The notes beneath the pieces were generated by a model. The model was not told where the DNA came from and ran no database searches. It saw only the letters and a program-made list of their open reading frames with translations. The position numbers and the translations under genes are program-made. A stretch of DNA of 64,000 bases from Actinophytocola algeriensis (GTDB lineage: Bacteria > Actinomycetota > Actinomycetes > Mycobacteriales > Pseudonocardiaceae). Below, one piece after another: positions 1 to 64,000 of this stretch (positions are counted from its first letter, which is position 1; every line of letters begins with the position of its first letter). The stretch lies in assembly GCF_014203735.1 (NCBI RefSeq), contig NZ_JACHJQ010000003.1, positions 295,326-359,325 of the forward strand. Reading direction: 5' to 3'.

Positions 1-618
1 ATCGGCACGACAGCCTTGGCCTTCCTGGCCGGCTGCACATCGCCAACAGGTGGTCAGGCGACTCCCGCGCCTGCGGTTACCCCGGACACGAGCTCGGAGT
101 CGACGACTCCTTCAGACGAACCGGATTCTGACGAGTTGCCGACCGACGGCGCCCCCAAGGTCAACGATCCCCTTGAGACTACGAAGTTCCAGGAAAACCC
201 CTGTCTGACGCTTACCTCGGACCAGTCTGAGGGCATCTTCGGCATCAGCCCATCGGGGCAGGGTTATACCGACACACTGGGCAACGGGTGCAAGTGGAAG
301 AACGAGGAGTCTCGGGCGCAGGCCGATGTGGTTTTCCTCGACAAGAACCCACGCGGGTTGAGCGCGGAGTACGCGGTCAACGAAGACGGCCGGTGGGTGC
401 TCTTCGAAGAACTCACGGTCGCGGGCTACCCAGCCGTCATACGGGGCCAAGTCGACCGTCGGCCAGACGGCATCTGCACCGTCGTCGTCGGTGCCAGTGA
501 CGAGCTCTCGTACGAGGTCGTGGTGCAGCAGTCCAGCGACAGGGTCGGTACCACAGATCCGTGTGTGGTGGCGGCGGACGTGGCCGGTGAGACCGTGAAG
601 ACCATCAAGGCCGGTTAG
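1..618 (+). CDS. DUF3558 family lipoprotein, 5' end outside the window
   Basis: The reading frame is open from base 1, so the start lies upstream; 205 residues are visible. A hydrophobic stretch ends in the lipobox L-A-G-C, which predicts cleavage and lipid attachment at the Cys near residue 12. A Ser/Thr/Pro-rich linker follows, then a globular region with several Cys, as in DUF3558 proteins of Pseudonocardiaceae and mycobacteria. The segment DELPTDGAPKVNDPLETTKF is closely matched by DELPTNGAPKVENPIDATHF in the lipoprotein at 36698-37330, so the two are paralogues. That second copy lies inside an ESX module, so this gene may be the end of another such module to the left (inference). The molecular function of the family is unknown. 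Confidence 0.8.
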   Translation: MGTTALAFLAGCTSPTGGQATPAPAVTPDTSSESTTPSDEPDSDELPTDGAPKVNDPLETTKFQENPCLTLTSDQSEGIFGISPSGQGYTDTLGNGCKWKNEESRAQADVVFLDKNPRGLSAEYAVNEDGRWVLFEELTVAGYPAVIRGQVDRRPDGICTVVVGASDELSYEVVVQQSSDRVGTTDPCVVAADVAGETVKTIKAG

Positions 619-619
619 G

Positions 620-1291
620 TCACGGCTTCCACACGAAGGACGGGACCCGGTCCACGACGTCGCACAGGTAGTTCAGCAGGGCGTCCACATTGGACACCTC
701 GATCTTGCACTGGTCCCACGTGACCAGGTCGCCGCGTTCGAAGCGGAACGGCGTCGACAGCGCGCGCTGATCAGCCAGCATCCACTCCATCATGCGCGGG
801 TGCAGGACGTCGTAGGCGAACCTGTCGTTTTCCGTGGTGATGTGGAACGTCTTGTTGAAGTCCTCGCTTTCCAGCTGCAGGTCGCGCACCCCAACCAGGC
901 CCAACAGCTTGCGGCCCAGGCCTTCCCGGTTCACCTGCAGCGTCGGCTTCGGCGCGGGGAGTCCCAGTGAGACGACCGTGTAGTGGTACGTCTCGGTCCT
1001 GCGGTCGTCGCCGCTCCCGTGAGTCTCCTTGTACGAGTACTCGAAGGCCAGCATCGGGCGATCCCTGAAGGTCCCCGTCAGCACGTGCCGGGCGTCGCGG
1101 CCGTGGCCGTCGCCGAACGGGGTGCCCAGGAAGCGGTTCGCCAGGCCCCTGTCACGTTCTGTGTAGCGCCAGCCTCGTTCGGACGCCAGTGCCGTGAAGG
1201 CCGCTACCTTCTTCTTGTGCGCCTGGTACTGGAAGTACAGCACCAGGCCGACGACCACCACAGCGGCGATGATCAGCAGCGTTGTGTTCAC
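620..1291 (-). CDS. Membrane-anchored protein of unknown function
   Basis: A 223-residue protein. I chose the GTG at 1291 because it places the transmembrane helix (about residues 3-20) at the extreme N-terminus; the frame stays open to 1372 without a convincing alternative. The rest is predicted soluble, with an R-G-W-R-Y motif just after the helix and a mixed alpha/beta pattern ending in an amphipathic helix. The gene at 2131-2829 has the same plan: one N-terminal helix, then R-G-W-x-[FY], then a short helix near the end. It is last in a probable minus-strand cluster with the SDR gene. No catalytic motif is visible and I assign no function. Confidence 0.75.
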   Translation of the reverse strand: MNTTLLIIAAVVVVGLVLYFQYQAHKKKVAAFTALASERGWRYTERDRGLANRFLGTPFGDGHGRDARHVLTGTFRDRPMLAFEYSYKETHGSGDDRRTETYHYTVVSLGLPAPKPTLQVNREGLGRKLLGLVGVRDLQLESEDFNKTFHITTENDRFAYDVLHPRMMEWMLADQRALSTPFRFERGDLVTWDQCKIEVSNVDALLNYLCDVVDRVPSFVWKP

Positions 1292-1343
1292 AGCACGACA
1301 ACGTACGGGACCTCCCCAGGCCCGCGAGCCGGTTCCGGGAAAG

Positions 1344-2120
1344 TCAGGTGCGGTCCCTGCCTGCGGTGACACGGGTTTCGAGGCGGCGCAGCAGGGCGCG
1401 CGGAAGCAGGCGGGGCACCGCCAGCAGCGCCTTGTACACCGGGCCGGGCACCGAACGCGGGCGTCCCTTGCGCAGGTCGCGCAGGCAGTCGGCCACCACG
1501 CGGTCCGCGTTGAGCCACAGTGAGTCGGGCAGCGCCTTCATGTCGTCGCCCGCCCGGGCGTGGAACTCCGTCTTCGTGAAACCCGGGCACAGGGCCAGCA
1601 CGCGCACGCCGGTGCCCGCGAGGTTCGCCGCCATGCCCTCCGAGAACGTGGTCACCCACGCCTTCGTCGCCGCGTAAGTGGGGCCCGTCGCCGGGAAGAA
1701 GCCCGCCACGCTCGACACGTTCACCACCGCGCCGCTGCCCCGCGACAGCATGCCCGGCAGTGCGGCGCGGGTCAGCCGCAGCACACTGGCAACGTTCACG
1801 TCCAGCTGGGCCTGCAGGTGGTCGACGTCCGTCGTGGCGAACGCGCCCCTGGTGCCGAAGCCCGCGTTGTTGACCAGCAGGTCGATCGGCTCACCGGTCA
1901 GCAGCCGCTCCTCGACGCGCTTGCGGGCCCTGCCGACCGACAGGTCCGCGGCCATCGGGGTGACCGCGACGCCGTACTGGTCGGAGAGCGAGCTTGCGAC
2001 TTCCTTCAGCCGTTCCTTGGTGCGGGCGACGATGACCAGGTCGTAGCCCTCCGCAGCGAGCTTCCTGGCGAAGGCGGCACCGATCCCGGCGGTGGCCCCC
2101 GTTACGAGCGCTGTTGGCAT
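1344..2120 (-). CDS. SDR family NAD(P)-dependent oxidoreductase
   Basis: A classical short-chain dehydrogenase/reductase of 258 residues, the usual length. The cofactor loop T-G-A-T-A-G-I-G is at residues 7-14, N-N-A-G at 84-87, the catalytic Ser at 136-137, and Y-A-A-T-K at 149-153 supplies Tyr149 and Lys153. Arg32 after the second beta strand favours NADP(H). The ATG at 2120 begins directly before the Rossmann strand; the longer frame to 2177 overlaps the upstream gene and lacks conserved sequence. It starts 11 bases after the stop of the membrane protein at 2131-2829, so co-transcription is likely. Family members act on many alcohols and ketones, and the substrate cannot be read from the sequence. 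Confidence 0.9.
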
Positions 2121-2130
2121 GTGTCCAACG

Positions 2131-2829
2131 TTAGTCGGGGCGTTCTCCGTGCCGACCGGTCGGATGCTCGTGCTCACCGACCGGGTCGACCTCGGCGTCG
2201 AAGGGGTCGATGACGTCCGCGATCTCGCCGACGCCGCGCAGCAGCCGCTCCAGCCTGGACGGGGACGCGTGCGGGGCGACGCTCGCCAGCACCCAGCCCT
2301 CCTCGATCCACGCCACCGGGATGTCCGCGCCGATCTCCTCCGTCGCGTCCACGAGGTCCGGGGTGATCAGGCCGCGGGCGGCGGTGATGTCCGAGACGAA
2401 CGCGTAGCGCTGGCCGACCGGCCCGAGCAGCTCGGGCATCGTGTCGCGCTGGAACGGTGCGCTCGGCAGCCACAGCTCGACCACCGCGGGCAGCACGCGC
2501 CTGCACTGCACGGCCGCGATCACCGCCACGACCCTGCCGCCGACGTCCAGGTCGAACACGTACACCTTGCGCCTGCCGTCGGCGGTGAACGTGGACCCGG
2601 CGACCACGTCGTGTGCGACGCCGCCGCCGTGGAACGCGATGGCGCCACCGGTCCACTGCGTCGGCAGCAGGTGGTCGGTTTCCGCGAACTGCCAGCCACG
2701 CAGCGCCGCCCAGCGGCGGCGTTCCCGGTTTCGCGAGGTCAGGCGGGCGCGGTCACGCAGCAACAGCGCGGCGCCGGCCAGCCCGGCGACCACCGCCACG
2801 ACGAACCACACCCATGCCGGTATGCCCAC
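2131..2829 (-). CDS. Membrane-anchored protein of unknown function
   Basis: A 232-residue protein with one N-terminal transmembrane helix (residues about 5-24, ending R-D-R-A-R) and a soluble domain containing R-G-W-Q-F near residue 44. It resembles the protein at 620-1291 in layout, and both look like products of an old duplication that now flank an SDR gene. The acidic C-terminal end (D-P-F-D-A-E-V-D) is followed by a polar tail that may be disordered. It begins the minus-strand cluster and is divergent from the GntR gene, leaving about 110 bp for two promoters. No enzyme motif is recognised. Confidence 0.7.
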
Positions 2830-2900
2830 CCGGCAAAGAGTAGCCGTCCTGGCGCCGGAGCAAAGATCACAGGTCGCTCTGGCGCGGCGGCCGCCTGTTT

Positions 2901-2938
2901 CTCTATAGTGCTAGTTAGCTAGATAAATGGAGGAAGTC
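2901..2938. promoter_or_regulatory. Probable YtrA-type operator and Shine-Dalgarno of the GntR/ABC operon
   Basis: The A/T-rich stretch at 2905-2926 (core CTAGTTAGCTAG at 2911-2922) stands out from the GC-rich surroundings. It lies just before the GntR gene, where YtrA-type repressors usually bind their own promoter. GGAGGA at 2929-2934 is the ribosome binding site and is placed for the GTG at 2939, not for the ATG at 2927. The operator role is inferred from position and composition. Confidence 0.5.
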
Positions 2939-3331
2939 GTGATCGAGTTTCACCTGGACGGCAGGTCCGGCCTGTCGCCCTACCAACAGGTGGTCCAGCA
3001 GGTGCGGCACGCGCTCCGGCTGGGCCTGCTCCGCGAAGGCGACCAGCTGCCGAAGGTCAAGGACGTGGTCGCGACGCTCGCGATCAACCCGAACACGGTG
3101 CTCAAGGCCTACCGGGAGCTGGAGCACGACGGGCTCGTCGCGGCGCGGCCCGGGGTCGGCACGTTCGTGACGGCGACGCTCGCCGACAACACGCTCGCCG
3201 CCCACGGCCCGCTGCGCCAGGACCTGCGGCGCTGGCTCGGCAAGGCACGCAAGGCCGGTCTCGACGACGAGAGCATCGAGGCGCTGTTCATGTCCACGTT
3301 TCGCAACGCCGCGAGAGAGGACATAGCGTGA
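2939..3331 (+). CDS. GntR family transcriptional regulator, YtrA subfamily
   Basis: A small regulator of 130 residues with an N-terminal winged helix-turn-helix (through N-P-N-T-V-L-K-A-Y-R-E-L-E near residue 50) and a short helical C-terminus instead of a ligand-binding domain. That is the YtrA subfamily pattern, which is typically the first gene of an ABC-transporter operon and represses it. I prefer GTG 2939 to ATG 2927 because GGAGGA at 2929-2934 overlaps the ATG and is correctly spaced for the GTG. The stop overlaps the GTG of the ATPase gene (GTGA), so the two are translationally coupled. In relatives such operons respond to cell-envelope stress; the inducer here is unknown. Confidence 0.9.
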   Translation: MIEFHLDGRSGLSPYQQVVQQVRHALRLGLLREGDQLPKVKDVVATLAINPNTVLKAYRELEHDGLVAARPGVGTFVTATLADNTLAAHGPLRQDLRRWLGKARKAGLDDESIEALFMSTFRNAAREDIA

Positions 3332-4209
3332 CCGTCTTGCGGGCCGAGGGACTGGGCAAGAAGTACAAGCGCCGCTGGGCGCTGGCCGGCTGCTCGATCG
3401 ACATCGAGGCGGGTCACGTGACCGGTCTCGTCGGCCCGAACGGCGCTGGCAAGTCGACGTTGCTGAACCTCGCCGCGGGCATGCTCGAACCGACCACCGG
3501 CACCATCGAGGTCTGCGGCGGCGTGCCGGGCAGCGGCCCGGACCAGCTCGCGAAGGTCGGCTACGTCGCGCAGAGCACGCCGGTCTACACGGCTCTGACC
3601 GTCGAGGAGCACCTGCGGCTCGGCGCCCACCTCAACCCGGGATGGGACGAGAAGCTGGCGCAGCGGCGCGTGGAACGGATCGGGCTCGACCCGAAGCAGC
3701 AGGCCGGGAAGCTCTCCGGCGGTCAGCGGGCACAGCTCGCGCTCACGCTCGGCATCGCGAAGCGCCCCGAGCTGCTGCTGCTCGACGAGCCGGTCGCGGC
3801 GCTCGACCCGCTCGCCCGCCGCGAGTTCCTGTCCGACCTCATGGAGTCGGTCGCCGAGCACGGCGTGTCGGTCGTCCTGTCGTCGCACCTGGTCGCCGAC
3901 CTGGAACGGGTGTGCGACCACATGATCGTGCTCGTCGACTCGCAGGTGCGGATCATCGGCGACGTCGAGGACCTGCGCGCCACGCACCACCGGCTGAGCG
4001 GCCCGCGCCGCGACCTCGACACTCTGCCGTCGGACCAGCAGGTGATCTCCGCGAGCCACACCGACCGCCAGACCACGGTCGTCGTCCGCACCGACGGGCC
4101 GATCCTCGACCCCTCGTGGACGGTCGGGCAGCTCACCCTGGAGGACCTGGTCCTCGAGTACATGAGCAACCCGGTCACCGCCCGCCCCGCACTGGAGGTC
4201 CTGCGATGA
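3328..4209 (+). CDS. ABC transporter ATP-binding protein
   Basis: The 293-residue ATPase subunit of an exporter-type ABC system. Walker A G-P-N-G-A-G-K-S is at residues 36-43, the signature L-S-G-G-Q lies near residue 130, Walker B L-L-L-L-D-E-P near 148, and a switch His near 181. The 70-residue C-terminal extension is typical of ATPases paired with ABC-2 type permeases. GTG 3328 overlaps the GntR stop, and its own stop overlaps the permease ATG (ATGA). It should couple ATP hydrolysis to the permease at 4206-5192. The cargo is unknown; lipids or peptides are usual for YtrA-linked systems. Confidence 0.92.
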   Translation: MTVLRAEGLGKKYKRRWALAGCSIDIEAGHVTGLVGPNGAGKSTLLNLAAGMLEPTTGTIEVCGGVPGSGPDQLAKVGYVAQSTPVYTALTVEEHLRLGAHLNPGWDEKLAQRRVERIGLDPKQQAGKLSGGQRAQLALTLGIAKRPELLLLDEPVAALDPLARREFLSDLMESVAEHGVSVVLSSHLVADLERVCDHMIVLVDSQVRIIGDVEDLRATHHRLSGPRRDLDTLPSDQQVISASHTDRQTTVVVRTDGPILDPSWTVGQLTLEDLVLEYMSNPVTARPALEVLR

Positions 4210-5192
4210 CCTGGCTGACCTGGCGCCAGTTCCGCGTCCCGGCGGCGACGGTGTACGCCGCGATCGTGGCGATCCTCGTGGTGCTCGCGATCACCGGCAC
4301 GGACCTGCCGGGCCGCACCGACTACTCCGACCAGGAAGTCCTGTACGGCGCCACGATCCTCGTGCTGTACCTGCTCCCCGCGGTCATCGGCGTCTTCTGG
4401 GGCGTGCCGCTGGTGACGCGCGAGCTGGAGACCGGCACGCACAACGTCGTCTGGAACCAGAGCATCACCCGCAAACGCTGGCTCACCACCAAGATGGGCA
4501 TCGGCGCGCTGGCCGCGATGGCCGCGGCGGCGCTGCTGAGCACGGCGGTCAGCTGGTGGGCCGGCCCCATCGACGCCATGGCGGTCGCGGACCCCGGCAG
4601 CTCCGAGCTGACCCGCATGGCACCGGTCGTGTTCGCCGCACGCGGGATCGTCCCGATCGGTTACGCCGCCTTCGCGTTCGTGCTCGGGGTCGCGGTGGGG
4701 ATCCTGTTGCGCAGGACCGTGGCCGCGATGGCCGTCACGCTCGCGGTCTTCGCCGCCGTGATCATCGCGGTCCCGTTCCTGGTGCGGCCGTACGTGCTGC
4801 CCGCGGCCGTGGACACCGTGCCGATCACGGAGTCGAGCATCCACCAGATCATCGGGAACGAGTCGGGGGTCATCGAGCGGATCACCGTGTCCCAGCCCGC
4901 GGGCGCGTGGATGCTGGACAACGAGACGGTCGACGCGGCAGGCACCGTGGTGTCCCCACTTCCGGACGCCGTGCAGGACTGTGTTCCGAGGCCGGACCGG
5001 GACGCGGGCCCGCCCAACCACCAGACCATCACCCAGTGCCTCGCACAGCTGAGCGACATGGGTTACACGCAGCGCGTCACCTACCAGCCTGCCAGCCGTT
5101 TCTGGGCACTGCAGTGGATCGAACTGGGGTTCTTCCTCGTGCTCTCCGGGCTGTTGACGTGGTTCTGCTTCCGCCGTATCCGGCATGTCTGA
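4206..5192 (+). CDS. ABC transporter permease (ABC-2 type)
   Basis: A 328-residue integral membrane protein with about six hydrophobic segments: residues about 12-31, 45-65, 100-120, 145-165, 172-195 and a last one near 300-320. A long extracellular loop (about residues 195-290) lies before the last helix. It begins M-T-W-L-T-W-R-Q-F-R, the usual start of permeases in YtrA-type actinobacterial operons. The ATG overlaps the ATPase stop by four bases. With the ATPase it forms a minimal exporter, probably as a homodimer of each subunit (family knowledge). Confidence 0.88.
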   Translation: MTWLTWRQFRVPAATVYAAIVAILVVLAITGTDLPGRTDYSDQEVLYGATILVLYLLPAVIGVFWGVPLVTRELETGTHNVVWNQSITRKRWLTTKMGIGALAAMAAAALLSTAVSWWAGPIDAMAVADPGSSELTRMAPVVFAARGIVPIGYAAFAFVLGVAVGILLRRTVAAMAVTLAVFAAVIIAVPFLVRPYVLPAAVDTVPITESSIHQIIGNESGVIERITVSQPAGAWMLDNETVDAAGTVVSPLPDAVQDCVPRPDRDAGPPNHQTITQCLAQLSDMGYTQRVTYQPASRFWALQWIELGFFLVLSGLLTWFCFRRIRHV

Positions 5193-5201
5193 GGGGGATT
5201 C

Positions 5202-7169
5202 ATGCGTACCGTCGCCGTACTCACCGCACTGGCACTCGCGCTCGCCCTGCCCGCCGCACCCGCCGCCGCGGACCCGGGGCTCCGCCTGCCCGCGCCGACC
5301 GGGAAACACCCGGTCGGCACCACCTCGCTGTACCTGAAGGACACGTCGAGGCCCGACCCGTGGGTGCCGTCGGTGCCCTACCGGGAGCTGATGGTCTCGC
5401 TGTTCTACCCGGCCACCTCGGCGCACGGGCAGAAGGCGCAGTACATGACCCCGACCGAATCGCGGCTGCTGCTGGCAGACGGCGAACTGACCGACCTTCC
5501 GTCCGACCTGCTCAGCACGGTGCGGACCGACGCCGTCCGCGACGCCCGGCCAGGGGGCCGGCCGCACAGCCTGCCGTTGGTCGTGCTGTCACCGGGCCAC
5601 AGCAAGCCCCGCGCCACGCTCACGTCGCTGGCCGAGGACCTGGCGAGCCACGGCTACGTCGTCGCGGTCGTCGACCACACCTACGAGAACGTCGCGCAGA
5701 CCTTCCCCGACGGGCGCGTCACCACGTGCGTGACCTGTGAGATGGAGAAGGACGAGTCGGACTGGATCAGGTTGAACCAGGGCCGGGCCACCGACGTGTC
5801 GTTCGTGCTCGACGAGCTGCTCGGAAGGTGGCGGCAGATCGACCCGGCGCGCATCGTCATGGGCGGCCACTCCGCCGGCGGCGCGAGCAGCATCCCCGCG
5901 CTGCTCACCGACCCGAGGATCAACGCCGGGTTCGACATCGACGGCAGCACCTACGACATCATCCCCGAGAGCGGACTGGCGAAGCCGTTCCTGTTCCTCG
6001 GCCGCGCCGAGCAGTACACGCCGGGCAGCGGCAACCCGGCCGACACGTGGGACCGCAGCTGGGCGGGCATGACCGGCTGGAAGCGCTGGCTCTTGGTGGA
6101 CGGCGCGAAGCACGTGTCGTTCACCGACGTCGGGATCCTGCTGGACCAGATGAACCTCGACACCGGCGCCACGATCACGGCCGACCGCACGCAGGCCATC
6201 ACCCGCACGTACGTGCGGGCGTTCCTGGACCTGCACCTGCGCGGGAGGTCGCAGCCGCTGCTGGACGAGCCGTCCCCTCGGTACCCCGAGGTCACGTTGC
6301 CGAAGAACCTCTCGCTGCCGCACCCGACGGGTCGCAGGCCGGTCGGTTCGACCTCGCTGCACCTGAAGGACACGTCCAGGCCCGACACCTGGGTGCCGGA
6401 GGTGCCCTACCGCGAGCTGATGGTCTCGCTGTTCTACCCCACGGCCACCACGCACGGCACGAAGACCCAGTACGTGACGGCGGCCGAGTCGGCGGCCCTG
6501 CTGGCGGACGGCGGTCTCACCGATCTGCCACCGGATCTGCTGACCACCGTGCGCACCAACTCCGTGCGGAACGCCCGCATGGCAGGCCACCACCTGCCAC
6601 TGGTGGTGCTCTCGCCGGGCTACACCAAGCCCCGCGCGACGCTCACCGCGCTGGCCGAGGACCTCGCGAGCAACGGCTACGTCGTCGCGGTTGTCGGTCA
6701 CACGTACGAGAACTACGGCACGAGCTTCCCCGACGGCCGGTTCCTCGAGTGCGCGTCCTGCGCGATCGACCACCTGCCGGGGTTCTGGGAGAAGCTCGCG
6801 CAGGGCCGCGCGAAGGACGTGTCGTTCGTCCTCGACGAGCTGCTCGGAAAGTACCGGCGGATCGACCCGGCGCGGATCGCGATGGGCGGCCACTCCGCGG
6901 GTGGCGGCAGCGCCACCACGGCCCTGGTCGCCGACGACCGCATCAAGGCCGGGTTCGACATCGACGGCCGGGCCTACCTCCCGCTGTCCGAGAACCTGGA
7001 CCGGCCGTTCCTGTACCTGATCAAGTACCCGACCGTGGACGCGACCCGCGTGCAGGCGATCACCAGGGCCTACCTCGGTGCGTTCCTCGACCAGAACCTG
7101 AAGGGCGAGGAGCGGCCACTGCTGGCGGCACCGTCGCCGGAGTACCCCGAGATCACGTTCTGCGCATGA
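5202..7169 (+). CDS. Secreted tandem-duplicated alpha/beta hydrolase (PAF-acetylhydrolase/lipase-like)
   Basis: A 655-residue protein with a signal peptide (residues 1-24, A-A-A cleavage region) and two homologous alpha/beta hydrolase copies: residues about 28-366 and 372-654. Each starts P-T-G-[KR]-x-P-V-G-[ST]-T-S-L and carries the nucleophile elbow G-G-H-S-A-G-G (Ser224 and Ser565), with a downstream Asp in G-F-D-I-D-G (Asp246 and Asp587). Copy 1 has the expected His304 in G-A-K-H-V-S-F. Copy 2 lacks the matching block of about 50 residues and has no His after its Ser, so it is probably inactive. Both copies have a Cys pair (C176/C179 and C517/C520). The gene begins 9 bases after the permease stop and may be part of that operon. 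The substrate is probably an ester or lipid; single-domain relatives are the norm. Confidence 0.85.
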   Translation: MRTVAVLTALALALALPAAPAAADPGLRLPAPTGKHPVGTTSLYLKDTSRPDPWVPSVPYRELMVSLFYPATSAHGQKAQYMTPTESRLLLADGELTDLPSDLLSTVRTDAVRDARPGGRPHSLPLVVLSPGHSKPRATLTSLAEDLASHGYVVAVVDHTYENVAQTFPDGRVTTCVTCEMEKDESDWIRLNQGRATDVSFVLDELLGRWRQIDPARIVMGGHSAGGASSIPALLTDPRINAGFDIDGSTYDIIPESGLAKPFLFLGRAEQYTPGSGNPADTWDRSWAGMTGWKRWLLVDGAKHVSFTDVGILLDQMNLDTGATITADRTQAITRTYVRAFLDLHLRGRSQPLLDEPSPRYPEVTLPKNLSLPHPTGRRPVGSTSLHLKDTSRPDTWVPEVPYRELMVSLFYPTATTHGTKTQYVTAAESAALLADGGLTDLPPDLLTTVRTNSVRNARMAGHHLPLVVLSPGYTKPRATLTALAEDLASNGYVVAVVGHTYENYGTSFPDGRFLECASCAIDHLPGFWEKLAQGRAKDVSFVLDELLGKYRRIDPARIAMGGHSAGGGSATTALVADDRIKAGFDIDGRAYLPLSENLDRPFLYLIKYPTVDATRVQAITRAYLGAFLDQNLKGEERPLLAAPSPEYPEITFCA

Positions 7170-7172
7170 CGA

Positions 7173-7205
7173 AAGCGGCGCCTCTCCTGGGGGGAGGCGC
7201 CGCTT
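7173..7205. terminator. Bidirectional terminator hairpin between hydrolase and clpB
   Basis: Perfect 12-bp inverted repeat AAGCGGCGCCTC / GAGGCGCCGCTT around a 9-base loop, in the gap between two convergent genes. There is no long T-run, as is common in actinomycetes. It can serve both strands. Confidence 0.85.
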
Positions 7206-7214
7206 CGCGTCTTC

Positions 7215-9806
7215 TTACAGCGCGCGGCCGACGATCAGGGCCGCGTTGTCCGGCGTGACGTCCACGCGGACCGTGTCGCCGTCCCGGATCTCGCCCGCCA
7301 GCAACGACTTCGCCAGCTGGTCACCGATCGCCGAGGCCACCAGCCGCCGCAGCGGCCGCGCCCCGTACACCGGGTCGAACCCGTTGAGCGCCAGCCATTC
7401 CCGCGCCGCCGGGCTGACGTCGAGCGTCAGGCGGCGCGCCGCGAGGCGACGGCCGAGCGCCGCGACCTGGATCTCCACGATGGACGTCAGTTCCTCGGTC
7501 GCGAGCGAGTGGAACACCACCACGTCGTCGAGCCGGTTCAGGAACTCCGGCTTGAAGTGCCGCTGCACCACGGAAAGCACGGCGTCCTTGCGCTGCTGCT
7601 CGTCCAGGGTCACGTCCGCGATGGCCTGCGAACCGAGGTTCGAGGTGAGCACGAGGATCGTGTTGCGGAAGTCGACCGTGCGGCCCTGTCCGTCGGTCAG
7701 GCGACCGTCGTCGAGGACCTGCAACAGGACGTCGAACACGTCCGGGTGCGCCTTCTCGACCTCGTCCAGCAGCACCACGCTGTACGGCCGCCGCCGCACC
7801 GACTCGGTGAGCTGGCCGCCCTGGTCGTAGCCGACGTACCCGGGCGGGGCGCCGACCAGCCGCGCGACCGAGTGCTTCTCCGAGTACTCGGACATGTCGA
7901 TGCGGATCATCGCGCGCTCGTCGTCGAACAGGAACTCCGCGAGCGCCTTCGCCAGCTCGGTCTTGCCGACACCGGTGGGGCCGAGGAACAGGAACGACCC
8001 CGTCGGCCGGTCCGGGTCGGCCACCCCGGCACGGGCGCGCCGCACCGCGTCGGACACCACGCGCACGGCCTCCGCCTGGCCGACGACCCGGTTGCTGATG
8101 GCCTCCTCCATGCGCAGCAGCTTCGCGGTCTCGCCCTCGAGCAGCCTGCCCGCCGGGATGCCGGTCCACGCCGACACGACGTCCGCGACGTCGTCCGGGC
8201 CGACCTCCTCCTTCAGCATGACCTGCTCCTCGGCGCGCTCCGCGGTCGCCGTGGCCGCCTCCAACTCCTTCTCGAGCTGGGGGATCCGGCCGTACCGCAG
8301 CTCGGCGGCCCGGCCGAGGTCGCCGTCGCGTTCGGCCCGCTCCGACTCGCCGCGCAGCTGCTCCAGCTGCTCCTTGAGGTCGCGGACCTTCTCGATGGCG
8401 CCCTTCTCGTTCTGCCAGCGGGCGGTCAGCGCGGTCAGCGCCTCCCGCTTCTCGGCCAGCTCGGCACGCAGCGCGGCCAGCCGCTGCTTCGACGCCGGGT
8501 CGTCCTCCTTCTCGAGCGCCATCTCCTCGATCTCGAGGCGCCGCACGGCCCGCTCGACCTCGTCGATCTCGACCGGCCGGGAGTCGATCTCCATGCGCAG
8601 CCGGGACGCGGCCTCGTCGACGAGGTCGATCGCCTTGTCCGGCAGGAAGCGCGCGGTGATGTACCGGTCGGACAGCGTGGCCGCCGCGACCAGCGCGCCG
8701 TCGGTGATGCGCACACCGTGGTGCACCTCGTAGCGCTCCTTGAGGCCGCGCAGGATGCCGACGGTGTCCTCGACGGACGGCTCGCCGACCAGCACCTGCT
8801 GGAAGCGGCGCTCCAGCGCGGCGTCCTTCTCGATGTGCTGGCGGTACTCGTCGAGCGTGGTGGCGCCGACCATCCGCAGCTCACCGCGGGCGAGCATCGG
8901 CTTGATCATGTTGCCCGCGTCCATCGCGCCCTCGCCGGTCGCGCCCGCGCCGACGATCGTGTGCAGCTCGTCGATGAACGTGATGACCTGGCCCGCCGAC
9001 TCGGTGATCTCCTTGAGCACGGCCTTCAGCCGCTCCTCGAACTCACCGCGGAACTTCGCGCCGGCGACCATCGACCCGAGGTCAAGGGCCACCACCCGCT
9101 TGCCGAGCAGCGACTGCGGCACGTCACCGGCCACGATCCGCTGGGCGAGGCCCTCGACGATCGCGGTCTTGCCGACGCCGGGCTCACCGATCAGCACGGG
9201 GTTGTTCTTGGTCCGCCGCGACAGCACCTGCACGACCCGGCGGATCTCGGAGTCCCGGCCGATGACGGGGTCCAGCTCGCCCTTGCGGGCGCGCTCGGTG
9301 AGGTCGAGGCCGTACTTCTCCAGTGCCTTGTAGGTCGACTCGGGGTCGGGACTCGTGACCCGCGCGGAGCCGCGGACCTTGGCGAACGCCTCACGCAGCG
9401 CCTCGGGCGTCGCGCCGTGGCGGCTCAGCAGGTTCGCGACCGCCCCGCCCTGCGCGGCGAGGCCGACCAGCAGGTGCTCGGTGGAGACGTACTCGTCGCC
9501 CATCTCGGTCGCGAGCTTCTGCGCGTGGGTCACCGAGCGCAGCGCCTCGCTGTCCAGCTGCGGCGCGGACACGGTCGATCCGCTCGCGGACGGTAACGAG
9601 TTCGCGAGCTGGTCCAGCTCTTTGCGCACCACGTTCGGGTCAGCCCCGACCGCCGACAGCAGAGGCGCGGTGAGGCCGTCGCCCTGGGCGAGCAGCGCAC
9701 CCAGCAGGTGCGCGGGCTTCACGTCCGGGTTGCCCGCGACCGTCGCGGCCTGCGCGGCCGCCGAGATGGCCTGCTGGGTCTTGGTAGTCGGGTTGAAAGC
9801 GTCCAT
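7215..9806 (-). CDS. clpB: ATP-dependent disaggregase ClpB
   Basis: A Hsp100 disaggregase of 863 residues, close to the usual length. The order is Clp-N repeats (about 1-145), AAA-1 with Walker A G-E-P-G-V-G-K-T at 207-214, a coiled-coil middle domain rich in Glu/Arg/Lys (about 400-520), AAA-2 with Walker A G-P-T-G-V-G-K-T near residue 604, and a C-terminal D2-small domain. The ClpP-binding loop of ClpA/ClpC/ClpX is not evident, consistent with disaggregation rather than proteolysis. It works with DnaK/DnaJ/GrpE to rescue aggregated proteins as a hexamer. I chose ATG 9806 because GAGGGG lies just before it; the ORF extends to 9824 without support. A HAIR operator at 9857-9877 predicts control by HspR. 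Confidence 0.97.
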
Positions 9807-9856
9807 GGGTCCCCTCACGTGCACCGTTCTGACTCACTATGCACAACGTCAGCAAA

Positions 9857-9877
9857 GTTGAGCGTGTTCCGCTCAAC
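9857..9877. promoter_or_regulatory. HAIR element (HspR operator) upstream of clpB
   Basis: The inverted repeat TTGAGC-N7-GCTCAA matches the HspR-associated inverted repeat (consensus CTTGAGT-N7-ACTCAAG) in arm length and spacing. It lies about 50 bp before the clpB start and matches the two copies before dnaK. Confidence 0.88.
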
Positions 9878-9937
9878 CCAGACTTGGCGCAAGGTCACGA
9901 TGGTCTGGTCGCACCTCACCCACATGTCCTAACAGGG

Positions 9938-9988
9938 TTGTCCACAGCAGGTGCGCACTTGTCCACAATCCCCAGGTGTCTATCCACA
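9938..9988 (+). promoter_or_regulatory. Cluster of three DnaA boxes with 21-bp spacing
   Basis: TTGTCCACA at 9938-9946, TTGTCCACA at 9959-9967 and CTATCCACA at 9980-9988 all point the same way, with starts exactly 21 bp apart. TTGTCCACA is the box preferred by DnaA in high-GC actinomycetes. A weak fourth match (TCACCCACA, 9916-9924) lies 22 bp further up. The cluster lies between clpB and the PPOX-fold gene, away from any dnaA or dnaN gene. It could titrate DnaA or regulate a promoter (inference). Confidence 0.6.
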
Positions 9989-10096
9989 GGTAAGTGTGCA
10001 AGATGCATTCCGACGGTCGACTCGAGGGTTTCCCGCTCGCGCCGCTACCGCCACCCGAGTGAACGCACGGAAACCCGGGCGGACCCGCCGAGAAAG

Positions 10097-10864
10097 TCAG
10101 CGATGACCGGGCACCACCGGAGCGTTCTGGCGCGCGCGGACGTTGAAGTAGTCGCCACCCTTGCGCCGCATGTCGTCGGTGCCCCACTCCCGGTCGCGGG
10201 GGACGGGCTGCAACCGCGGGATGTGCTTGCGGCAGTGCAGGTAGGCCTCCACGACGTGCACCACGACCCAGCGTTCCGGGGTCCGCCCGCGTTCGTCCGC
10301 GACGGGGAGCGCGGGGTGGTCTCGGCGCAGCACGACGTCGTCGACGATCGCGGCACGGCCGTTGACGTGCAGCCCGATCAGGTCCCGGACGAAGTCGATC
10401 ATCAGGAGGGCGACGTGCGGGTTCTCGCTGATGTTGCCGAGGCTCGCGAGCACGCCGTTGCCCCGGAACTCCGGGTAGGCGACGCGGCGCGCGTCGAGGA
10501 CGTGCAGGAAGCCGGGCGGCCCGGCACGGAAGCTGGCGTCGCATTCGCCGGCACCGTCGGCGGTGCCGACGAACGCCATCTCCATGCGGCCGACGAACTC
10601 GACCATCTCGGGGTTGAGGTGGTCGAGCACCTGGTCGCGGTAGAAGCGCTCCGCTCGGTCGGTAGTGCCATAGGCGGTTTGGAGTAGACGCTCACCCGCA
10701 CAACCGGGCGAAGAAGTTGGGCCGATCGGGTGAAATTTCACCGTCGGAGGGTCTACGGGTGGTGGTGGCGGTGGCGTGACAGCGGGTTCCGCGATCTCCA
10801 AGTCGAGCAGAGCCGCGTCCGCGACACCCGTCGGAGTCACCAGATCAGGACGCACGGCGGACAC
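10097..10864 (-). CDS. Pyridoxamine 5'-phosphate oxidase-fold (FMN-binding) protein
   Basis: A 255-residue protein. The first 60 residues are Pro-rich and probably disordered (a run of six Pro near residue 34). The rest follows the split-barrel pattern of PPOX-like flavoproteins: G-R-M-E-M-A-F-V-G-T-A-D, then a strand containing D-A-R-R-V-A-Y-P-E-F-R-G-N-G, then N-P-H-V-A-L-L-M-I-D-F and H-V-N-G-R-A. Such proteins bind FMN or F420 and reduce small substrates. It is divergent from the flavohaemoglobin gene with about 215 bp between them, so the two may share a redox or nitrosative stress response (inference). The substrate is unknown. The start is the first ATG; a later start would remove the Pro-rich part. 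Confidence 0.8.
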   Translation of the reverse strand: MSAVRPDLVTPTGVADAALLDLEIAEPAVTPPPPPPVDPPTVKFHPIGPTSSPGCAGERLLQTAYGTTDRAERFYRDQVLDHLNPEMVEFVGRMEMAFVGTADGAGECDASFRAGPPGFLHVLDARRVAYPEFRGNGVLASLGNISENPHVALLMIDFVRDLIGLHVNGRAAIVDDVVLRRDHPALPVADERGRTPERWVVVHVVEAYLHCRKHIPRLQPVPRDREWGTDDMRRKGGDYFNVRARQNAPVVPGHR

Positions 10865-11081
10865 GTTTTCATAACGGCGAGGTAAATGCGAACATATCCC
10901 CCGGGCATGTCGCTCGAACGTCCCAACGCGACGACCGTACGTAGTGGCGCCTCACACGAAAGTGTCAGTAGGGCGGACAACGAGTGAGTTTCCGTCTAGT
11001 GTCTCGATGTCGGGGACGGACGACGCCCGAGGTGACGTGGCGTCGAGCCCCGGACGCCGAGAGGTGGACTGTGTCCCGACC

Positions 11082-12260
11082 ATGACAGCCAACGCCGTTG
11101 TGAGCCCCTTACCGAGCCAGGACAGCCAGTCGCATGGCGAGGAACCACTCGTCGCCATGGCGCGCCTGGTCCGCGAGAGCTTCGCGGCTGTCGAGCCGCA
11201 AGCAGAGCAGGTGGCGCAGCACTTCTACGCGACGCTGTTCAGCATCGCGCCCGCCACCCGCGAGATGTTCCCGGTCAACATGCAGGTGCAGCGATCGCGG
11301 CTGCTGCGTGCCCTGGTCCACGTCGTCCAGATGGTCGACCGGCCCGACGACCTGCTGCCGTTCCTGCGCCAGCTCGGCCGCGACCACCGCAAGTTCGGCG
11401 TGGTCGCGAACCACTACGAGGCCGTCGGCATGTCGTTGCTGTCCGCGGTCAAGCAGTACGCGAAGGCCGCGTGGACCGAGGACGTCGAACGGGCCTGGGC
11501 CGAGGCGTACACGATCATGGCCAGGGCGATGCTGGAGTCGGCGAACGCCGAAGACGGCCCGGCCTGGTGGAACGGGACGGTCGTCGAACGGCACCGCCTG
11601 ACGAGAGACCTCGCGGTGGTGCGGGTGCAGCCGGACTACGCGGTCCCGTACCAGGCGGGCCAGTACCTGAGCGTCGAGGTGCCGCAGCGCCCGAGGATGT
11701 GGCGCTACTTCACCCCCGCCACCGCCCCGCGTGAGGACGGCCTGCTGGAGTTCCACATCCGCGCGGTCGAGACCGGCTGGGTCTCCCGGGCGATCGTCAC
11801 CCACGGCGAGCTCGGCGACGTCTGGCGGATCGGCCCCCCGATGGGCCGCCTGGCGGTGAACCGCGAGTCGGGCCGCGACGTGCTCATGATCGCCGGCGGC
11901 ACGGGCATCGCCCCGATGCGCGCCATCATCGACCACCTCTCGTCCTGGGGCGAGAACCCGAGGGTGCAGGTCTTCTACGGCGGCCGCGTCCGCGCGGACC
12001 TGTACGACCTGGAAAACCTCCAGGCCACGGCGGCGTCCAACCCGTGGATGAAGGTCGTCCCCGTGCTGGAGTCGGACTCGACGATGGCGGCGGTGGAGAA
12101 GGGCACGCTGGCCGACGTGGTGACCCGCTACGGCGCCTGGCAGGACCACGACGTGCTCGTGTCGGGCTCACCGGCGATGGTCCGGTCCACGGTGTCGAGG
12201 ATGCTGGTGGCGGGCACGGCACTGGACCGCATCACCTACGACCCGTTCACGATGGACTGA
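11082..12260 (+). CDS. Flavohaemoglobin-type protein: globin plus FAD/NAD reductase
   Basis: A 392-residue protein with a globin domain (about 15-145) followed by an FAD-binding barrel and a NAD-binding domain. The proximal His lies in the stretch R-K-F-G-V-V-A-N-H-Y. The FAD motif is R-M-W-R-Y-F-T (an R-x-Y-S/T-like motif), and the NAD site is G-G-T-G-I-A-P-M. This is the architecture of nitric-oxide dioxygenases (Hmp) and their actinobacterial relatives, which turn NO into nitrate using NAD(P)H. The ATG at 11082 comes just before the globin; the frame is open to 10944, and ATG 11007 is an alternative. The likely role is NO or oxidative stress defence; one-to-one equivalence with Hmp is not shown. 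Confidence 0.88.
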   Translation: MTANAVVSPLPSQDSQSHGEEPLVAMARLVRESFAAVEPQAEQVAQHFYATLFSIAPATREMFPVNMQVQRSRLLRALVHVVQMVDRPDDLLPFLRQLGRDHRKFGVVANHYEAVGMSLLSAVKQYAKAAWTEDVERAWAEAYTIMARAMLESANAEDGPAWWNGTVVERHRLTRDLAVVRVQPDYAVPYQAGQYLSVEVPQRPRMWRYFTPATAPREDGLLEFHIRAVETGWVSRAIVTHGELGDVWRIGPPMGRLAVNRESGRDVLMIAGGTGIAPMRAIIDHLSSWGENPRVQVFYGGRVRADLYDLENLQATAASNPWMKVVPVLESDSTMAAVEKGTLADVVTRYGAWQDHDVLVSGSPAMVRSTVSRMLVAGTALDRITYDPFTMD

Positions 12261-12281
12261 CTCGACACTCGATCACCACCG

Positions 12282-12458
12282 GTCTTCTATCCGATGCTCT
12301 CGCGCCTGCTCGAAGAGGGATGGCTCACCGATGGCTGGGAGGATCCGACGACCATCCACGGGCGGCCACCTCGCCGGTACTACGAGATCACCAAGCTTGG
12401 CTGCGCGCGATTCCGTACTTCCAGCGCGCCCTTTGGGTTTTCACGGCACTGGAGCTGA
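12282..12458 (+). pseudogene. Remnant of a PadR family regulator
   Basis: In one frame this region encodes V-F-Y-P-M-L-S-R-L-L-E-E-G-W-L-T-D-G-W-E-D and then G-R-P-P-R-R-Y-Y-E-I-T. That matches the second half of the winged helix of PadR proteins (recognition helix, wing and R-R-Y-Y motif). No start codon or first helix can be found before it: the frame is interrupted within the 20 bases after the flavohaemoglobin stop. The sequence loses PadR character after residue 39 and stops at 12456-12458. It is a decayed fragment, not a functional regulator. Confidence 0.7.
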
Positions 12459-12461
12459 CGC

Positions 12462-12777
12462 TCACCGAAGGACTTCACTTCTCGCACCACGGGGAACCGG
12501 CGCTTCGTCTTTGACGGCCGCAATGATGACGGCTCGTACAGCTACACAGGCGAAGGCGTGGTTGGCGACCAAACGAAAAGCCGCCATCCTTCGCGGCGAT
12601 CTGACGATCCGGATCTTTGAGAACTCGGGGAACGGACAGGTGCACTATCTAGGCGTGTTCCAGCCGGACTCTGACCGCCCGCGCACGTTCGAGCAGGCAC
12701 CGGACTACAACGGAGAGCAACGAAACGTTCTGGTGTTCAAGCTGTGGGCCGCAGAGCGAAGGACTTGCAGCACATAG
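12462..12777 (+). pseudogene. Frameshifted SRA-type (ScoMcrA-like) modified-DNA reader fragment
   Basis: Two frames together make one domain. From 12462 the frame gives K-D-F-T-S-R-T-T-G-N-R-R-F-V-F-D-G and N-D-D-G-S-Y-S-Y-T-G-E-G-V-V-G-D-Q. After a frame change near 12565-12580 the 12331 frame continues R-I-F-E-N-S-G-N-G-Q-V-H-Y-L-G-V-F and N-V-L-V-F-K-L, stopping at 12777. This resembles the SRA-like domain of ScoMcrA-type HNH endonucleases, which bind 5-methylcytosine or phosphorothioate DNA. No HNH nuclease part is left. It lies directly behind the PadR remnant, so the gap between flavohaemoglobin and hspR is a graveyard of accessory genes. Family assignment is from motif memory. Confidence 0.6.
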
Positions 12778-12780
12778 AAA

Positions 12781-12805
12781 GGGCCGCGCCCGCAAGGCAC
12801 GGCCC
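12781..12805. terminator. Terminator hairpin of the dnaK-hspR operon
   Basis: GGGCCGCGCC / GGCACGGCCC forms a 10-bp stem with one C-A mismatch around a short loop. It lies 17 bases after the hspR stop (minus strand) and 4 bases after the SRA fragment on the plus strand. Confidence 0.7.
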
Positions 12806-12821
12806 CCTTCACGTCAAGCCA

Positions 12822-13250
12822 TCATTTCTTGCGCGGCTTCCACACCACCAGCGCGGTCTGCCGGGAAACCGGCACCAGCTCGTTCCGGTACGACCGGTGG
12901 ATGGCCGCGGCAGCCTGCTCAGCGGCCGCGTGCACGGCGGCCAGCTCCTCGGTCAGCTCGGCGAGCCGGCCGCGCAACGCGTCGACCTCGTTCTCCAGCT
13001 CGATGATCCGCTTGATGCCCGCGAGGTTGACCCCTTGCTCCTGGGACAACCGCTGCACCTCACGAAGCAGCGCGATGTCCCGCATGGAGTACCGCCGCCC
13101 GCCGCCGGACGTGCGCCCTGGCGACACCAAACCCATCCGGTCGTACCCGCGCAAGGTCTGCGCGTGCAGCCCGGACAGCTCGGCGGCCACCGAGATCACG
13201 AAAACAGGTGTGTCCTCATCCGCACCGGGCGGAAACGGAAAACCCGCCAT
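12822..13250 (-). CDS. hspR: Heat-shock repressor HspR (MerR family)
   Basis: A 142-residue MerR-type regulator: helix-turn-helix with [15 protein letters not shown], the wing G-G-R-R-Y-S, then [13 protein letters not shown] and a long coiled coil (about residues 78-120). HspR binds HAIR elements together with DnaK and represses dnaK and clpB under normal growth (well established in Streptomyces and Mycobacterium). Three HAIR sites are present in this window. The ATG at 13250 overlaps the dnaJ stop (TGATG), so it is translationally coupled as the last gene of the operon. The GTG codon just before it is an alternative start. Confidence 0.95.
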
Positions 13251-14437
13251 CACCGACTCCGTTCAGCCAGCATCGCCGTCAGCTCCGGCCTCGGGTCGTT
13301 GCCCGCGGTCGCCTCCGCGTACGACTCCAGCGCGGCCTTGGCCGTGTCGTCCATGCTCGACGGCACCGACACCTGCAGGGTCACCAGCAGGTCGCCGGAC
13401 TGCCCGTCGCGGCGGGTGATGCCCTTGCCGCGCACGCGCAGGACCCGGCCGCTGGCCGTGCCGGGAGCCACCCGCAGGGCGACCTTGCCCTCGAGTGTCG
13501 GCACCTCCAGTGTCGTGCCCAGCGCGAGCTCGGTGAAGGTCACCGGCACCTTGAGCGTCAGATCGTTGCCGTTGCGGCCGAACACCGGGTGAGAGGTCAC
13601 GTGCACGCGGACGTAGAGGTCACCCGCGTGCCCGCCCCCGTTGCCGGGTTCGCCCTGGCCAGCCAGGCGGATCCGCTGGTCGTCGTCGACACCCGCCGGG
13701 ATCCGCACGGTCAGCGTCCGCGACTTGGTGCTGACGCCGTCGCCACCGCACTCCGGGCACGGGTCGTCGACGATCCGGCCCGTCCCACGGCAGTCGCGGC
13801 ACGGCTCGCTGAACGCGAACGCGCCCTGCGACCGGCTCACCAGACCGGCGCCGGCACACGTGGGACACGTGCGCGGCGTCGTGCCCGGCTTGGCACCGTT
13901 CCCGTGGCACGTCTCGCACGTGGATGGGCTCGACAGGCGCAACGGCACGGTCGCGCCCTTCACCGCCTCCACGAAGTCGATCCGCACCTCGGTCTCCACG
14001 TCGGCGCCCCGCCGCGGCCTGCCTGCCGAGGTCGTGCCGCCACTGCGGCGGTTGAACAGGTTGCCGAGCAGGTCGCTGATGCCGCCACCACCAGCACCGC
14101 CACCGGCCTGCTGGCCGGCGAAGATGTCGCTGAAGTCGAACGTCGACCCGCCGCCGCCTCCGCCGAAACCGCCGAAGCCGCCCGGACGGAACCCGCCGGA
14201 TCCGAAGAGCCGGCGGGCCTCGTCGTACTGCTTGCGCTTCTCGGCGTCGCCAAGAACCCCGTAAGCCTCGGACACCGCCTTGAACCGCGCCTCCGCCTGG
14301 GCGTTGCCCGGGTTGGCGTCGGGGTGCAGCTCACGTGCGAGCTTGCGGTACGCCTTCTTGATCTCGGCGTCGGTGGCGTCGGACGAGACGCCCAACTCGC
14401 GGTAGAAGTCCTTGTCGATCCAATCCCGCGCACTCAC
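13250..14437 (-). CDS. dnaJ: Chaperone DnaJ (Hsp40)
   Basis: A type I DnaJ of 395 residues. The J domain (about 10-75) has H-P-D in E-L-H-P-D-A-N, followed by a Gly/Phe-rich region (about 88-140). The zinc-binding domain has four CxxCxGxG-type motifs (C-x-x-C-H-G-N-G, [24 protein letters not shown]), followed by two beta domains. It brings clients to DnaK and stimulates its ATPase. I chose GTG 14437 because GAGGAGGGG lies just upstream and the J domain begins right after it; the longer frame to 14497 overlaps grpE. This is the dnaJ of the dnaK operon; actinomycetes usually have a second copy near hrcA, not seen here. Confidence 0.97.
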
Positions 14438-14457
14438 GGACGTCCCCTCCTCTCGGC

Positions 14458-15156
14458 TCAGATCTGGTCGTTCGACTTGTCGTTCGGGTCGAACCACTCG
14501 CTCGGCGGCTCGTCCGGCACGGTCGAGGCCCCCGGCTCGTGGTCGGTGACCGCGACCAGCGCGGCCCGCACGATCCGGTCGCCGAACCGGTAGCCGCGGC
14601 GCAGCACCGCCGTCACCGTCGGGCCCGCCACGTCGGGTGACGTGTCGTGCTGGACGGCCTCGTGCACCGACGGGTCGAACGGCTCGCCCTCGTGCCCGAA
14701 GGACTCGAGGCCCGTGCGCTCCAGGGTCGCGACGAGCTTGTCCGCGACGGCCTTGAACGCACCGGTGAGGTCACCGTGCTGAGCGGCCCGCTCGATGTCG
14801 TCGAGCACCGCAAGCAGCTCGCCTGCGACCGACGCCTTCGCGGTGTTGACCACGGACTCGCGGTCGCGGTCGATCCGCTTGCGGTAGTTGGCGTACTCGG
14901 CCTGCAGTCGCTGCAGGTCCGCGGTCCGCTCGTCGAGTTGGGCCTTCAGCTCGGCTTCCTGGCTGGGCACCAGCTCCGCCTCGATGGCGGCGTCCGGTGC
15001 GACACCGGCCTCGGGGTCCGGCCCACCCGCCTCCTGTTCGGCGGCTGGTGGCCGGACCTCGCCAGTGTCCGGGTCAATGCGACGCCGGTCGCGCACCACT
15101 ACGCGTGGCTCCTCTCCGTGGTCGTCGGACGATCGCGGCTCGGACGGAGTCGTCAC
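14458..15156 (-). CDS. grpE: Nucleotide exchange factor GrpE
   Basis: A 232-residue GrpE. The first 65 residues are acidic and probably disordered. A long coiled coil follows (about 66-110, with [11 protein letters not shown]), then a four-helix bundle and the beta domain containing [16 protein letters not shown]. It releases ADP from DnaK. The GTG start at 15156 overlaps the dnaK stop (GTGA), showing tight coupling inside the operon. Confidence 0.97.
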
Positions 15157-17018
15157 TTCTTGCCGTCCTCGTCGACGATCTCGGCGTCCACGACGTCTTC
15201 GGCGCCCTGCGCCTGCTGGCCACCGGCCTGCTCACCGCCTGCCGCACCGGCACCAGCGCCCGCGTCCTGCGTGGCACCGGACTGCGCGTAGATCGCGGAG
15301 CCCATGGCCTGCGACTCGGTCGCGAGCTTCTCCATCGCGGTCTTGATGGCCGCGATGTCGGTGCCCTTCAGCGACTCCTCGGCCTCCTTGACTGCGAGGT
15401 TGACCTTGTCCTTGACCTCGGCCGGGATCTTCTCGTCGTTGTCCTTGACGAACTTCTCCGTCTGGTAGACGAGCGTCTCGGCCTGGTTGCGGACCTCGGC
15501 CTCCTCGCGGCGCTGCTTGTCCTCCTCGGCGTGCGCCTCCGCGTCCTTGACCATCCGGTCGATGTCGTCCTTCGGCAGCGCGGAGCCGCCGGTGATCGTC
15601 ATCGACTGCTCCTTGCCGGTGCCGAGGTCCTTCGCGTTGACGTGGACGATGCCGTTCGCGTCGATGTCGAAGGTGACCTCGATCTGCGGCACGCCGCGCG
15701 GTGCCGGCGGGATGCCCGTGAGGTCGAAGGTGCCCAGCTTCTTGTTGTGCACCGCGATCTCGCGCTCACCCTGGAAGACCTGGATGCCGACCGTGGTCTG
15801 GCCGTCGTCCGCGGTGGAGAAGATCTCCGACCGCTTGGTGGGGATGGTCGTGTTCCGCTCGATGAGCTTGGTGAACACACCGCCCTTGGTCTCGATGCCC
15901 AGCGACAGCGGGGTGACGTCCAGCAGCAGCACGTCCTTGACGTCACCGCGCAGGACACCGGCCTGCAGGGTCGCGCCGACGGCGACGACCTCGTCCGGGT
16001 TCACGCCCTTGTTCGGCTCCTGGCCGCCCGTCAGCTCCTTGACCAGCTCGCTCACGGCGGGCATGCGGGTCGAGCCACCCACCATCACGACGTGGTCGAT
16101 GTCGCCGACCTTGATGCCGGCGTCCTTGATCACGTTGTTGAACGGCGCGCGGGTGCGGTCCAGCAGGTCGCTGGTGATCCGCTGGAACTCGGCGCGCGTC
16201 AGCGTCTCGTCGAGGAACAGCGGGTTCTTGTCCGCGTCGACCGTGATGTAGGGCAGGTTGATGCCCGCGCTGTTCGAGCTGGACAGCTCGATCTTCGCCT
16301 TCTCGGCGGCCTCACGGATGCGCTGGAGCGCCATCTTGTCCTTGGTGAGGTCGATGCCGGAGGACTGCTTGAACTTGTCGACCAGCCAGTCGACGATCCG
16401 CTGGTCCCAGTCGTCACCACCGAGGTGGTTGTCACCGGACGTCGCGCGGACCTCGACCACGCCCTCGCCGATCTCCAGCAGCGACACGTCGAACGTGCCA
16501 CCACCGAGGTCGAACACGAGGATGGTCTGCTCCTTCTCGCCCTTGTCCAGGCCGTAGGCCAGCGCCGCGGCGGTCGGCTCGTTCACGATCCGCAGCACGT
16601 TCAGGCCGGCGATCTGCCCGGCCTCCTTGGTGGCCTGCCGCTGCGCGTCCTCGAAGTACGCCGGGACGGTGATCACCGCGTCGGTGATCGGCTCGCCGAG
16701 GTAGGCCTCCGCGTCCCGCTTGAGCTTCATGAGGACCCGCGCGCTGATCTCCTGCGGGCTGTACTTCTTGCCGTCGATCTCCGTCGACCAGTCGGTGCCC
16801 ATGTGCCGCTTGACCGAGCGGACCGTGCGGTCCACGTTGGTCACGGCCTGGTTCTTCGCCGGCTGGCCGGTCAGCACCTCGCCGTTCTTGGCGAAGGCGA
16901 CGATGGACGGTGTCGTCCGCGAACCCTCGGAGTTGGCGATCACCGTCGGCTCACCGCCCTCGAGGACAGCGACGACGGAGTTGGTCGTCCCCAGGTCGAT
17001 ACCGACCGCTCGCGCCAT
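15153..17018 (-). CDS. dnaK: Chaperone DnaK (Hsp70)
   Basis: A Hsp70 of 621 residues, the usual actinobacterial length. The ATPase domain begins [14 protein letters not shown] and holds D-L-G-G-G-T-F-D and V-G-G-S-T-R-M-P. The substrate-binding domain follows the linker [12 protein letters not shown], and the C-terminal lid ends in a Gly/Ala/Gln tail and D-A-E-I-V-D-E-D. It begins the operon, with GGAGGGA before the ATG. Two HAIR operators at 17052-17127 place it under HspR. DnaK is also the HspR co-repressor in Streptomyces, which closes a feedback loop. Confidence 0.98.
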
Positions 17019-17051
17019 GTGATTCCCTCCTGCTTTCTGCTCACGTAGTGG

Positions 17052-17127
17052 GTTGAGTGTCTACCGCTCAAGTTTGCCGTCGGACCTGATCAGTCGTCAA
17101 ACCAGACTTGAGTCCCTCTCGCTCAAC
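17052..17127. promoter_or_regulatory. Two HAIR elements (HspR operators) upstream of dnaK
   Basis: TTGAGT-N7-GCTCAA occurs at 17053-17071 and again at 17108-17126. Both fit the HspR inverted repeat with 7-base spacers, and their starts are 55 bp apart (about five helical turns). The pair should permit cooperative repression of the dnaK promoter. The single clpB copy has the same right arm, GCTCAA. Confidence 0.92.
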
Positions 17128-17167
17128 CTTTCTCACCCCTCAACGAGCGACCTGCCCGTCGTGTTCC

Positions 17168-17878
17168 CTAGGCGGCGCGAATGGTGATGTCACCGCTCTG
17201 GGCGCTCACGTCGATCGGCTCGCCGGACGGGTCGTCCCCCAGGTCGTTCTTCAGGTTCCCGCTCTCGGTCGACGCCGTGACGTGGTACTTCCCACTCGGC
17301 ACGGCCACCTCGATGTTGCCGCTCTGGGTCTCGACGGCGACGCTCTTCGCGGCGGTGAGCCCCACCTGCACGTCCCCCGACTGCGCGCCGGCGACGACCG
17401 CGCCGCCGATGCCGCTGAGGTCGATCGACCCGGACTGGACCGACGCGTTCACGTCACCCGCCACGTCGCGGACCGTGATGTCGCCGGACTCGGCCTCCAC
17501 GTTCGCGCTCGCCATCCCCACGACCTCGACGCTCCCCGAGTCGACGTGCCCGCTGACCCTGGTGCCTGCCGGGACGGTCACCTCGTAGTCGATCGTGCAG
17601 TTGCGGACCGGGCACTCCTCGAGGAGCAGCGTGTCCTTCTCCACACGGTAGGTCTTGTCCGGCTTGTCGTCCCCGTACCTGACCGTGCGCCGCACCTCGA
17701 CGGTGTCGCCGACACTGACCTTGACGTCGCCCGAATCGTTGGCGAACCGGAGTTCGGTGACCGTCTGCCCCAGGGCCTCGTGGTCGTCGAAGCTGTTCTG
17801 GCCGACCCAGCCGCACCCGGCCAGGAACAGACCGGCCACCCCGACCGTGATCCCCGCCACCGCGCGCTTGCTCCCCAT
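17168..17878 (-). CDS. DUF4097-type lipoprotein with beta-strand repeats
   Basis: A 236-residue protein with signal sequence and lipobox F-L-A-G-C (Cys22 region). The mature part has repeated short beta motifs built around S-G-[DSN]-[IV]-x-[VL] (for example E-S-G-D-I-T-V, Q-S-G-S-I-D-L, Q-S-G-D-V-Q-V, Q-S-G-N-I-E-V, Q-S-G-D-I-T-I). This is the pattern of DUF4097/adhesin-like beta-helix proteins. Two Cys near residue 90 (E-E-C-P-V-R-N-C) may form a disulphide. It is exported and membrane-tethered, and its function is unknown. It shares the promoter gap with the divergent MFS gene and lies close to the dnaK promoter, but no HAIR site faces it closely. Confidence 0.82.
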   Translation of the reverse strand: MGSKRAVAGITVGVAGLFLAGCGWVGQNSFDDHEALGQTVTELRFANDSGDVKVSVGDTVEVRRTVRYGDDKPDKTYRVEKDTLLLEECPVRNCTIDYEVTVPAGTRVSGHVDSGSVEVVGMASANVEAESGDITVRDVAGDVNASVQSGSIDLSGIGGAVVAGAQSGDVQVGLTAAKSVAVETQSGNIEVAVPSGKYHVTASTESGNLKNDLGDDPSGEPIDVSAQSGDITIRAA

Positions 17879-17998
17879 GTGCCATGCCTCCGCTCAGCTT
17901 TCCTGTGTGACACGAAGTTATGGCCTGCCCGCTGCCGCGGACATCCGGGACGCCCCCGAGCCGACCCTGGTGCTGCCCCTGTCCCCGCTCCCAGCAAC

Positions 17999-18014
17999 TG
18001 GGAATATGTTCCCA
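17999..18014. promoter_or_regulatory. Palindromic operator candidate before the MFS gene
   Basis: TGGGAATATGTTCCCA: six-base arms TGGGAA / TTCCCA around TATG. It is the most A/T-rich and most symmetric spot in the gap between the DUF4097 and MFS genes, 24 bp before the MFS start. The binding protein is not known. Confidence 0.5.
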
Positions 18015-18037
18015 ACATTCAGGAGCACGGAGTTACC

Positions 18038-19243
18038 GTGCAGGACATGCGACGCTGGTTCATCCTCGCCACCGGACTGACCGCGCAGGCGACCACGTCG
18101 AGCTTCCTCTACGGCCTCCCGTTCCTCATCCCGTCACTGCAGACCGACCACGGACTGTCCCTGACCTCGGCGAGCGTGCTGATCTCGGCGCCGCTGCTCG
18201 GCCTGCTGTTCGCGTTGATCGCGTGGGGCGCGGCCGCCGACCGGTTCGGCGAGCGGGTCGTGATGACAGCCGGTCTCGCACTCACCGGCGTGCTGCTGCT
18301 CGCGAGCCTCGCCTTACCGGGGTTCGTGCTGCTCGGTCTCGGACTGCTCTTCGCCGGCGCGGCCGCCGCGTCGGTGAACGCGGCGAGCGGCCGGGTCGTG
18401 CTCGGCTGGTTCGCCGCGCACGAACGCGGTCTCGCGATGGGCATCCGGCAGACCGCCCAGCCGGTCGGCGTCGGCATCGCGGCGGCGACCCTGCCACCCC
18501 TGGCACACCACTTCGGCCTCGCGACGGCCGTCGCCCTGCCCGCGGTCCTGTGCCTGCTGTCGGCGGCGCTCGTGTGGTTCGTGGTCGTGGACCCGCCGCG
18601 CCCCGAACGCACCGTGTCGGCGGCGGTGTCCCCGTACACCGGTCCCACGGCCACGACGCTCATCCGCCTGCACACGGCCAGCTCGATGCTGGTCGTACCC
18701 CAGTTCGTGGCGGCGACCTTCGCCGTGACCTACCTCGTGTCGGCCCGCGGCTGGAACCCGGTGGCGGCAGGCCAACTGGTCGCGGTGGTACAGGTCCTGG
18801 GTGCCGCGGGGCGGATCGCCGCAGGCGTGTGGTCCGACCGCGCTGGCAGCCGCATGGGCCCGATGCGCCTCATCGCACTCGGCGCCCTGGCGACGATGGT
18901 GCTGTGGGGCGTTGGCGACGCACTGGACCTGCCGTGGCTCGCCATCGCCGCCCTGCTGTCGGCGATGGTCGTGTCGGTGACGGACAACGGCCTCGGCTTC
19001 ACCGCGACGGCGGAACTCGCAGGCCCGTTCTGGGCAGGACGCGCGCTGGGCGTGCAGAACACGGGCCAGAACATCGCAGCCATGGCCGCCGCACCGCTGT
19101 TCAGCGCCTTGATCACCGCGTTCGGCTACCCACTGGCACTCGGCGTGGCGGCACTGTTCCCAGCGGCCGGAGCGGCACTCACCCCGGTGTCCGGCGAGTC
19201 AGCGGCGCGTGTCGACGCGGTGGAAGTTGAGGTACGCCCGTGA
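18038..19243 (+). CDS. MFS transporter
   Basis: A major facilitator protein of 401 residues with about twelve hydrophobic segments. The loop 2-3 motif appears as A-A-D-R-F-G-E-R near residue 65 and again in the second half as W-S-D-R-A-G-S-R. I chose GTG 18038, which has GGAG six bases upstream; ATG 18047 is the alternative. The substrate is unknown. The last 45 bases overlap the 3' end of dcd on the other strand. Confidence 0.85.
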
Positions 19244-19780
19244 CGGCGTCGGACCACGCTGCCCCTGGTAGCGGGACCCGGCGGCCGTCGAACCGTAGGG
19301 GTTCTCGGCCGGGCTGGTGAGCCGGAAGAGGCAGAGCTGCCCGATCTTCATGCCGGGCCACAGGGTGATCGGCAGGTTCGCGACGTTGCTCAGCTCGAGC
19401 GTGATGTGCCCGGTGAAACCGGGATCGATGAACCCGGCCGTGGAGTGGGTGAGCAGCCCCAGCCGCCCGAGCGAGGACTTGCCCTCGAGCCGCCCGGCGA
19501 GATCGTCCGGCAGGTTGACCGACTCGAAGGTGGACCCGAGCACGAACTCCCCGGGGTGCAACACGAAGGGCTCGTCGTCGCCCGTCTCCACGAGCGTCGT
19601 CAGGTCGTCCTGCTGCTGCCGGGGGTCGATGTGGGTGTACTTCGTGTTGTTGAAGACGCGGAAGAACCGATCAAGCCGCACGTCGACACTCGACGGCTGG
19701 ATCATCGCCTCATCCAGCGGATCGAGCCCCAACCGACCGGAGGCGAGTTCTTTGCGGAGGTCACCATCGCTCAACAACAC
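19199..19780 (-). CDS. dcd: dCTP deaminase
   Basis: A 193-residue dCTP deaminase of the Dcd family, trimeric in relatives. It starts [12 protein letters not shown] and carries S-S-V-D-V-R-L-D near residue 30, K-S-S-L-G-R-L-G-L near 110, and [14 protein letters not shown] with the catalytic Glu in H-I-T-L-E-L near residue 127. Actinobacterial Dcd is usually bifunctional (dCTP to dUMP); whether this one is cannot be decided by eye. The 3' ends of dcd and the MFS gene overlap by 45 bp, so no terminator fits between them. Confidence 0.95.
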
Positions 19781-19829
19781 CCGCTCACCCTAGCGAGAAC
19801 CAGGACTGTGTAAGATCTGGCTGCACACT

Positions 19830-19900
19830 GCGGATGTAGTTCAATGGTAGAACATCAGCTTCCCAAGCTGAGAACGCGGGTTCGATTCCCGTCATCCGCT
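19830..19900 (+). tRNA. tRNA-Gly (anticodon CCC)
   Basis: A full cloverleaf of 71 nt. Acceptor GCGGATG pairs with CATCCGC, the D arm contains GTTCAATGGTAGAAC, the anticodon stem TCAGC/GCTGA frames loop TTCCCAA (anticodon CCC, reading GGG), and the T arm is CGGGTTCGATTCCCG. The discriminator is U and no CCA is encoded. Confidence 0.95.
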
Positions 19901-19909
19901 CGCGATGGC

Positions 19910-19942
19910 CTCCGTGTGCCCACGGAGTGCGTGGGCCTTTTC
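19910..19942 (+). terminator. tRNA-Gly terminator hairpin
   Basis: CTCCGTG / CACGGAG with loop TGCC (19910-19927), followed by GTGCGTGGGCCTTTTCC, which contains a short T-run. It is placed 9 bases after the tRNA. Confidence 0.7.
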
Positions 19943-20035
19943 CGCTTCGCCATTTCTTCTGGGGCCGAGCCCCAGACCCCACGGTGCGGTTACTCCCGAC
20001 CCAGCCTGGTTCTTTCCCACCGGCGGTGCGTCGGC
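19930..20035 (-). repeat. Dispersed intergenic repeat, copy on the minus strand
   Basis: Read on the minus strand, the stretch contains GCTGGGTCGGGAGTAACCGC, then ACCGTGGGG, then the hairpin GGGGCTCGGCCCC and TGGCGAAG. The same order of blocks is found in the two tandem copies at 55741-55955. Further upstream (20035-20150) are weaker partial copies, with GCTGG-x-GGGAGCAACCGC and GCTGGGTC. There is no gene between the tRNA and 20152, so this fills the gap. Confidence 0.6.
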
Positions 20036-20151
20036 CCCGCCCGGCGTGGGTCCTTCCTTACCAGAGCTGCGGTTGCTCCCGCTCCAGCGTGAGCCCTTCC
20101 TCCGGCGGTGTGGTCGGTCCAGACCCAGCGTGGGTTGTCGCATCCGCCTTG

Positions 20152-20607
20152 TCAGGCTTGCATGCGTTCTCGCATTGCGGGGAGGCCGTACTCGCGGACT
20201 GTGGTCAGCACTTCTCTTGCCAGTGACTGGAACGGGCGGCCTACCTCCAGCTCCCACCACAGCTCGCCGATGGGGAAACCGCCCACGTCCACGACCGAGC
20301 CGATCGGGGCCTGCCAGCCCATCCACTGCGCCTTCGTCGCCTCGTTCGCCGGGTAGTACGGGCGCACGCGCAACTGCTCCGCCCACTCGTCGCGGGACAT
20401 GACGCCGATGTGCAGCGTGAAGCGGACCGCGCGCGCGGTGAACGAACGTGCCTGCTCCACAGCGACTTCGCCCCAGTGGTGCGGTCCCTCGATGCGGAAG
20501 CGGCGGCCGACTCCAAAGAAACCGAGGGCGCGCAGACCCGGGGCCAGGTTCGTGTCGACCATGAACCTGAACCAGTCTTGCGCGTTGCGCTCGATCTCGG
20601 ACTCCAC
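20152..20607 (-). CDS. DUF4304-like protein
   Basis: A 151-residue soluble protein. The opening (F-M-V-D-T-N-L-A-P-G-L-R-A-L-G-F) and the later R-F-T-L-H-I-G-V fit the DUF4304 family, in which a protein-wide fold starts with 'L-x-x-x-G-F' and an Arg-rich strand. The function is unknown. It stands alone between the repeat region and the divergent LuxR gene. The start is ATG 20607. Confidence 0.65.
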   Translation of the reverse strand: MESEIERNAQDWFRFMVDTNLAPGLRALGFFGVGRRFRIEGPHHWGEVAVEQARSFTARAVRFTLHIGVMSRDEWAEQLRVRPYYPANEATKAQWMGWQAPIGSVVDVGGFPIGELWWELEVGRPFQSLAREVLTTVREYGLPAMRERMQA

Positions 20608-20753
20608 AGTGCCACTAACAGTAGCGTCGCAAACCCACGGAGTGCTAAGCGTTCGCTATCCAGAATGGATCGTGAGAACAAACTCACCGATCGCGTCACG
20701 CTGGCCGAGCGGCACCGTCCCTGTCCCGGAGCAGTAAAGGCCGGGAGGACGAG

Positions 20754-21479
20754 ATGCCACCGAACAACAACCACCCGCCGGGGCGCCCTGCGAACGGCGT
20801 CGCCGTGGGCGTCGCGCTCATCGACGGCACCCCGCTCGTCCGCGAAGGCCTGTCCGCGCTCGTGCACCGGACGCCGGGGCTGCGCTGGGTCGGTGCCGCC
20901 GAGAACCCGTCGGTCGGGGTGCGGCTGTGCGAACGGATGCGGCCGGACGTCGTGGTCATCGACGCCGCGCTCGACCCACGAGGCCAGCTGAGCCACCTCC
21001 TCGCGGGCAACCCGGCGCTCGGGGTCGTCCTGCTGGTCGACGAGGCGCGCAGGACCACCCAGTACGTCGCGAACGCCGTCACGGGCGGCGTGCGCGGGGT
21101 CGTCCTCCGCACCGCGCAGCCGCCGCAGGTCCTGAAGGCCATCCAGACGGTGCACTCCGAGGGCCGCTACCTCGACACCGCCCTCGCCGTCTCGCTCACG
21201 GCGCCCCTCGCCGGTCCCCGCCGCCCGAACGGGCCCCGCCAGCCGCTGTCGCAGCGTGAGCACCAGGTGCTGCAGCTGATCGCCGACGGACTTGAGAACC
21301 AGGCGATCGCGAATGTCCTCTTCGTGTCCGTCGAGACCGTCAGGACGCACGTGAAGAGCATCCTGCGCAAGCTCGCGTCGCGGGACCGCACGCACGCGGT
21401 GGCCGTCGCGTTCCGGTCCGGCGTACTGACCCTCGACGACGCCGTACCCCACGCACGCAGTGGCAACGACCTCCCGTGA
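20754..21479 (+). CDS. Orphan LuxR-type response regulator with atypical receiver
   Basis: A 241-residue protein with a receiver-like domain (about 16-140) and a LuxR helix-turn-helix (about 165-230: L-S-Q-R-E-H-Q-V-L-Q-L-I-A-D-G and V-S-V-E-T-V-R-T-H-V-K-S-I-L-R-K-L). The receiver keeps a central Asp (V-V-V-I-D-A-A near residue 64), but only one acidic residue (A-L-I-D-G) remains in the first acidic pocket. The strand that normally ends in Lys reads V-V-L-R-T-A, with Arg in place of Lys. Phosphorylation may therefore be altered or absent. No histidine kinase gene is adjacent. The target genes are not known. Confidence 0.85.
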   Translation: MPPNNNHPPGRPANGVAVGVALIDGTPLVREGLSALVHRTPGLRWVGAAENPSVGVRLCERMRPDVVVIDAALDPRGQLSHLLAGNPALGVVLLVDEARRTTQYVANAVTGGVRGVVLRTAQPPQVLKAIQTVHSEGRYLDTALAVSLTAPLAGPRRPNGPRQPLSQREHQVLQLIADGLENQAIANVLFVSVETVRTHVKSILRKLASRDRTHAVAVAFRSGVLTLDDAVPHARSGNDLP

Positions 21480-21543
21480 GGCGACTTACACCGCCTCTGA
21501 CCTGCACTGACCCATCTTCTCGACTGGCCTCCTTGCCGTGCTC

Positions 21544-21579
21544 TACTCGCTAGTAATATCCTGATGTTACCGACGGGTA
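21544..21579. promoter_or_regulatory. Two copies of the TACYSRCKRGTA operator before fadE5
   Basis: TACTCGCTAGTA at 21544-21555 and TACCGACGGGTA at 21568-21579, with starts 24 bp apart, lie 40-75 bp before the fadE5 start. The same 12-bp palindrome type is found at 49208-49219 and 54318-54329, each in front of lipid genes. The spacing and position suggest a repressor site over the promoter. Confidence 0.65.
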
Positions 21580-21619
21580 GCACGTGTTCGCGGAACCGCG
21601 AAGATGAGGGAGCCAGGAG

Positions 21620-23452
21620 ATGGGCCACTACAAGAGCAACGTCCGCGACCTCGAGTTCAACCTGTTCGAGGTGTTCAACGTCCAGGAGCGGCTGGGCAAG
21701 GGCGTCCTCGCCGAGTCCGACGAGGAGACCGCGCGCGGCGTGCTGGCCGAGCTGAACCGGCTGGCCACGGGCCCGCTGGCGGAGTCGTTCGCCGAGGCGG
21801 ACCGCAACCCACCCACCTACGACCCGAAGACCTTCTCCGCGAAGCTGCCCGAGTCGTTCAAGAAGGCCTACCAGCTGATGTGGGACGGCGACTGGTGGCG
21901 CCTCGGCCTGTCCGACGACCTCGGTGGCCTTGGCCTGCCCCCGACCGTGCAGTGGGCGGCCGCCGAGCTGATGCTGGGCGCGAACCCGCCGCTGTTCATG
22001 TACATGTCCGGCCCGAACATGGCGCAGGTCCTGTTCCGCAACGGCACGGACGAGCAGAAGCGCTGGGCCCAGTTCATGATCGACCGCGGCTGGGGCGCCA
22101 CGATGGTGCTCACCGAGCCGGACGCGGGCTCCGACGTGGGCGCCGGCCGCACGAAGGCGGTCCAGCAGGAGGACGGCTCGTGGCACCTCGACGGCGTGAA
22201 GCGGTTCATCACCTCGGGTGAGCACGACCTGACCGAGAACATCATCCACCTGGTGCTGGCACGCCCCGAGGGCGGCGGCCCGGGCACCAAGGGCCTGTCG
22301 ATGTTCGTGGTCCCGAAGTTCCACTTCGACAGCGAGACGGGCGAGCTGGGCGAGCGCAACGGCGCCTTCGTGACGAACATCGAGCACAAGATGGGCATCA
22401 AGGCGTCCACGACGTGCGAGCTGTCGCTGGGCCAGCACGACACGCCCGCGAAGGGCTGGCTGGTCGGCGAGGTGCACAACGGCATCGCGCAGATGTTCCA
22501 GGTCATCGAGTACGCCCGGATGATGGTGGGCACCAAGGCCATCGCGACGCTGTCCACCGGCTACCTGAACGCGCTGAGCTACGCGAAGGACCGCGTGCAG
22601 GGCGCGGACCTCACGCAGATGCTGGACAAGACGGCGCCGCGCGTGGCGATCACCGCGCACCCGGACGTCCGGCGCAGCCTGATGCTGCAGAAGGCGTACG
22701 CCGAGGGCCTGCGCGCCGTGTACATGTACACGGCGACCTTCCAGGACCAGGCGTGGACGGGCGAGGGCGACGAGGAGTCGCTGAAGCTGGCGGAGCGGGT
22801 CAACGACCTGCTGCTGCCGATCGTCAAGGGTGTCGGCTCCGAGCGGGCGTACGAGCAGCTGGCACAGTCACTGCAGACGCTCGGTGGCTCCGGCTTCCTG
22901 CAGGACTACCCGATCGAGCAGTACATCCGCGACTCGAAGATCGACTCCCTCTACGAGGGCACGACGGCCATCCAGTCGATGGACTTCTTCTTCCGCAAGA
23001 TCGTCCGCGACAAGGGCCAGGCGCTGACCTACGTGGCCGGCGAGATCACGACGTTCCTCGAGTCCGAGGGCGGCAACGGCAGGCTGAAGGAAGGCCGTCA
23101 GCTGCTCAAGCAGGCCCTCGAGGACGTGCAGGGCATGCTGGGCACGCTGATCGGCTACCTGACGGCGGCGCAGAACGAGCCCGCGAGTCTCTACAAGGTC
23201 GGCCAGCACAGCGTGCGGTTCCTGATGGCGGTGGGCGACCTGCTCATCGGCTGGCTGCTCCAGCGCCAGGCGGAGATCGCGATCGCCCGCCTGGACGAGG
23301 GCGCCGCGGAGAAGGACAAGGCCTTCTACGAGGGCAAGGTCGCCGTGGCGACCTTCTTCGCGAAGAACGTCCTGCCGGAACTGTCCGCGGGCCGCAAGAT
23401 CGTCGAAGCGGCGGACAACGGCCTGATGGAGATCGACGAGTCGGCCTTCTGA
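21620..23452 (+). CDS. fadE5: Acyl-CoA dehydrogenase, FadE5-like
   Basis: A 610-residue acyl-CoA dehydrogenase with the extra C-terminal domain (about 470-610) typical of long family members. The N-terminal helices are followed by [13 protein letters not shown] near residue 160 (FAD-binding loop), then the beta domain and the C-terminal four-helix bundle. The likely catalytic Glu is in the segment [11 protein letters not shown] (near residue 445). Length and plan match mycobacterial FadE5 (about 611 residues), whose gene lies beside fadA2, fabG4 and htdX. Here those partners are 30 kb away but share the operator motif. It oxidises acyl-CoA to enoyl-CoA in beta-oxidation, with electrons passing to ETF. 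The ATG at 21620 follows GGAGCCAGGAG. Confidence 0.88.
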
Positions 23453-23469
23453 CGAAGAACTGATCGAAA

Positions 23470-23505
23470 ACACCAGCCGCGGGTCATTCGACCCGCGGCT
23501 GGTGT
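23470..23505. terminator. fadE5 terminator hairpin
   Basis: Perfect 16-bp stem ACACCAGCCGCGGGTC / GACCCGCGGCTGGTGT with loop ATTC, 17 bases after the fadE5 stop. Confidence 0.9.
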
Positions 23506-23604
23506 CGTCTCGGCCAAGGAAACGGCCCGGTCACGCTCGAAGTGTGAGCTGGGGCGATCGGTGGTACTGCTGATTGCACCAACACCTTGGGTTGAGGAGC
23601 ACTC

Positions 23605-23883
23605 ATGTGGTCAGTAGGCGCAATCATCGGACTTCTCATCGCAGGAATCGTCCTGGGCGTCCTGGGACGGCTCCTGGCACCGGGTGAGCAGAAGATCCCG
23701 TTCTGGCTGACGATCCTGGCAGGCATCGTCGGCGCACTGATAGGCAACCTGATCGCCGGCTGGGTAGGGGTGAAGGACACACCAGGCATCGACTGGTGGC
23801 GCCACATCTTCCAGATCATCGCCGCCGTTGTTGCGGTAACCCTGGCAGCGTCGCTCTACCCGAAGGCACGCACACACGCCTAG
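23605..23883 (+). CDS. GlsB/YeaQ/YmgE family stress-response membrane protein
   Basis: A 92-residue membrane protein with three hydrophobic segments (about 5-24, 31-52, 69-88). The patterns G-x-x-I-G-L-L-I-A-G-I-V-L-G and I-L-A-G-I-V-G-A-L-I-G-N are characteristic of the transglycosylase-associated (GlsB/YeaQ) family, often induced by envelope stress. It is a single-gene unit with terminators on both sides. The exact role is unknown. GAGGAG lies six bases before the ATG. Confidence 0.85.
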   Translation: MWSVGAIIGLLIAGIVLGVLGRLLAPGEQKIPFWLTILAGIVGALIGNLIAGWVGVKDTPGIDWWRHIFQIIAAVVAVTLAASLYPKARTHA

Positions 23884-23900
23884 AACCGAATTGACTAGCC

Positions 23901-23932
23901 CCTGAAGCCTCCGGAACCCCGGAGGCTTCAGG
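23901..23932. terminator. Terminator hairpin after the GlsB-like gene
   Basis: Perfect 14-bp stem CCTGAAGCCTCCGG / CCGGAGGCTTCAGG with loop AACC. It lies between convergent genes and can act on both strands. Confidence 0.9.
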
Positions 23933-24064
23933 CGTGCAACGCTGAACCCGAGGGGCCCACGCAGCACCCGCGGGCCACGATTCGGTCAGAACCCGCCAGG
24001 AAACCCGGCCCTCACCTCAGCCGGCGCGTCCCACCGGGCCCGGCCCGCCCGTCCGGGAGCCACC

Positions 24065-25903
24065 TCACCCAGCCGGGGGAGGCGGCGGGCAGACGATCTT
24101 CGGCTGCGGGTTGTACTTCACGGTCCGCGTGTTCCGGGAAACCTCACGACCGGAACCGACCTCCCGGATGATCCGGGTGTCGGAAGTCGTGAACCCGGGC
24201 GCGCCGTTGCTGGCGTGGCAGTTCTCAGCAGGCCCCGGCTTCTCCTGCGGAGGGGTCTGGTTCGACCGTCCACCGGTGATCGACTCGACCTCGTACTTCT
24301 TCGTGCCCCACAACTTCACCGTGATCGAGGAGGACGTCCAGATCGTCTGGATGGCCACCCCGGTGTCGGAGTCGTTGGTGAACTTCAGGTCGATCACGCT
24401 GCTGCCGTCGTGGTTCTGGAACACGGTCGCCTCACGGGCCGCCGGGTAGCGGCTGATGTAGTAGCTGTGCTCCTTGTGCCCCGCGTCCTTCATGGCCGCG
24501 AAGTACGCCGCGTTGTAGAGGGTCGTCGCGAACTGCGAGATGCCGCCGCCGACCTCCCGGCCCGGGGCGCCTTCCTTGATCACGCCCGCCTCGACGTAAC
24601 CCTGCGCCTTGGTCCTCGGCCCGGTGTACCCGTTCAGGCTGAACGTCTCCCCCGGCTTCACGATCGCGCCGTCGACCTCCTCGGCGACCGTGCGGATGTT
24701 GACACCGGAGTCCGAGGCGAACCCGCGCGTCGTGAACTCGCCGATGACCTCCTTGATGCCGAGCTTGTTCGCGGCATCGGTGGTCACCTTCGCGGGCTTC
24801 GGCGCGTACACGGCCTTCAGCTCCCGCCCGTCGGTCTTCTTCAGCACGTCCATCACCGGCGTCAGCGTCTTGGCCCAGTCGACGCCCTTGCCGTCGACGG
24901 ACGGCTCGACGGTCGGCGCGCCGGAGGAGAACACGATCTGCGCGTCCTTGCCCTCGACCTCGGTGGACGCGAGCTGCGGGCCGACCGCGCCGACCAGCTT
25001 GTTCTGGTCGATGCTCGCCGTCAGCCCGCCGTTGGCGGCCGGTTTGAACACCAGAGAGCCCGCGATCACCGCCGGCTCGATCGTGGCGTCCTTGCCCTCG
25101 CCGTGCACGATCACGGGTGCGGCGACCGCGGGCTTCGCGATCTCGTCGACCGCCTTCTTCACACCGGCCGCGGTCGTCTTGACCTTCGTGACGGACACGG
25201 GCAGTGCGACCTGCTTGCCGGTGGCCCACTGGTCGACGAGTGCCTGCCGCGCGCCGGCGGCGTCGAGCTTCTGGCCCGGCTTCGGGTCGACCGCGACCGG
25301 GTTGACGCCCTCGAACTTGACCGTGCCCTCCGCGGGCTCACGGTCGATCTTCGGCCGGAGCGCCTCGATGGCAGCGTCCAGCTTCTTGTCGTCCGTGGTG
25401 GTGATGACGCCCTTCTCCTCGCTGCTGCCGAAGAGGGACATCAGCCGCGTGATCGGGTTCAGCGGCTGCTCGCCGGTGTGGTCGAGGGTCGCCCGCCAGT
25501 CGATGGACAGACCGGCGTCGGCCGACTTGACCTCGGCGTCGACGTCGCCGCCGCGCAGCTTGACCGGCTCGGCGAGGCGCGGCTCGATGGCCTCGCGCAG
25601 GGTCCGCTCCGCGTCCTCGTGCGACTGGCCGCCGACGTCGACACCGGCCACCGTGACCCCGCGGGGCACCTCGCCGCTGCTCATCAGCAGGTCGACGCCG
25701 TACAGGACGACGAGCGCACCGAAGACGGCACCGGCGATGATGCCCGCCTTGCGCAGCCTCTTGCTCTTGGCGCCCTGGTCCCCGTCGGGTTGTCCGGGTG
25801 CCTGGATCTTGACGGTCGGCTCGTCACCAGGGGTATGGGTACGTGTGATCGGTGTGAGCACGTCTGTCTGTTCGGCGTGCGACTCCGGCCATTGGTGCTC
25901 CAC
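24065..25903 (-). CDS. VanW/YoaR-like membrane protein with peptidoglycan-binding domains
   Basis: A 612-residue protein. The first 50 residues are cytoplasmic and polar, followed by a transmembrane helix (about 52-72), then two PG_binding_4-like regions (about 95-225 and 230-370) and a VanW domain (about 380-540). The VanW domain contains G-E-T-F-S-L-N-G-Y-T-G-P-R-T and G-G-G-I-S-Q-F-A-T-T-L-Y-N-A-A-Y. A Pro-rich tail with two Cys follows. Relatives are surface proteins thought to act on or bind peptidoglycan; resistance to vancomycin should not be inferred from the name. It ends near a strong terminator and lies 14 bases upstream of the GroES-like stop (same strand). Confidence 0.85.
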   Translation of the reverse strand: MEHQWPESHAEQTDVLTPITRTHTPGDEPTVKIQAPGQPDGDQGAKSKRLRKAGIIAGAVFGALVVLYGVDLLMSSGEVPRGVTVAGVDVGGQSHEDAERTLREAIEPRLAEPVKLRGGDVDAEVKSADAGLSIDWRATLDHTGEQPLNPITRLMSLFGSSEEKGVITTTDDKKLDAAIEALRPKIDREPAEGTVKFEGVNPVAVDPKPGQKLDAAGARQALVDQWATGKQVALPVSVTKVKTTAAGVKKAVDEIAKPAVAAPVIVHGEGKDATIEPAVIAGSLVFKPAANGGLTASIDQNKLVGAVGPQLASTEVEGKDAQIVFSSGAPTVEPSVDGKGVDWAKTLTPVMDVLKKTDGRELKAVYAPKPAKVTTDAANKLGIKEVIGEFTTRGFASDSGVNIRTVAEEVDGAIVKPGETFSLNGYTGPRTKAQGYVEAGVIKEGAPGREVGGGISQFATTLYNAAYFAAMKDAGHKEHSYYISRYPAAREATVFQNHDGSSVIDLKFTNDSDTGVAIQTIWTSSSITVKLWGTKKYEVESITGGRSNQTPPQEKPGPAENCHASNGAPGFTTSDTRIIREVGSGREVSRNTRTVKYNPQPKIVCPPPPPAG

Positions 25904-25916
25904 GACTTGCCTTCCC

Positions 25917-26237
25917 CTAGAGATATAAACCCGTGCCGTGCTCGATCCGCTCGCTTGCGATGGCGTGCAGGTCGCGCTCGCGCATCACCAGGTACGTCTG
26001 TCCTTGGACCTCGACCTCGAACTGGTCCTCGGGGTTGAACAGGACCCGGTCGCCGACCTTGACGTTCCGCACGTTCGTGCCGACCCCCAACACGTCACCC
26101 CAGGCCAGCCGCCGCGCCATCTGCGCGGTTGCCGGGATGACGATGCCACCGGTGCTGCGCCGTTCCCCTTCCTCGGGAGTGAGCTGCACGAGCACCCTGT
26201 CGTGCAGCATCTGGATCTCGAGTTTGAGCTCTGGCAC
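25917..26237 (-). CDS. Orphan GroES-like co-chaperonin homologue
   Basis: A 106-residue protein related to Cpn10/GroES: L-H-D-R-V-L-V-Q, a mobile-loop-like segment R-S-T-G-G-I-V-I-P-A-T-A, then V-G-D-R-V-L-F-N and L-V-M-R-E-R-D-L-H-A-I. The insertion between loop and core is short, and the C-terminus extends by about 12 residues. No groEL gene is nearby. The canonical groES-groEL operon is expected elsewhere in the genome, so this is probably a specialised paralogue. I chose GTG 26237; the in-frame ATG at residue 10 is an alternative start. It sits between the VanW and SRPBCC genes on the same strand. Confidence 0.8.
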   Translation of the reverse strand: MPELKLEIQMLHDRVLVQLTPEEGERRSTGGIVIPATAQMARRLAWGDVLGVGTNVRNVKVGDRVLFNPEDQFEVEVQGQTYLVMRERDLHAIASERIEHGTGLYL

Positions 26238-26263
26238 CGAAGAATGGTAACCGCGACCCCGTG

Positions 26264-26737
26264 CTAACCGTGTGCCGCCTCCGCTGCCGCCTTCAACCGC
26301 GACAGGGTGCGCTCGATGTTGTGCCGGTTGTGTTCCGCACGGTCGCGCACGCCCGTCACGAGGTTGGCGAACGGGAGGAACCAGACGGGCCGCCGGTCCC
26401 AGGTCGACTCCTCGACCCGGCACCCTTTCCCGGTCTGCTCTATGTCGTACTGCCAACGGGAGACAGGGATGCCCGCGACCGAGGAGACCTCGAACGCGAA
26501 CCGCCGTCCCGGCTCCGCGTCGGTGACCGTGGCCGTGGTGCTCCAGCGGCGCCACGCGATCCGGTTGTGCCCGCGGAACCGGACGCCGACGGCGGCCTCC
26601 CGCGCCCCGTCGAGCCAGCTGACGCGCGCCAGTTCCTCGGTCAGCTCCGCCATCCTCGGCGGGTCGCTGACCAGCGCGTACACCACCTCCGGCGACGCGT
26701 GCACCTCGGTGCGCGCCGCCGCGCTCGGCTCGTCCAT
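26264..26737 (-). CDS. SRPBCC family protein
   Basis: A 157-residue START/Bet v1-like protein (polyketide cyclase/dehydrase family). The first strand E-V-H-A-S-P-E-V-V-Y-A-L-V-S-D-P-P-R-M-A is typical, followed by W-x-x-x-V-T-D-A-E-P-G-R-R-F-A-F-E-V and a long C-terminal helix. The family forms a hydrophobic cavity for lipids or polyketides; the ligand is unknown. AGGGAGGAT lies just before ATG 26737. Confidence 0.85.
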   Translation of the reverse strand: MDEPSAAARTEVHASPEVVYALVSDPPRMAELTEELARVSWLDGAREAAVGVRFRGHNRIAWRRWSTTATVTDAEPGRRFAFEVSSVAGIPVSRWQYDIEQTGKGCRVEESTWDRRPVWFLPFANLVTGVRDRAEHNRHNIERTLSRLKAAAEAAHG

Positions 26738-26916
26738 CGATCCTCCCTGCCACCTCGGCGGGCCGGTTTCGCCGCCGCTGCGGAGAGTATTTCGGCGGCC
26801 GGGGGCCTACCGCCAGCACGAGGCCGAGCGAACGGTCCATTCGTACGGGCTGAGGGGTGCGCCGGGCCGGTCGCGGTGCCGACGATGGATTCGTGACACG
26901 AGACAGCGACACGCTC

Positions 26917-29145
26917 CTAGGTCGACGACCTGCGCAGCATCCGGGTGATGCCTGCCGCGACGGTCGTCGCGAGTATCCAACCCGACGCCACGAGCCCGGC
27001 CGTGATCCACTGCGACGCCCCGTCGAAGTGCCACCGGTTCTTGTGGCCGAAGTCGACGATCGGGACCAGCTGGTCGATCGTGAACAGCACCGGGTTCCAC
27101 ACGAGCTTGTCGTCGGCGTTGGCCTCGACCGGCGTCGGCTGCAGCGAGAACCAGACGGAGCCCGCGACCAGCAGCGCCAGCAGCCACAGCAGCGCGCGCA
27201 TCGGCCGGTAGCCGTAGCCGACCATCCACCGCTGCAGCCAGCTCCACAGCATCACCGGCAGGCCGAGCAGGCGGTAGCCGTCGGCCAGGGCCGCGTACCG
27301 CCAGCGCTGCTTGTCGATGAGCACGGTCGAGGCGTGCTCCTCGTTGCCGTTGGCGCGCAGCATCGTGGCGAACTGGTCGTACGGCCCGGGCCGGTAGTTG
27401 TCGCCCATGGCGTTGCGCAGCAGCTTGAGCCGGTGCTTGACCTGCGCGTCGTCGTCCAGCTCGATCGGCTTGGCGAGCGCGTCGTAGCGGAAGTCGTGCA
27501 ACGAGATGTGCCCAGAGGCGTCCCAGAACTTGTCGTTGTCGGCGAGGTTCGCGCAGCGGGCGTGCTGCAGGTTCACGTGGCCGCGCGGCGGGGCGGCCAC
27601 GTCGACGCGCAGCTCCTGGGTGATCAGCCCGAAGCCGTTGATGGCGGTCACGTTGAGCTTCGAGCCGAGCTCGGCGCCCTGGAAGTTCGTCTGCCTGCCG
27701 ATCTCCGCGCGCCGGATCCGGATCTCACCGTGCGCCGAGAACGACTTGCCGTCGCCGCGGGCACAGACGAGGTCCCGGCCGATCTGGGCCACCCGCAGGT
27801 CGACCGACGGCTTCTGGGACTGGTCGCGCCGGTACCGGCCGGGGCTGACGAGCCGGGAGGCGCGCAGGTCGAAGTTGGCGCCGATGCCGGCCTCCGGCAG
27901 CAGCACCGAGCCGAACACCACGACGCCACGCGCGTCGAGGTTGCCACCGGTGGTGAACCTGCGGCCCTCGACCACGTCCCCGTTGCGGTTGCTCAGGATC
28001 GAGCCGTCCAGCACGACGCTGCCACGCGCGTTCACGTCGACCAGCCGCACCTGCCCGGCGATCCGGGTGTTCCTCGCGTCGATCCCGCCGTCGATCTCGG
28101 TGCCGTCGAGGTGCAGCGCGCGGTAGCGGTACGGCCCGGGGGCCTCCGTCTTGCCGGTCCGCTCCTCGAACGGCTCCACGCCGCCGGACAGGTCGACGGT
28201 CGCGCCGGAGAGCCGCAGCGACCCGCCGATGCGCGCGTTGACGATCCGCAGCGTGCCGGTGCTGGTGAACTCCTTGTCGAGGTCCACGTTGCCGGACACC
28301 TGCATCCGGTCGGCGATCAACGTGGCGCGCTGGTCGAAGAACCGCTGGTTGCCACCGTCGCTGTAGTCCTTGTCCGCGGGCCGCAGCAGCGCACCGCGCA
28401 GGGAGAAGTCGCTGTCGATCCGCGCACTCGGCAGGTACAGCCGCCCGATCGAGGTGAACCGCCGCGTACTCGTCGCGACGCACTGCAGGTTGCCGCCGAT
28501 CTGGATGCCGTTCCCGTCCAGTGCGTAGCCCTCGGGGCTGTCGAGCAGGGCGCCGGACAGGTTGACGTTGCCGCCGGTACGCAGGCCGGGAATCCGCAGC
28601 TGGCCGCGCACCTGCATGTCCGCGGCCAGGAGCGCGCCCGCGAGCTGCAACCGGTCGGCGTGCAGCGCGTACCCGCCGACGTTGGTCAGCTTCGCGCCGG
28701 TCAGCTCGAGCGAGCCGCTGATCTCGGCGTCGGTGAGGTCGATCCGCCCCTCTACGCGGGTGCCACCGACGAACCGCAGGTCGTTGTCGCTGTAGAGGTT
28801 GCGCCCTTCGAGCCCGGGCAGCCTGCACGTCCCGAACTCGCAGCCCGCGAGGTTGGTCTGCCGCAGGTCCGGCGGCTCCTCGAACCGGCAGCGCACGAAC
28901 TCGAGCAGGTGCGGGAACTCGACGGCCCGCAGGTCGAGGACACCGACGATGTGCTTGTCCGTGAACCGGAGAACCGGCGGCGTGGTGGCTCGTCTGCGGC
29001 CCCAGCCACTCGCCGGACCCCACCCGGCGGGCCCGGGCTCGAAGGCGAAGATCTGCCGCACGACCTCCTCGGCCCGCACCCTCGCCCACTCGGGCGGCTG
29101 CGGGTCGAACGGGTCCAGCCTGCGACCAGGCGGCTCTTCAGTCAT
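26917..29145 (-). CDS. Large membrane-attached beta-helix protein (annotated 'membrane-associated oxidoreductase' in relatives)
   Basis: A 742-residue protein. Residues about 60-560 are built of repeated short beta units such as [LI]-x-G-x-x-x-x-x-[GA] with frequent 'I-x-G-x-[LI]-x-[LA]' blocks, which suggests a long right-handed solenoid. The end has two or three hydrophobic helices (about 610-635, 645-670, 715-740). No Rossmann or redox motif is present, so the oxidoreductase name used for similar Streptomyces proteins is not supported by sequence. I chose ATG 29145, preceded by GAGGGG; the frame is open to 29184. It probably displays a rigid surface domain. Confidence 0.65.
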   Translation of the reverse strand: MTEEPPGRRLDPFDPQPPEWARVRAEEVVRQIFAFEPGPAGWGPASGWGRRRATTPPVLRFTDKHIVGVLDLRAVEFPHLLEFVRCRFEEPPDLRQTNLAGCEFGTCRLPGLEGRNLYSDNDLRFVGGTRVEGRIDLTDAEISGSLELTGAKLTNVGGYALHADRLQLAGALLAADMQVRGQLRIPGLRTGGNVNLSGALLDSPEGYALDGNGIQIGGNLQCVATSTRRFTSIGRLYLPSARIDSDFSLRGALLRPADKDYSDGGNQRFFDQRATLIADRMQVSGNVDLDKEFTSTGTLRIVNARIGGSLRLSGATVDLSGGVEPFEERTGKTEAPGPYRYRALHLDGTEIDGGIDARNTRIAGQVRLVDVNARGSVVLDGSILSNRNGDVVEGRRFTTGGNLDARGVVVFGSVLLPEAGIGANFDLRASRLVSPGRYRRDQSQKPSVDLRVAQIGRDLVCARGDGKSFSAHGEIRIRRAEIGRQTNFQGAELGSKLNVTAINGFGLITQELRVDVAAPPRGHVNLQHARCANLADNDKFWDASGHISLHDFRYDALAKPIELDDDAQVKHRLKLLRNAMGDNYRPGPYDQFATMLRANGNEEHASTVLIDKQRWRYAALADGYRLLGLPVMLWSWLQRWMVGYGYRPMRALLWLLALLVAGSVWFSLQPTPVEANADDKLVWNPVLFTIDQLVPIVDFGHKNRWHFDGASQWITAGLVASGWILATTVAAGITRMLRRSST

Positions 29146-29353
29146 CAGAGGCCCCTCGTACACGACACCTGCATGGCGCGACACTCCGACGCGACACGAT
29201 CACGGACGGTTCCCACTCGACAGCAACGTGCTGATCAAAGATTGCACACCGCTCATGGGAGGGCTCCCGAAGATCGACTCCGCGCGCCAACGCCCGGAAT
29301 CCCCAGGTCAACTACAGGGCCAGGCCGGCAGTCCCGCGGCCACTGCCCGAGCA

Positions 29354-29381
29354 CCCTCCCGGCCGTCGCCGACCGGGAGGG
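29354..29381. terminator. Terminator of the amino-acid ABC operon
   Basis: CCCTCCCGG / CCGGGAGGG, a 9-bp perfect stem with a 10-base loop. It lies 7 bases beyond the stop of the ATPase gene on the minus strand. Confidence 0.75.
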
Positions 29382-29387
29382 GTCGCA

Positions 29388-30167
29388 CTACGTCAGCACC
29401 TTGCCGAGGAAGGCCTTGGTGCGCTCGTGCTGCGGGTTGCTGATCACGTCCCGGGGGCTGCCCTGCTCGACGACCACGCCGCCGTCCATGAAGACCAGCG
29501 AGTCGCCGACCTCCTTGGCGAAGCCCATCTCGTGGGTGACCACGACCATGGTCATGCCGTCCTCGGCCAGTTGGCGCATGACCGCGAGTACCTCGCCCAC
29601 CAGCTCGGGGTCGAGCGCGGACGTCGGCTCGTCGAACAGCATCAGCTTGGGATCCATGGCGAGAGCCCTGGCGATCGCGACCCGCTGCTGCTGTCCACCG
29701 GACAGCTCGCGGGGGTAGGCCTTCGGCTTGTCGGCGAGGCCGACGCGCTCGAGCAGCGCGAGGGCCCGTTCCCTGGCCTTGGCCTTGGCGACGCCCTTGA
29801 CCTGGATCGGGGCCTCCATGACGTTCTCGCACACGGTCATGTGCGGGAACAGGTTGAAGCGCTGGAAGACCATGCCGATCTCCCGGCGCTTCGCGGCCAC
29901 CTCGTTGTCGCGCAGCTCGTGGAGCTTGTCGCCCTTCTGCCGGTAGCCGACGAGCTCACCATCGACCCAGAGCTTGCCCGCGGTGAGCTTCTCGAGGTGG
30001 TTGATGCAGCGGAGGAACGTGGACTTGCCGGACCCGGACGGTCCGATCACGCACATCACCTCGCCGGGCATGACCTCCAGGTCGATGCCCTTGAGCACCT
30101 CGAGGCGCCCGAAGTACTTGTGCACGCCCTCCGACTTGACCATGGGCGTGATGGTCGGCTCGGTCAT
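29388..30167 (-). CDS. Amino-acid ABC transporter ATP-binding protein (GlnQ-like)
   Basis: A 259-residue polar amino-acid importer ATPase. Walker A G-P-S-G-S-G-K-S lies near residue 41, the signature L-S-G-G-Q-Q-Q-R near 145, Walker [13 protein letters not shown] near 165, and the switch His in V-T-H-E-M-G near 200. The ATG overlaps the permease stop (ATGA). It works with the permease and binding protein upstream. Glutamine/glutamate or similar polar amino acids are the usual cargo. Confidence 0.93.
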
Positions 30168-31084
30168 GCCAGCCCCGATTTCGGCCGGCCAAACCCGAGG
30201 AAACCGCCCTGGCGGGCCGGGATCGCACCACGGGAGTACCGGCGTTCGATGAAGTACTGGGCGATCGACAGCAGCGAGGTCAGCACCAGGTACCAGATGC
30301 TCGCCACCACGAGCAGCGGCACATACTTGAGGTTACCGCCGTAGATCAGCTGCACCTGGGTGAACAGGTCGCCGACCGCGATCACGCTCGCGAGCGAGGT
30401 GGTCTTGAGCATCGAGATGGTCTCGTTGCCGGTCGGCGGGATGATCACCCGCATGGCCTGGGGCAGCACGATCCGGCGCAGGATCTTGAGCCGGGTCATG
30501 CCGAGCGCCTCGGCCGCCTCGGTCTGTCCCTGGTCGACGGACAGGATGCCGGCGCGGACGATCTCCGACATGTAGGCGGCCTCGTTGAGCCCGAACCCGA
30601 GCACGGCGCCGGCGAAGATCGGGATGAGCAGGTTCGAGTCGAAGTAGACGAACTCCGGCCCGAACGGGATCCCGAGCGACAGTGTCGGGTACAGGACTGC
30701 GATGTACGACCAGAAGATGACCTGCACCAGAACGGGGGTGCCCCGGAAGAACCACGCGTAGAGCCACGCGATCGTGGAGACGATCGGGTTGCGGGACAAC
30801 CGCATGACCGCCACCACGATGCCCAGCACCACGCCGATGACCATGGCGAGCAGGGTCAGCTCGATGGTCACCCAGAGTCCTTTGAGGACACGGTCGGAGA
30901 ACAGGAACTGCCACACCACGTCCCAGCTCCAGGCTGGGTTGGTCACCAGGCTGTTGACCAGCATCGCGGCCAGCACGAGCAGCGCCGCGGCCGCGACCCA
31001 GCGGCCGGGGTGCCGCACGGGCACCGCCACGATCTGCTCGGGCGGGATCCGGTTCTTTCGCTCGTCGGTCTCGGGGGAGGTCAT
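30164..31084 (-). CDS. Amino-acid ABC transporter permease
   Basis: A 306-residue permease of the HisM/GlnP type with an extra N-terminal helix (about 32-52). The conserved EAA loop reads [20 protein letters not shown] near residue 205. Five further hydrophobic segments can be counted. It starts 2 bases after the binding-protein stop and overlaps the ATPase gene. A single permease gene suggests a homodimer. Confidence 0.92.
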
Positions 31085-31086
31085 GC

Positions 31087-32073
31087 TCAGTAGATGGCCC
31101 CGTTGACCTTGGCCTCGGTGATGGCGCCGCCGCCGGTGCCCCAGTTGTCCAGGATCTCCTGGTACGCACCGTCGTCGATGAGCTTCTGGACCGCGGCCTG
31201 GAGGGCTTCCTTCATGGTGCCCGCGGTCTTCGGGACGGCGATGCCGTACGGCGCGGTGTCGGTGTCGTCGCCGGTCTTCTCGAAGGCGTTGCCGGTCTTC
31301 TTCACGGCGTAGTCGACCACCGGGCTGTCGGCCATGTAGGCGTCGATCCGGTTGGCGGCGAGCGCGGCGTTGACGTCGGTCTGCTTCGGGAAGCCCTGGG
31401 AGGTCGGCGGCTCCTTGCCTGCGTCCTCACACGCCTTGACGACCGAGCCCTCGACGTCGGGCTGGGTGAGCTGGTCGAGCTGGGTGGTGCCGTTCTGGGC
31501 GCCGACCGTCTTGCCGCACAGGTCCTCGATGGTCTGGATGTTCTTCGGGTTGCACTTGCGGACCATCGTCGAGGTGCCCGCCTCGAAGTAGGTCACGAAG
31601 TCGACGGTCTGCTCGCGCTCCTTGGTGTCGGTGAACGACGACATGCCGAGCTCGTAGCGGCCGGCCTGGAGACCGGCGAGGATGCCGTCGAAGGAGGCGT
31701 TGACGAACTCGACCTCTGTGCCGAGCACCTTGCCGAGCGCCTTGCCGAGGTCGATGTCCATGCCGATGATCTCGTCGGAGGCCTCGAGGGTGTACTCGTT
31801 GGGCGCGTACGAGGCGTCGGTGGCGATGACGATCTTGCCGTCGGCCTTGACCGAGGCGGGCACCTGCCCACCGAGCGCACTGTCGGCGGCGACGTCCACG
31901 TCCAGCGGCTTCGGGTCGGGCACGTCCGACGGCTCACCCGGGGTGCACTCGCTTCCACCACCGTTGCCGCCGCCCTGGTCGGCGGGGTTCTCGGTCGTGG
32001 CGCCGCAGCCGGCCGCGAACAAGGTCGCGGCGGTGCACAGCACGGTCAGCACGGACAGGCGGGTACGGGACAC
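31087..32073 (-). CDS. Amino-acid ABC transporter substrate-binding lipoprotein
   Basis: A 328-residue solute-binding protein with a signal peptide ending in the lipobox A-A-G-C (Cys near 23). A Gly/Asn-rich linker follows, then the periplasmic binding fold: I-V-I-A-T-D-A-S-Y-A-P-N-E-Y and I-I-G-M-D-I-D-L-G-K-A-L are the family 3 signature. Two pairs of Cys lie in the binding lobes (near residues 170-180 and 210). It delivers polar amino acids to the permease. It is the first gene of the operon. Confidence 0.92.
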   Translation of the reverse strand: MSRTRLSVLTVLCTAATLFAAGCGATTENPADQGGGNGGGSECTPGEPSDVPDPKPLDVDVAADSALGGQVPASVKADGKIVIATDASYAPNEYTLEASDEIIGMDIDLGKALGKVLGTEVEFVNASFDGILAGLQAGRYELGMSSFTDTKEREQTVDFVTYFEAGTSTMVRKCNPKNIQTIEDLCGKTVGAQNGTTQLDQLTQPDVEGSVVKACEDAGKEPPTSQGFPKQTDVNAALAANRIDAYMADSPVVDYAVKKTGNAFEKTGDDTDTAPYGIAVPKTAGTMKEALQAAVQKLIDDGAYQEILDNWGTGGGAITEAKVNGAIY

Positions 32074-32111
32074 GTCTTCTTCACTCCTCGAGCCTTACTG
32101 GCGGTCTGAAT

Positions 32112-32142
32112 TCAGCGCATCCTGCCATTTGGGATGCGCTGA
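32112..32142. terminator. Hairpin between the GH63-type gene and the ABC operon
   Basis: TCAGCGCATCC / GGATGCGCTGA, an 11-bp perfect stem with a 9-base loop. It follows the stop of the GH63-type gene on the minus strand and precedes the binding-protein gene. It is probably the terminator of the former, but it could also be part of the ABC operon leader. Confidence 0.7.
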
Positions 32143-32169
32143 GCACAGGTTCAGCATGTTACGGACGTG

Positions 32170-34866
<2,697 letters not shown>

Positions 34867-34897
34867 GATGCCGGTTGCCCGAAGTGGCCCACCTCGA

Positions 34898-34939
34898 ACC
34901 GGGGTATGTCGTATTGTCGACTACCGAGCGCAGCCGCCA
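34898..34939 (+). promoter_or_regulatory. Leader/promoter repeat of ESX unit 1
   Basis: Bases 34906-34939 match 36233-36266 at 32 of 34 positions (ATGTCGTATT-G/C-TCGACTACC, then GAGCGCA-G/T-CCGCCA). Each copy lies 30-35 bp before the first gene of an ESX transcription unit, so it is probably a shared promoter with its start region. The A/T-rich core GTATTGTCGACTA may hold the -10 element. Confidence 0.6.
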
Positions 34940-34965
34940 GGTGACTGGCAGGCGGGGAGGGCGTG

Positions 34966-36186
34966 ATGAGCGAGTACGGGTTCTTCGTGACCGCCGACGA
35001 CATCTACCGGTGGCTCAAGGAAGGGCCCGGCGCGGAGTCGCTCGACCTGGCGCAGAACGCGACCCAGCACGAGATGGAACGCGAGAACCAGCGCGCCGAC
35101 CAGATCATGCTGCTGTCGAACGCCATCCAGGCCGGCTGGCAGGGCGAGGCAGGTGGCAGGGCCTACAGCGCGGTGAGCCCGCTGGCGGAGTACGCGCTGC
35201 GGGGCGCCGACCAGCTTCGGGTGTCGCAGGACCTGCTGAGCAGGCAGAGCGCATCGTTCGTCGACGCGGCGAACCGGGTGCGGCCGGTGCCGGAGAAGCC
35301 GCCGGAGAACTCGCTGACCGACGCGTTCCCGTTCGACACCGACATCGACAAGGACACGGCGGACTACCAGTCGGCGGCGCAGAACAACTTCGCCGTGTTC
35401 CGCGACTACGACGGCGCGAGCTCGTACAACGAGACACACATGCCGCAGGAGTACAACACGACGAACCGCGCCACGGGCGACGTGACGGTGACCCCGCCCG
35501 CGGACACGATCGAGGTCGGCGACTCCGGCCCGAGGAGCGGCGGCCCCGGTGAGCACAGCGGCGGTCCCGGGAACTACAGCGGTTACGGCGCGGGCCCGAG
35601 CGGCTACCCAGGCGGCCCGGGAAGCGGCGGCCCGGCTGCCGGCGGCCCGTCCACCGGCGGCGGTCACCCCGGCACCGTCCCGTCCGGCGGCCAGCAGACC
35701 ACCCCCAACGACTACCGTCCGTCACCGCAACCGCCGTACTCCTACCCGCCGTCGTACCCACCCGTGCACCGCCCGTCCCCGGTCTCGGCGGACCCGGGCA
35801 ACTACACCGGCGGTGCCCCGTACGGCGGAGGCGGCTTCGGCCCCCGGGGTGGCGGCGGAGGCGGTGGCGGCGGCTATGGCAGCGGCCCAGGAGGCGGCGG
35901 CCCACGCGGCTTCGGCCCCACCCCGGGCCCCGGCCCCGGCGCGGCGGCAGGTGCCGTAGCAGCGGAAGAAGCCGCAGCTAGAAGGGCCGCACAAGCCGCG
36001 GCTGGCATCCGCCCAGGGGGCGCGGGAGGCCCCGTGGGCGCCCCGATGGGAGCAGGCCGGGGCAAGGACGACGAGGACACCGAACACGAGCGCAAGATCC
36101 TCATCGAAACCGACGCGGAAGAAACCTTCGGCAGCGACATACTGACCGCCCCCCAGGTAATCGGCGACGACGAGTACGAAGACTGA
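34966..36186 (+). CDS. PPE-like ESX-associated protein A with Gly/Pro-rich middle and conserved tail
   Basis: A 406-residue protein in three parts. The helical N-terminus (about 1-135) contains G-W-Q-G near residue 48, a W-x-G turn like that of WXG100/PPE proteins. Then come Y-D-G-A-S-S-Y-N-E-T-H-M-P-Q-E-Y and a Gly/Pro/Ser-rich, disordered middle (about 180-350). The acidic C-terminal tail contains E-H-E-R-K-I-L-I-E-T-D, F-G-S-D-I-L-T-A-P, and ends G-D-D-E-Y-E-D. The paralogue at 37327-38550 has the same three parts and tail. It is likely exported by, or part of, a type VII (ESX) system; no secretion machinery is in the window. GGGGAGG precedes ATG 34966; the GTG at 34963 is an alternative. 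Confidence 0.75.
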   Translation: MSEYGFFVTADDIYRWLKEGPGAESLDLAQNATQHEMERENQRADQIMLLSNAIQAGWQGEAGGRAYSAVSPLAEYALRGADQLRVSQDLLSRQSASFVDAANRVRPVPEKPPENSLTDAFPFDTDIDKDTADYQSAAQNNFAVFRDYDGASSYNETHMPQEYNTTNRATGDVTVTPPADTIEVGDSGPRSGGPGEHSGGPGNYSGYGAGPSGYPGGPGSGGPAAGGPSTGGGHPGTVPSGGQQTTPNDYRPSPQPPYSYPPSYPPVHRPSPVSADPGNYTGGAPYGGGGFGPRGGGGGGGGGYGSGPGGGGPRGFGPTPGPGPGAAAGAVAAEEAAARRAAQAAAGIRPGGAGGPVGAPMGAGRGKDDEDTEHERKILIETDAEETFGSDILTAPQVIGDDEYED

Positions 36187-36232
36187 CCCGAGCGAGCGGT
36201 TCGACGGCGAATTGGTCACAGCGCGCACCGGC

Positions 36233-36266
36233 ATGTCGTATTCTCGACTACCGAGCGCATCCGCCA
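36233..36266 (+). promoter_or_regulatory. Leader/promoter repeat of ESX unit 2
   Basis: Second copy of the 34-bp leader found at 34906-34939, with two differences. It begins a new unit 34 bp before the gene at 36300, although that gene is only 113 bp behind gene A. This supports separate promoters with the same regulator. Confidence 0.6.
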
Positions 36267-36299
36267 CGTCACAGGCGGATCTGGGGGAGGCCGAGAGGA

Positions 36300-36695
36300 A
36301 TGAGCGGAAGACTCGAGCAGAGCGAGGGCTACCGACGCCTGGAGAAGATGGGCAGCCCGACGCCCGTCGAGTCCACGAGCGCCGGCTTCGCCTACGACGA
36401 GGCAACGCTGACATCGCTGGTCACGAAGTGGACTGAGCTGGCGGACCGCTACCTGGCGTCCAGCCAGCGCGTCTCCACCGACCCGATCGCACCCCCCGGC
36501 CTCGACTTCGCGAGCAGGGGCCAGGCCGACGCCGCCACGAACGCGACCAAGGAGTACTACGAGTACGTGGTCAGGAACTACTGGTACTGCATCGAACAGG
36601 CCCAACTCCTGCAGGACACCCTGGACGATTACCGAGGCCAGGAACACCAGTCGGTCCTCCTGATCAACAAGTCCGGACCGCAGGCGGGGATCTGA
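36300..36695 (+). CDS. WXG100/ESX-like small protein
   Basis: A 131-residue, mainly helical protein. Two long helices (about 30-60 and 75-115) could form the helical hairpin of ESX proteins. The C-terminal segment D-D-Y-R-G-Q-E fits the type VII secretion signal Y-x-x-x-[DE]. The classical W-x-G turn is not obvious; the region between the helices reads P-G-L-D-F-A-S-R-G-Q-A. It is followed after two bases by the lipoprotein gene. It is probably the secreted partner of protein A or B. Confidence 0.65.
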   Translation: MSGRLEQSEGYRRLEKMGSPTPVESTSAGFAYDEATLTSLVTKWTELADRYLASSQRVSTDPIAPPGLDFASRGQADAATNATKEYYEYVVRNYWYCIEQAQLLQDTLDDYRGQEHQSVLLINKSGPQAGI

Positions 36696-36697
36696 CT

Positions 36698-37330
36698 GTG
36701 AGCATCCGGTTCACAGGTGCCGCCGTCGTCGCGGTCAGCCTGGTCGGCCTGGCCGCCTGCACCACCGCGGCCCCGGGCACCCCAATACCCGATCGGGTGA
36801 ATTCCACCGATACCCCGACCAGCGGGGACTCACCTCCCGACGAGCTGCCGACGAACGGCGCCCCGAAGGTAGAGAACCCCATCGACGCGACCCACTTCGA
36901 ACAGAACCCGTGCGATGCACTGACCCCGGCCCAGGCGAGCAGACTCAACGTACCGCCGGATGGGCAGGCCGCGGACACGGAGTTCGGCGGAGGGTGCATC
37001 TGGCGCAACCCGGACAGCGGCGGAGCGACGGGGATCTCCTTCCTTTCGAGCGTCAGGCGAGGGTTGAGCATCGCTTACGCGGAGGAGAGCGCCGGGTACT
37101 ACCGGTACTTCAAGCCCATCGACGATCTCGAGGGTTTCCCTGCCGCGATATTCGACACGGGAACGGACAAGCCCACGAGCCAGTGCTCGATAACGGTCGG
37201 CCTCTCGGACGACCTCGCATTCCAGACGTTGACGAATCTGTCGCGGGCCAACATCGGCAAGACGGACCCGTGCGAGGCAGGCGTGATGGCAACACGCGAG
37301 ATGCTGAAAACGATCAAGGCGAACTCATGA
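36698..37330 (+). CDS. DUF3558 family lipoprotein
   Basis: A 210-residue lipoprotein with GTG start. The signal peptide (about 1-22) ends in L-A-A-C (lipobox Cys22). A Thr/Pro/Asp-rich linker follows, then the DUF3558 domain with F-E-Q-N-P-C, G-G-G-C-I-W-R-N-P, S-Q-C-S-I-T-V and T-D-P-C. It is a paralogue of the truncated gene at 1-618. The stop overlaps the ATG of protein B, so it is in the same operon. DUF3558 lipoproteins are often found beside ESX genes in this family of bacteria; the role is unknown. Confidence 0.85.
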   Translation: MSIRFTGAAVVAVSLVGLAACTTAAPGTPIPDRVNSTDTPTSGDSPPDELPTNGAPKVENPIDATHFEQNPCDALTPAQASRLNVPPDGQAADTEFGGGCIWRNPDSGGATGISFLSSVRRGLSIAYAEESAGYYRYFKPIDDLEGFPAAIFDTGTDKPTSQCSITVGLSDDLAFQTLTNLSRANIGKTDPCEAGVMATREMLKTIKANS

Positions 37331-38550
37331 ATACCTCGACTGACGGATACACACCGTTCCTGACACCAGCTGAGATCTATCACCAACTTCGTGACGGCAA
37401 GGGCTCGGGTTCGCTCAACAACGCGCAGTTCAGCACCCAGATGGAGCTTCCAGAGGAGACTGACAGAGCGGAGTTGCTCGCGTCTCTCGCCGACCTGATC
37501 GCAACGGGATGGCAGGGGCAGGCGAGCGCGGCGGCTCATGGAGCAGCGCTGCCACTCAGGGACCACGTGCTCGCGAACGCGGACAAGCTCGAACGCGTGC
37601 AAGACCTGCTCTCGCGGCAAGCCGGGTCTTTTGAGAGGGCTTACAACAGTGTGCTGCCGGTGCCTGATGTGCCTCAGCAGTCGCTGGACGAGCCGGTTCC
37701 CTTTGATGTGGATCACGCCAAGGAAGTCGCGTTTTACCAGGGGATTGCTCAGCACAACATGGATGTGTTCGGGCAGTATGACGGGGCCAGCGAGTACAAC
37801 GAGACGAATATGCCTCAGGAGTTTCACGCTGGCGGTCGGGGTGGGGGCGATGTGTCGGTGAAGTCTGCTGACAGCATTGAGGTTGGGGAGCCTCATCCCG
37901 GGGGTAAGCCTGGGGACGGGGTGCTTGGCGGGCCAGGGGAAGACAGCGGGCCTGGTGGATCTTCTTCTGGTTATCCGAGGTCTTCTGCCGGGGAACCGGC
38001 CGGATCTGGTGGACCTCAAGAGGGTTCTGGTGGGGTTACTGGGTCTTCTGGGGTTCTGCCTTCTGGGGGCGGGGTGACCCAGGCCAATGACTATCGGCCT
38101 GGGGTGGTTGGTGGTTCTCCTTCTTCTGGGTATTCTTCTTCTTTGCCTGGGGTTGGGGGGTCTGTTTCCGCGGGGCCCGGTGGGGTTGTTGGCGGGGTTC
38201 CTGTCGGTGGGTATTCCGGCGGTGGGGGTGGGGGTGTGCCTCGGATGGGTGGCGACGGTCGCGGGGGCGGTGGCGCGGGCGGTACTGGGGTTGTTCGTGG
38301 GCCTGGGGGTGCTGTCGGGGTTGGGCCGCTTTCCGCTGAGGAGAACGCTGTTCGGCGTGGTGCCGCTGGGGCTGGTTCTGCGCGTGGCGGGGTGGGGGCG
38401 GTGGGTGCGCCGCTGGGAAACAAGGGGAATGGTGACGAGGATGCCGAGCATGAGCGGAAGGTGCTCATCGAGGTGGACTCCGAGGAGATCTTCGGTAGTG
38501 CGGTGCTGACCGCTCCTCCGGTCATCGGCGACGACGAATACGAGGACTGA
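37327..38550 (+). CDS. PPE-like ESX-associated protein B (paralogue of protein A)
   Basis: A 407-residue paralogue of the protein at 34966-36186. The N-terminal helical part has G-W-Q-G-Q near residue 58 and L-S-R-Q-A-G-S-F, then Y-D-G-A-S-E-Y-N-E-T-N-M-P-Q-E-F. A Gly/Ser/Pro-rich middle (about 175-360) follows, and the tail E-H-E-R-K-V-L-I-E-V-D ends in V-I-G-D-D-E-Y-E-D. The ATG overlaps the lipoprotein stop. From about base 37620 onward the codon choice changes: many GGT, TCT, CCT and GTT codons with T in the third position, quite unlike protein A. Homology is clear at the ends only; the middle is low-complexity. Confidence 0.75.
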   Translation: MNTSTDGYTPFLTPAEIYHQLRDGKGSGSLNNAQFSTQMELPEETDRAELLASLADLIATGWQGQASAAAHGAALPLRDHVLANADKLERVQDLLSRQAGSFERAYNSVLPVPDVPQQSLDEPVPFDVDHAKEVAFYQGIAQHNMDVFGQYDGASEYNETNMPQEFHAGGRGGGDVSVKSADSIEVGEPHPGGKPGDGVLGGPGEDSGPGGSSSGYPRSSAGEPAGSGGPQEGSGGVTGSSGVLPSGGGVTQANDYRPGVVGGSPSSGYSSSLPGVGGSVSAGPGGVVGGVPVGGYSGGGGGGVPRMGGDGRGGGGAGGTGVVRGPGGAVGVGPLSAEENAVRRGAAGAGSARGGVGAVGAPLGNKGNGDEDAEHERKVLIEVDSEEIFGSAVLTAPPVIGDDEYED

Positions 38551-39299
38551 TGCGGACCGGGAGTAAGGTTGAGCTTTCCGTCTTTCCTCTGCTCAGTCTG
38601 ATGCAGAAGGAGAATCTCGGGGAGCCGCACACTGTTTTCGCCGGGGGTGAGCGTTATGTGTCGCCTCGGTTTGCCGATCAGGCCGCTCGGGTTGTTCAGC
38701 AGGAGTTGCGGGACGCCGGGCTTGGGGAGCGCGGGGATTTCGACTCGTTTCTCGATCTTGTGAATGTCGTTCAGCGGGCCTCTGTCGAGTACTACGGGTG
38801 GGTCACCAGCTCTGACGAGGCCTACTCCGTTCTCGTTGCCGCACATGGGCGGCAGGCCGTGCTGGTCGTGCGGTCCGGGGAGCGGGTCCGGTTCGAGCGG
38901 TGCGATCCCGACCGCATGGTCGAGACGCTCGTGTGGCGGTTGCCTGATGTCGGGGTGGCCCACGGGGAGCCGTTTTCCGTTCGCCACGCTGACTTTCACG
39001 CGCCCCGGGGGCGGGCCGACGGCAGCGTCATGCGGCGATCGTCATCGGCCCGGCCGGATGGGGCTCGGCGGTTGGACGCCCTCCTCAAGGCCTCGCGCGT
39101 CTCCGTTGCCAAGCTCTACACCGCCAGGCGGGACGTGAGCGGGGTTCGGCAGCGGTCTGAGCGGTGGCTCACCGTTCTCGATCTCGTCGACGGGCGGTGG
39201 GCGCTGTCCGTTTCGCGGGTTCGGGGGGAGCGGTGGATCAGCGCGGCGCCCGGGACGCATCAGCACATCGGTGACAAGGTGCTCGAGCTAGCGCGCTGA
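38550..39299 (+). CDS. EspG family ESX secretion-associated protein
   Basis: A 249-residue protein with the EspG pattern: central beta sheet with E-A-Y-S-V-L-V-A-A-H-G-R-Q-A-V-L-V-V, then R-R-L-D-A-L-L-K-A-S-R and a C-terminal strand G-R-W-A-L-S-V-S-R-V-R-G-E-R-W-I. EspG chaperones bind PE/PPE proteins in the cytosol and guide them to the ESX machine (established in mycobacteria). Here its likely clients are proteins A and B. The ATG overlaps the protein B stop (TGATG). Its 3' end overlaps the convergent MFS gene by 12 bases. Confidence 0.85.
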   Translation: MRTGSKVELSVFPLLSLMQKENLGEPHTVFAGGERYVSPRFADQAARVVQQELRDAGLGERGDFDSFLDLVNVVQRASVEYYGWVTSSDEAYSVLVAAHGRQAVLVVRSGERVRFERCDPDRMVETLVWRLPDVGVAHGEPFSVRHADFHAPRGRADGSVMRRSSSARPDGARRLDALLKASRVSVAKLYTARRDVSGVRQRSERWLTVLDLVDGRWALSVSRVRGERWISAAPGTHQHIGDKVLELAR

Positions 39300-40382
39300 G
39301 GCGATGAACACCACCGCTATCGCGCAGTACAGCCACATTGCCGGGCCCAGGCCGGTGTGGTCCGCCAGGAGGCCGATCACCAGCGGCGTGGTCACGCCGA
39401 TCTGGGCCACCGCTTCCGCCACCGACGACGTGGCACCCGCCTGGCCCGGGCGCAGCGTCATGTACCGCGCCTGCAGGATGATCCACGCCAGGTTCACCGC
39501 CGCACCGACGAGTGCCATCGCGATCGCCGCCGTCACCGTTGTCGGGACCAGGACCAGCAGGAAGACCCCCGCCGTCAGCGCCACCGCGCAGGTTCGCAGG
39601 CCCACTCGCCGGCGCGTGGTCCGGCTTGCCCACGCGGCCGCCGCCACGCCACCCGTCAGGCCCGCGCCCGTCGCCACCGTCGCCAGTGCCGGGCTCAGGT
39701 CCTGGTCGGTGATCAGGAACGCCACCGCGAAACCGATGAACGTGTCATCGAACGCCACGATGACCGCCACCAGCAGCCCGGCCGCGATCACCCGGCGGTC
39801 GCGGATCACCGACATCAGGGCGCCGAACGCGCTTTCCTCGTCGTCCGGTTCCGGGCGGGGCAGCGGCCTGGTCGCCAGCAGCACGCCGTAGGCCACCATC
39901 ATCACGCCCGCCGCCCAGAACGCGGCGCGCCAGCCGAGGCCCGACCACAACGCCGTCGCCAGCAGCAGTGGGCCCGCCAGGTCCCCCATCGCCGCGAGGA
40001 GGTTCGCGCGTGCCAGCGCGGGTTCCGCGTTGTCGCCCGCGATCTCCACCAGCGACACTTCTCCCGCGGTCACCAGCAGGTCGCCGAGGGTCCCCATCAC
40101 GCAGACCGCGACGAACAGCGCCCAGAAGTCGCCCGCCGCCGCGAACAGGAACAGGCCCACGCCGTAACCCAGGCCGCCGATCGCTGCCAGCACTCGCCTG
40201 TTGCAACGGTCGACCAGGACACCGAAAGGCGTGGTCAGCAGGCCTATGCCGGGGTACAGGAACAGCAGGAACCCCGCCTGTGCGTACGTCAGGTCGACGT
40301 CCGCGCGGATGGACTCCACCGCCGCGTACGGCAGGTAGGCCACCGTCTCGTCGAAAAAGCGCACCAGGAGGAGCGACGCCAC
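39288..40382 (-). CDS. MFS transporter
   Basis: A 364-residue major facilitator protein with about eleven or twelve hydrophobic segments. The loop 2-3 motif reads G-V-L-V-D-R-C-N-R-R near residue 57. The start is GTG 40382; the frame is open a little further, so the first helix may be longer. The substrate is not known. It shares a short divergent gap (about 80 bp) with the ADP-ribosylglycohydrolase gene. Confidence 0.8.
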   Translation of the reverse strand: MASLLLVRFFDETVAYLPYAAVESIRADVDLTYAQAGFLLFLYPGIGLLTTPFGVLVDRCNRRVLAAIGGLGYGVGLFLFAAAGDFWALFVAVCVMGTLGDLLVTAGEVSLVEIAGDNAEPALARANLLAAMGDLAGPLLLATALWSGLGWRAAFWAAGVMMVAYGVLLATRPLPRPEPDDEESAFGALMSVIRDRRVIAAGLLVAVIVAFDDTFIGFAVAFLITDQDLSPALATVATGAGLTGGVAAAAWASRTTRRRVGLRTCAVALTAGVFLLVLVPTTVTAAIAMALVGAAVNLAWIILQARYMTLRPGQAGATSSVAEAVAQIGVTTPLVIGLLADHTGLGPAMWLYCAIAVVFIASAR

Positions 40383-40462
40383 CAGCGTCGCCGGGAACCT
40401 CGGTGCTAGGTCAGATCAATGTCGGAACCATGCGCGCATACAAAAGATCGTAGCCTTGCACC

Positions 40463-41515
40463 ATGATCGATGACGACCGATTTCTGGGCTGCATCCTGGC
40501 GGGTGCGGTGGGGGACGCGCTCGGAGCGCCGGTCGAGTTCCTCACCATCGAGACCATCCGCCGCCAGTTCGGGCCGGACGGCACCACCGGCTACGAAGAG
40601 GAGTACGGCGGCCGCGGCACCATCACCGACGACACCCAGATGACCCTCTTCACCCTCGAAGGGCTCATCCGGGGCCACCGCGGCGAGCACGACGACTTGT
40701 TCGCGCCGATGCAGCACGCCTACCAGCGCTGGCTGCACACGCAGGGCATGGAGACGCGCTGGGCCGACAACGGCGGCGTGTTCGCCACGAAACCCGAACC
40801 GGACGGCTGGCTGATCACCAACAAGGGCCTGTTCGCCATGCGCGCCCCCGGCAACACGGTCACCCAGGCACTCCGCGCCTTCTCCCGCGGCCAGCCACGC
40901 GGCTCGTTCGACAACCGCCTCAACAACTCCAAGGGCTGCGGTGCGGTCATGCGTGTCGCGCCCTACGCACTGCTGGGCGACGACGCGTTCGCGTTCGCCG
41001 TCGGCAACGGCCTGCTGACCCACAGCCACCCGAGCGGCTACCTGTCCGCGGGCGCGCTCGCGCACCTGGTCCACCTGCTGCTGCAGGACGCCGCGCTGCC
41101 CGACGCCATCGCCGCCACCAGGGCGAAGCTGCTGACCTGGGACGGCCACGAGGAACAGGTCGCCGCGCTCGACGCCGCCGTGGCGCACGGCAGGCCGACG
41201 CCCGAGTCGATCGCCGAGAAGCTCGGCGGTGGCTGGACCGGTGAGGAGGCGCTCGCGATCGCGGTCGCCGCCGCGCTCGCCGCGGAGGACATGCGGGACG
41301 GGCTGCTGCTCGCGGTCAACCACTCCGGCGACAGTGACTCCACCGGCGCGATCTGCGGCAACCTCCTCGGCGCCATGCGGGGCACGGCGACGATCCCGCC
41401 GGAATGGCTGGCGGAGCTGGAACTGCGGGACGTGATCGAGCAGCTGACCAGGGACGCGCTCGCCGAGTTCGGTGACGCGCCCCCGGCCTGGGGTGACCGC
41501 TACCCGTTCACCTGA
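40463..41515 (+). CDS. ADP-ribosylglycohydrolase family protein
   Basis: A 350-residue protein of the DraG/ARH family. The N-terminus has G-C-I-L-A-G-A-V-G-D-A-L-G-A-P and T-D-D-T-Q-M-T near residue 54 (metal ligands). The C-terminus has N-H-S-G-D-S-D-S-T-G-A-I-C-G-N, the second metal-binding motif. Such enzymes remove ADP-ribose from proteins or small molecules using two Mg2+ ions; the target is unknown. The stop codon lies inside the first unit of a 31-bp repeat array. No ADP-ribosyltransferase gene is adjacent. Confidence 0.9.
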   Translation: MIDDDRFLGCILAGAVGDALGAPVEFLTIETIRRQFGPDGTTGYEEEYGGRGTITDDTQMTLFTLEGLIRGHRGEHDDLFAPMQHAYQRWLHTQGMETRWADNGGVFATKPEPDGWLITNKGLFAMRAPGNTVTQALRAFSRGQPRGSFDNRLNNSKGCGAVMRVAPYALLGDDAFAFAVGNGLLTHSHPSGYLSAGALAHLVHLLLQDAALPDAIAATRAKLLTWDGHEEQVAALDAAVAHGRPTPESIAEKLGGGWTGEEALAIAVAAALAAEDMRDGLLLAVNHSGDSDSTGAICGNLLGAMRGTATIPPEWLAELELRDVIEQLTRDALAEFGDAPPAWGDRYPFT

Positions 41516-41634
41516 GCGGAGCTTGCGGAGCGAACATCGTCCCTGAGCGGAGCATGTGGAGCGAACATCGTCCCTGAGCGGAGCTTGCGGAGCGAACATC
41601 GTCCCTGAGCGGAGCTTGCGGAGCGAACATCGTC
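41511..41634. repeat. Tandem array, 4 x 31 bp, GGAGCTTGCGGAGCGAA family
   Basis: Units start at 41511, 41542, 41573 and 41604, each CCTGAGCGGAGC followed by TTGCGGAGCGAACATCGTC. The second unit differs by a few bases (CATGT for CTTGC). The array fills the space between two convergent genes; it contains the stop of the upstream gene and touches the stop of the M20 gene at 41633. The same core is found in arrays at 43041-43100 and 52016-52147. Confidence 0.92.
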
Positions 41635-43120
41635 ACAGCGCCGACGCGTGGGCGTCCAGCAGGTGCGCCACCGACTCCGTGACGCGCTTGGCCTGCGGGA
41701 TGTGCAGCCACTCGTCCGGCACGTGCGGGTTGCTGTCGTTCGCCAGCGCGCCCGTGACCACGAACTGCGCCTTCGGGTACGCCTCCGCCAGTGAGCCCAT
41801 GAACGGGATCGACCCGCCGAGCCGCATGGTCTGCCACTGGCTGCCCGCGAACACGGTCTCGCTCAGCGAGTCCAGCGCGGACCGCAGCCACGGCGCGATC
41901 GGCGGCGCGTTCCAGCCCGGCCCCTCCTCCGGCGCGGAGAGCGTGACCTTCGCGCCGTACGGCACGTCGGTGGTCAGCACCCGCTCGACCGCGGCGAGCG
42001 CGGTCTTCGGGTCGGCCGTCGGCGGCAGGCGGAAGCTCAGCTTCAGCGTCGTGAACGGGCGCAGGACGTTGCCCGCGTCCTCCGGCAGCGGCAGGCCTGC
42101 CGCGCCGATGATCGACAGGGTGGGTCGCCACGAGTTGTTCGCCATCAGCTCGTAGTCGTCGTCCGACGCCGCGGACATGCCGTCGACCAGCGGGAACGCC
42201 GCCTTGGCCGCGCCGGGGGCGAGGTCGGCGAGGGCCTTCATCTCCGCGTCGCGCTCCGGCGGGATGGGGCCGTGCAGCTCGGGCAGCAGGATCTCGCCGG
42301 TGCGGGCGTCCTCGATGCGGTCCAGCAGCTGCCGCATGATCCGGAACGAGCTGGGCACGATGCCGCTCGCCGAGCCGGAGTGCTGGCCGGCGTCCATGAC
42401 GTGCACGGTCACCGTCGTCGACACGAGACCACGCAGCGAGGTGGTCAGCCACAGCCGTTCGTAGTCCTGGCCGCCGGAGTCCAGGCACACGACCAGCGAG
42501 ATGTCGCCGAGCCGCTCGCGGTACGCCTCGAGGTACGCGTCCAGGTCCGGGCTGCCGGACTCCTCGCTCAGCTCGAGCAGCACCAGGCAGCGCGCGTGCT
42601 TGCCGCCGGCGGCCTGCAGCGCCTCGATCGCGGCCGACGCCGAGTAACCGGAGTAGCCGTCGTCGGCGGCGCCGCGCCCGTACAGCCGGTCGCCGCGGAT
42701 GACCGGGGTCCACGGGCCGAGGCCCTCACCCCAGCCGCCGACCGGCGGCTGCTTGTCGAGGTGGCCGTACAGGAGGACGGTCCCGCCGTCCTCCGGCATG
42801 CCGTCGGACGCCGGCACGTCCATCAGCACCACGGGGGTGCGCTCGGGGAGGCGGAGGATCTCGACGGTCGCGCCGGGGATCGCGCGGGCGGCGAGCCAGG
42901 CGCGGACGTGTTCGGCGGCGGCGTCGAGGTGGCCGTGCTCGGCCCACTTCGCGTCGAACACCACCGACACGGCGGGGATCTTCACCAGCTCGGACAGGCT
43001 CGGCAGGATCTCCGCGTCCCATGTCCGTTCGACCGTTGAGCGGAGCTTGCGGAGCGAATCATCAGTCGTGCGGAGCTCGCCGAGCGAATCATCAGTCGTG
43101 CGTACCTGTGCGTTGTCCAC
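41633..43120 (-). CDS. M20 family metallopeptidase (dipeptidase)
   Basis: A 495-residue M20/M25/M40 peptidase. Metal ligands are recognised in V-L-L-Y-G-H-L-D-K-Q (near 107), R-G-A-A-D-D-G-Y (near 138) and E-L-S-E-E-S-G-S-P-D (near 172). The lid domain follows, and the last ligand His is in the C-terminal part. The usual substrate is a dipeptide or modified amino acid. The GTG start at 43120 is followed by two 10-residue repeats (R-T-T-D-D-S-L-x-x-L) encoded by the 30-bp repeat at 43041-43100, an N-terminal addition outside the peptidase fold. A 49-residue gene ends 17 bases upstream on the same strand. Confidence 0.9.
   Translation of the reverse strand: MDNAQVRTTDDSLGELRTTDDSLRKLRSTVERTWDAEILPSLSELVKIPAVSVVFDAKWAEHGHLDAAAEHVRAWLAARAIPGATVEILRLPERTPVVLMDVPASDGMPEDGGTVLLYGHLDKQPPVGGWGEGLGPWTPVIRGDRLYGRGAADDGYSGYSASAAIEALQAAGGKHARCLVLLELSEESGSPDLDAYLEAYRERLGDISLVVCLDSGGQDYERLWLTTSLRGLVSTTVTVHVMDAGQHSGSASGIVPSSFRIMRQLLDRIEDARTGEILLPELHGPIPPERDAEMKALADLAPGAAKAAFPLVDGMSAASDDDYELMANNSWRPTLSIIGAAGLPLPEDAGNVLRPFTTLKLSFRLPPTADPKTALAAVERVLTTDVPYGAKVTLSAPEEGPGWNAPPIAPWLRSALDSLSETVFAGSQWQTMRLGGSIPFMGSLAEAYPKAQFVVTGALANDSNPHVPDEWLHIPQAKRVTESVAHLLDAHASAL
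43041..43100. repeat. Tandem array, 2 x 30 bp, inside the M20 gene
   Basis: Two 30-bp units (43041-43070, 43071-43100) with core CGGAGCTTGCGGAGCGAATC and ATCAGTCGTG. The unit is a multiple of three and stays in frame in the M20 gene, giving R-T-T-D-D-S-L-G-E-L and R-T-T-D-D-S-L-R-K-L. It is the same family as 41511-41634 and 52016-52147. Confidence 0.9.
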
Positions 43121-43136
43121 TCCGGCGATACTGCCA

Positions 43137-43286
43137 CTACCAGGCGTCGCGCAGCACCGACGGCTCCGGCTCCGGCTCGGGCAGCTGGCGGGGGGCGATC
43201 GACGAGAGGATTTCCTCGGCCGCGTCCGCGGCCTCCTCCAGGGCAGCCTCGGCCCGTCGCACGCGCTCGTCTCGCCAGTCGGCCAT
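43137..43286 (-). CDS. Small protein (49 residues) upstream of the M20 peptidase
   Basis: The protein M-A-D-W-R-D-E-R-V-R-R-A-E-A-A-L-E-E-A ... ends in P-E-P-E-P-E-P-S-V-L-R-D-A-W. A helix (about 5-30, rich in Ala/Glu) is followed by a Pro-Glu repeat and a conserved-looking C-terminus. Coding character is strong (third-position G/C, ATG start at 43286), and the stop is 17 bases before the M20 GTG, so it is probably co-transcribed. It is unlike any family I know by name. It could modulate the peptidase (inference). Confidence 0.6.
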   Translation of the reverse strand: MADWRDERVRRAEAALEEAADAAEEILSSIAPRQLPEPEPEPSVLRDAW

Positions 43287-43716
43287 CACCCAAGGGTAGT
43301 TCGCCTCCGGCGGTCGTCGAGCGGAGACGACTACGATGGAAGGTGACGCAGATCACTTTCCATGCGCGAGTTGGTGAGCCGGACGCCGGAACCGGCGTCG
43401 CGCGGGTCAGCGGAACCCGCGACCGACGACTGCTCTGAGCTGCCGCGTTCACTGCCCGCCAGTAGGTGGTGACAGACCCGCCGATGAACGCCCTAATGTC
43501 GGTTGTCCTACGGTTTCCGCAGCTCAGCGCGTCGCGGACGCCAAGATGCCGACGTTCGGACCTCACCGGATCGAGCCAACGCATGCCAGGATGAACCCCG
43601 AAACCGTCAGTGCCAACGACGGTCGAGCCTCCCTTTACCCGGGCTGGTGGACCGCCGGTGGCGCGGCCGTGCGGACGCCACAAGCGAACGCCCGGCGTCG
43701 ACAACTAGGAGAACGA
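43287..43716 (+). promoter_or_regulatory. Long leader of the 2-oxoacid dehydrogenase operon with a CRP-like palindrome
   Basis: No gene is supported in this 430-bp stretch. At 43336-43363 is ATGGAAGGTGA-N6-TCACTTTCCAT (10 of 11 arm positions pair). Its centre GTGA-N6-TCAC is the form bound by CRP/FNR-family activators. The E1-alpha frame is open back to 43546, but the strong AGGAG at 43707-43711 marks ATG 43717. The rest shows no other clear motif. Confidence 0.5.
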
Positions 43717-44922
43717 ATGTCGTCCCCAGAACAGTGGACGCACCCGGAACCCGGCGTCGGACCGGCCGCCACCGCGGCCAAGCCGACCGCGGAGCAGGTG
43801 ATCGCCGGTTTGCGCGCAACGAGTGAGGGTGGCCCGGAGCTGGTGCAGCTCCTCACGCCGGAAGGCGAGCGGGTGCCCAACAGCCAGTGGGACCCCTACG
43901 TCTCCGACGTCACCGCCGAGGACCTGCGGAACCTCTACCGCGACATGGTCCTGACGCGGCGGGTCGACCGTGAGGCGAACGCACTGCAGCGGCAGGGCCA
44001 GCTCGGCATCTGGGTGCCGCTGCTCGGCCAGGAAGCCGCGCAGATCGGGTCCGGCCGGGCACTCAAACCGCAGGACATGGCGTTCCCGAGCTACCGGGAG
44101 CACGGTGTCGCGTGGACCCGTGGCGTCAAGCCGACGGAGCTGCTCGGCATCTTCCGCGGCACCGACCACGGCAGCTGGGACCCGCTCGCGAACCGCTTCC
44201 ACCTGTACACGATCGTCATCGGCAACCAGGTGCTGAACGCGGCGGGTTATGCCATGGGCCAGCGCTTCGAGGGCAAAGTCGGCGACGACGACGGTGAAGC
44301 CACGATCTGCTACTTCGGCGACGGCGCGACCTCGCAGGGCGACGTGCACGAGGGCTTCGTGTGGGCGTCGGTGTACGACGCGCCGCTCGTGTTCTTCTGC
44401 CAGAACAACCAGTGGGCCATCTCAGAGCCCACCGAACGCCAGTCGCGGCTGCCGCTCTACCAGCGTGCCCGCGGCTACGGCTTCCCCGGCATCCGCGTCG
44501 ACGGCAACGACGTCCTCGCGACCCTGGCCGTGTCCCGCTGGGCGCTCGACGAGTGCCGCCACGGCAACGGCCCGGTCCTGATCGAGGCGTTCACCTACCG
44601 CATGGACGCGCACACCACGACCGACGACCCGACGCGCTACCGGCTGTCCGACGAGCTGGAGGCGTGGAAGTTGAAGGACCCGATCGAGCGGGTACGCGTG
44701 CACCTGGTGCGGCACATGGACACCGAGAACGAGTTCTTCGACCAGGTCCAGGACGAGTCGGACCAGCTCGCGGCCGAGCTGCGCGAGTTCTGCCAGAACA
44801 TGCCGGAACCGCCTCCGGGGCGGATGTTCTCCGAGGTCTACGCGGAGGGCAGCCCGGTGCTGGATGCGCAGCGCGACGCCTACCTCGAGTACGCGGCCGG
44901 GTTCGATGGAGGTGAGCACTGA
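43717..44922 (+). CDS. 2-oxoacid dehydrogenase E1 component, alpha subunit
   Basis: A 401-residue thiamine-diphosphate-dependent E1 alpha. The ThDP motif G-D-G-A-T-S-Q-G-D-V-H-E-G (near residue 195) and N-N-Q-W-A-I-S (near 228) are present, and the phosphorylation-loop region reads Y-R-M-D-A-H-T-T-T-D-D-P-T-R-Y. The partner E1 beta starts in a TGATG overlap with its stop. Substrates of this type in actinomycetes are branched-chain 2-oxoacids or pyruvate; sequence alone does not decide. AGGAG before ATG 43717 fixes the start. Confidence 0.92.
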   Translation: MSSPEQWTHPEPGVGPAATAAKPTAEQVIAGLRATSEGGPELVQLLTPEGERVPNSQWDPYVSDVTAEDLRNLYRDMVLTRRVDREANALQRQGQLGIWVPLLGQEAAQIGSGRALKPQDMAFPSYREHGVAWTRGVKPTELLGIFRGTDHGSWDPLANRFHLYTIVIGNQVLNAAGYAMGQRFEGKVGDDDGEATICYFGDGATSQGDVHEGFVWASVYDAPLVFFCQNNQWAISEPTERQSRLPLYQRARGYGFPGIRVDGNDVLATLAVSRWALDECRHGNGPVLIEAFTYRMDAHTTTDDPTRYRLSDELEAWKLKDPIERVRVHLVRHMDTENEFFDQVQDESDQLAAELREFCQNMPEPPPGRMFSEVYAEGSPVLDAQRDAYLEYAAGFDGGEH

Positions 44923-45944
44923 TGGCGGCGCCAGTCATGAACAAGTCAGCGGAGTCGCCCAGGACGAGCAGCCAGACCGTCACCCTGGGCAAGAGCCTGA
45001 ACCTGGGCCTGCGTGCCGCCATGGAGGCGGACCCGAAGGTCATCGTCATGGGCGAGGACGTCGGCAAGCTCGGCGGCGTCTTCCGAATCACGGACGGGCT
45101 GCAGAAGGACTTCGGTGAGCAGCGCGTGCTGGACACGCCGCTCGCGGAGTCCGGCATCATCGGCACGGCGGTGGGTCTCGCGATCCGCGGCTTCCGGCCG
45201 GTGTGCGAGATCCAGTTCGACGGGTTCATCTTCCCCGCGTTCGACCAGATCGTGTCGCAGGTGGCGAAGCTTCGGTTCCGCAGCCAGGGCAAGATCAACC
45301 TGCCGATGGTGATCCGCGTGCCGTTCGGCGGCGGCATCGGCGCGGTCGAGCACCACTCCGAGTCGCCGGAGTCGTACTTCGCGCACACCGCCGGCCTCAA
45401 GGTCGTGTCGTGCTCCAACCCGGTCGACGCCTACTGGATGATCCAGCAGGCCATCCGGTGCGACGACCCGGTGCTGTTCTTCGAGCCGAAGCGGCGGTAC
45501 TACGAGAAGGCGGAGCTGGACTTCGACGCGAAGCCGGAGCCGCTGTTCGCGTCGCGGGTGCTGCGCAAGGGCACCCACGCGACCATCGCCACGTACGGCC
45601 CGATGGTGAAGACGTGCCTGGAGTCGGCGGCCGCCGCGGCCGAGGAGGGCAAGGAGCTCGAGGTCATCGACCTGCGTGCGCTGTCCCCGATGGACCTGAC
45701 GCCCGTGTACGACTCGGTGCGCCGCACCGGTCACCTGGTGGTCGTGTCGGAGGCGCCTGGCGAGGCGTCGCTGTCGTCGGAGATCGCCGCGCGGGTGCAG
45801 CAGGAGTGCTTCTACTCGCTGGAGGCGCCGATCCTGCGCGTGACGGGCTTCGATGCCCCGTACCCGCCGTCGAAACTCGAGGAGGAGTTCCTCCCCGACC
45901 TCGACCGGGTGCTGGACGCCGTCGACCGTTCGCTGGGCTGGTGA
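44922..45944 (+). CDS. 2-oxoacid dehydrogenase E1 component, beta subunit
   Basis: A 340-residue transketolase-type beta subunit: V-M-G-E-D-V-G-K-L-G-G-V-F near residue 45, E-I-Q-F-D-G-F-I-F-P near 90, and the C-terminal domain with A-T-I-A-T-Y-G-P-M-V. It forms an alpha2beta2 E1 with the gene upstream. The ATG overlaps the previous stop by one base; an in-frame ATG 15 bases later (M-N-K-S-A-E-S-P) is an alternative. The E2 gene starts 3 bases after the stop. Confidence 0.93.
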   Translation: MAAPVMNKSAESPRTSSQTVTLGKSLNLGLRAAMEADPKVIVMGEDVGKLGGVFRITDGLQKDFGEQRVLDTPLAESGIIGTAVGLAIRGFRPVCEIQFDGFIFPAFDQIVSQVAKLRFRSQGKINLPMVIRVPFGGGIGAVEHHSESPESYFAHTAGLKVVSCSNPVDAYWMIQQAIRCDDPVLFFEPKRRYYEKAELDFDAKPEPLFASRVLRKGTHATIATYGPMVKTCLESAAAAAEEGKELEVIDLRALSPMDLTPVYDSVRRTGHLVVVSEAPGEASLSSEIAARVQQECFYSLEAPILRVTGFDAPYPPSKLEEEFLPDLDRVLDAVDRSLGW

Positions 45945-45947
45945 GGC

Positions 45948-47270
45948 ATGCCTGACTTCAAGGTCTTCCCCCTGCCCGACACGGCAGAGGGGCTGGTCGA
46001 CGCCGAGATCCTGACCTGGCACATCAAGCCGGGGGACGAGGTCAAGGTCAACCAGATCATCGTCGAGATCGAGACGGCCAAGGCGGCGGTCGAGCTGCCG
46101 TGCCCATGGGCCGGTGTGGTCACGGAACTGCACGCCGAGCCCGGCCAGACGGTCAACGTGGGCGCGCCGATCGTGACGATCGACGTCGACCCGGGTGGTG
46201 CCGCGGCGCCTGCCGCTGCCGCCGCCCCTGCTCCGGCTGCCGAGAGCAACGGGCAGGCCATGCTCGTCGGCTACGGCCCCAAGGCGTCGACGGCGAAACG
46301 GCGGGCCCGCAAGGACACGGCTCCGGCTCCGGCCGCGCCGGTCGCCACCGCCCCGCCGCCACCGGTCGCCAAGCCGGTCACCGTGCCGGACTCGCCCGCC
46401 GCGCTGCTGGAGCCGTCGGCCCTGGTGCCGCTGGCGAAGCCGCCGGTGCGCAAGCTGGCCAAGGACCTGGGCGTCGACCTGCGGTCGCTGGCCGGCTCGG
46501 GCGTGATCACGCGCGAGGACGTCGAGCGCGCGGCCCACGGTGCGGTGACCCCGGTCCCGGCCCCGGTCGCGTCCGGCGACCGCGAGCGGCGGGTCCCGGT
46601 CAAGGGCGTGCGCAAGATGACCGCGCAGGCCATGGTCGAGAGCGCGTACTCGGCGCCGCACGTGACCGAGTTCCTGACGGTCGACGTCACGCCGATGATG
46701 GAGCTGCGTGCGCGCCTGAAGACGCACCCGTCGTTCCGCGACGTCAAGATCACCCCGCTCACCTTCGCCGCGAAGGCCGTGTGCCTGGCGGCGAAGCGGA
46801 CGCCGGACGTGAACGCGACGTGGGCGGGCGAGGAGATCGTCTACAAGGACTACGTGCACCTGGGCATCGCGGCCGCCACGCCGCGCGGCCTGGTGGTGCC
46901 GAAGATCCGCGACGCGGACGGGATGTCGCTGCGGGAGCTGGCCGAGGCACTGGAGCAGCTGACGGTGACCGCCCGGAACGGCAAGACCACCCCGGCGGAC
47001 ATGCTCCACGGCACGATCACGATCACCAACGTCGGTGTGTTCGGTGTGGACACCGGCACGCCGATCATCAACCCGGGTGAGTCCGCGATCCTCGCGCTCG
47101 GCGCGATCAAGGACATGCCGTGGGTGGTGGACGGCGAGATCAAGGTGCGGAAGGTGTGCCAGCTGTCGCTGAGCTTCGACCACCGGGTGGTCGACGGCCA
47201 GCAGGGTTCACAGTTCCTCGCGGACGTCGGCGCCATCATGGCCGACCCCGCCATGGCCATCACGTTCTGA
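45948..47270 (+). CDS. 2-oxoacid dehydrogenase E2 component (dihydrolipoamide acyltransferase)
   Basis: A 440-residue E2 with three domains: an N-terminal lipoyl domain with lipoyl Lys in E-T-A-K-A-A-V (near residue 45), a Pro/Ala linker, then the E1/E3-binding domain (R-K-L-A-K-D-L-G-V-D-L-R-S-L-A-G-S-G near 170) and the catalytic core with F-D-H-R-V-V-D-G (near 413). The alpha-beta-E2 order with no E3 gene is typical of actinomycete branched-chain (bkd-like) clusters; E3 would be shared. The last 63 bases overlap the 3' end of the convergent membrane protein gene. Confidence 0.94.
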   Translation: MPDFKVFPLPDTAEGLVDAEILTWHIKPGDEVKVNQIIVEIETAKAAVELPCPWAGVVTELHAEPGQTVNVGAPIVTIDVDPGGAAAPAAAAAPAPAAESNGQAMLVGYGPKASTAKRRARKDTAPAPAAPVATAPPPPVAKPVTVPDSPAALLEPSALVPLAKPPVRKLAKDLGVDLRSLAGSGVITREDVERAAHGAVTPVPAPVASGDRERRVPVKGVRKMTAQAMVESAYSAPHVTEFLTVDVTPMMELRARLKTHPSFRDVKITPLTFAAKAVCLAAKRTPDVNATWAGEEIVYKDYVHLGIAAATPRGLVVPKIRDADGMSLRELAEALEQLTVTARNGKTTPADMLHGTITITNVGVFGVDTGTPIINPGESAILALGAIKDMPWVVDGEIKVRKVCQLSLSFDHRVVDGQQGSQFLADVGAIMADPAMAITF

Positions 47271-48539
47271 TCGGTGGGGCGTGCCCTCCGGGGCACGCCC
47301 CTTCCAGAACCGTTCCGGCACAGGAACATCCACCTCGGCGTTCCGGGCGTCGATCCGCCGCATATCGAGCCAGGGGTGCCGCGGCTCGGCCGACGTGATA
47401 CGCAGCACGCTCTCCTCCAGCACGAGGTCCCGGAGCACCACCCGTCCGTGCTCCGTGAGGATGTCCACCAGCGACACGGGCGACTTCTCCATCACGCACT
47501 CGACGAGGTGGAGAGTGCCGAGCGACGGCCCGTGCCCGCGGCTGAAGAGCTGGTTGAACCAGTCTCGTTCGTCCCACAGCGCCCCGAACTGGCCGTACTG
47601 GAAGTCTGCGGGGGCGTTCTGGAACACGCAGTTGTCGAACCGGAGCGTGCCCGAGTCGACCACGATCTTCCGCGCGGTGATCGGCCGCTCGAAGACGCAG
47701 TGTTCGAACTCGACCCGGCCACCGCGCACTCGCAGATCGTTCAGGTTGAGCGCCGAGCCGAACACGGTGTGGTGGAACTCGACTCTGCCGAGGAAGCGTG
47801 CCTCGTGGAAGTCGGTCAGGCTCGCCGCGAACTCCCCGTCGTGGCAACGGAGTGTGCCCAGGAACTCCGCGCCCGCGAAGGATGTCCGCTCGCCTCGGAA
47901 GACCACGTCGTCCAGCGTCACGGTGCCGCGGAAGGTGAACCCCCCGAAGTCCATGTCGATCAGCTTCATGCCGGTGAAGTCGAAGTCGGCGTCGCACCAG
48001 GGGGAATCGCCGGTCAGGCGTTCGCGGAACAGCCGGAACACCGTGTCCACGACCTCGCCCCCGCGCGATCCGGACAGCCGCAGGTAGGCGATCAGGACTT
48101 CCACGCACTTCTGGCGGCCGTCGTCCCAGTCGTCCGCGAGGCCTGCCAAGGCATAGACGCCCGCGAGGCGGACCTGGTCGCTCTCGTGGGCCAGTTGTTC
48201 GGCCGCCGCGGCGAAGCGTTCGTTGAGGAGCTTGGACTTCTCGCGTTCCTCCTGCCGCAGCGCCAGGCGGTGGTCGCCCTCGGCGACCTTCTGTTTGCGG
48301 TGGTTGACCGAAAGGAGCACCACACCGCCGAAGCCCGCGATGACCGCCAGGACGATCTTCAGCAGCTCGATCGTGTCGGCCGCGGTGAACGTCGCCGACC
48401 TCGGCAGGCCCGGCCAGCCGAACGCCCACAGCAGCAGTGTGCTCGTGCCTGCGCCGACCAGCAGCGCCACGACGACCCAGCCCAGGATGGACAGTGTCAT
48501 CGAGCCCGCCGAGGCGTCGGCGTGGTCTCGGGGTCTCAT
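47208..48539 (-). CDS. Pentapeptide-repeat-like membrane protein
   Basis: A 443-residue protein. Two transmembrane helices at the start (about 14-40 and 52-80) are followed by a soluble helix rich in Glu/Arg/Lys and by a solenoid-like region (about 180-400) with pentapeptide-type A-[DN]-[LF]-x-x spacing (D-F-D-F-T-G, A-G-A-E-F-L-G, H-E-A-R-F-L-G). It overlaps the E2 gene by 63 bases and contains the E2 terminator hairpin (47276-47301) in its own 3' end. The true stop may therefore be a late read-through. It is unlike the large solenoid protein at 26917-29145 except for general plan. The function is unknown. Confidence 0.7.
   Translation of the reverse strand: MRPRDHADASAGSMTLSILGWVVVALLVGAGTSTLLLWAFGWPGLPRSATFTAADTIELLKIVLAVIAGFGGVVLLSVNHRKQKVAEGDHRLALRQEEREKSKLLNERFAAAAEQLAHESDQVRLAGVYALAGLADDWDDGRQKCVEVLIAYLRLSGSRGGEVVDTVFRLFRERLTGDSPWCDADFDFTGMKLIDMDFGGFTFRGTVTLDDVVFRGERTSFAGAEFLGTLRCHDGEFAASLTDFHEARFLGRVEFHHTVFGSALNLNDLRVRGGRVEFEHCVFERPITARKIVVDSGTLRFDNCVFQNAPADFQYGQFGALWDERDWFNQLFSRGHGPSLGTLHLVECVMEKSPVSLVDILTEHGRVVLRDLVLEESVLRITSAEPRHPWLDMRRIDARNAEVDVPVPERFWKGRAPEGTPHRSERDGHGGVGHDGADVREEL
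47276..47301. terminator. E2 terminator hairpin inside the convergent gene
   Basis: GGGGCGTGCCC / GGGCACGCCCC, an 11-bp perfect stem with loop TCCG, just after the E2 stop. On the minus strand the stem encodes part of the last residues of the membrane protein (around G-R-A-P-E-G-T-P). Confidence 0.85.
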
Positions 48540-48579
48540 CGACCCCGCAGCCTACCGACGGCCGAGGCCCGCGACTCCC

Positions 48580-49194
48580 CTATTGGGCGGGCCGGGGGAG
48601 GTCGAAGTAGTTGATCAGGCCGGCCGCGAACGCGATGTCGCCCTTCACCTTCACCTTGCCGCGCATGAACAACATCGCGACGTTGACGCTGCCCGTCACC
48701 GCGCGCAGGAAGTCGGTCGGGGACAGGGTCAGCGTGACGCGGGCGTCGGCGGTCGGGGCCTGGCCGGACGTGCACGTGCCGTTGTCGATCACCGTCTCGT
48801 AGCGGTCGTAGCCGCCCGCGCCCGCGCCGCCCGACAGGCGCCAGTGCACGACCGCGCTCAGCGAAGCCGCCTTCACCGGGTCCAGGTGCTCGCCCATGCG
48901 CCGGAAGATCTCCTCGAACACGACCAGGCGCAGGTGCGGGTGGGTCATCAGGTGTTCCAGCTGTGTGGTGGACGCCCTGGAGACGAACCAGACGAACGTG
49001 TCCGTGCGCATCGCGGCCAGCTCGATGCCCGTGCCGACGCGACCGAGCATGTCGAGGACGTCGATCAGCTGCACGAACTGTTCCTCGTCGAGCCGCGCCG
49101 GGTCGACCGCGCGGGCGAACGCGTCGATGTCGACCGTGCTCTCGACCACCGGACTGCTCAGCGTCGAAGCCCCCGATTTGCGCCTGAATCGCAT
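48580..49194 (-). CDS. SCP2 sterol-binding-like protein
   Basis: A 204-residue protein. The C-terminal half follows the SCP2 fold (D-A-R-V-T-L-T-L-S-P-T-D-F-L-R-A-V-T-G and L-F-M-R-G-K-V-K-V-K-G-D). The N-terminal half is a helical extension of unknown role. SCP2 domains carry lipids or acyl-CoA. The gene is divergent from TetR, and their gap holds the operator TACTGGCGGGTA at 49208-49219. The start is ATG 49194. Confidence 0.8.
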   Translation of the reverse strand: MRFRRKSGASTLSSPVVESTVDIDAFARAVDPARLDEEQFVQLIDVLDMLGRVGTGIELAAMRTDTFVWFVSRASTTQLEHLMTHPHLRLVVFEEIFRRMGEHLDPVKAASLSAVVHWRLSGGAGAGGYDRYETVIDNGTCTSGQAPTADARVTLTLSPTDFLRAVTGSVNVAMLFMRGKVKVKGDIAFAAGLINYFDLPRPAQ

Positions 49195-49207
49195 GTTCCA
49201 CCTTATC

Positions 49208-49219
49208 TACTGGCGGGTA
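49208..49219. promoter_or_regulatory. TACYSRCKRGTA operator between SCP2 and TetR genes
   Basis: TACTGGCGGGTA lies 14 bp before the SCP2 start and about 80 bp before the TetR start. It matches the operators at 21544-21579 and 54318-54329. A TetR gene beside its own operator is the common arrangement. Confidence 0.65.
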
Positions 49220-49292
49220 ACGCTACGTTCGACTCTGTACCCTGGCAAGGATTGATCGAACCGCAGGAGGATCGGCGACCGTGGAGAAGAGT

Positions 49293-49319
49293 GTCTGATG
49301 GATCACTCCGCAAGCTCCG
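49293..49319 (-). repeat. Single repeat unit carrying the TetR start codon
   Basis: On the minus strand the sequence reads CGGAGCTTGCGGAGTGATCC followed by ATCAGAC. This matches 43041-43067 at 23 of 27 positions. The ATG of TetR (49298-49300) is inside the unit, and the first residues M-D-H-S-A-S-S-V come from it. Confidence 0.75.
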
Positions 49320-49954
49320 TTCACGAGCGGCGGCGGGTCAAGCGACTGCCGCGCGAGGTTCGGGAGCGGCAGATCCTCGACGCCGCGGTCCGGGTGTTCT
49401 CCGACCACGGCTACCACAACGCGTCGATGGACGAGATCTCCGAGGTCGCGGGCGTCTCCAAACCGATGATCTACGCCTACCTGGGTTCGAAGGAAGACCT
49501 CTTCGCCGCGTGCATCCACCGCGAGGCCACGCAGCTGCTCGAAGCCGTCGCCGCCGGGGTGCGCACGGAGTTACCCGCCGACATGCAGTTGTGGCACGGG
49601 CTCGGCGCGTTCTTCGAGTACGTCGGCGCGCACCGGGAGAGCTGGCGGGTCCTGCACCGCCAGGCGATCTCCCAGGGTGGGCCGTTCTCCGAGGAACTCC
49701 TCGACATGCGCCGCCAGGCGATCAGCCTGGTCGACACGCTCCTGGTCCGGGTCGCCACCAAGGAAGGCCTTGACCGCGGCGCCACCGAGTCGCTCGCCGC
49801 CGCGCTGGTCGGCGCGGCGGAGTCGCTCGCGGACTGGTGGCTCGACAACCCCGACGTGCCGAGCCGGGCGGTCGCGTCGCGGCTCATGAACCTCGCGTGG
49901 ATCGGCTTCGGCGGGCTCGTCGAGGGCAACACCTGGCACCCCAGCGAGGACTAG
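49298..49954 (+). CDS. TetR family regulator (candidate acyl-CoA regulon repressor)
   Basis: A 218-residue TetR. The helix-turn-helix begins R-L-P-R-E-V-R-E-R-Q-I-L-D-A-A near residue 17, with G-V-S-K-P-M-I-Y-A-Y-L-G-S-K-E-D near 52. The C-terminal ligand-binding domain is helical. The first 12 residues come from a short dispersed repeat and are not part of the TetR fold. The operator TACTGGCGGGTA lies 80 bp upstream and recurs before fadE5 and between fabG4 and fadA2, which suggests this protein controls them in response to acyl-CoA. The link is inferred from shared sites. Confidence 0.85.
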   Translation: MDHSASSVHERRRVKRLPREVRERQILDAAVRVFSDHGYHNASMDEISEVAGVSKPMIYAYLGSKEDLFAACIHREATQLLEAVAAGVRTELPADMQLWHGLGAFFEYVGAHRESWRVLHRQAISQGGPFSEELLDMRRQAISLVDTLLVRVATKEGLDRGATESLAAALVGAAESLADWWLDNPDVPSRAVASRLMNLAWIGFGGLVEGNTWHPSED

Positions 49955-49990
49955 GCAGTCCGCCTCCCCGCATTCGAAAGTGTTGGCGCC

Positions 49991-50476
49991 CTAGTTCCTC
50001 TCCAGGCTGGTCAGCAGCCTGCGCAGCAGGTCGGCCAGGGCAGCGCGGTCCTCGTCGTTCAGCTCGGCGAGGATCCGGTGCTCGTTCGCCACGTGATCGG
50101 GCAGCGCGCGGTCGATCGCCGCGCGGCCTTCGTCCGTCAGTGACACGTGCACGACCCGCCCGTCCTTCTGGCTCGGCGTCCGCGCGACCAGACCACGGGC
50201 CACGAGCCGGTCCAGGCGTTGCGTCACCGCGCCGGAGGTGATCATCGACGAGCGCATCAGTTCGGCGGGGGTCAGCGGCCGGTCGTTGCGCCGCAGGGTC
50301 GCCAGCACGTCGAACGACGAGCGGTCCAGGTCGTGCTCGCCGAACGTCCGCTGCAGCTCCGTGTCGACCAGCCGGGCGAGCCGCGAGAGCCGCCCGATCA
50401 CCCCCATCGGGGAGGCGTCGAGGTCCGGACGGACCGCCGCCCACTGCTCGAGCACCGAGTCCAGGTGGTCACCCAT
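49991..50476 (-). CDS. MarR family regulator
   Basis: A 161-residue MarR protein with the winged helix (D-V-L-A-T-L-R-R-N-D-R-P-L-T-P-A-E-L near residue 55, and D-R-L-V-A-R-G-L-V near 88) flanked by dimerisation helices. It is divergent from the EamA transporter gene, with three sites of the form CTTAGYGNTRAG between them. It probably represses itself and the transporter, with release by a small molecule. Confidence 0.9.
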   Translation of the reverse strand: MGDHLDSVLEQWAAVRPDLDASPMGVIGRLSRLARLVDTELQRTFGEHDLDRSSFDVLATLRRNDRPLTPAELMRSSMITSGAVTQRLDRLVARGLVARTPSQKDGRVVHVSLTDEGRAAIDRALPDHVANEHRILAELNDEDRAALADLLRRLLTSLERN

Positions 50477-50485
50477 GCCGACACC

Positions 50486-50548
50486 TTAGCGGTGAGATAA
50501 CTCCTTGCCATGTCTCTTAGCGATGAGATATTTTACCTTAGTGCTAAG
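50486..50548. promoter_or_regulatory. Three MarR-type operator sites
   Basis: CTTAGCGGTGAGATA (50486-50500) and CTTAGCGATGAGATA (50517-50531) are near-identical and 31 bp apart (three helical turns). CTTAGTGCTAAG (50537-50548) is palindromic. They cover the gap between the MarR and EamA genes, including the possible EamA start codons. Confidence 0.65.
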
Positions 50549-51437
50549 CAACCGCCTTCTGGTCACCGCCATCGCGCCCGCGGTCTGGGGCACGACATAC
50601 CTGGTCACCAGCGAATTCCTGCCTCCGGACCGCCCACTGCTCGCGGCGGTCGTCCGTGCCCTCCCGGCCGGACTCCTGCTCATCGCGTTCACCCGCAGGC
50701 TCCCGGCCGGCGACTGGTGGTGGCGCGCGCTCGTTCTCGGCACGCTCAACATCGGCGCGTTCCTGGCGCTGTTGTTCATTGCCGCCTACCGGTTGCCCGG
50801 CGGGGTGGCGGCCACGGTCGGCGCGGTCCAGCCGGTGCTCGTGGGGGCGCTCTCCGCGGGTCTGCTCGGCGAACGGCTGCGGACCCGCACGGTCGTGGCC
50901 GGTGCGGCCGGGATCGCGGGTGTCAGCCTGCTCGTACTGCGTGCCGACGCGCGGCTCGACGCACTCGGGGTCACGGCGGCGTTGGGTGGTGCGGTCGTCA
51001 TGGCGCTCGGGGTCGTCCTCGCGAAGCGGTGGCGTTCGACGGCGCCGGTGCTCGCCACGACCGGCTGGCAGCTCACCGCGGGCGGGCTCGTGCTGGTGCC
51101 GCCGTTGCTGCTGTTCGAGGGCCTGCCGTCGACCGTGACCGGGACGAACATCGCCGGCTACGTCTACCTGTCGACCATCGGCGCGGCGGTCACGTACTCG
51201 TTGTGGTTCCTCGGCATCCGGGCCCTGTCGCCGGTGAAGGTCACCTTCCTGACCCTGCTCAGCCCGCTCGTCGCCACCGTCCTCGGCTGGGCGGTGCTCG
51301 GCCAGGGGCTCACGGCCCTGCAACTGGTCGGCGCGCTGCTCGTGCTGTCCGCCGTCCTCGCTCCCCAGCTCGTGAAGGAGAAGAAGCCATGCGCATCACC
51401 GTGTTCGGCGCCACTGGTGCCGTCGGTCGCGAAGTAG
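50541..51437 (+). CDS. EamA family transporter
   Basis: A 298-residue DMT-superfamily transporter with about ten helices in two EamA halves (A-P-A-V-W-G-T-T-Y-L-V near the start and G-A-A-V-T-Y-S-L-W-F-L-G in the second). I chose GTG 50541, since homologous proteins begin close to N-R-L-L-V-T; ATG 50523 is possible. Both lie inside MarR operator sites. It probably exports a metabolite or drug under MarR control. Confidence 0.85.
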   Translation: MLSNRLLVTAIAPAVWGTTYLVTSEFLPPDRPLLAAVVRALPAGLLLIAFTRRLPAGDWWWRALVLGTLNIGAFLALLFIAAYRLPGGVAATVGAVQPVLVGALSAGLLGERLRTRTVVAGAAGIAGVSLLVLRADARLDALGVTAALGGAVVMALGVVLAKRWRSTAPVLATTGWQLTAGGLVLVPPLLLFEGLPSTVTGTNIAGYVYLSTIGAAVTYSLWFLGIRALSPVKVTFLTLLSPLVATVLGWAVLGQGLTALQLVGALLVLSAVLAPQLVKEKKPCASPCSAPLVPSVAK

Positions 51438-51982
51438 TCGCCGAGGCACGCGCCCGCGGCCACGAGGTCCGGCCTGCCAGCCGCTCGGCCGGCGTGGACG
51501 CGACCGATCCCGCGCACGTCGCCCGGCTCGCCGCCGGCCAGGACCTGGTGATCAGTGCGACCCGGCCGCAGCCGGGGCGGGAACCGGAACTCGTGGCCGT
51601 CGCCCGTGCGTTGTTCGCCGGACTGCGGGGCAGCGGGACGCGGCTCCTGGTCGTGGGCGGTGCCGCCACGTTGCGCACGCCCGGCGGGTTCCTCGTGCAG
51701 GACGCGCCGGACTTCCCGGCCGCGCTGGTGCCGATCGCGAACGCGTGCGCCGAGCAGCTCGCGGTGTGCCAGGAGCAGTCCGATGTGGACTGGGCCTACC
51801 TGAGCCCGCCCGCGCTGCTCGAGCCGGGACCACGCACGGGCCACTACCGGCTGGGCGCGGACGACCTCATCGCGGACGAGTCGGGCACGTCCCGCATCAC
51901 GAACGCCGACCTGGCCGTGGCACTGCTCGACGAGGCCGAGCGGCCGAAGCACCACCGGACCCGCTTCACCGTTGGCTACTGA
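51389..51982 (+). CDS. NAD(P)-binding NmrA/epimerase-like protein
   Basis: A 197-residue Rossmann protein. The N-terminal nucleotide loop G-A-T-G-A-V-G-R is at residues 7-14, followed by A-S-R-S, a sign of NADP(H) preference. AGGAG lies before ATG 51389. It overlaps the EamA gene by 49 bases in a different frame, so the genes are co-transcribed. It is probably a small oxidoreductase or redox sensor. The 3' end overlaps the convergent HtdX-like gene by 17 bases. Confidence 0.85.
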   Translation: MRITVFGATGAVGREVVAEARARGHEVRPASRSAGVDATDPAHVARLAAGQDLVISATRPQPGREPELVAVARALFAGLRGSGTRLLVVGGAATLRTPGGFLVQDAPDFPAALVPIANACAEQLAVCQEQSDVDWAYLSPPALLEPGPRTGHYRLGADDLIADESGTSRITNADLAVALLDEAERPKHHRTRFTVGY

Positions 51983-52937
51983 TGGTCCCCGTCAGGTGCG
52001 GCTTCCCGTTCTTCGCGGAGCTTGCGGAGCGAACATCGGGCACAGTCGCGGAGCTTGCGGAGCGAACATCGGGCACAGTCGCGGAGCTCGCGGAGCGAAC
52101 ATCGGGCACAGTCGCGGAGCTCGCGGAGCGAACACCGGGCACAGTCGCGCCGAACAGGTCGAACGTCCAGCCGTCGCCGTCCTCGCGCGCGGTGAAGGCG
52201 ACCTTCGCCGGTAGCAGCACGGGCAGCTTGAAGGCCACGTCGACGGTGTACGCGTCGGGCAGCCTGCCCTCGAACGCCGCGAGGCAGCGGGCCTTCGTCC
52301 ACATGCCGTGCGCGATCGCACGCGGGAAACCGAACATCTTCGCGGTCAGCTTGTACAGGTGTATCGGGTTGCGGTCGCCGGACACGTCGCCGTAGCGGCG
52401 GCCGATGTCGTCGGGTACGCGCCAGATCGCGGTCGGGGCGGGAGGTTCGGTCCGCTCCGACCTCTCGGGCCGGCCCGTGCCACCGCCGCGGCGCAGGTAG
52501 GTGGACACGTCGGTCCACACGACCTCGCCGTCCACCAGCGCCTCGCCGACCACGTCGAACTGGCGGCCGCGCGGGTGGTCGCGGAGGTTCTCCAGGTGCA
52601 CACGCAAGTCATACGACTCGCCGACGCGCAGCGGCCGGGTCTGCGTGATCCTGTTGGCCACGTGCACGGAGCCGACCAGCGGGAACGGGAAGTCGTCGCC
52701 CGCCATCAGCTTGATCTGCAACGGGAACGTGAGCAGGTGCGGGTAGGTCGACGGCAGCTCGTCGGAGAGGCGAAAGCCGCAGACCCGGTTGTAGGCGGCC
52801 AGGTGCGCGGGGTCGGTGCGCACGCCGGACAGCGTGTACACGGTGTCCGGCAGCTCACCGCCCTTGCGCCGGAAGCCGGTGAGCACGGCCTTCGGGTACA
52901 GGACGCGGAGGCTGGGCGGGGAGGACAGCTCGACCAT
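51966..52937 (-). CDS. htdX: MaoC-like (3R)-hydroxyacyl-thioester dehydratase, HtdX-like, with added C-terminal repeats
   Basis: A 323-residue double hot-dog protein. The second half holds the hydratase 2 motif in D-V-S-G-D-R-N-P-I-H-L (catalytic Asp and His). It probably dehydrates (3R)-hydroxyacyl-CoA or -ACP in fatty-acid elongation, as for mycobacterial HtdX next to FabG4. The last 55 residues are unusual: four units of about 11 residues (G-V-R-S-A-S-S-A-T-V-P-D type), encoded by the 33-bp repeat array at 52016-52147, and a short tail. The fold should end near residue 266. ATG 52937 overlaps the fabG4 stop; GTG 52940 is an alternative. Confidence 0.85.
   Translation of the reverse strand: MVELSSPPSLRVLYPKAVLTGFRRKGGELPDTVYTLSGVRTDPAHLAAYNRVCGFRLSDELPSTYPHLLTFPLQIKLMAGDDFPFPLVGSVHVANRITQTRPLRVGESYDLRVHLENLRDHPRGRQFDVVGEALVDGEVVWTDVSTYLRRGGGTGRPERSERTEPPAPTAIWRVPDDIGRRYGDVSGDRNPIHLYKLTAKMFGFPRAIAHGMWTKARCLAAFEGRLPDAYTVDVAFKLPVLLPAKVAFTAREDGDGWTFDLFGATVPGVRSASSATVPDVRSASSATVPDVRSASSATVPDVRSASSAKNGKPHLTGTISSQR
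52016..52147. repeat. Tandem array, 4 x 33 bp, inside the HtdX-like gene
   Basis: Units start at 52016, 52049, 52082 and 52115: CGGAGCTTGCGGAGCGAACA followed by TCGGGCACAGTCG. The 33-bp length keeps the reading frame and yields 11-residue repeats in the minus-strand protein. It has the same core as the 31-bp array at 41511. Confidence 0.92.
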
Positions 52938-54271
52938 CACGCCCCCAGGAGGCTCTGGCCGCACACCCGCACGACGTTGCCGTTGACCGCGGCCGACGCG
53001 GGACTCGCGTACCAGGCGATGGTCTCGGCGACGTCCACCGGCAGCCCGCCCTGCTGCAGGCTGCTCATGCGACGGCCCGCCTCGCGGATGAACAGCGGGA
53101 CGGCCGCGGTCATCTTGGTCTCGATGAACCCGGGCGCGACCGCGTTGATCGTGGCCCCGCGCTCGGCGAGGACCGGCGCGTACGCGTCGACCATGCCGAT
53201 CACGCCCGCCTTGCTGGTGCCGTAGTTGGTCTGCCCGTTGTTGCCCGCGATGCCCGCGATCGAGGAGACGCCGATGATGCGACCGTTCGGCCTGAGGACG
53301 TCCTCGGCGAGCAGCGCGTCGTTGGCGGCGAGCTGGCTGGAGAGGTTGACCGCGAGGACGGCGTCCCAGGCGGTGTCGGACATGTTGGCGAGTCGCTTGT
53401 CCCGCGTGATGCCCGCGTTGTGCACGACGATGTCGACGCCGCCGTGCCGTTCGCGCAGGTACTGGACGAGCTGCGCGGGTGCCGTGTCGGCGGTGATGTC
53501 GAGCTGGAGCGCGGCGCCCTTGATCCTGTTGGCGACGTCGGACAGCTCTGCGCCCTGCGGGGGGATGTCGAGCGCGACGACGTGCGCACCGTCGCGGGCC
53601 AGCACCTCGGCGATGGACGCGCCGATCCCGCGCGACGCCCCCGTGACGAGGGCGACCTTGCCTGCGAGCGGCCGGTCCCAGTCGTCGGGCACCACGGTTT
53701 CGCCGCCGTGGGTGCCGATACGGATGACCTGCGCGTCGACGAACGCCGACTTGGCGGAGAGGATGAACCTCAGTGTCGACTCAGCCGCGGCCTCGTGCCC
53801 GGGCGCGACGTAGACGAGCTGGACGGTGGCGCCCTTGCGCAGTTCCTTGCCTACCGAACGGGTGAACCCTTCGAGCGCCCGCTGTGCCACGGCGTCCCGG
53901 CCGCTGCCCGACGGCGGCGTGCCGAGCACGACGAGCCGGGCGCAGGTGCCGATCCTGCGCATGAGCGGGTGGAAGAAGTCGTACAGCTCGCGCAGCCTGG
54001 CTGGGTCGTCGATGTCGGTGGCGTCGAAGACCAGCGCGGCGTAGCGGTCGGCTGTGTCGTCGTCGCGGGCGACCTCCTCGGCACCGATGGCCGTGAGCAC
54101 CGCGTGGACGGTGTCGGCGAGCCTGCCTTTGCCGCCGACGAGCGCGGGCCCGTCGAGCGCCGGCGCGCCGGGCTCGTGGCGCCGCAGCGGCGTCGGATCG
54201 GGCAGTCCGAGGCGGCGGACGAGCTGCCGACCGAGGCCGGACCGGGCAAACTGCTGGTAGCGGTCGGACAT
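52937..54271 (-). CDS. fabG4: 3-oxoacyl-ACP reductase, FabG4-like
   Basis: A 444-residue two-part SDR. The first half (about 1-205) is a degenerate Rossmann domain. The second half has V-T-G-A-S-R-G-I-G, N-A-G-I-T-R near residue 295, and the catalytic Tyr and Lys in Q-T-N-Y-G-T-S-K-A-G near 366. This length and order match mycobacterial FabG4, an NADH-dependent 3-ketoacyl reductase. It is co-transcribed with the HtdX-like gene and divergent from fadA2, with the operator CCTACTCGCGAGTAGG in between. The ATG at 54271 fits the conserved start M-S-D-R-Y. Confidence 0.92.
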   Translation of the reverse strand: MSDRYQQFARSGLGRQLVRRLGLPDPTPLRRHEPGAPALDGPALVGGKGRLADTVHAVLTAIGAEEVARDDDTADRYAALVFDATDIDDPARLRELYDFFHPLMRRIGTCARLVVLGTPPSGSGRDAVAQRALEGFTRSVGKELRKGATVQLVYVAPGHEAAAESTLRFILSAKSAFVDAQVIRIGTHGGETVVPDDWDRPLAGKVALVTGASRGIGASIAEVLARDGAHVVALDIPPQGAELSDVANRIKGAALQLDITADTAPAQLVQYLRERHGGVDIVVHNAGITRDKRLANMSDTAWDAVLAVNLSSQLAANDALLAEDVLRPNGRIIGVSSIAGIAGNNGQTNYGTSKAGVIGMVDAYAPVLAERGATINAVAPGFIETKMTAAVPLFIREAGRRMSSLQQGGLPVDVAETIAWYASPASAAVNGNVVRVCGQSLLGA

Positions 54272-54315
54272 GATGCTCCGCTTCTGACGTGTTCGGGGCC
54301 TCACTCGACGTCAAG

Positions 54316-54331
54316 CCTACTCGCGAGTAGG
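54316..54331. promoter_or_regulatory. Perfect palindromic operator between fabG4 and fadA2
   Basis: CCTACTCGCGAGTAGG is a perfect 16-bp palindrome in the 104-bp divergent gap. Its core TACTCGCGAGTA matches the fadE5 and SCP2/TetR sites, so both directions may be controlled by one regulator. Confidence 0.75.
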
Positions 54332-54375
54332 TTAGGAGTGCCAGCCGGGACAAGTTCGCAGGGGTGTGACAAGAC

Positions 54376-55647
54376 ATGACGCGCAAGGTGGCGATCGTCG
54401 GTGGCAACCGGATCCCGTTCGCCCGGTCGAACAAGCACTACGCGACGGCGTCGAACCAGGACATGTTCACCGCGGCGCTCGATGGCCTGGTGAGCCGTTT
54501 CGGTCTGCAGGACGAGCGACTGGGCGAGGTGGCGGCGGGTGCGGTGCTGAAGCACAGCCGTGACTTCAACCTGGCCCGCGAAAGCGTGCTGGGCTCGAGG
54601 TTGTCCCCGGAGACCCCGGCGAACGACGTGCAGCAGGCGTGTGGCACCGGACTGCAGGCGGTCATCCAGGTGGCGAACAAGATCGCACTGGGCCAGATCG
54701 AGTCCGGCGTGGCAGGCGGCGTGGACACGACGAGCGACGCGCCCCTCGGCGTGAACGAGGACCTGCGCCAGGTCTTCCTGGAACTGAACCGGGCAAGGTC
54801 GGTGGGCGCCCGCCTGAAGGCGCTGGCGAGGATCCGTCCGACGCAGATAGTCCCGGACATCCCGAGAAACGCGGAACCCCGCACGGGCCTGTCGATGGGC
54901 GAACACGCCGCCATCACGGCGAAGGAGTGGGGCATCACGCGCGAGGCACAGGACGAACTGGCGGCGGCGTCCCACCAGAAGCTGGCGGCGGCGTACGAAC
55001 GCGGTTTCTTCGGCGACCTGCTGACCCCGTTCCAGGGCCTGACCCGGGACGCGAACCTCCGCCCGGACTCGACAGCGGACAAGCTGGCGACACTGAAGCC
55101 GGCCTTCGGCGGCCCCGAGGGCACGATGACCGCGGGCAACTCGACCCCGCTGACCGACGGCGCGTCGACGGTGTTGCTGGCGTCAGAGGAGTGGGCGAGG
55201 GAGCGAAGCCTGCCAGTCCTGGCGTACCTGACCCACTCGGAAACCGCGGCGGTCGACTACGTACACGGTCACGAGGGCCTGCTGATGGCCCCGGCGTACG
55301 CGGTACCGAGGATGCTGGCCCGCGCGGGTCTCTCGTTGCAGGACTTCGACTTCTACGAGATCCACGAAGCGTTCGCCTCACAGGTCCTGGCGACACTGGC
55401 CGCGTGGGAAGACCCGGACTTCGCGAAAACCCGCCTGAGCCTGGACAACCCCCCAGGCGCCATCGACCGGTCAAAGCTGAACGTGAACGGCTCGTCCCTG
55501 GCAGCAGGCCACCCGTTCGCCGCGACAGGCGGCCGCATAGTGGCAACGCTGGCCAAACTCCTCCAGGAAAACGGCAAAGGCCGAGGCCTGATCTCCATCT
55601 GCGCAGCAGGAGGCCAAGGCACAACAGCAATCCTGGAAGCGGCGTAG
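54376..55647 (+). CDS. fadA2: Acetyl-CoA acyltransferase, FadA2-like thiolase
   Basis: A 423-residue thiolase with the reactive Cys in Q-Q-A-C-G-T-G-L-Q-A (near residue 92), N-G-S-S-L-A-A-G-H-P-F-A-A-T-G (His near 379), and I-C-A-A-G-G-Q-G-T-T with the second Cys near 413. It cleaves 3-ketoacyl-CoA or condenses two acyl-CoA units. In mycobacteria FadA2 lies between fabG4 and fadE5; here fadE5 is 30 kb away. The operator at 54316-54331 suggests control with fabG4. Confidence 0.92.
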   Translation: MTRKVAIVGGNRIPFARSNKHYATASNQDMFTAALDGLVSRFGLQDERLGEVAAGAVLKHSRDFNLARESVLGSRLSPETPANDVQQACGTGLQAVIQVANKIALGQIESGVAGGVDTTSDAPLGVNEDLRQVFLELNRARSVGARLKALARIRPTQIVPDIPRNAEPRTGLSMGEHAAITAKEWGITREAQDELAAASHQKLAAAYERGFFGDLLTPFQGLTRDANLRPDSTADKLATLKPAFGGPEGTMTAGNSTPLTDGASTVLLASEEWARERSLPVLAYLTHSETAAVDYVHGHEGLLMAPAYAVPRMLARAGLSLQDFDFYEIHEAFASQVLATLAAWEDPDFAKTRLSLDNPPGAIDRSKLNVNGSSLAAGHPFAATGGRIVATLAKLLQENGKGRGLISICAAGGQGTTAILEAA

Positions 55648-55740
55648 CCCAGCCACCAGGAAAGTCTCCGTCGAACCCCACCGACTTGGACGGAACGCCA
55701 GCCCCCTGAGCGCAGCGAAGCGGGAACCCCACAACCGGAC

Positions 55741-55955
55741 GAACGCGCGAACGCTGGGTCAGAAGCACCCGCACCATGGGGGGTATGAGGGCTCGGCCCC
55801 CCACCATGACAACGAAGGTGCGCAAGCACCGAGCAGGAACCCCCCGAACGCGCGAACGCTGGGTCAGAAGCAACGGCACCGTGGGGGGTTTGGGGGGCTC
55901 GGCCCCCCCAGCATGATGACGAAGGGGCGGGCGCGAAGGTGCGCAAGCACCGAGC
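55741..55955 (+). repeat. Two tandem copies (~105 bp) of the dispersed intergenic repeat
   Basis: Units start at 55741 and 55846 with GAACGCGCGAACGCTGGGTC, then AGAAGCA-x-C-x-GCACC, TGGGGGGT, a hairpin GGGCTCGGCCCCCC, and GCGCAAGCACCGAGCA. The region 55648-56071 has no gene. A third copy in the other orientation lies after the tRNA (19930-20035). Confidence 0.8.
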
Positions 55956-55967
55956 ACCCATATGGAA

Positions 55968-56012
55968 ACCCCGTAGTGCTGCCAGGTCGGGGGTCCGCCA
56001 GCACTACGGGGT
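55968..56012. terminator. Long hairpin after the repeat region
   Basis: ACCCCGTAGTGCTG / CAGCACTACGGGGT, a 14-bp perfect stem with a 17-base loop. It lies between fadA2 (plus) and the small gene at 56072-56218 (minus) and probably terminates both. Confidence 0.8.
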
Positions 56013-56071
56013 CAACCGGAACATCGTGGGGCGAGCCACGGGTGTTACACGGCTTCGAGAAAAGTTTTTGG

Positions 56072-56218
56072 TTAGCGGATCATGGTGGCCTGACGCTGGG
56101 CCATGATCAGGATCTCGTCACGCATGGCCGGGGTGGCGGCGGTGGCGATCGCGTGGTTCACCGCCCGGCGGTTGCGGGACTCGACGCGGCGGGCGCGGAG
56201 CTTGGCGGCGATGTTCAT
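56072..56218 (-). CDS. Small conserved-looking protein (48 residues)
   Basis: The protein runs M-N-I-A-A-K-L-R-A-R-R-V-E-S-R-N-R-R, then A-V-N-H-A-I, T-A-A-T-P-A-M-R-D-E-I-L-I-M-A and Q-R-Q-A-T-M-I-R. It is basic and mostly helical. A purine-rich GGGAG precedes the ATG at 56218 at a longer than usual distance. Proteins of this size and pattern are frequent in Pseudonocardiaceae genomes, to my recollection, but have no named function. It stands alone between two hairpin-rich gaps. Confidence 0.6.
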   Translation of the reverse strand: MNIAAKLRARRVESRNRRAVNHAIATAATPAMRDEILIMAQRQATMIR

Positions 56219-56446
56219 CTTGGTTCTGCACTCCCTCTTCGTGCTCTGCTGGTTTCTCCAGCCACTGACCATTATGCCTCTTCCAACACATCAAGTCACC
56301 CGTTTATTCGGTGAAGCGGGGCACACTCCGGTGAATCATCGGTAGCTGGTCATCTGCGCAGGACGTGGGACGATCCTACGATCGTGGCGCATGCAGGCTT
56401 ATACCGCTCTATAGGAACAGAGCTAGAGAGCTGGATACTGCTTGAG

Positions 56447-57643
56447 TCAGTCGTCCATGTTCAGCAGGTACCGGCCGAAGTGCGGCACCGTGAACGCGAT
56501 CCGTCCGCGCTCCGCGGAGAAGATCAGGCCCTTCTTGATGAGGCTGTCCCGCGCCGGCGACAGTGACGACGGCTTCCTGCCCAGCTGACCGGCGATGTCC
56601 GCGGTCGCGGCGCCCTCGTCGGTCTTGCCCTTCGTCAGCTCCGCCATCGCGCGGAGGTACTCGCGTTCGGCCGGGGTCGCGCGTTCGTAGCGGGAGCCGA
56701 AGAAGCCCACCGCCAGTTCGGCTTCCGCTTCCGGGGCCGCGACACCGACGTCTTCCGCCGTGATCGGGTCGCTCGGCGCCGCGTCCCAGGCCGCTTTGCC
56801 GTACGCCTGAATGAAGTACGGGTAGCCGCCCGCCGCGTCGAACAACGCGTCCAGGGCCTCGTCGGTGATGGTCGCGTCCTCGCGGGACACCGGGGCCACC
56901 ACCGCCTGGTCGGCATCCGCGCGGTCCAGGCGGTCGATCCGCACGTAGCGGAAGAGGCGTTCCGAGTACGACTTCGACGCCGACAGCACCGCGGGCAGGT
57001 GCGGCAGACCCGCTCCCACCACCACGAACGGGGCGCCGGACTGCGACAGCTCGTGGCAGGCCGCGCACAACGCGGAGATGTCGTCGGCCATGACGTCCTG
57101 CATCTCGTCGATCAGCAGCGCGACCCCCGTGCCGACGTCCTGCGCCAGCTCCGCGACATCCGTGAACAGCTCAACGAGGTCGATCTCGATGTCACCGGAG
57201 TCGGCACGACCCTGTGTGGGCGGCACGTCGATGCCCGGCTGCCACCGGTCGCGGAGCTTCGAGTCGCTGGGGCTCGCGCGCAGGGCGAACGCCTTCAGCA
57301 CACCCAGCACCTGCTCGACGCGGTCCGGCGCACGATGCCGCACGGCCAGGTCGCGGACGGCCCGGTGCAGCGCGGCCGACAGGGGACGGCGGAGACCGGC
57401 GTCCGGACGGGCCTCGATCTTGCCGGCACCCCAGCCGCGGCGGATGGCCATCGAGCGGAGTTCGCCCAGCAACACGGTCTTGCCGACGCCGCGCAGGCCG
57501 GTGAGCACCAGGCTGCGTTCCGGTCGGCCGCGCGCGACCCGTTCCAGCACGACGTCGAACGCCGCGACTTCCTTCTCGCGGCCCGCCAGTTCCGGGGGTC
57601 GCTGTCCGGCTCCAGGAGCGAACGGGTTGCGCACCGGGTCCAC
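56447..57643 (-). CDS. AAA-type ATP-binding protein with winged-helix end
   Basis: A 398-residue ATPase. Walker A G-L-R-G-V-G-K-T is near residue 49-56, and Walker B V-A-L-L-I-D-E-M-Q-D near 165. Sensor and arginine residues follow, then a C-terminal winged-helix-like domain (E-Y-L-R-A-M-A, then S-L-S-P-A-R-D-S-L-I-K-K-G-L near 365). This arrangement recalls Orc1/Cdc6-like or STAND-type regulatory ATPases, common in actinomycetes as orphans. No partner gene is evident. GTG 57643 is the start. Confidence 0.8.
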   Translation of the reverse strand: MDPVRNPFAPGAGQRPPELAGREKEVAAFDVVLERVARGRPERSLVLTGLRGVGKTVLLGELRSMAIRRGWGAGKIEARPDAGLRRPLSAALHRAVRDLAVRHRAPDRVEQVLGVLKAFALRASPSDSKLRDRWQPGIDVPPTQGRADSGDIEIDLVELFTDVAELAQDVGTGVALLIDEMQDVMADDISALCAACHELSQSGAPFVVVGAGLPHLPAVLSASKSYSERLFRYVRIDRLDRADADQAVVAPVSREDATITDEALDALFDAAGGYPYFIQAYGKAAWDAAPSDPITAEDVGVAAPEAEAELAVGFFGSRYERATPAEREYLRAMAELTKGKTDEGAATADIAGQLGRKPSSLSPARDSLIKKGLIFSAERGRIAFTVPHFGRYLLNMDD

Positions 57644-57801
57644 GCATCAGACGGTATCCGGCTTTCTAGCAAGTTCCCGATATTGAGGCAGAAAGCGCTA
57701 CGGCGTGTCGTGGGACACACGCTGAACGACCCGAGGACAGAGCCGGACAGGATCCTCACACCGGGTTGTGCCCTCTTGATCTACCCACCACAGTGCGAAC
57801 C

Positions 57802-60800
57802 ATGGGTGTTGTCTCCGTGGAGTCGACCGAACTGTTCGTCGGGTCGGTCGAGGCTCCGCTTCAGGTTGTCCGGGTGTCGTGGGAGGCGGTCGGGGCCGCT
57901 CGGGTGCACGTCGAGGGCGAGAGAGTCGCCACGCCGTCGCCTGTCGAGGTCTCCGCCGCCGGGCACGTCGGGGTGGAGGTCGCGGTCGACACCCGCGGCG
58001 CCGCGCCGGGGACGCGGCTGCCCGCACGCGTCGTCATCGACGGTCTCGGCGAGACCGCGTTCGAACTGGTCGTCGCCGAACCGGGCTGGACCATGCACAT
58101 GGTCTCCCACTTCCACTACGACCCCGTCTGGTGGAACACGCAGGCCGCGTACACGACCGCGTGGGACGAGCTGGACTTCCCCGGCTCACACCGTGGCGCG
58201 CGACAGCTCGCCGGGTTCGACCTGGTCAGGGCACACCTGGACCTGGCGCTCGCCGAGCCGGACTACCGGTTCGTGCTCGCCGAGGTCGACTACCTCAAGC
58301 CGTACTGGGACACCTACCCCCAGGACCGCGAGGTGCTGCGGCGGCTGCTCGCCGAGGGCCGGGTCGAGGTCATGGGCGGTGCGTACAACGAGCCGAACAC
58401 CAACCTGACCGACCCCGAGACGACCATCCGGAACTTCGTGCACGGCATGGGTTTCCAGCGGGACGTGTTCGGCGGCCGCCCCGACACCGCGTGGCAGCTC
58501 GACGCGTTCGGGCACGACCCGGCGTTCCCCGGGTTCGCCGCCGACGCCGGGCTCACCACGAGCTCGTGGGCGCGCGGGCCGTTCCACCAGTGGGGCCCGA
58601 TGGAGAAGACGCCGTCGGGCAAGGGCGACCCGACGCGCATGCAGTTCCCGAGCGAGTTCGAGTGGATCTCGCCGTCGGGCAAGGGGTTGCTGACCGCCTA
58701 CATGACCGACCACTACGGCTCCGGCTGGTCCCTGGACTCCGCGCCGACGCTCGAGGTCGCAGGCGAGGCCGCCTACCAGGAGTTCCTGGAACTGAAGAAG
58801 GTGACGACCGCGAAGCACGTGCTGCTGCCGGTCGGCGGGGACTACACGCCACCGAACAAGTGGATCACCGACCTGCACAAGGACTGGGCGAACCGGTACG
58901 TGTGGCCGCGGTTCGTGTGCTCGCTGCCGAGGGACTTCTTCGCCGCCGTCCGCGCGGAGCTGGCCGCGCGGGACGAGGAGCCGACGCCGCAGACCCGGGA
59001 CATGAACCCGATCTACACGGGCAAGGACGTCTCCTACATCGACACGAAGCAGGCGCAGCGCGCCGCCGAGGCCGCTCTGCTGGAGGCGGAGCCGTTCGCC
59101 GCGTTCGCCACGATCCTCGCCGGCTCGGACTACCCGGACGCGGCTCTCGCGAAGGCGTGGGTGCAGCTCGCGTACGGCGCGCACCACGACGCCATCACCG
59201 GTTCCGAGTCCGACCAGGTGTACCTGGACCTGCTCACGAGCTGGCGCGACGCGCACGACCTCGCGACCGGTGTCCGCGACAGCGCGCTGACGGTCCTGTC
59301 GGGACTGGTCTCGTTGCCGGACGGCACCGGAAAGCCCGTGGTGGTCTGGAATCCGCTCAACCACGAGCGCACGGACACGGTCACGGTGAGGCTCATCGAG
59401 CCCGTGACCGGTGCGACCGTCACCGACGACGCCGGCGCCGAACTGCCCGTGCTGGTGGAGAACGGCACGGTCACGTTCCTCGCCGAGGGTGTGCCCCCGT
59501 TGGGGTGGAAGGTGTTCCGGCTCGCCGAGTCCGCGCGGGACGACCAGGGCTGGACCGCGGTCGACGGAGAAACGGCGGCCAGTGACCGGTTCCGGGTGAC
59601 CGTCGACGCCGATCAGGGTGGCTGCGTGCGCAGTCTTGTCGAGCTGCACAGTGCGCACGAGCTGCTCACGTCCGGCGCGGTCGGCAACGAACTGGCGCTG
59701 TACGAGGAGTACCACGACCATCCGACGTTCGGGGAGGGGCCGTGGCACCTGCTGCCGAAGGGCCCGGTCAGGACTTCCTCGGAGCACCAGGCAGAGGTGA
59801 CCGTCGAGCGCAGTCCCGTTGGCGAGCGGATCATCGTGGAGGGCCAGGTCGGGACCGTCCGCTACACGCAGACGATCGCGCTGTGGCACGGCGTTGACCG
59901 GGTCGACTGCACCACGACCGTCGACGAGTTCAGCGGCCAGGACCAGCTCCTGCGCGTGCGCTGGCCGTGCGCGGTGCCGGGGGCCCTGCCGGTCAGCGAG
60001 GTGGGGAACGCCGTGGTGGGACGGGGTTTCGGGCTCATCGACGTCGACTCGGCGCGGCACCCGTGGACCCTCGACAACCCGGCGCACACGTGGTTCGGCC
60101 TGTCCGCCGCCGCGTCGCTGCGGCTGGCGGACGGTGCGCTGCGGCCGATCGGCGTCGCCGAGATCATCGTGCCGACCGAGGCGGAGGCGGCTCCGCTGGC
60201 CCGCGAACTGGCCGTCGCGCTCGCGCGGTCGGGGGTCACGTCGACCGTCAGCAGCGCGGCCGGTGCGCGGTACGGCGACCTCGGCGTCGACTCGAACCTG
60301 CCGGACGTGCGGATCACGCTGGGTGGGCCGGAGGTCAACGCGTTCACCGCGGAAGTGGTGGAACGGTCCGGTGTGAGCGGCGACGGGGTGTACTGGGTGC
60401 CGCCGGAGAAGCCGCTTCCCGAGGTGTGGCGGCCGAGCGCGGACCTGCGGGACGCGCGGACGCTCGGTGTGCTGGTGGTGCCGACCGCGCACATCCAGTC
60501 CATTGTGGACGATCTGGCGGACCACGTGATCGAGGTCGGTGCCGGGTCGCCGGGCCAGGACGAGTACGCGGGCCGGTCGGTCGCGCTGCTCAACCGCGGC
60601 CTGCCGGGGTTCGCCGTCGACTCGGCGGGCACGCTGCACGCGTCGCTGCTGCGGTCGTGCACCGGCTGGCCGTCGGGGGTGTGGATCGACCCGCCGCGAC
60701 GCACGGTGCCGGACGGGTCGAACTTCCAGCTGCAGCACTGGACCCACGAGTTCCGGTACGCGGTCGCGGCCGGCGACGGGGACTGGCGCGGGGCGGGGAT

Positions 60801-61941
60801 CGCCGAGAACAGCGCGGAGTTCAGCCGCCCGCTGCACGCGGTGATCACGGTGGACGGCGGCACACGTGGCCTTCCGGCGCGGGGATCGCTGCTGCGGGCC
60901 GACCCTGCCGACCGGGTGCGGCTGGCCGCGGTGAAGGCGGCGGGCAACCCGCTGACCCGCGGTTCCGCCGCGCAGGCCGATCCACGGGAGTGTCTCGCGG
61001 TGCGGGTCGTCGCGCCCACCGGTGCGCCCGCGGCGGCGACGCTCGAGTCGGACGTGGTCGTGCTGTCGGACCTCACCGCGGCGAACCTGCTCGAAGAACC
61101 CGGCGCACCGGTGTCCGGCCCGATCGAGGTGGCCGGGTGCGACGCGGTCACCGTGCTCGCCAGGCCGTCCGCCGGGTGGTCCACTGTGGACGGAGCGGTG
61201 CTCGGGCCGGAGGCGGAGCCCGTGCAACCGCTGTACGCCAAGTACTGGCTGCACAACCGCGGTCCGGCGCCGCTGGGCGGGCTGCCGCTGGCCGTGCACG
61301 TCGACCCGACTCGGGCCGAGGCGGGCGAACCGCTGACGGTGACGGTCGCGTCCGACGCCACCGACGTCGACCTGCACGGCTACGTGCGGCTCGGGCTGCC
61401 CGGCGGGTGGACCGCCGAGCCCGCCGAGCTGCCCTTCGGGTTGCCGCCGGGCGGGCACCTGACCAGCGAGGTCACCGTGACCGCGCCCGAGGGCGCCGAG
61501 CCGGGCCGCTACCCGGTGCGGGTGCGCGTCGAACCGACCGGGGACGCGTTGCCCGTGAGCTGGCGGCAGGTGGTGGAGGACGTCGCCGTGGTGACCGTCG
61601 GCGCCTCGATCGAGCAGGACAAGCTGATCCGCCTGTCGGCCGAGCCGGAGCCGGTGCGGCTGGCGCGCGGGGCGCGCGGGCGGCTCGCCGTGCGGGTGGC
61701 GTCGACGGCGAACGCGCCGGTGACGCTGGAGGCCGCGCTCGTGAGCCCGTGGGGGACCTGGGAGTTCACCGGACCGCGGCTCGTCGGCGCCGAACTGCCC
61801 GCGAAGGGCGAGGTGGAGCTGGGGTTCGACGTGGTCGTGCCGCCGTGGGCCGCACCGGGCCGGTGGTGGGCGCTGGTCCGCGTGGCGGGCGCGGGCCGGT
61901 TGCTGTACTCGCCGACGGTGCCGCTGGAGGTGACCGCGTGA
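57802..61941 (+). CDS. GH38 alpha-mannosidase
   Basis: A large cytoplasmic GH38 enzyme of 1379 residues. The catalytic domain has H-F-H-Y-D-P-V-W-W-N-T near residue 105 (zinc ligands) and Q-L-D-A-F-G-H-D-P near 230 (nucleophile Asp and zinc ligand). Then come the three-helix bundle with H-H-D-A-I-T-G-S-E near 462 and several beta-sandwich domains. The C-terminal part adds Ig-like or NPCBM-type domains (about 1130-1379), longer than minimal bacterial GH38. It hydrolyses alpha-mannosides. The stop overlaps the GTG of the next gene. Confidence 0.9.
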   Translation: MGVVSVESTELFVGSVEAPLQVVRVSWEAVGAARVHVEGERVATPSPVEVSAAGHVGVEVAVDTRGAAPGTRLPARVVIDGLGETAFELVVAEPGWTMHMVSHFHYDPVWWNTQAAYTTAWDELDFPGSHRGARQLAGFDLVRAHLDLALAEPDYRFVLAEVDYLKPYWDTYPQDREVLRRLLAEGRVEVMGGAYNEPNTNLTDPETTIRNFVHGMGFQRDVFGGRPDTAWQLDAFGHDPAFPGFAADAGLTTSSWARGPFHQWGPMEKTPSGKGDPTRMQFPSEFEWISPSGKGLLTAYMTDHYGSGWSLDSAPTLEVAGEAAYQEFLELKKVTTAKHVLLPVGGDYTPPNKWITDLHKDWANRYVWPRFVCSLPRDFFAAVRAELAARDEEPTPQTRDMNPIYTGKDVSYIDTKQAQRAAEAALLEAEPFAAFATILAGSDYPDAALAKAWVQLAYGAHHDAITGSESDQVYLDLLTSWRDAHDLATGVRDSALTVLSGLVSLPDGTGKPVVVWNPLNHERTDTVTVRLIEPVTGATVTDDAGAELPVLVENGTVTFLAEGVPPLGWKVFRLAESARDDQGWTAVDGETAASDRFRVTVDADQGGCVRSLVELHSAHELLTSGAVGNELALYEEYHDHPTFGEGPWHLLPKGPVRTSSEHQAEVTVERSPVGERIIVEGQVGTVRYTQTIALWHGVDRVDCTTTVDEFSGQDQLLRVRWPCAVPGALPVSEVGNAVVGRGFGLIDVDSARHPWTLDNPAHTWFGLSAAASLRLADGALRPIGVAEIIVPTEAEAAPLARELAVALARSGVTSTVSSAAGARYGDLGVDSNLPDVRITLGGPEVNAFTAEVVERSGVSGDGVYWVPPEKPLPEVWRPSADLRDARTLGVLVVPTAHIQSIVDDLADHVIEVGAGSPGQDEYAGRSVALLNRGLPGFAVDSAGTLHASLLRSCTGWPSGVWIDPPRRTVPDGSNFQLQHWTHEFRYAVAAGDGDWRGAGIAENSAEFSRPLHAVITVDGGTRGLPARGSLLRADPADRVRLAAVKAAGNPLTRGSAAQADPRECLAVRVVAPTGAPAAATLESDVVVLSDLTAANLLEEPGAPVSGPIEVAGCDAVTVLARPSAGWSTVDGAVLGPEAEPVQPLYAKYWLHNRGPAPLGGLPLAVHVDPTRAEAGEPLTVTVASDATDVDLHGYVRLGLPGGWTAEPAELPFGLPPGGHLTSEVTVTAPEGAEPGRYPVRVRVEPTGDALPVSWRQVVEDVAVVTVGASIEQDKLIRLSAEPEPVRLARGARGRLAVRVASTANAPVTLEAALVSPWGTWEFTGPRLVGAELPAKGEVELGFDVVVPPWAAPGRWWALVRVAGAGRLLYSPTVPLEVTA

Positions 61942-62699
61942 CGGCCGTGGCGTGGGTCGCAGGTGACCCCGTCGACGTGTCCGAAGTAGACCTGCTGGAG
62001 GCAGGGCTGCGATCGGGGCCGGTCGGGCCGACGCTGCCGAGGGAACAGACGCGGGAAGGGCGGCAGCTGCGGCGCTGGCTCGTGCAGGTGCTGGTGGCCG
62101 AGCGGCTGGTGGCGGTCGAGGCCGCGGCGCGCGGGCTCGACGCGTCGGACGCGCCCGGCCTGTTCGACCTCGCGCCGGACCGGGCCGCGATGCTCGGGCT
62201 CGGCAGCGTGGCGGCGGACCTGCTGACGCGGAGTCCGTTGGCGCGCGCGGTGTTCGTGGCGGTGACCGCGCGGGTGACGGTCCCGCCGGACGTGGTGGCG
62301 GAGTTCTACGAGCGGAACCCTGAGCGGTTCCGGGTGCCGGAGGAGCGGGTCGTGACGCACACGGTCGGCGGCGGGGCGCCGCGGCGGCGGGTCCTGCGGC
62401 GCGGTCAGCTGGCCGGGCCGGTCGAGGCGGCGGTGTTCGCGGCCACCGCCGGGGAGACGGCCGGGCCGGTGCGGGACCCGCTCGGCACGCACACGGTGGT
62501 GGTCGAGGAGGTGCGGCCCGCGCGGGTGCGGCCGCTCGCCGAGGTGCGGGACGAGATCACCGCGCACCTGGTGGCGGGTGCGCGGCGGCGGGCGTTCACG
62601 GCCTGGCTCGACCGGCACGCGGCGGCGGAGGTGGCGCTCGCGCCCGGGTTCGAGCATCCCGGCGACCCCGGTCAGCCCGACAACACCCACAGGCACTGA
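61938..62699 (+). CDS. PPIC-type peptidyl-prolyl isomerase-like protein in the mannosidase operon
   Basis: A 253-residue protein without signal peptide. The N-terminal helices (about 30-130) resemble a SurA-type chaperone arm, followed by a parvulin-like region (about 130-225: V-V-T-H-T-V, G-E-T-A-G-P-V-R-D-P-L-G-T-H-T-V-V-V, L-A-E-V-R-D-E-I). The parvulin core is shorter than usual and its catalytic residues are hard to place. GTG 61938 overlaps the mannosidase stop. Similar genes near sugar operons are sometimes called malonyl transferase, which the sequence does not support. Confidence 0.65.
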   Translation: MTAVAWVAGDPVDVSEVDLLEAGLRSGPVGPTLPREQTREGRQLRRWLVQVLVAERLVAVEAAARGLDASDAPGLFDLAPDRAAMLGLGSVAADLLTRSPLARAVFVAVTARVTVPPDVVAEFYERNPERFRVPEERVVTHTVGGGAPRRRVLRRGQLAGPVEAAVFAATAGETAGPVRDPLGTHTVVVEEVRPARVRPLAEVRDEITAHLVAGARRRAFTAWLDRHAAAEVALAPGFEHPGDPGQPDNTHRH

Positions 62700-62701
62700 C
62701 G

Positions 62702-63571
62702 ATGCTGGCACTGGACATCGGCGGCACGAAGATCGCCGGAGGACTCGTCGACCCGGGCGGCAAGCTGCTGCGGCACGCGACGAGACCCACCGGCGCCGAC
62801 CCGTTCGCGTCGGTCGAGGCGGTGGTGGCCGAGCTGGCGCCGGGGCGGGTCGACGGGGTCGGCATCGCGTGTGCCGGGCCGGTGGACACCGTCGCCGGCA
62901 CGGTCGCGCCCATCAACATCCCGTCGTGGCGGGACTTTCCGCTGGTGGCGCGTGTGCGAGCGCTGACCGGTGCGCCCGTGTCGCTGGCGGGTGACGGGTT
63001 GTGCATGGCGCTCGGCGAGCACTGGGCCGGTGCCGGGCAGGGCTCGTCGGCGATGCTCGGGATGGTCGTGTCGACCGGGGTCGGCGGCGGGCTCGTGCTG
63101 AACGGGCGGCCGTTCGGCGGGCGCAGCGGCAACGCGGGGCACGTCGGGCACGTGGTCGTCGAGCCGGACGGGGTGCCGTGCACGTGTGGTGGGCGCGGGT
63201 GCGTGGAGACCGTGGCGAGCGGGACGCACCTGGTGCGGTGGGCGCGTGCGCAGGGGTGGGCGGGCACGGACGGCATGGCGCTCGCGGCGTCCGCGCACGC
63301 CGGTGACCCGGTGGCGGCGGAGGCGTTCCGGCGGGGTGGGCAGGCCGTCGGGATGGCGATCACGGCCACGGCCGCGGTGTGCGACCTGGACCTCGTGGTG
63401 ATCGGCGGTGGTGTCGCGCAGGTCGGCGACCTGCTGTTCGAGCCGGTGCGGGCGACGCTCGCGACGTACGCCCGGCTGTCGTACCTGCGTGGCCTGCGGG
63501 TCGAACCGGCGAAGCTCGGTCCGTCGGCGGGTCTGTACGGTGCGGCCGCCCTGGCCTATTCTTTGACTTAG
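62702..63571 (+). CDS. ROK family sugar kinase
   Basis: A 289-residue ROK protein: L-D-I-G-G-T-K-I-A-G-G (ATP phosphate loop) at residues 4-14, C-A-G-P-V-D near 59, and the zinc motif C-T-C-G-G-R-G-C-V-E near 160-169. L-V-V-I-G-G-G-V-A-Q lies near 236. It lacks the N-terminal DNA-binding domain of ROK repressors, so it is a kinase. Position after an alpha-mannosidase suggests mannose or a related hexose as substrate (inference). It starts 2 bases after the PPIC-like stop. Confidence 0.9.
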   Translation: MLALDIGGTKIAGGLVDPGGKLLRHATRPTGADPFASVEAVVAELAPGRVDGVGIACAGPVDTVAGTVAPINIPSWRDFPLVARVRALTGAPVSLAGDGLCMALGEHWAGAGQGSSAMLGMVVSTGVGGGLVLNGRPFGGRSGNAGHVGHVVVEPDGVPCTCGGRGCVETVASGTHLVRWARAQGWAGTDGMALAASAHAGDPVAAEAFRRGGQAVGMAITATAAVCDLDLVVIGGGVAQVGDLLFEPVRATLATYARLSYLRGLRVEPAKLGPSAGLYGAAALAYSLT

Positions 63572-63575
63572 TCAA
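63563..63575. promoter_or_regulatory. Operator candidate of the MarR-type gene
   Basis: TTGAC-TTA-GTCAA, a palindrome that overlaps the ROK stop codon and lies 30 bp before the MarR-type start. It fits auto-repression. Confidence 0.6.
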
Positions 63576-63605
63576 CGAATTGTTTCACGGGAAACGAGGC
63601 TCACC

Positions 63606-64000
63606 ATGGCCGCCACGGTCTCGCCCGACCGGATCGCCGCAGTACGCGCGTTCAACCGCAGTTACACGAAGTTCCTCGGCGCGTTGAGTGAACATCTGCT
63701 CAGCACACCATTTTCCTTGACTGAGGCAAGAGTCCTGTTCGAGCTGGGCCAGCGCGACGAGACCGAGGTGTCCGCGCTGCGGCAGGTCACCGGCCTGGAC
63801 GCCGGGTACCTGAGCCGTCTGCTCAGCCGGTTCGAGGACAACGGGTTCGTGCGCCGCGGGAAGTCGGGCGCCGACGCGCGGCGGCAGGTCATCCGGCTGA
63901 CCAACAAGGGGCAGGACGCGTTCCGGGTGCTCGACACCAAGTCGGCCGGGCAGATCCGCGAACTGCTGGCCGACCTGACCGAGGAGGAGCAGGTCCGGCT
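63606..64000 (+). CDS. MarR-type regulator, 3' end outside the window
   Basis: 131 residues are visible. The winged helix contains F-S-L-T-E-A-R-V-L-F-E-L near residue 38, L-D-A-G-Y-L-S-R-L-L-S-R-F near 63, and R-R-G-K-S-G-A-D-A-R-R-Q-V near 80. Proteins starting this way in actinomycetes often continue into a GNAT acetyltransferase domain; whether that is so here cannot be seen. It may control the mannosidase operon or itself. Confidence 0.85.
   Translation, partial: MAATVSPDRIAAVRAFNRSYTKFLGALSEHLLSTPFSLTEARVLFELGQRDETEVSALRQVTGLDAGYLSRLLSRFEDNGFVRRGKSGADARRQVIRLTNKGQDAFRVLDTKSAGQIRELLADLTEEEQVR

Follow-up and report, generated by a model that had tools for sequence, protein, structure and literature searches.

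A dispersed, probably mobile mini-cistron resembling mycobacterial MIRUs and its left-end tandem arrays in Actinophytocola

The short repeats found in a 64-kb stretch of the Actinophytocola algeriensis genome (the window) belong to a dispersed family, and we consider it likely that this family is a mobile mini-cistron, probably non-autonomous, which works like the mycobacterial MIRU. The core repeat forms one end, the left, of a dispersed element that is longer, commonly 65 or 77 bp, and the arrays with periods of 29-33 bp are local expansions of that left end. The window contains derivatives only, the full element being absent there, and the 65/77-bp form with its mini-ORF and hairpin was for this reason missed in the preliminary description, whose interpretation as a whole was partly supported. 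Position, mini-ORF, hairpin covariation, empty sites and period classes were all read from the sequence.

Results

Abundance and distribution of the core repeat

In the window, 11 matches to the core were obtained at no more than three mismatches, against a mean of 0.35 in dinucleotide shuffles, and none of 100 shuffles reached 11. When the 9.7-Mb genome was scanned, 324 matches (at most two mismatches) were found versus 9 for the reversed pattern, and exact copies numbered 107 versus none, so that the core occurs well beyond the sites of the window and the genome-wide dispersal expected in the preliminary description was confirmed. The density was uneven; 15 stretches (300 kb) that had not been selected for matches held 2 matches at no more than two mismatches, where the genome mean predicts about 10. 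The sample used for the locus-level counts below comprised 1.49 of 9.73 Mb and was mostly match-selected.

Arrays and host genes in the window

The three arrays and the unit at the TetR gene were present at the positions first claimed for them. The features are as follows.

40463..41515, plus strand: ADP-ribosylglycohydrolase gene (PF03747), whose stop codon, TGA at 41513-41515, coincides with the first TGA of array 1
41511..41634, plus strand: array 1, 4 x 31 bp, CTGAGC class, beginning on the upstream gene's stop codon
41633..43120, minus strand: M20-family peptidase gene (PF01546, PF07687), with array 2 near its N-terminus
43040..43102, plus strand: array 2, 2 x 30 bp, antisense to the M20 gene
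49281..49325, minus strand: single, inversely oriented unit of the GTGAAC class, inserted where the TetR gene probably started natively
49298..49954, plus strand: TetR-family regulator gene (PF00440, PF21943), its called start codon within the inserted unit
51966..52940, minus strand: MaoC-like gene (PF01575)
52013..52149, plus strand: array 3, 4 x 33 bp, TTCGC class, antisense to the MaoC-like gene

Array 1 is situated between convergent genes and is untranslated according to the gene calls; none of five relatives showed its two flanks adjacent as an empty site. Array 2 is an in-frame 60-bp insertion (20 codons) in the M20 gene and was missing from five relatives in the alignment. Array 3 is an in-frame insertion of 132 bp (44 codons) encoding four TVP(D/G)VRSASSA repeats between FGA and KNGKPHL; the flank method failed here in five of five relatives, so proteins were compared instead, and the insertion was missing from all five. 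Its host had been labelled HtdX-like, and while the array does lie inside that gene, the label is corrected by the Pfam match, which is to MaoC_dehydratas. The core match of the TetR unit lies at 49302-49318 on the minus strand, and the GTG at 49281 now starts a 5-codon ORF whose TGA overlaps the present TetR ATG at 49298 (TGATG). The empty-site comparison at this locus was clean in relative G041 only, less exact in G042 and G043, limited to the right side in G040, and gave nothing in G044.

Position, mini-ORF and hairpin of the full element

Measured from one RTGA to the other, the full element was usually 65 or 77 bp long, lengths of 74 and 62 bp being found as well, and it spanned 60-84 bp in alignment A1 (25 aligned). 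In the own genome, a covariance model gave 66 matches, 60-93 bp in length and with E no worse than 1e-8, not every one of which was inspected. The element sits between co-directional operon genes at the stop/start overlap, where its first codon is an RTG overlapping the TGA of the upstream gene, and the product of its mini-ORF is a peptide 21-27 residues long, of the type [M/V]SGACGANHR..GACEGES; two such peptides were tested and matched no Pfam family. Of the 49 ends that were paired mechanically, 39 had an ORF that began at the RTG and stopped on the start codon of another ORF, at least 80 codons long (p 4e-11, with the chance level taken as 1/3), and among the 10 failing pairs six were mis-paired arrays and one was off by one codon. 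In other genomes, the mini-ORF was coupled by overlap in 26 of 32 model matches (21 hand-picked loci).

RTGA(A/G)C clusters led to an ORF of at least 80 codons in 59/66 cases, the chain being broken in the other 7. After subtraction of 8 in-frame fusions, 51/58 clusters reached such an ORF through mini-ORFs, compared with 56 of 177 element-free control genes ending in RTGA without direct overlap, a test which is weaker than its p-value because a G+C content of 71% often yields 80-codon ORFs by chance alone. The TGA of the unit coincided with the predicted upstream stop in 48/67 RTGA clusters versus 126/3042 other TGAGC sites, and no cluster outside the TGA classes (0/35) started on a predicted stop; gene predictions throughout came from a simple in-house caller. 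Units of the TTCGC class and those inside genes were not located at stop/start junctions, and a second way of insertion is thus needed for them.

The 3′ half of the element forms a hairpin with compensatory changes, ending at the start codon of the downstream gene or immediately before it, and GAGG or AGGAG is found 5-7 nt upstream of this start codon. Doubly changed cells numbered 45 versus 14.5 in shuffles, with covariation of 0.537 versus 0.201; across genera the covariation was 0.557 versus 0.168, on a model-fitted alignment. Further pair types were not above chance (14 against 12.8 expected, a value reached by 153/500 shuffles). No terminal inverted repeat of the element was seen by eye.

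Empty sites and tandem full copies

One mce-type operon (Mce/MlaD genes) carried four full elements, and the five other genomes of the genus lacked the element at these sites, G041 having a different, degenerate element at the first of the four. In the relatives, the first two empty junctions read RTGA, and the remaining two read ATGA, TGATG or TAGTG. Full elements also occurred in tandem, five of them in G040 with a shared ATGA and a period of 74, and two each in G041 and G607. No copy was caught in movement, and it is from the empty sites together with the dispersal that we infer the element to be mobile, an enzyme for this being implied.

At locus L068, a clean 66-bp difference was seen in just 2/5 relatives. 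At L075, an in-frame 66-bp insertion was flanked on both sides by TTCGC, where relatives had a single TTCGC (2/5) or TTGGC (3/5), and the insertions in L075, the M20 gene and the MaoC-like gene were all whole multiples of the unit. Such a pattern is what would be left if short units spread from array to array by microhomology template switching, entering and leaving at TTCGC or TGAGC, and not by a transposase. However, a transposase that duplicates its target site would leave the same picture, and since spacers differ between loci, no donor array with a matching spacer was seen; we hold template switching to be possible, though clearly the less probable course.

Array growth and the period rule

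The sample contained 48 arrays of 2-6 units. Spacer identity was 96% inside arrays and 55% between arrays of equal spacer length, indicating that the arrays grew locally from one founder each; the units of an array did not arrive singly, and the active copying proposed earlier is unsupported in the form given. For the period counts, the commonest period was used in arrays with mixed periods, the rows of L054 and L263 were excluded as right halves of full elements, and the period of L066:10023 was taken as the 39-bp spacing of exact cores, not as the 30 bp to a weak unit, both being multiples of three.

All eight in-gene arrays had a period that was a multiple of three, and this part of the preliminary rule (coding arrays multiples of three, non-coding ones not) stood, with the M20 and MaoC-like insertions missing in five relatives. 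The non-coding part proved too simple, as 7/28 arrays elsewhere and 7/12 arrays at stop/start junctions were multiples of three too. Junction arrays avoided 1 mod 3 in 11 of 12 cases, using 0 or 2 mod 3, and 18/28 arrays elsewhere were 1 mod 3. Taken together, a period of 1 mod 3 was found in 1/20 translated arrays versus 18/28 others (p 2.5e-5).

Discussion

We propose that a ribosome ending the upstream gene would re-initiate on the mini-ORF, open the hairpin and then re-initiate on the downstream gene; as the ribosome would pass through the mini-ORF to the next gene, an insertion may cost little. The 29-33-bp arrays would derive from the left end and grow through local tandem duplication, probably by slippage. 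A translated context would favour those periods which keep translation going: within a gene or a mini-ORF these would be 0 mod 3, and where mini-ORFs overlap in a chain, 2 mod 3. In an untranslated context the period would be free, mostly 31.

According to passages of PMC12548453, MIRUs insert at start codons and their ORF is coupled at -4 nt, and lengths of 77 and 53 bp, both 2 mod 3, are given in passages of PMC4213456. The Actinophytocola element is like these in being short and dispersed, lying on stop/start overlaps and having a mini-ORF of its own that is coupled to the following gene (compare the passages of PMC12548453), in its lengths of 2 mod 3, mostly 65 and 77 and also 74 and 62 (compare those of PMC4213456), and in tandem copies sharing the junction codon. 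The earlier statement that no named element of such a type is known thus fails at the level of kind, MIRUs sharing the build. Unlike the MIRU, the element has a covarying 8-bp hairpin at its 3′ end, resides in other host genera and has 29-33-bp left-end satellites. To our knowledge, satellites of that kind are not known for MIRUs.

That the element is a true MIRU, sharing common descent with the mycobacterial ones, appears doubtful. The shared architecture would argue for it (RTGA at both ends, a mini-ORF with coupled stop, a period of 2 mod 3, tandem copies), as would the fact that both start with RTGAGC and both have GAGGAGCGGC near the right RTGA, but the internal sequence differs, and the covariance model of the element (R1) missed the MIRU-type copies in six loci, its best match (E 0.047) starting at the MIRU edge. 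As judged from sequence, the element would be a sister type to the MIRU, not a proven MIRU.

It is improbable that the arrays are ordinary minisatellites, each raised by replication slippage from its own local sequence without any dispersed element. The head-to-tail arrangement and homogeneous units are like those of minisatellites and VNTRs, and spacers alike within and unlike between the 48 arrays are what slippage yields. Slippage remains the best account of array growth. However, the core is common to 324 places, single units and full 65/77-bp elements exist, each array was founded by a unit that is one end of a dispersed element, and its period depends on reading frame; as a full account, slippage is refuted by the empty sites, where relatives are without whole insertions.

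Least probable, and by our estimate very unlikely, is the reading of the element as immobile, a regulatory RNA or ribosome-binding hairpin maintained for operon regulation, which would fit the compensatory changes and the loop edge that resembles a Shine-Dalgarno sequence next to the start codon, but not the presence of the element in one species where relatives are without it, the 66 model matches in a single genome (E 1e-8 or better, not every match inspected) or the tandem copies, nor the Rfam search at gathering score, in which five loci including full elements matched no known RNA family but a tRNA. CRISPR was dropped by eye, the spacers being constant within an array, as was a Rho-independent terminator, no T run being seen in alignment A1. 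One full element gave no match in phages and plasmids at E 1e-5.

REP/BIME, ERIC and other intergenic palindromic repeats are present as many short dispersed hairpin copies. Unlike them (ERIC is listed in a table of PMC2229807), main-class copies of the element lie on stop/start codons, are gene-oriented and encode a coupled ORF. RPEs are described in passages of the same paper as single 105-146-bp units with terminal inverted repeats; the likeness to these is an ORF fused in frame inside host protein genes (M20, 60 bp; MaoC-like, 132 bp; L075, 66 bp), whereas the in-gene copies here are tandem 30/33-bp units and no terminal inverted repeat was seen by eye. No paper on the element came up in searches of open-licence literature on Pseudonocardia, Actinophytocola and actinobacterial repeats, MIRUs and coupling, MIRUs outside mycobacteria, coupled short ORFs and in-frame repeat insertions.

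In a wider reading, to which we give an even chance, a superfamily of mobile mini-cistrons would extend across the order holding Actinophytocola and the mycobacteria, with MIRUs as its best-known branch. Its cassette would consist of a start on the upstream stop, an ORF of 20-30 codons, a hairpin holding the ribosome-binding site of the following gene and a stop on that gene's start. In Actinophytocola and Pseudonocardia, the left end would have broken free as a self-propagating satellite, its repeat length following the translation code (0 in frame, 2 in an overlapping chain, 1 mainly where untranslated). The element as such would extend the MIRU way of life to genera for which no description of it was found in the literature searched. 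Extensions of N- or C-termini encoded by arrays and shifted starts, as in the M20, MaoC-like and TetR genes, should be annotated as insertions and not as conserved protein parts. The survival of the element seems dependent on the ribosome passing through, a testable link is offered between repeat length and translation, and a single genome, with its dozens of insertions and arrays, provides natural experiments on translational coupling.

Copy Number and Spread of the Core

The preliminary description had reported three arrays of a short core and a single unit at the TetR start in the window, and all four were found to be genuine and correctly placed. The window contains 11 matches to the core, the left end of a longer dispersed element, where 0.35 would be expected. 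The whole genome of A. algeriensis (G000) yielded 324 matches when up to 2 mismatches were allowed, split 202 to 122 between the strands, and 9 when the pattern was reversed. Within the family, the exact core occurred in 31 of 390 genomes, which belong to 3 of 46 genera: Actinophytocola (five of six genomes), Pseudonocardia and, with a single genome, Amycolatopsis (A. arida). A G000 sample of 1.49 Mb, made up of the window and 98 more stretches, the majority picked for holding matches, contained 129 core clusters and 50 arrays; two of the latter were the right-hand parts of full elements, and 48 remained.

Layout of the Full Element and Its Hairpin

Around many single cores the layout was constant: RTGA (an ATGA or GTGA stop/start overlap), GCGGAGCTTGCGGAGCGAA, about CCATCGGGCACAG, a hairpin with the loop GGAGCCTGCGAG and RTGA again. 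A long form adds GGGCGACCGCGAGCGG before the hairpin, and in most copies the spacing between the two RTGA motifs is 65 or 77 bp. A covariance model of the full element (R1), made from 25 copies, gave 133 matches in G000 at E 0.001 or better among 150 scored candidates. The top 66 (60-93 bp long, all with E 1e-8 or better; inspected in part) outranked the first match recognised as an array unit. No full element was found in the window, which holds derivatives only.

The hairpin is, on covariation evidence, conserved as a structure. Among 25 copies, changes to both members of a pair were seen in 45 cells, compared with 14.5 after shuffling, the covariation score was 0.537 against 0.201, and with one arm shifted by 1-3 columns it was at most 0.115. 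A weaker measure gave five pairs altered on both sides against 3.0, a value reached by 11 of 500 shuffles, and further pair types in these copies showed no clear excess (14 against 12.8; reached by 153 of 500 shuffles). A model-fitted alignment of 31 matches from 25 other loci of several genera scored 0.557 against 0.168. In the alignment of 25 copies (A1), the 3′ arm finishes at the downstream start codon or a few bases upstream of it, and GAGG stands at the loop edge.

Stop/Start Junctions and the Mini-ORF

According to our own gene calls, the TGA coincided exactly with the stop predicted for the upstream gene in 48 of 67 RTGA-class clusters and 11 of 27 C/T-TGA-class clusters. The corresponding figures were 0 of 35 for the rest of the clusters and 126 of 3042 for other TGAGC sites. 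An ORF opening at RTG traverses the element, with VNGACGANHRAQGDRERLPGACEGES and MSGACGANHQAPWPFGACEERP as typical peptides. When ends were paired mechanically, the stop of this mini-ORF overlapped the start of an ORF of at least 80 codons in 39 of 49 pairs, the overlap being ATGA or GTGA, twice TAATG or TAGTG, and once TTGA; six of the ten failures were wrong pairings within arrays, and one met an ORF of 79 codons. By following the chain, 59 of 66 clusters reached an ORF of at least 80 codons, 8 as in-frame fusions and 51 via at least one mini-ORF, whereas among 418 element-free control genes ending in RTGA, 241 directly overlapped the next ORF, 56 reached one via mini-ORFs and 121 did neither. 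Since long ORFs are easy to get at 71% G+C, this control comparison outweighs the p-value.

Empty Sites in Related Genomes

Comparison with the five other genomes of the genus (G040-G044) indicates that the full element was inserted. Four junctions of an mce-type operon in G000 (L078, with Mce4_CUP1/MlaD genes) are occupied by full elements that all five relatives lack; at the first of them A. oryzae (G041) has a degenerate element that differs from the one in G000. The relatives' junctions read RTGA at sites 1 and 2, ATGA or TGATG at site 3, and TAGTG or TGATG at site 4. At the second junction G041 has CATGAGCAGC, against CTCGTGA, the element and CATGACATTC in G000; an exact target-site duplication is not claimed, because the sequences have diverged.

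Elements at L264:2574 and at L214 of A. oryzae lie at the same junction in both species but differ in the length of their middle part. Some insertions may therefore be older than the divergence of the two species. Different subtypes occupy apparently the same gene junction at L079:9787 (minus-strand coordinate) and at L234 in another genus of the family (G012), reflecting either site reuse or an old insertion. In A. oryzae, the copies at L098, L100, L123, L139 and L154 continue into an extended 3′ part in which inverted arms enclose a second core-like motif (GCGGAGCCTGCGGAGCG).

Within the window, the 60 bp of the M20 array are absent from all five relatives by alignment; measured between flanks, the difference is 60 in three relatives, 61 in G041 and 0 in G043. 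In the MaoC-like gene, an additional 44 codons (4 x 11) separate FGA from KNGKPHL, parts that are contiguous in all five. At the TetR gene, an inversely oriented unit occupies what is probably the original start, where the GTG at 49281 now starts a five-codon ORF ending TGATG and the present ATG falls inside the unit; the comparison is clean in G041, less exact in G042 and G043 and limited to the right side in G040, and G044 gives nothing to compare. Another in-gene array (L075), with TTCGC flanks on both sides, accounts for 66 bp missing in all five relatives, and L068 shows a 66-bp difference in two and is irregular in three.

Growth and Period of the Arrays

Spacers were 96% identical within arrays against 55% between arrays of equal spacer length, and the arrays are thus local expansions of a single founder. 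The commonest period was taken for each of the 48 arrays, split by our own gene calls. It was 0 mod 3 in all eight in-gene arrays; at stop/start junctions it was 0 in seven, 2 in four and 1 in one; and in the 28 arrays elsewhere it was 1 in 18 (31 bp), 0 in seven and 2 in three. A period of 1 mod 3 was therefore found in one translated array out of 20, compared with 18 of the other 28 (p = 2.5e-5 with these gene calls). Junction arrays of 32 and 29 bp form chains of overlapping mini-ORFs (L043, L047, L265), and several of 33 bp are in-frame N-terminal extensions (L041, L048, L069, L247). The chain is preserved in 13 of 15 array rows starting with RTGA, two of the 15 being really full elements. 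At L239 (G040 contig C16, 328152-328525), five full elements stand in tandem with a period of 74, neighbours sharing ATGA; this is a natural VNTR of the entire mini-cistron.

Distribution in the Family and Order

With at most 12 candidates scored per genome, R1 matched 35 of 390 genomes and 12 of 46 genera of the family at E 1e-5, and 56 of 397 genomes and 19 of 85 genera of an order sample at 1e-4, the E-values being rough and the weakest matches possibly due to chance. The order is the grouping of the genome collection, which unites Pseudonocardiaceae with family f8; NCBI taxonomy places Actinophytocola in Pseudonocardiales. A mini-ORF with coupled stop was seen in 26 of 32 inspected matches from 21 hand-picked loci; four misses were in family f15, with the match offset from RTGA, and two in A. 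arida, with a broken frame. Three f15 genomes (L227-L229) hold relatives of about 80 bp with GCGAGCGGAGCGAGCGAA, a different 3′ part and an RTGA end, in two neighbouring copies at L228. L050:10342 and L113 (Jiangella endophytica, NZ_QVAI01000015.1) have a TTCGC-class unit and both flanks in common at 86-89% nucleotide identity. J. endophytica belongs to another order, Jiangellales, and the match between it and G000 looks like horizontal transfer of a unit-bearing locus.

Comparison With Known Systems and Proposed Working

A 2025 review describes MIRUs as apparently mobile; by inserting at start codons they couple their ORF to that of the gene, at -4 nt (PMC12548453). A 2014 paper gives their lengths as 77 and 53 bp and names M. 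leprae and the M. tuberculosis complex as their sole hosts (PMC4213456). In M. tuberculosis, the length of tandem repeats upstream of fpg1 goes with fpg1 expression, according to PMC2734929. Of 301 genomes in family f8, 11 contained a MIRU motif, and these all belong to one genus; we infer from this that f8 is Mycobacteriaceae. At two of six MIRU-type loci, three copies began and ended with RTGA, had a period of 50 or 53 and carried a coupled mini-ORF; the remaining four loci did not fit the RTGA/mini-ORF search. R1 did not find the MIRU copies at these loci, and the likeness thus lies in architecture (RTGA at both ends and a coupled mini-ORF, as in the Actinophytocola element), not in demonstrated descent. 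The RPE of Rickettsia (PMC2229807) likewise inserts in frame in host genes but is unlike the present element in size and palindrome.

In the working that we propose, ribosomes would re-initiate on the mini-ORF, and the hairpin would make the downstream start dependent on this re-initiation. The element would be moved by an enzyme acting in trans, and arrays would grow via slippage.
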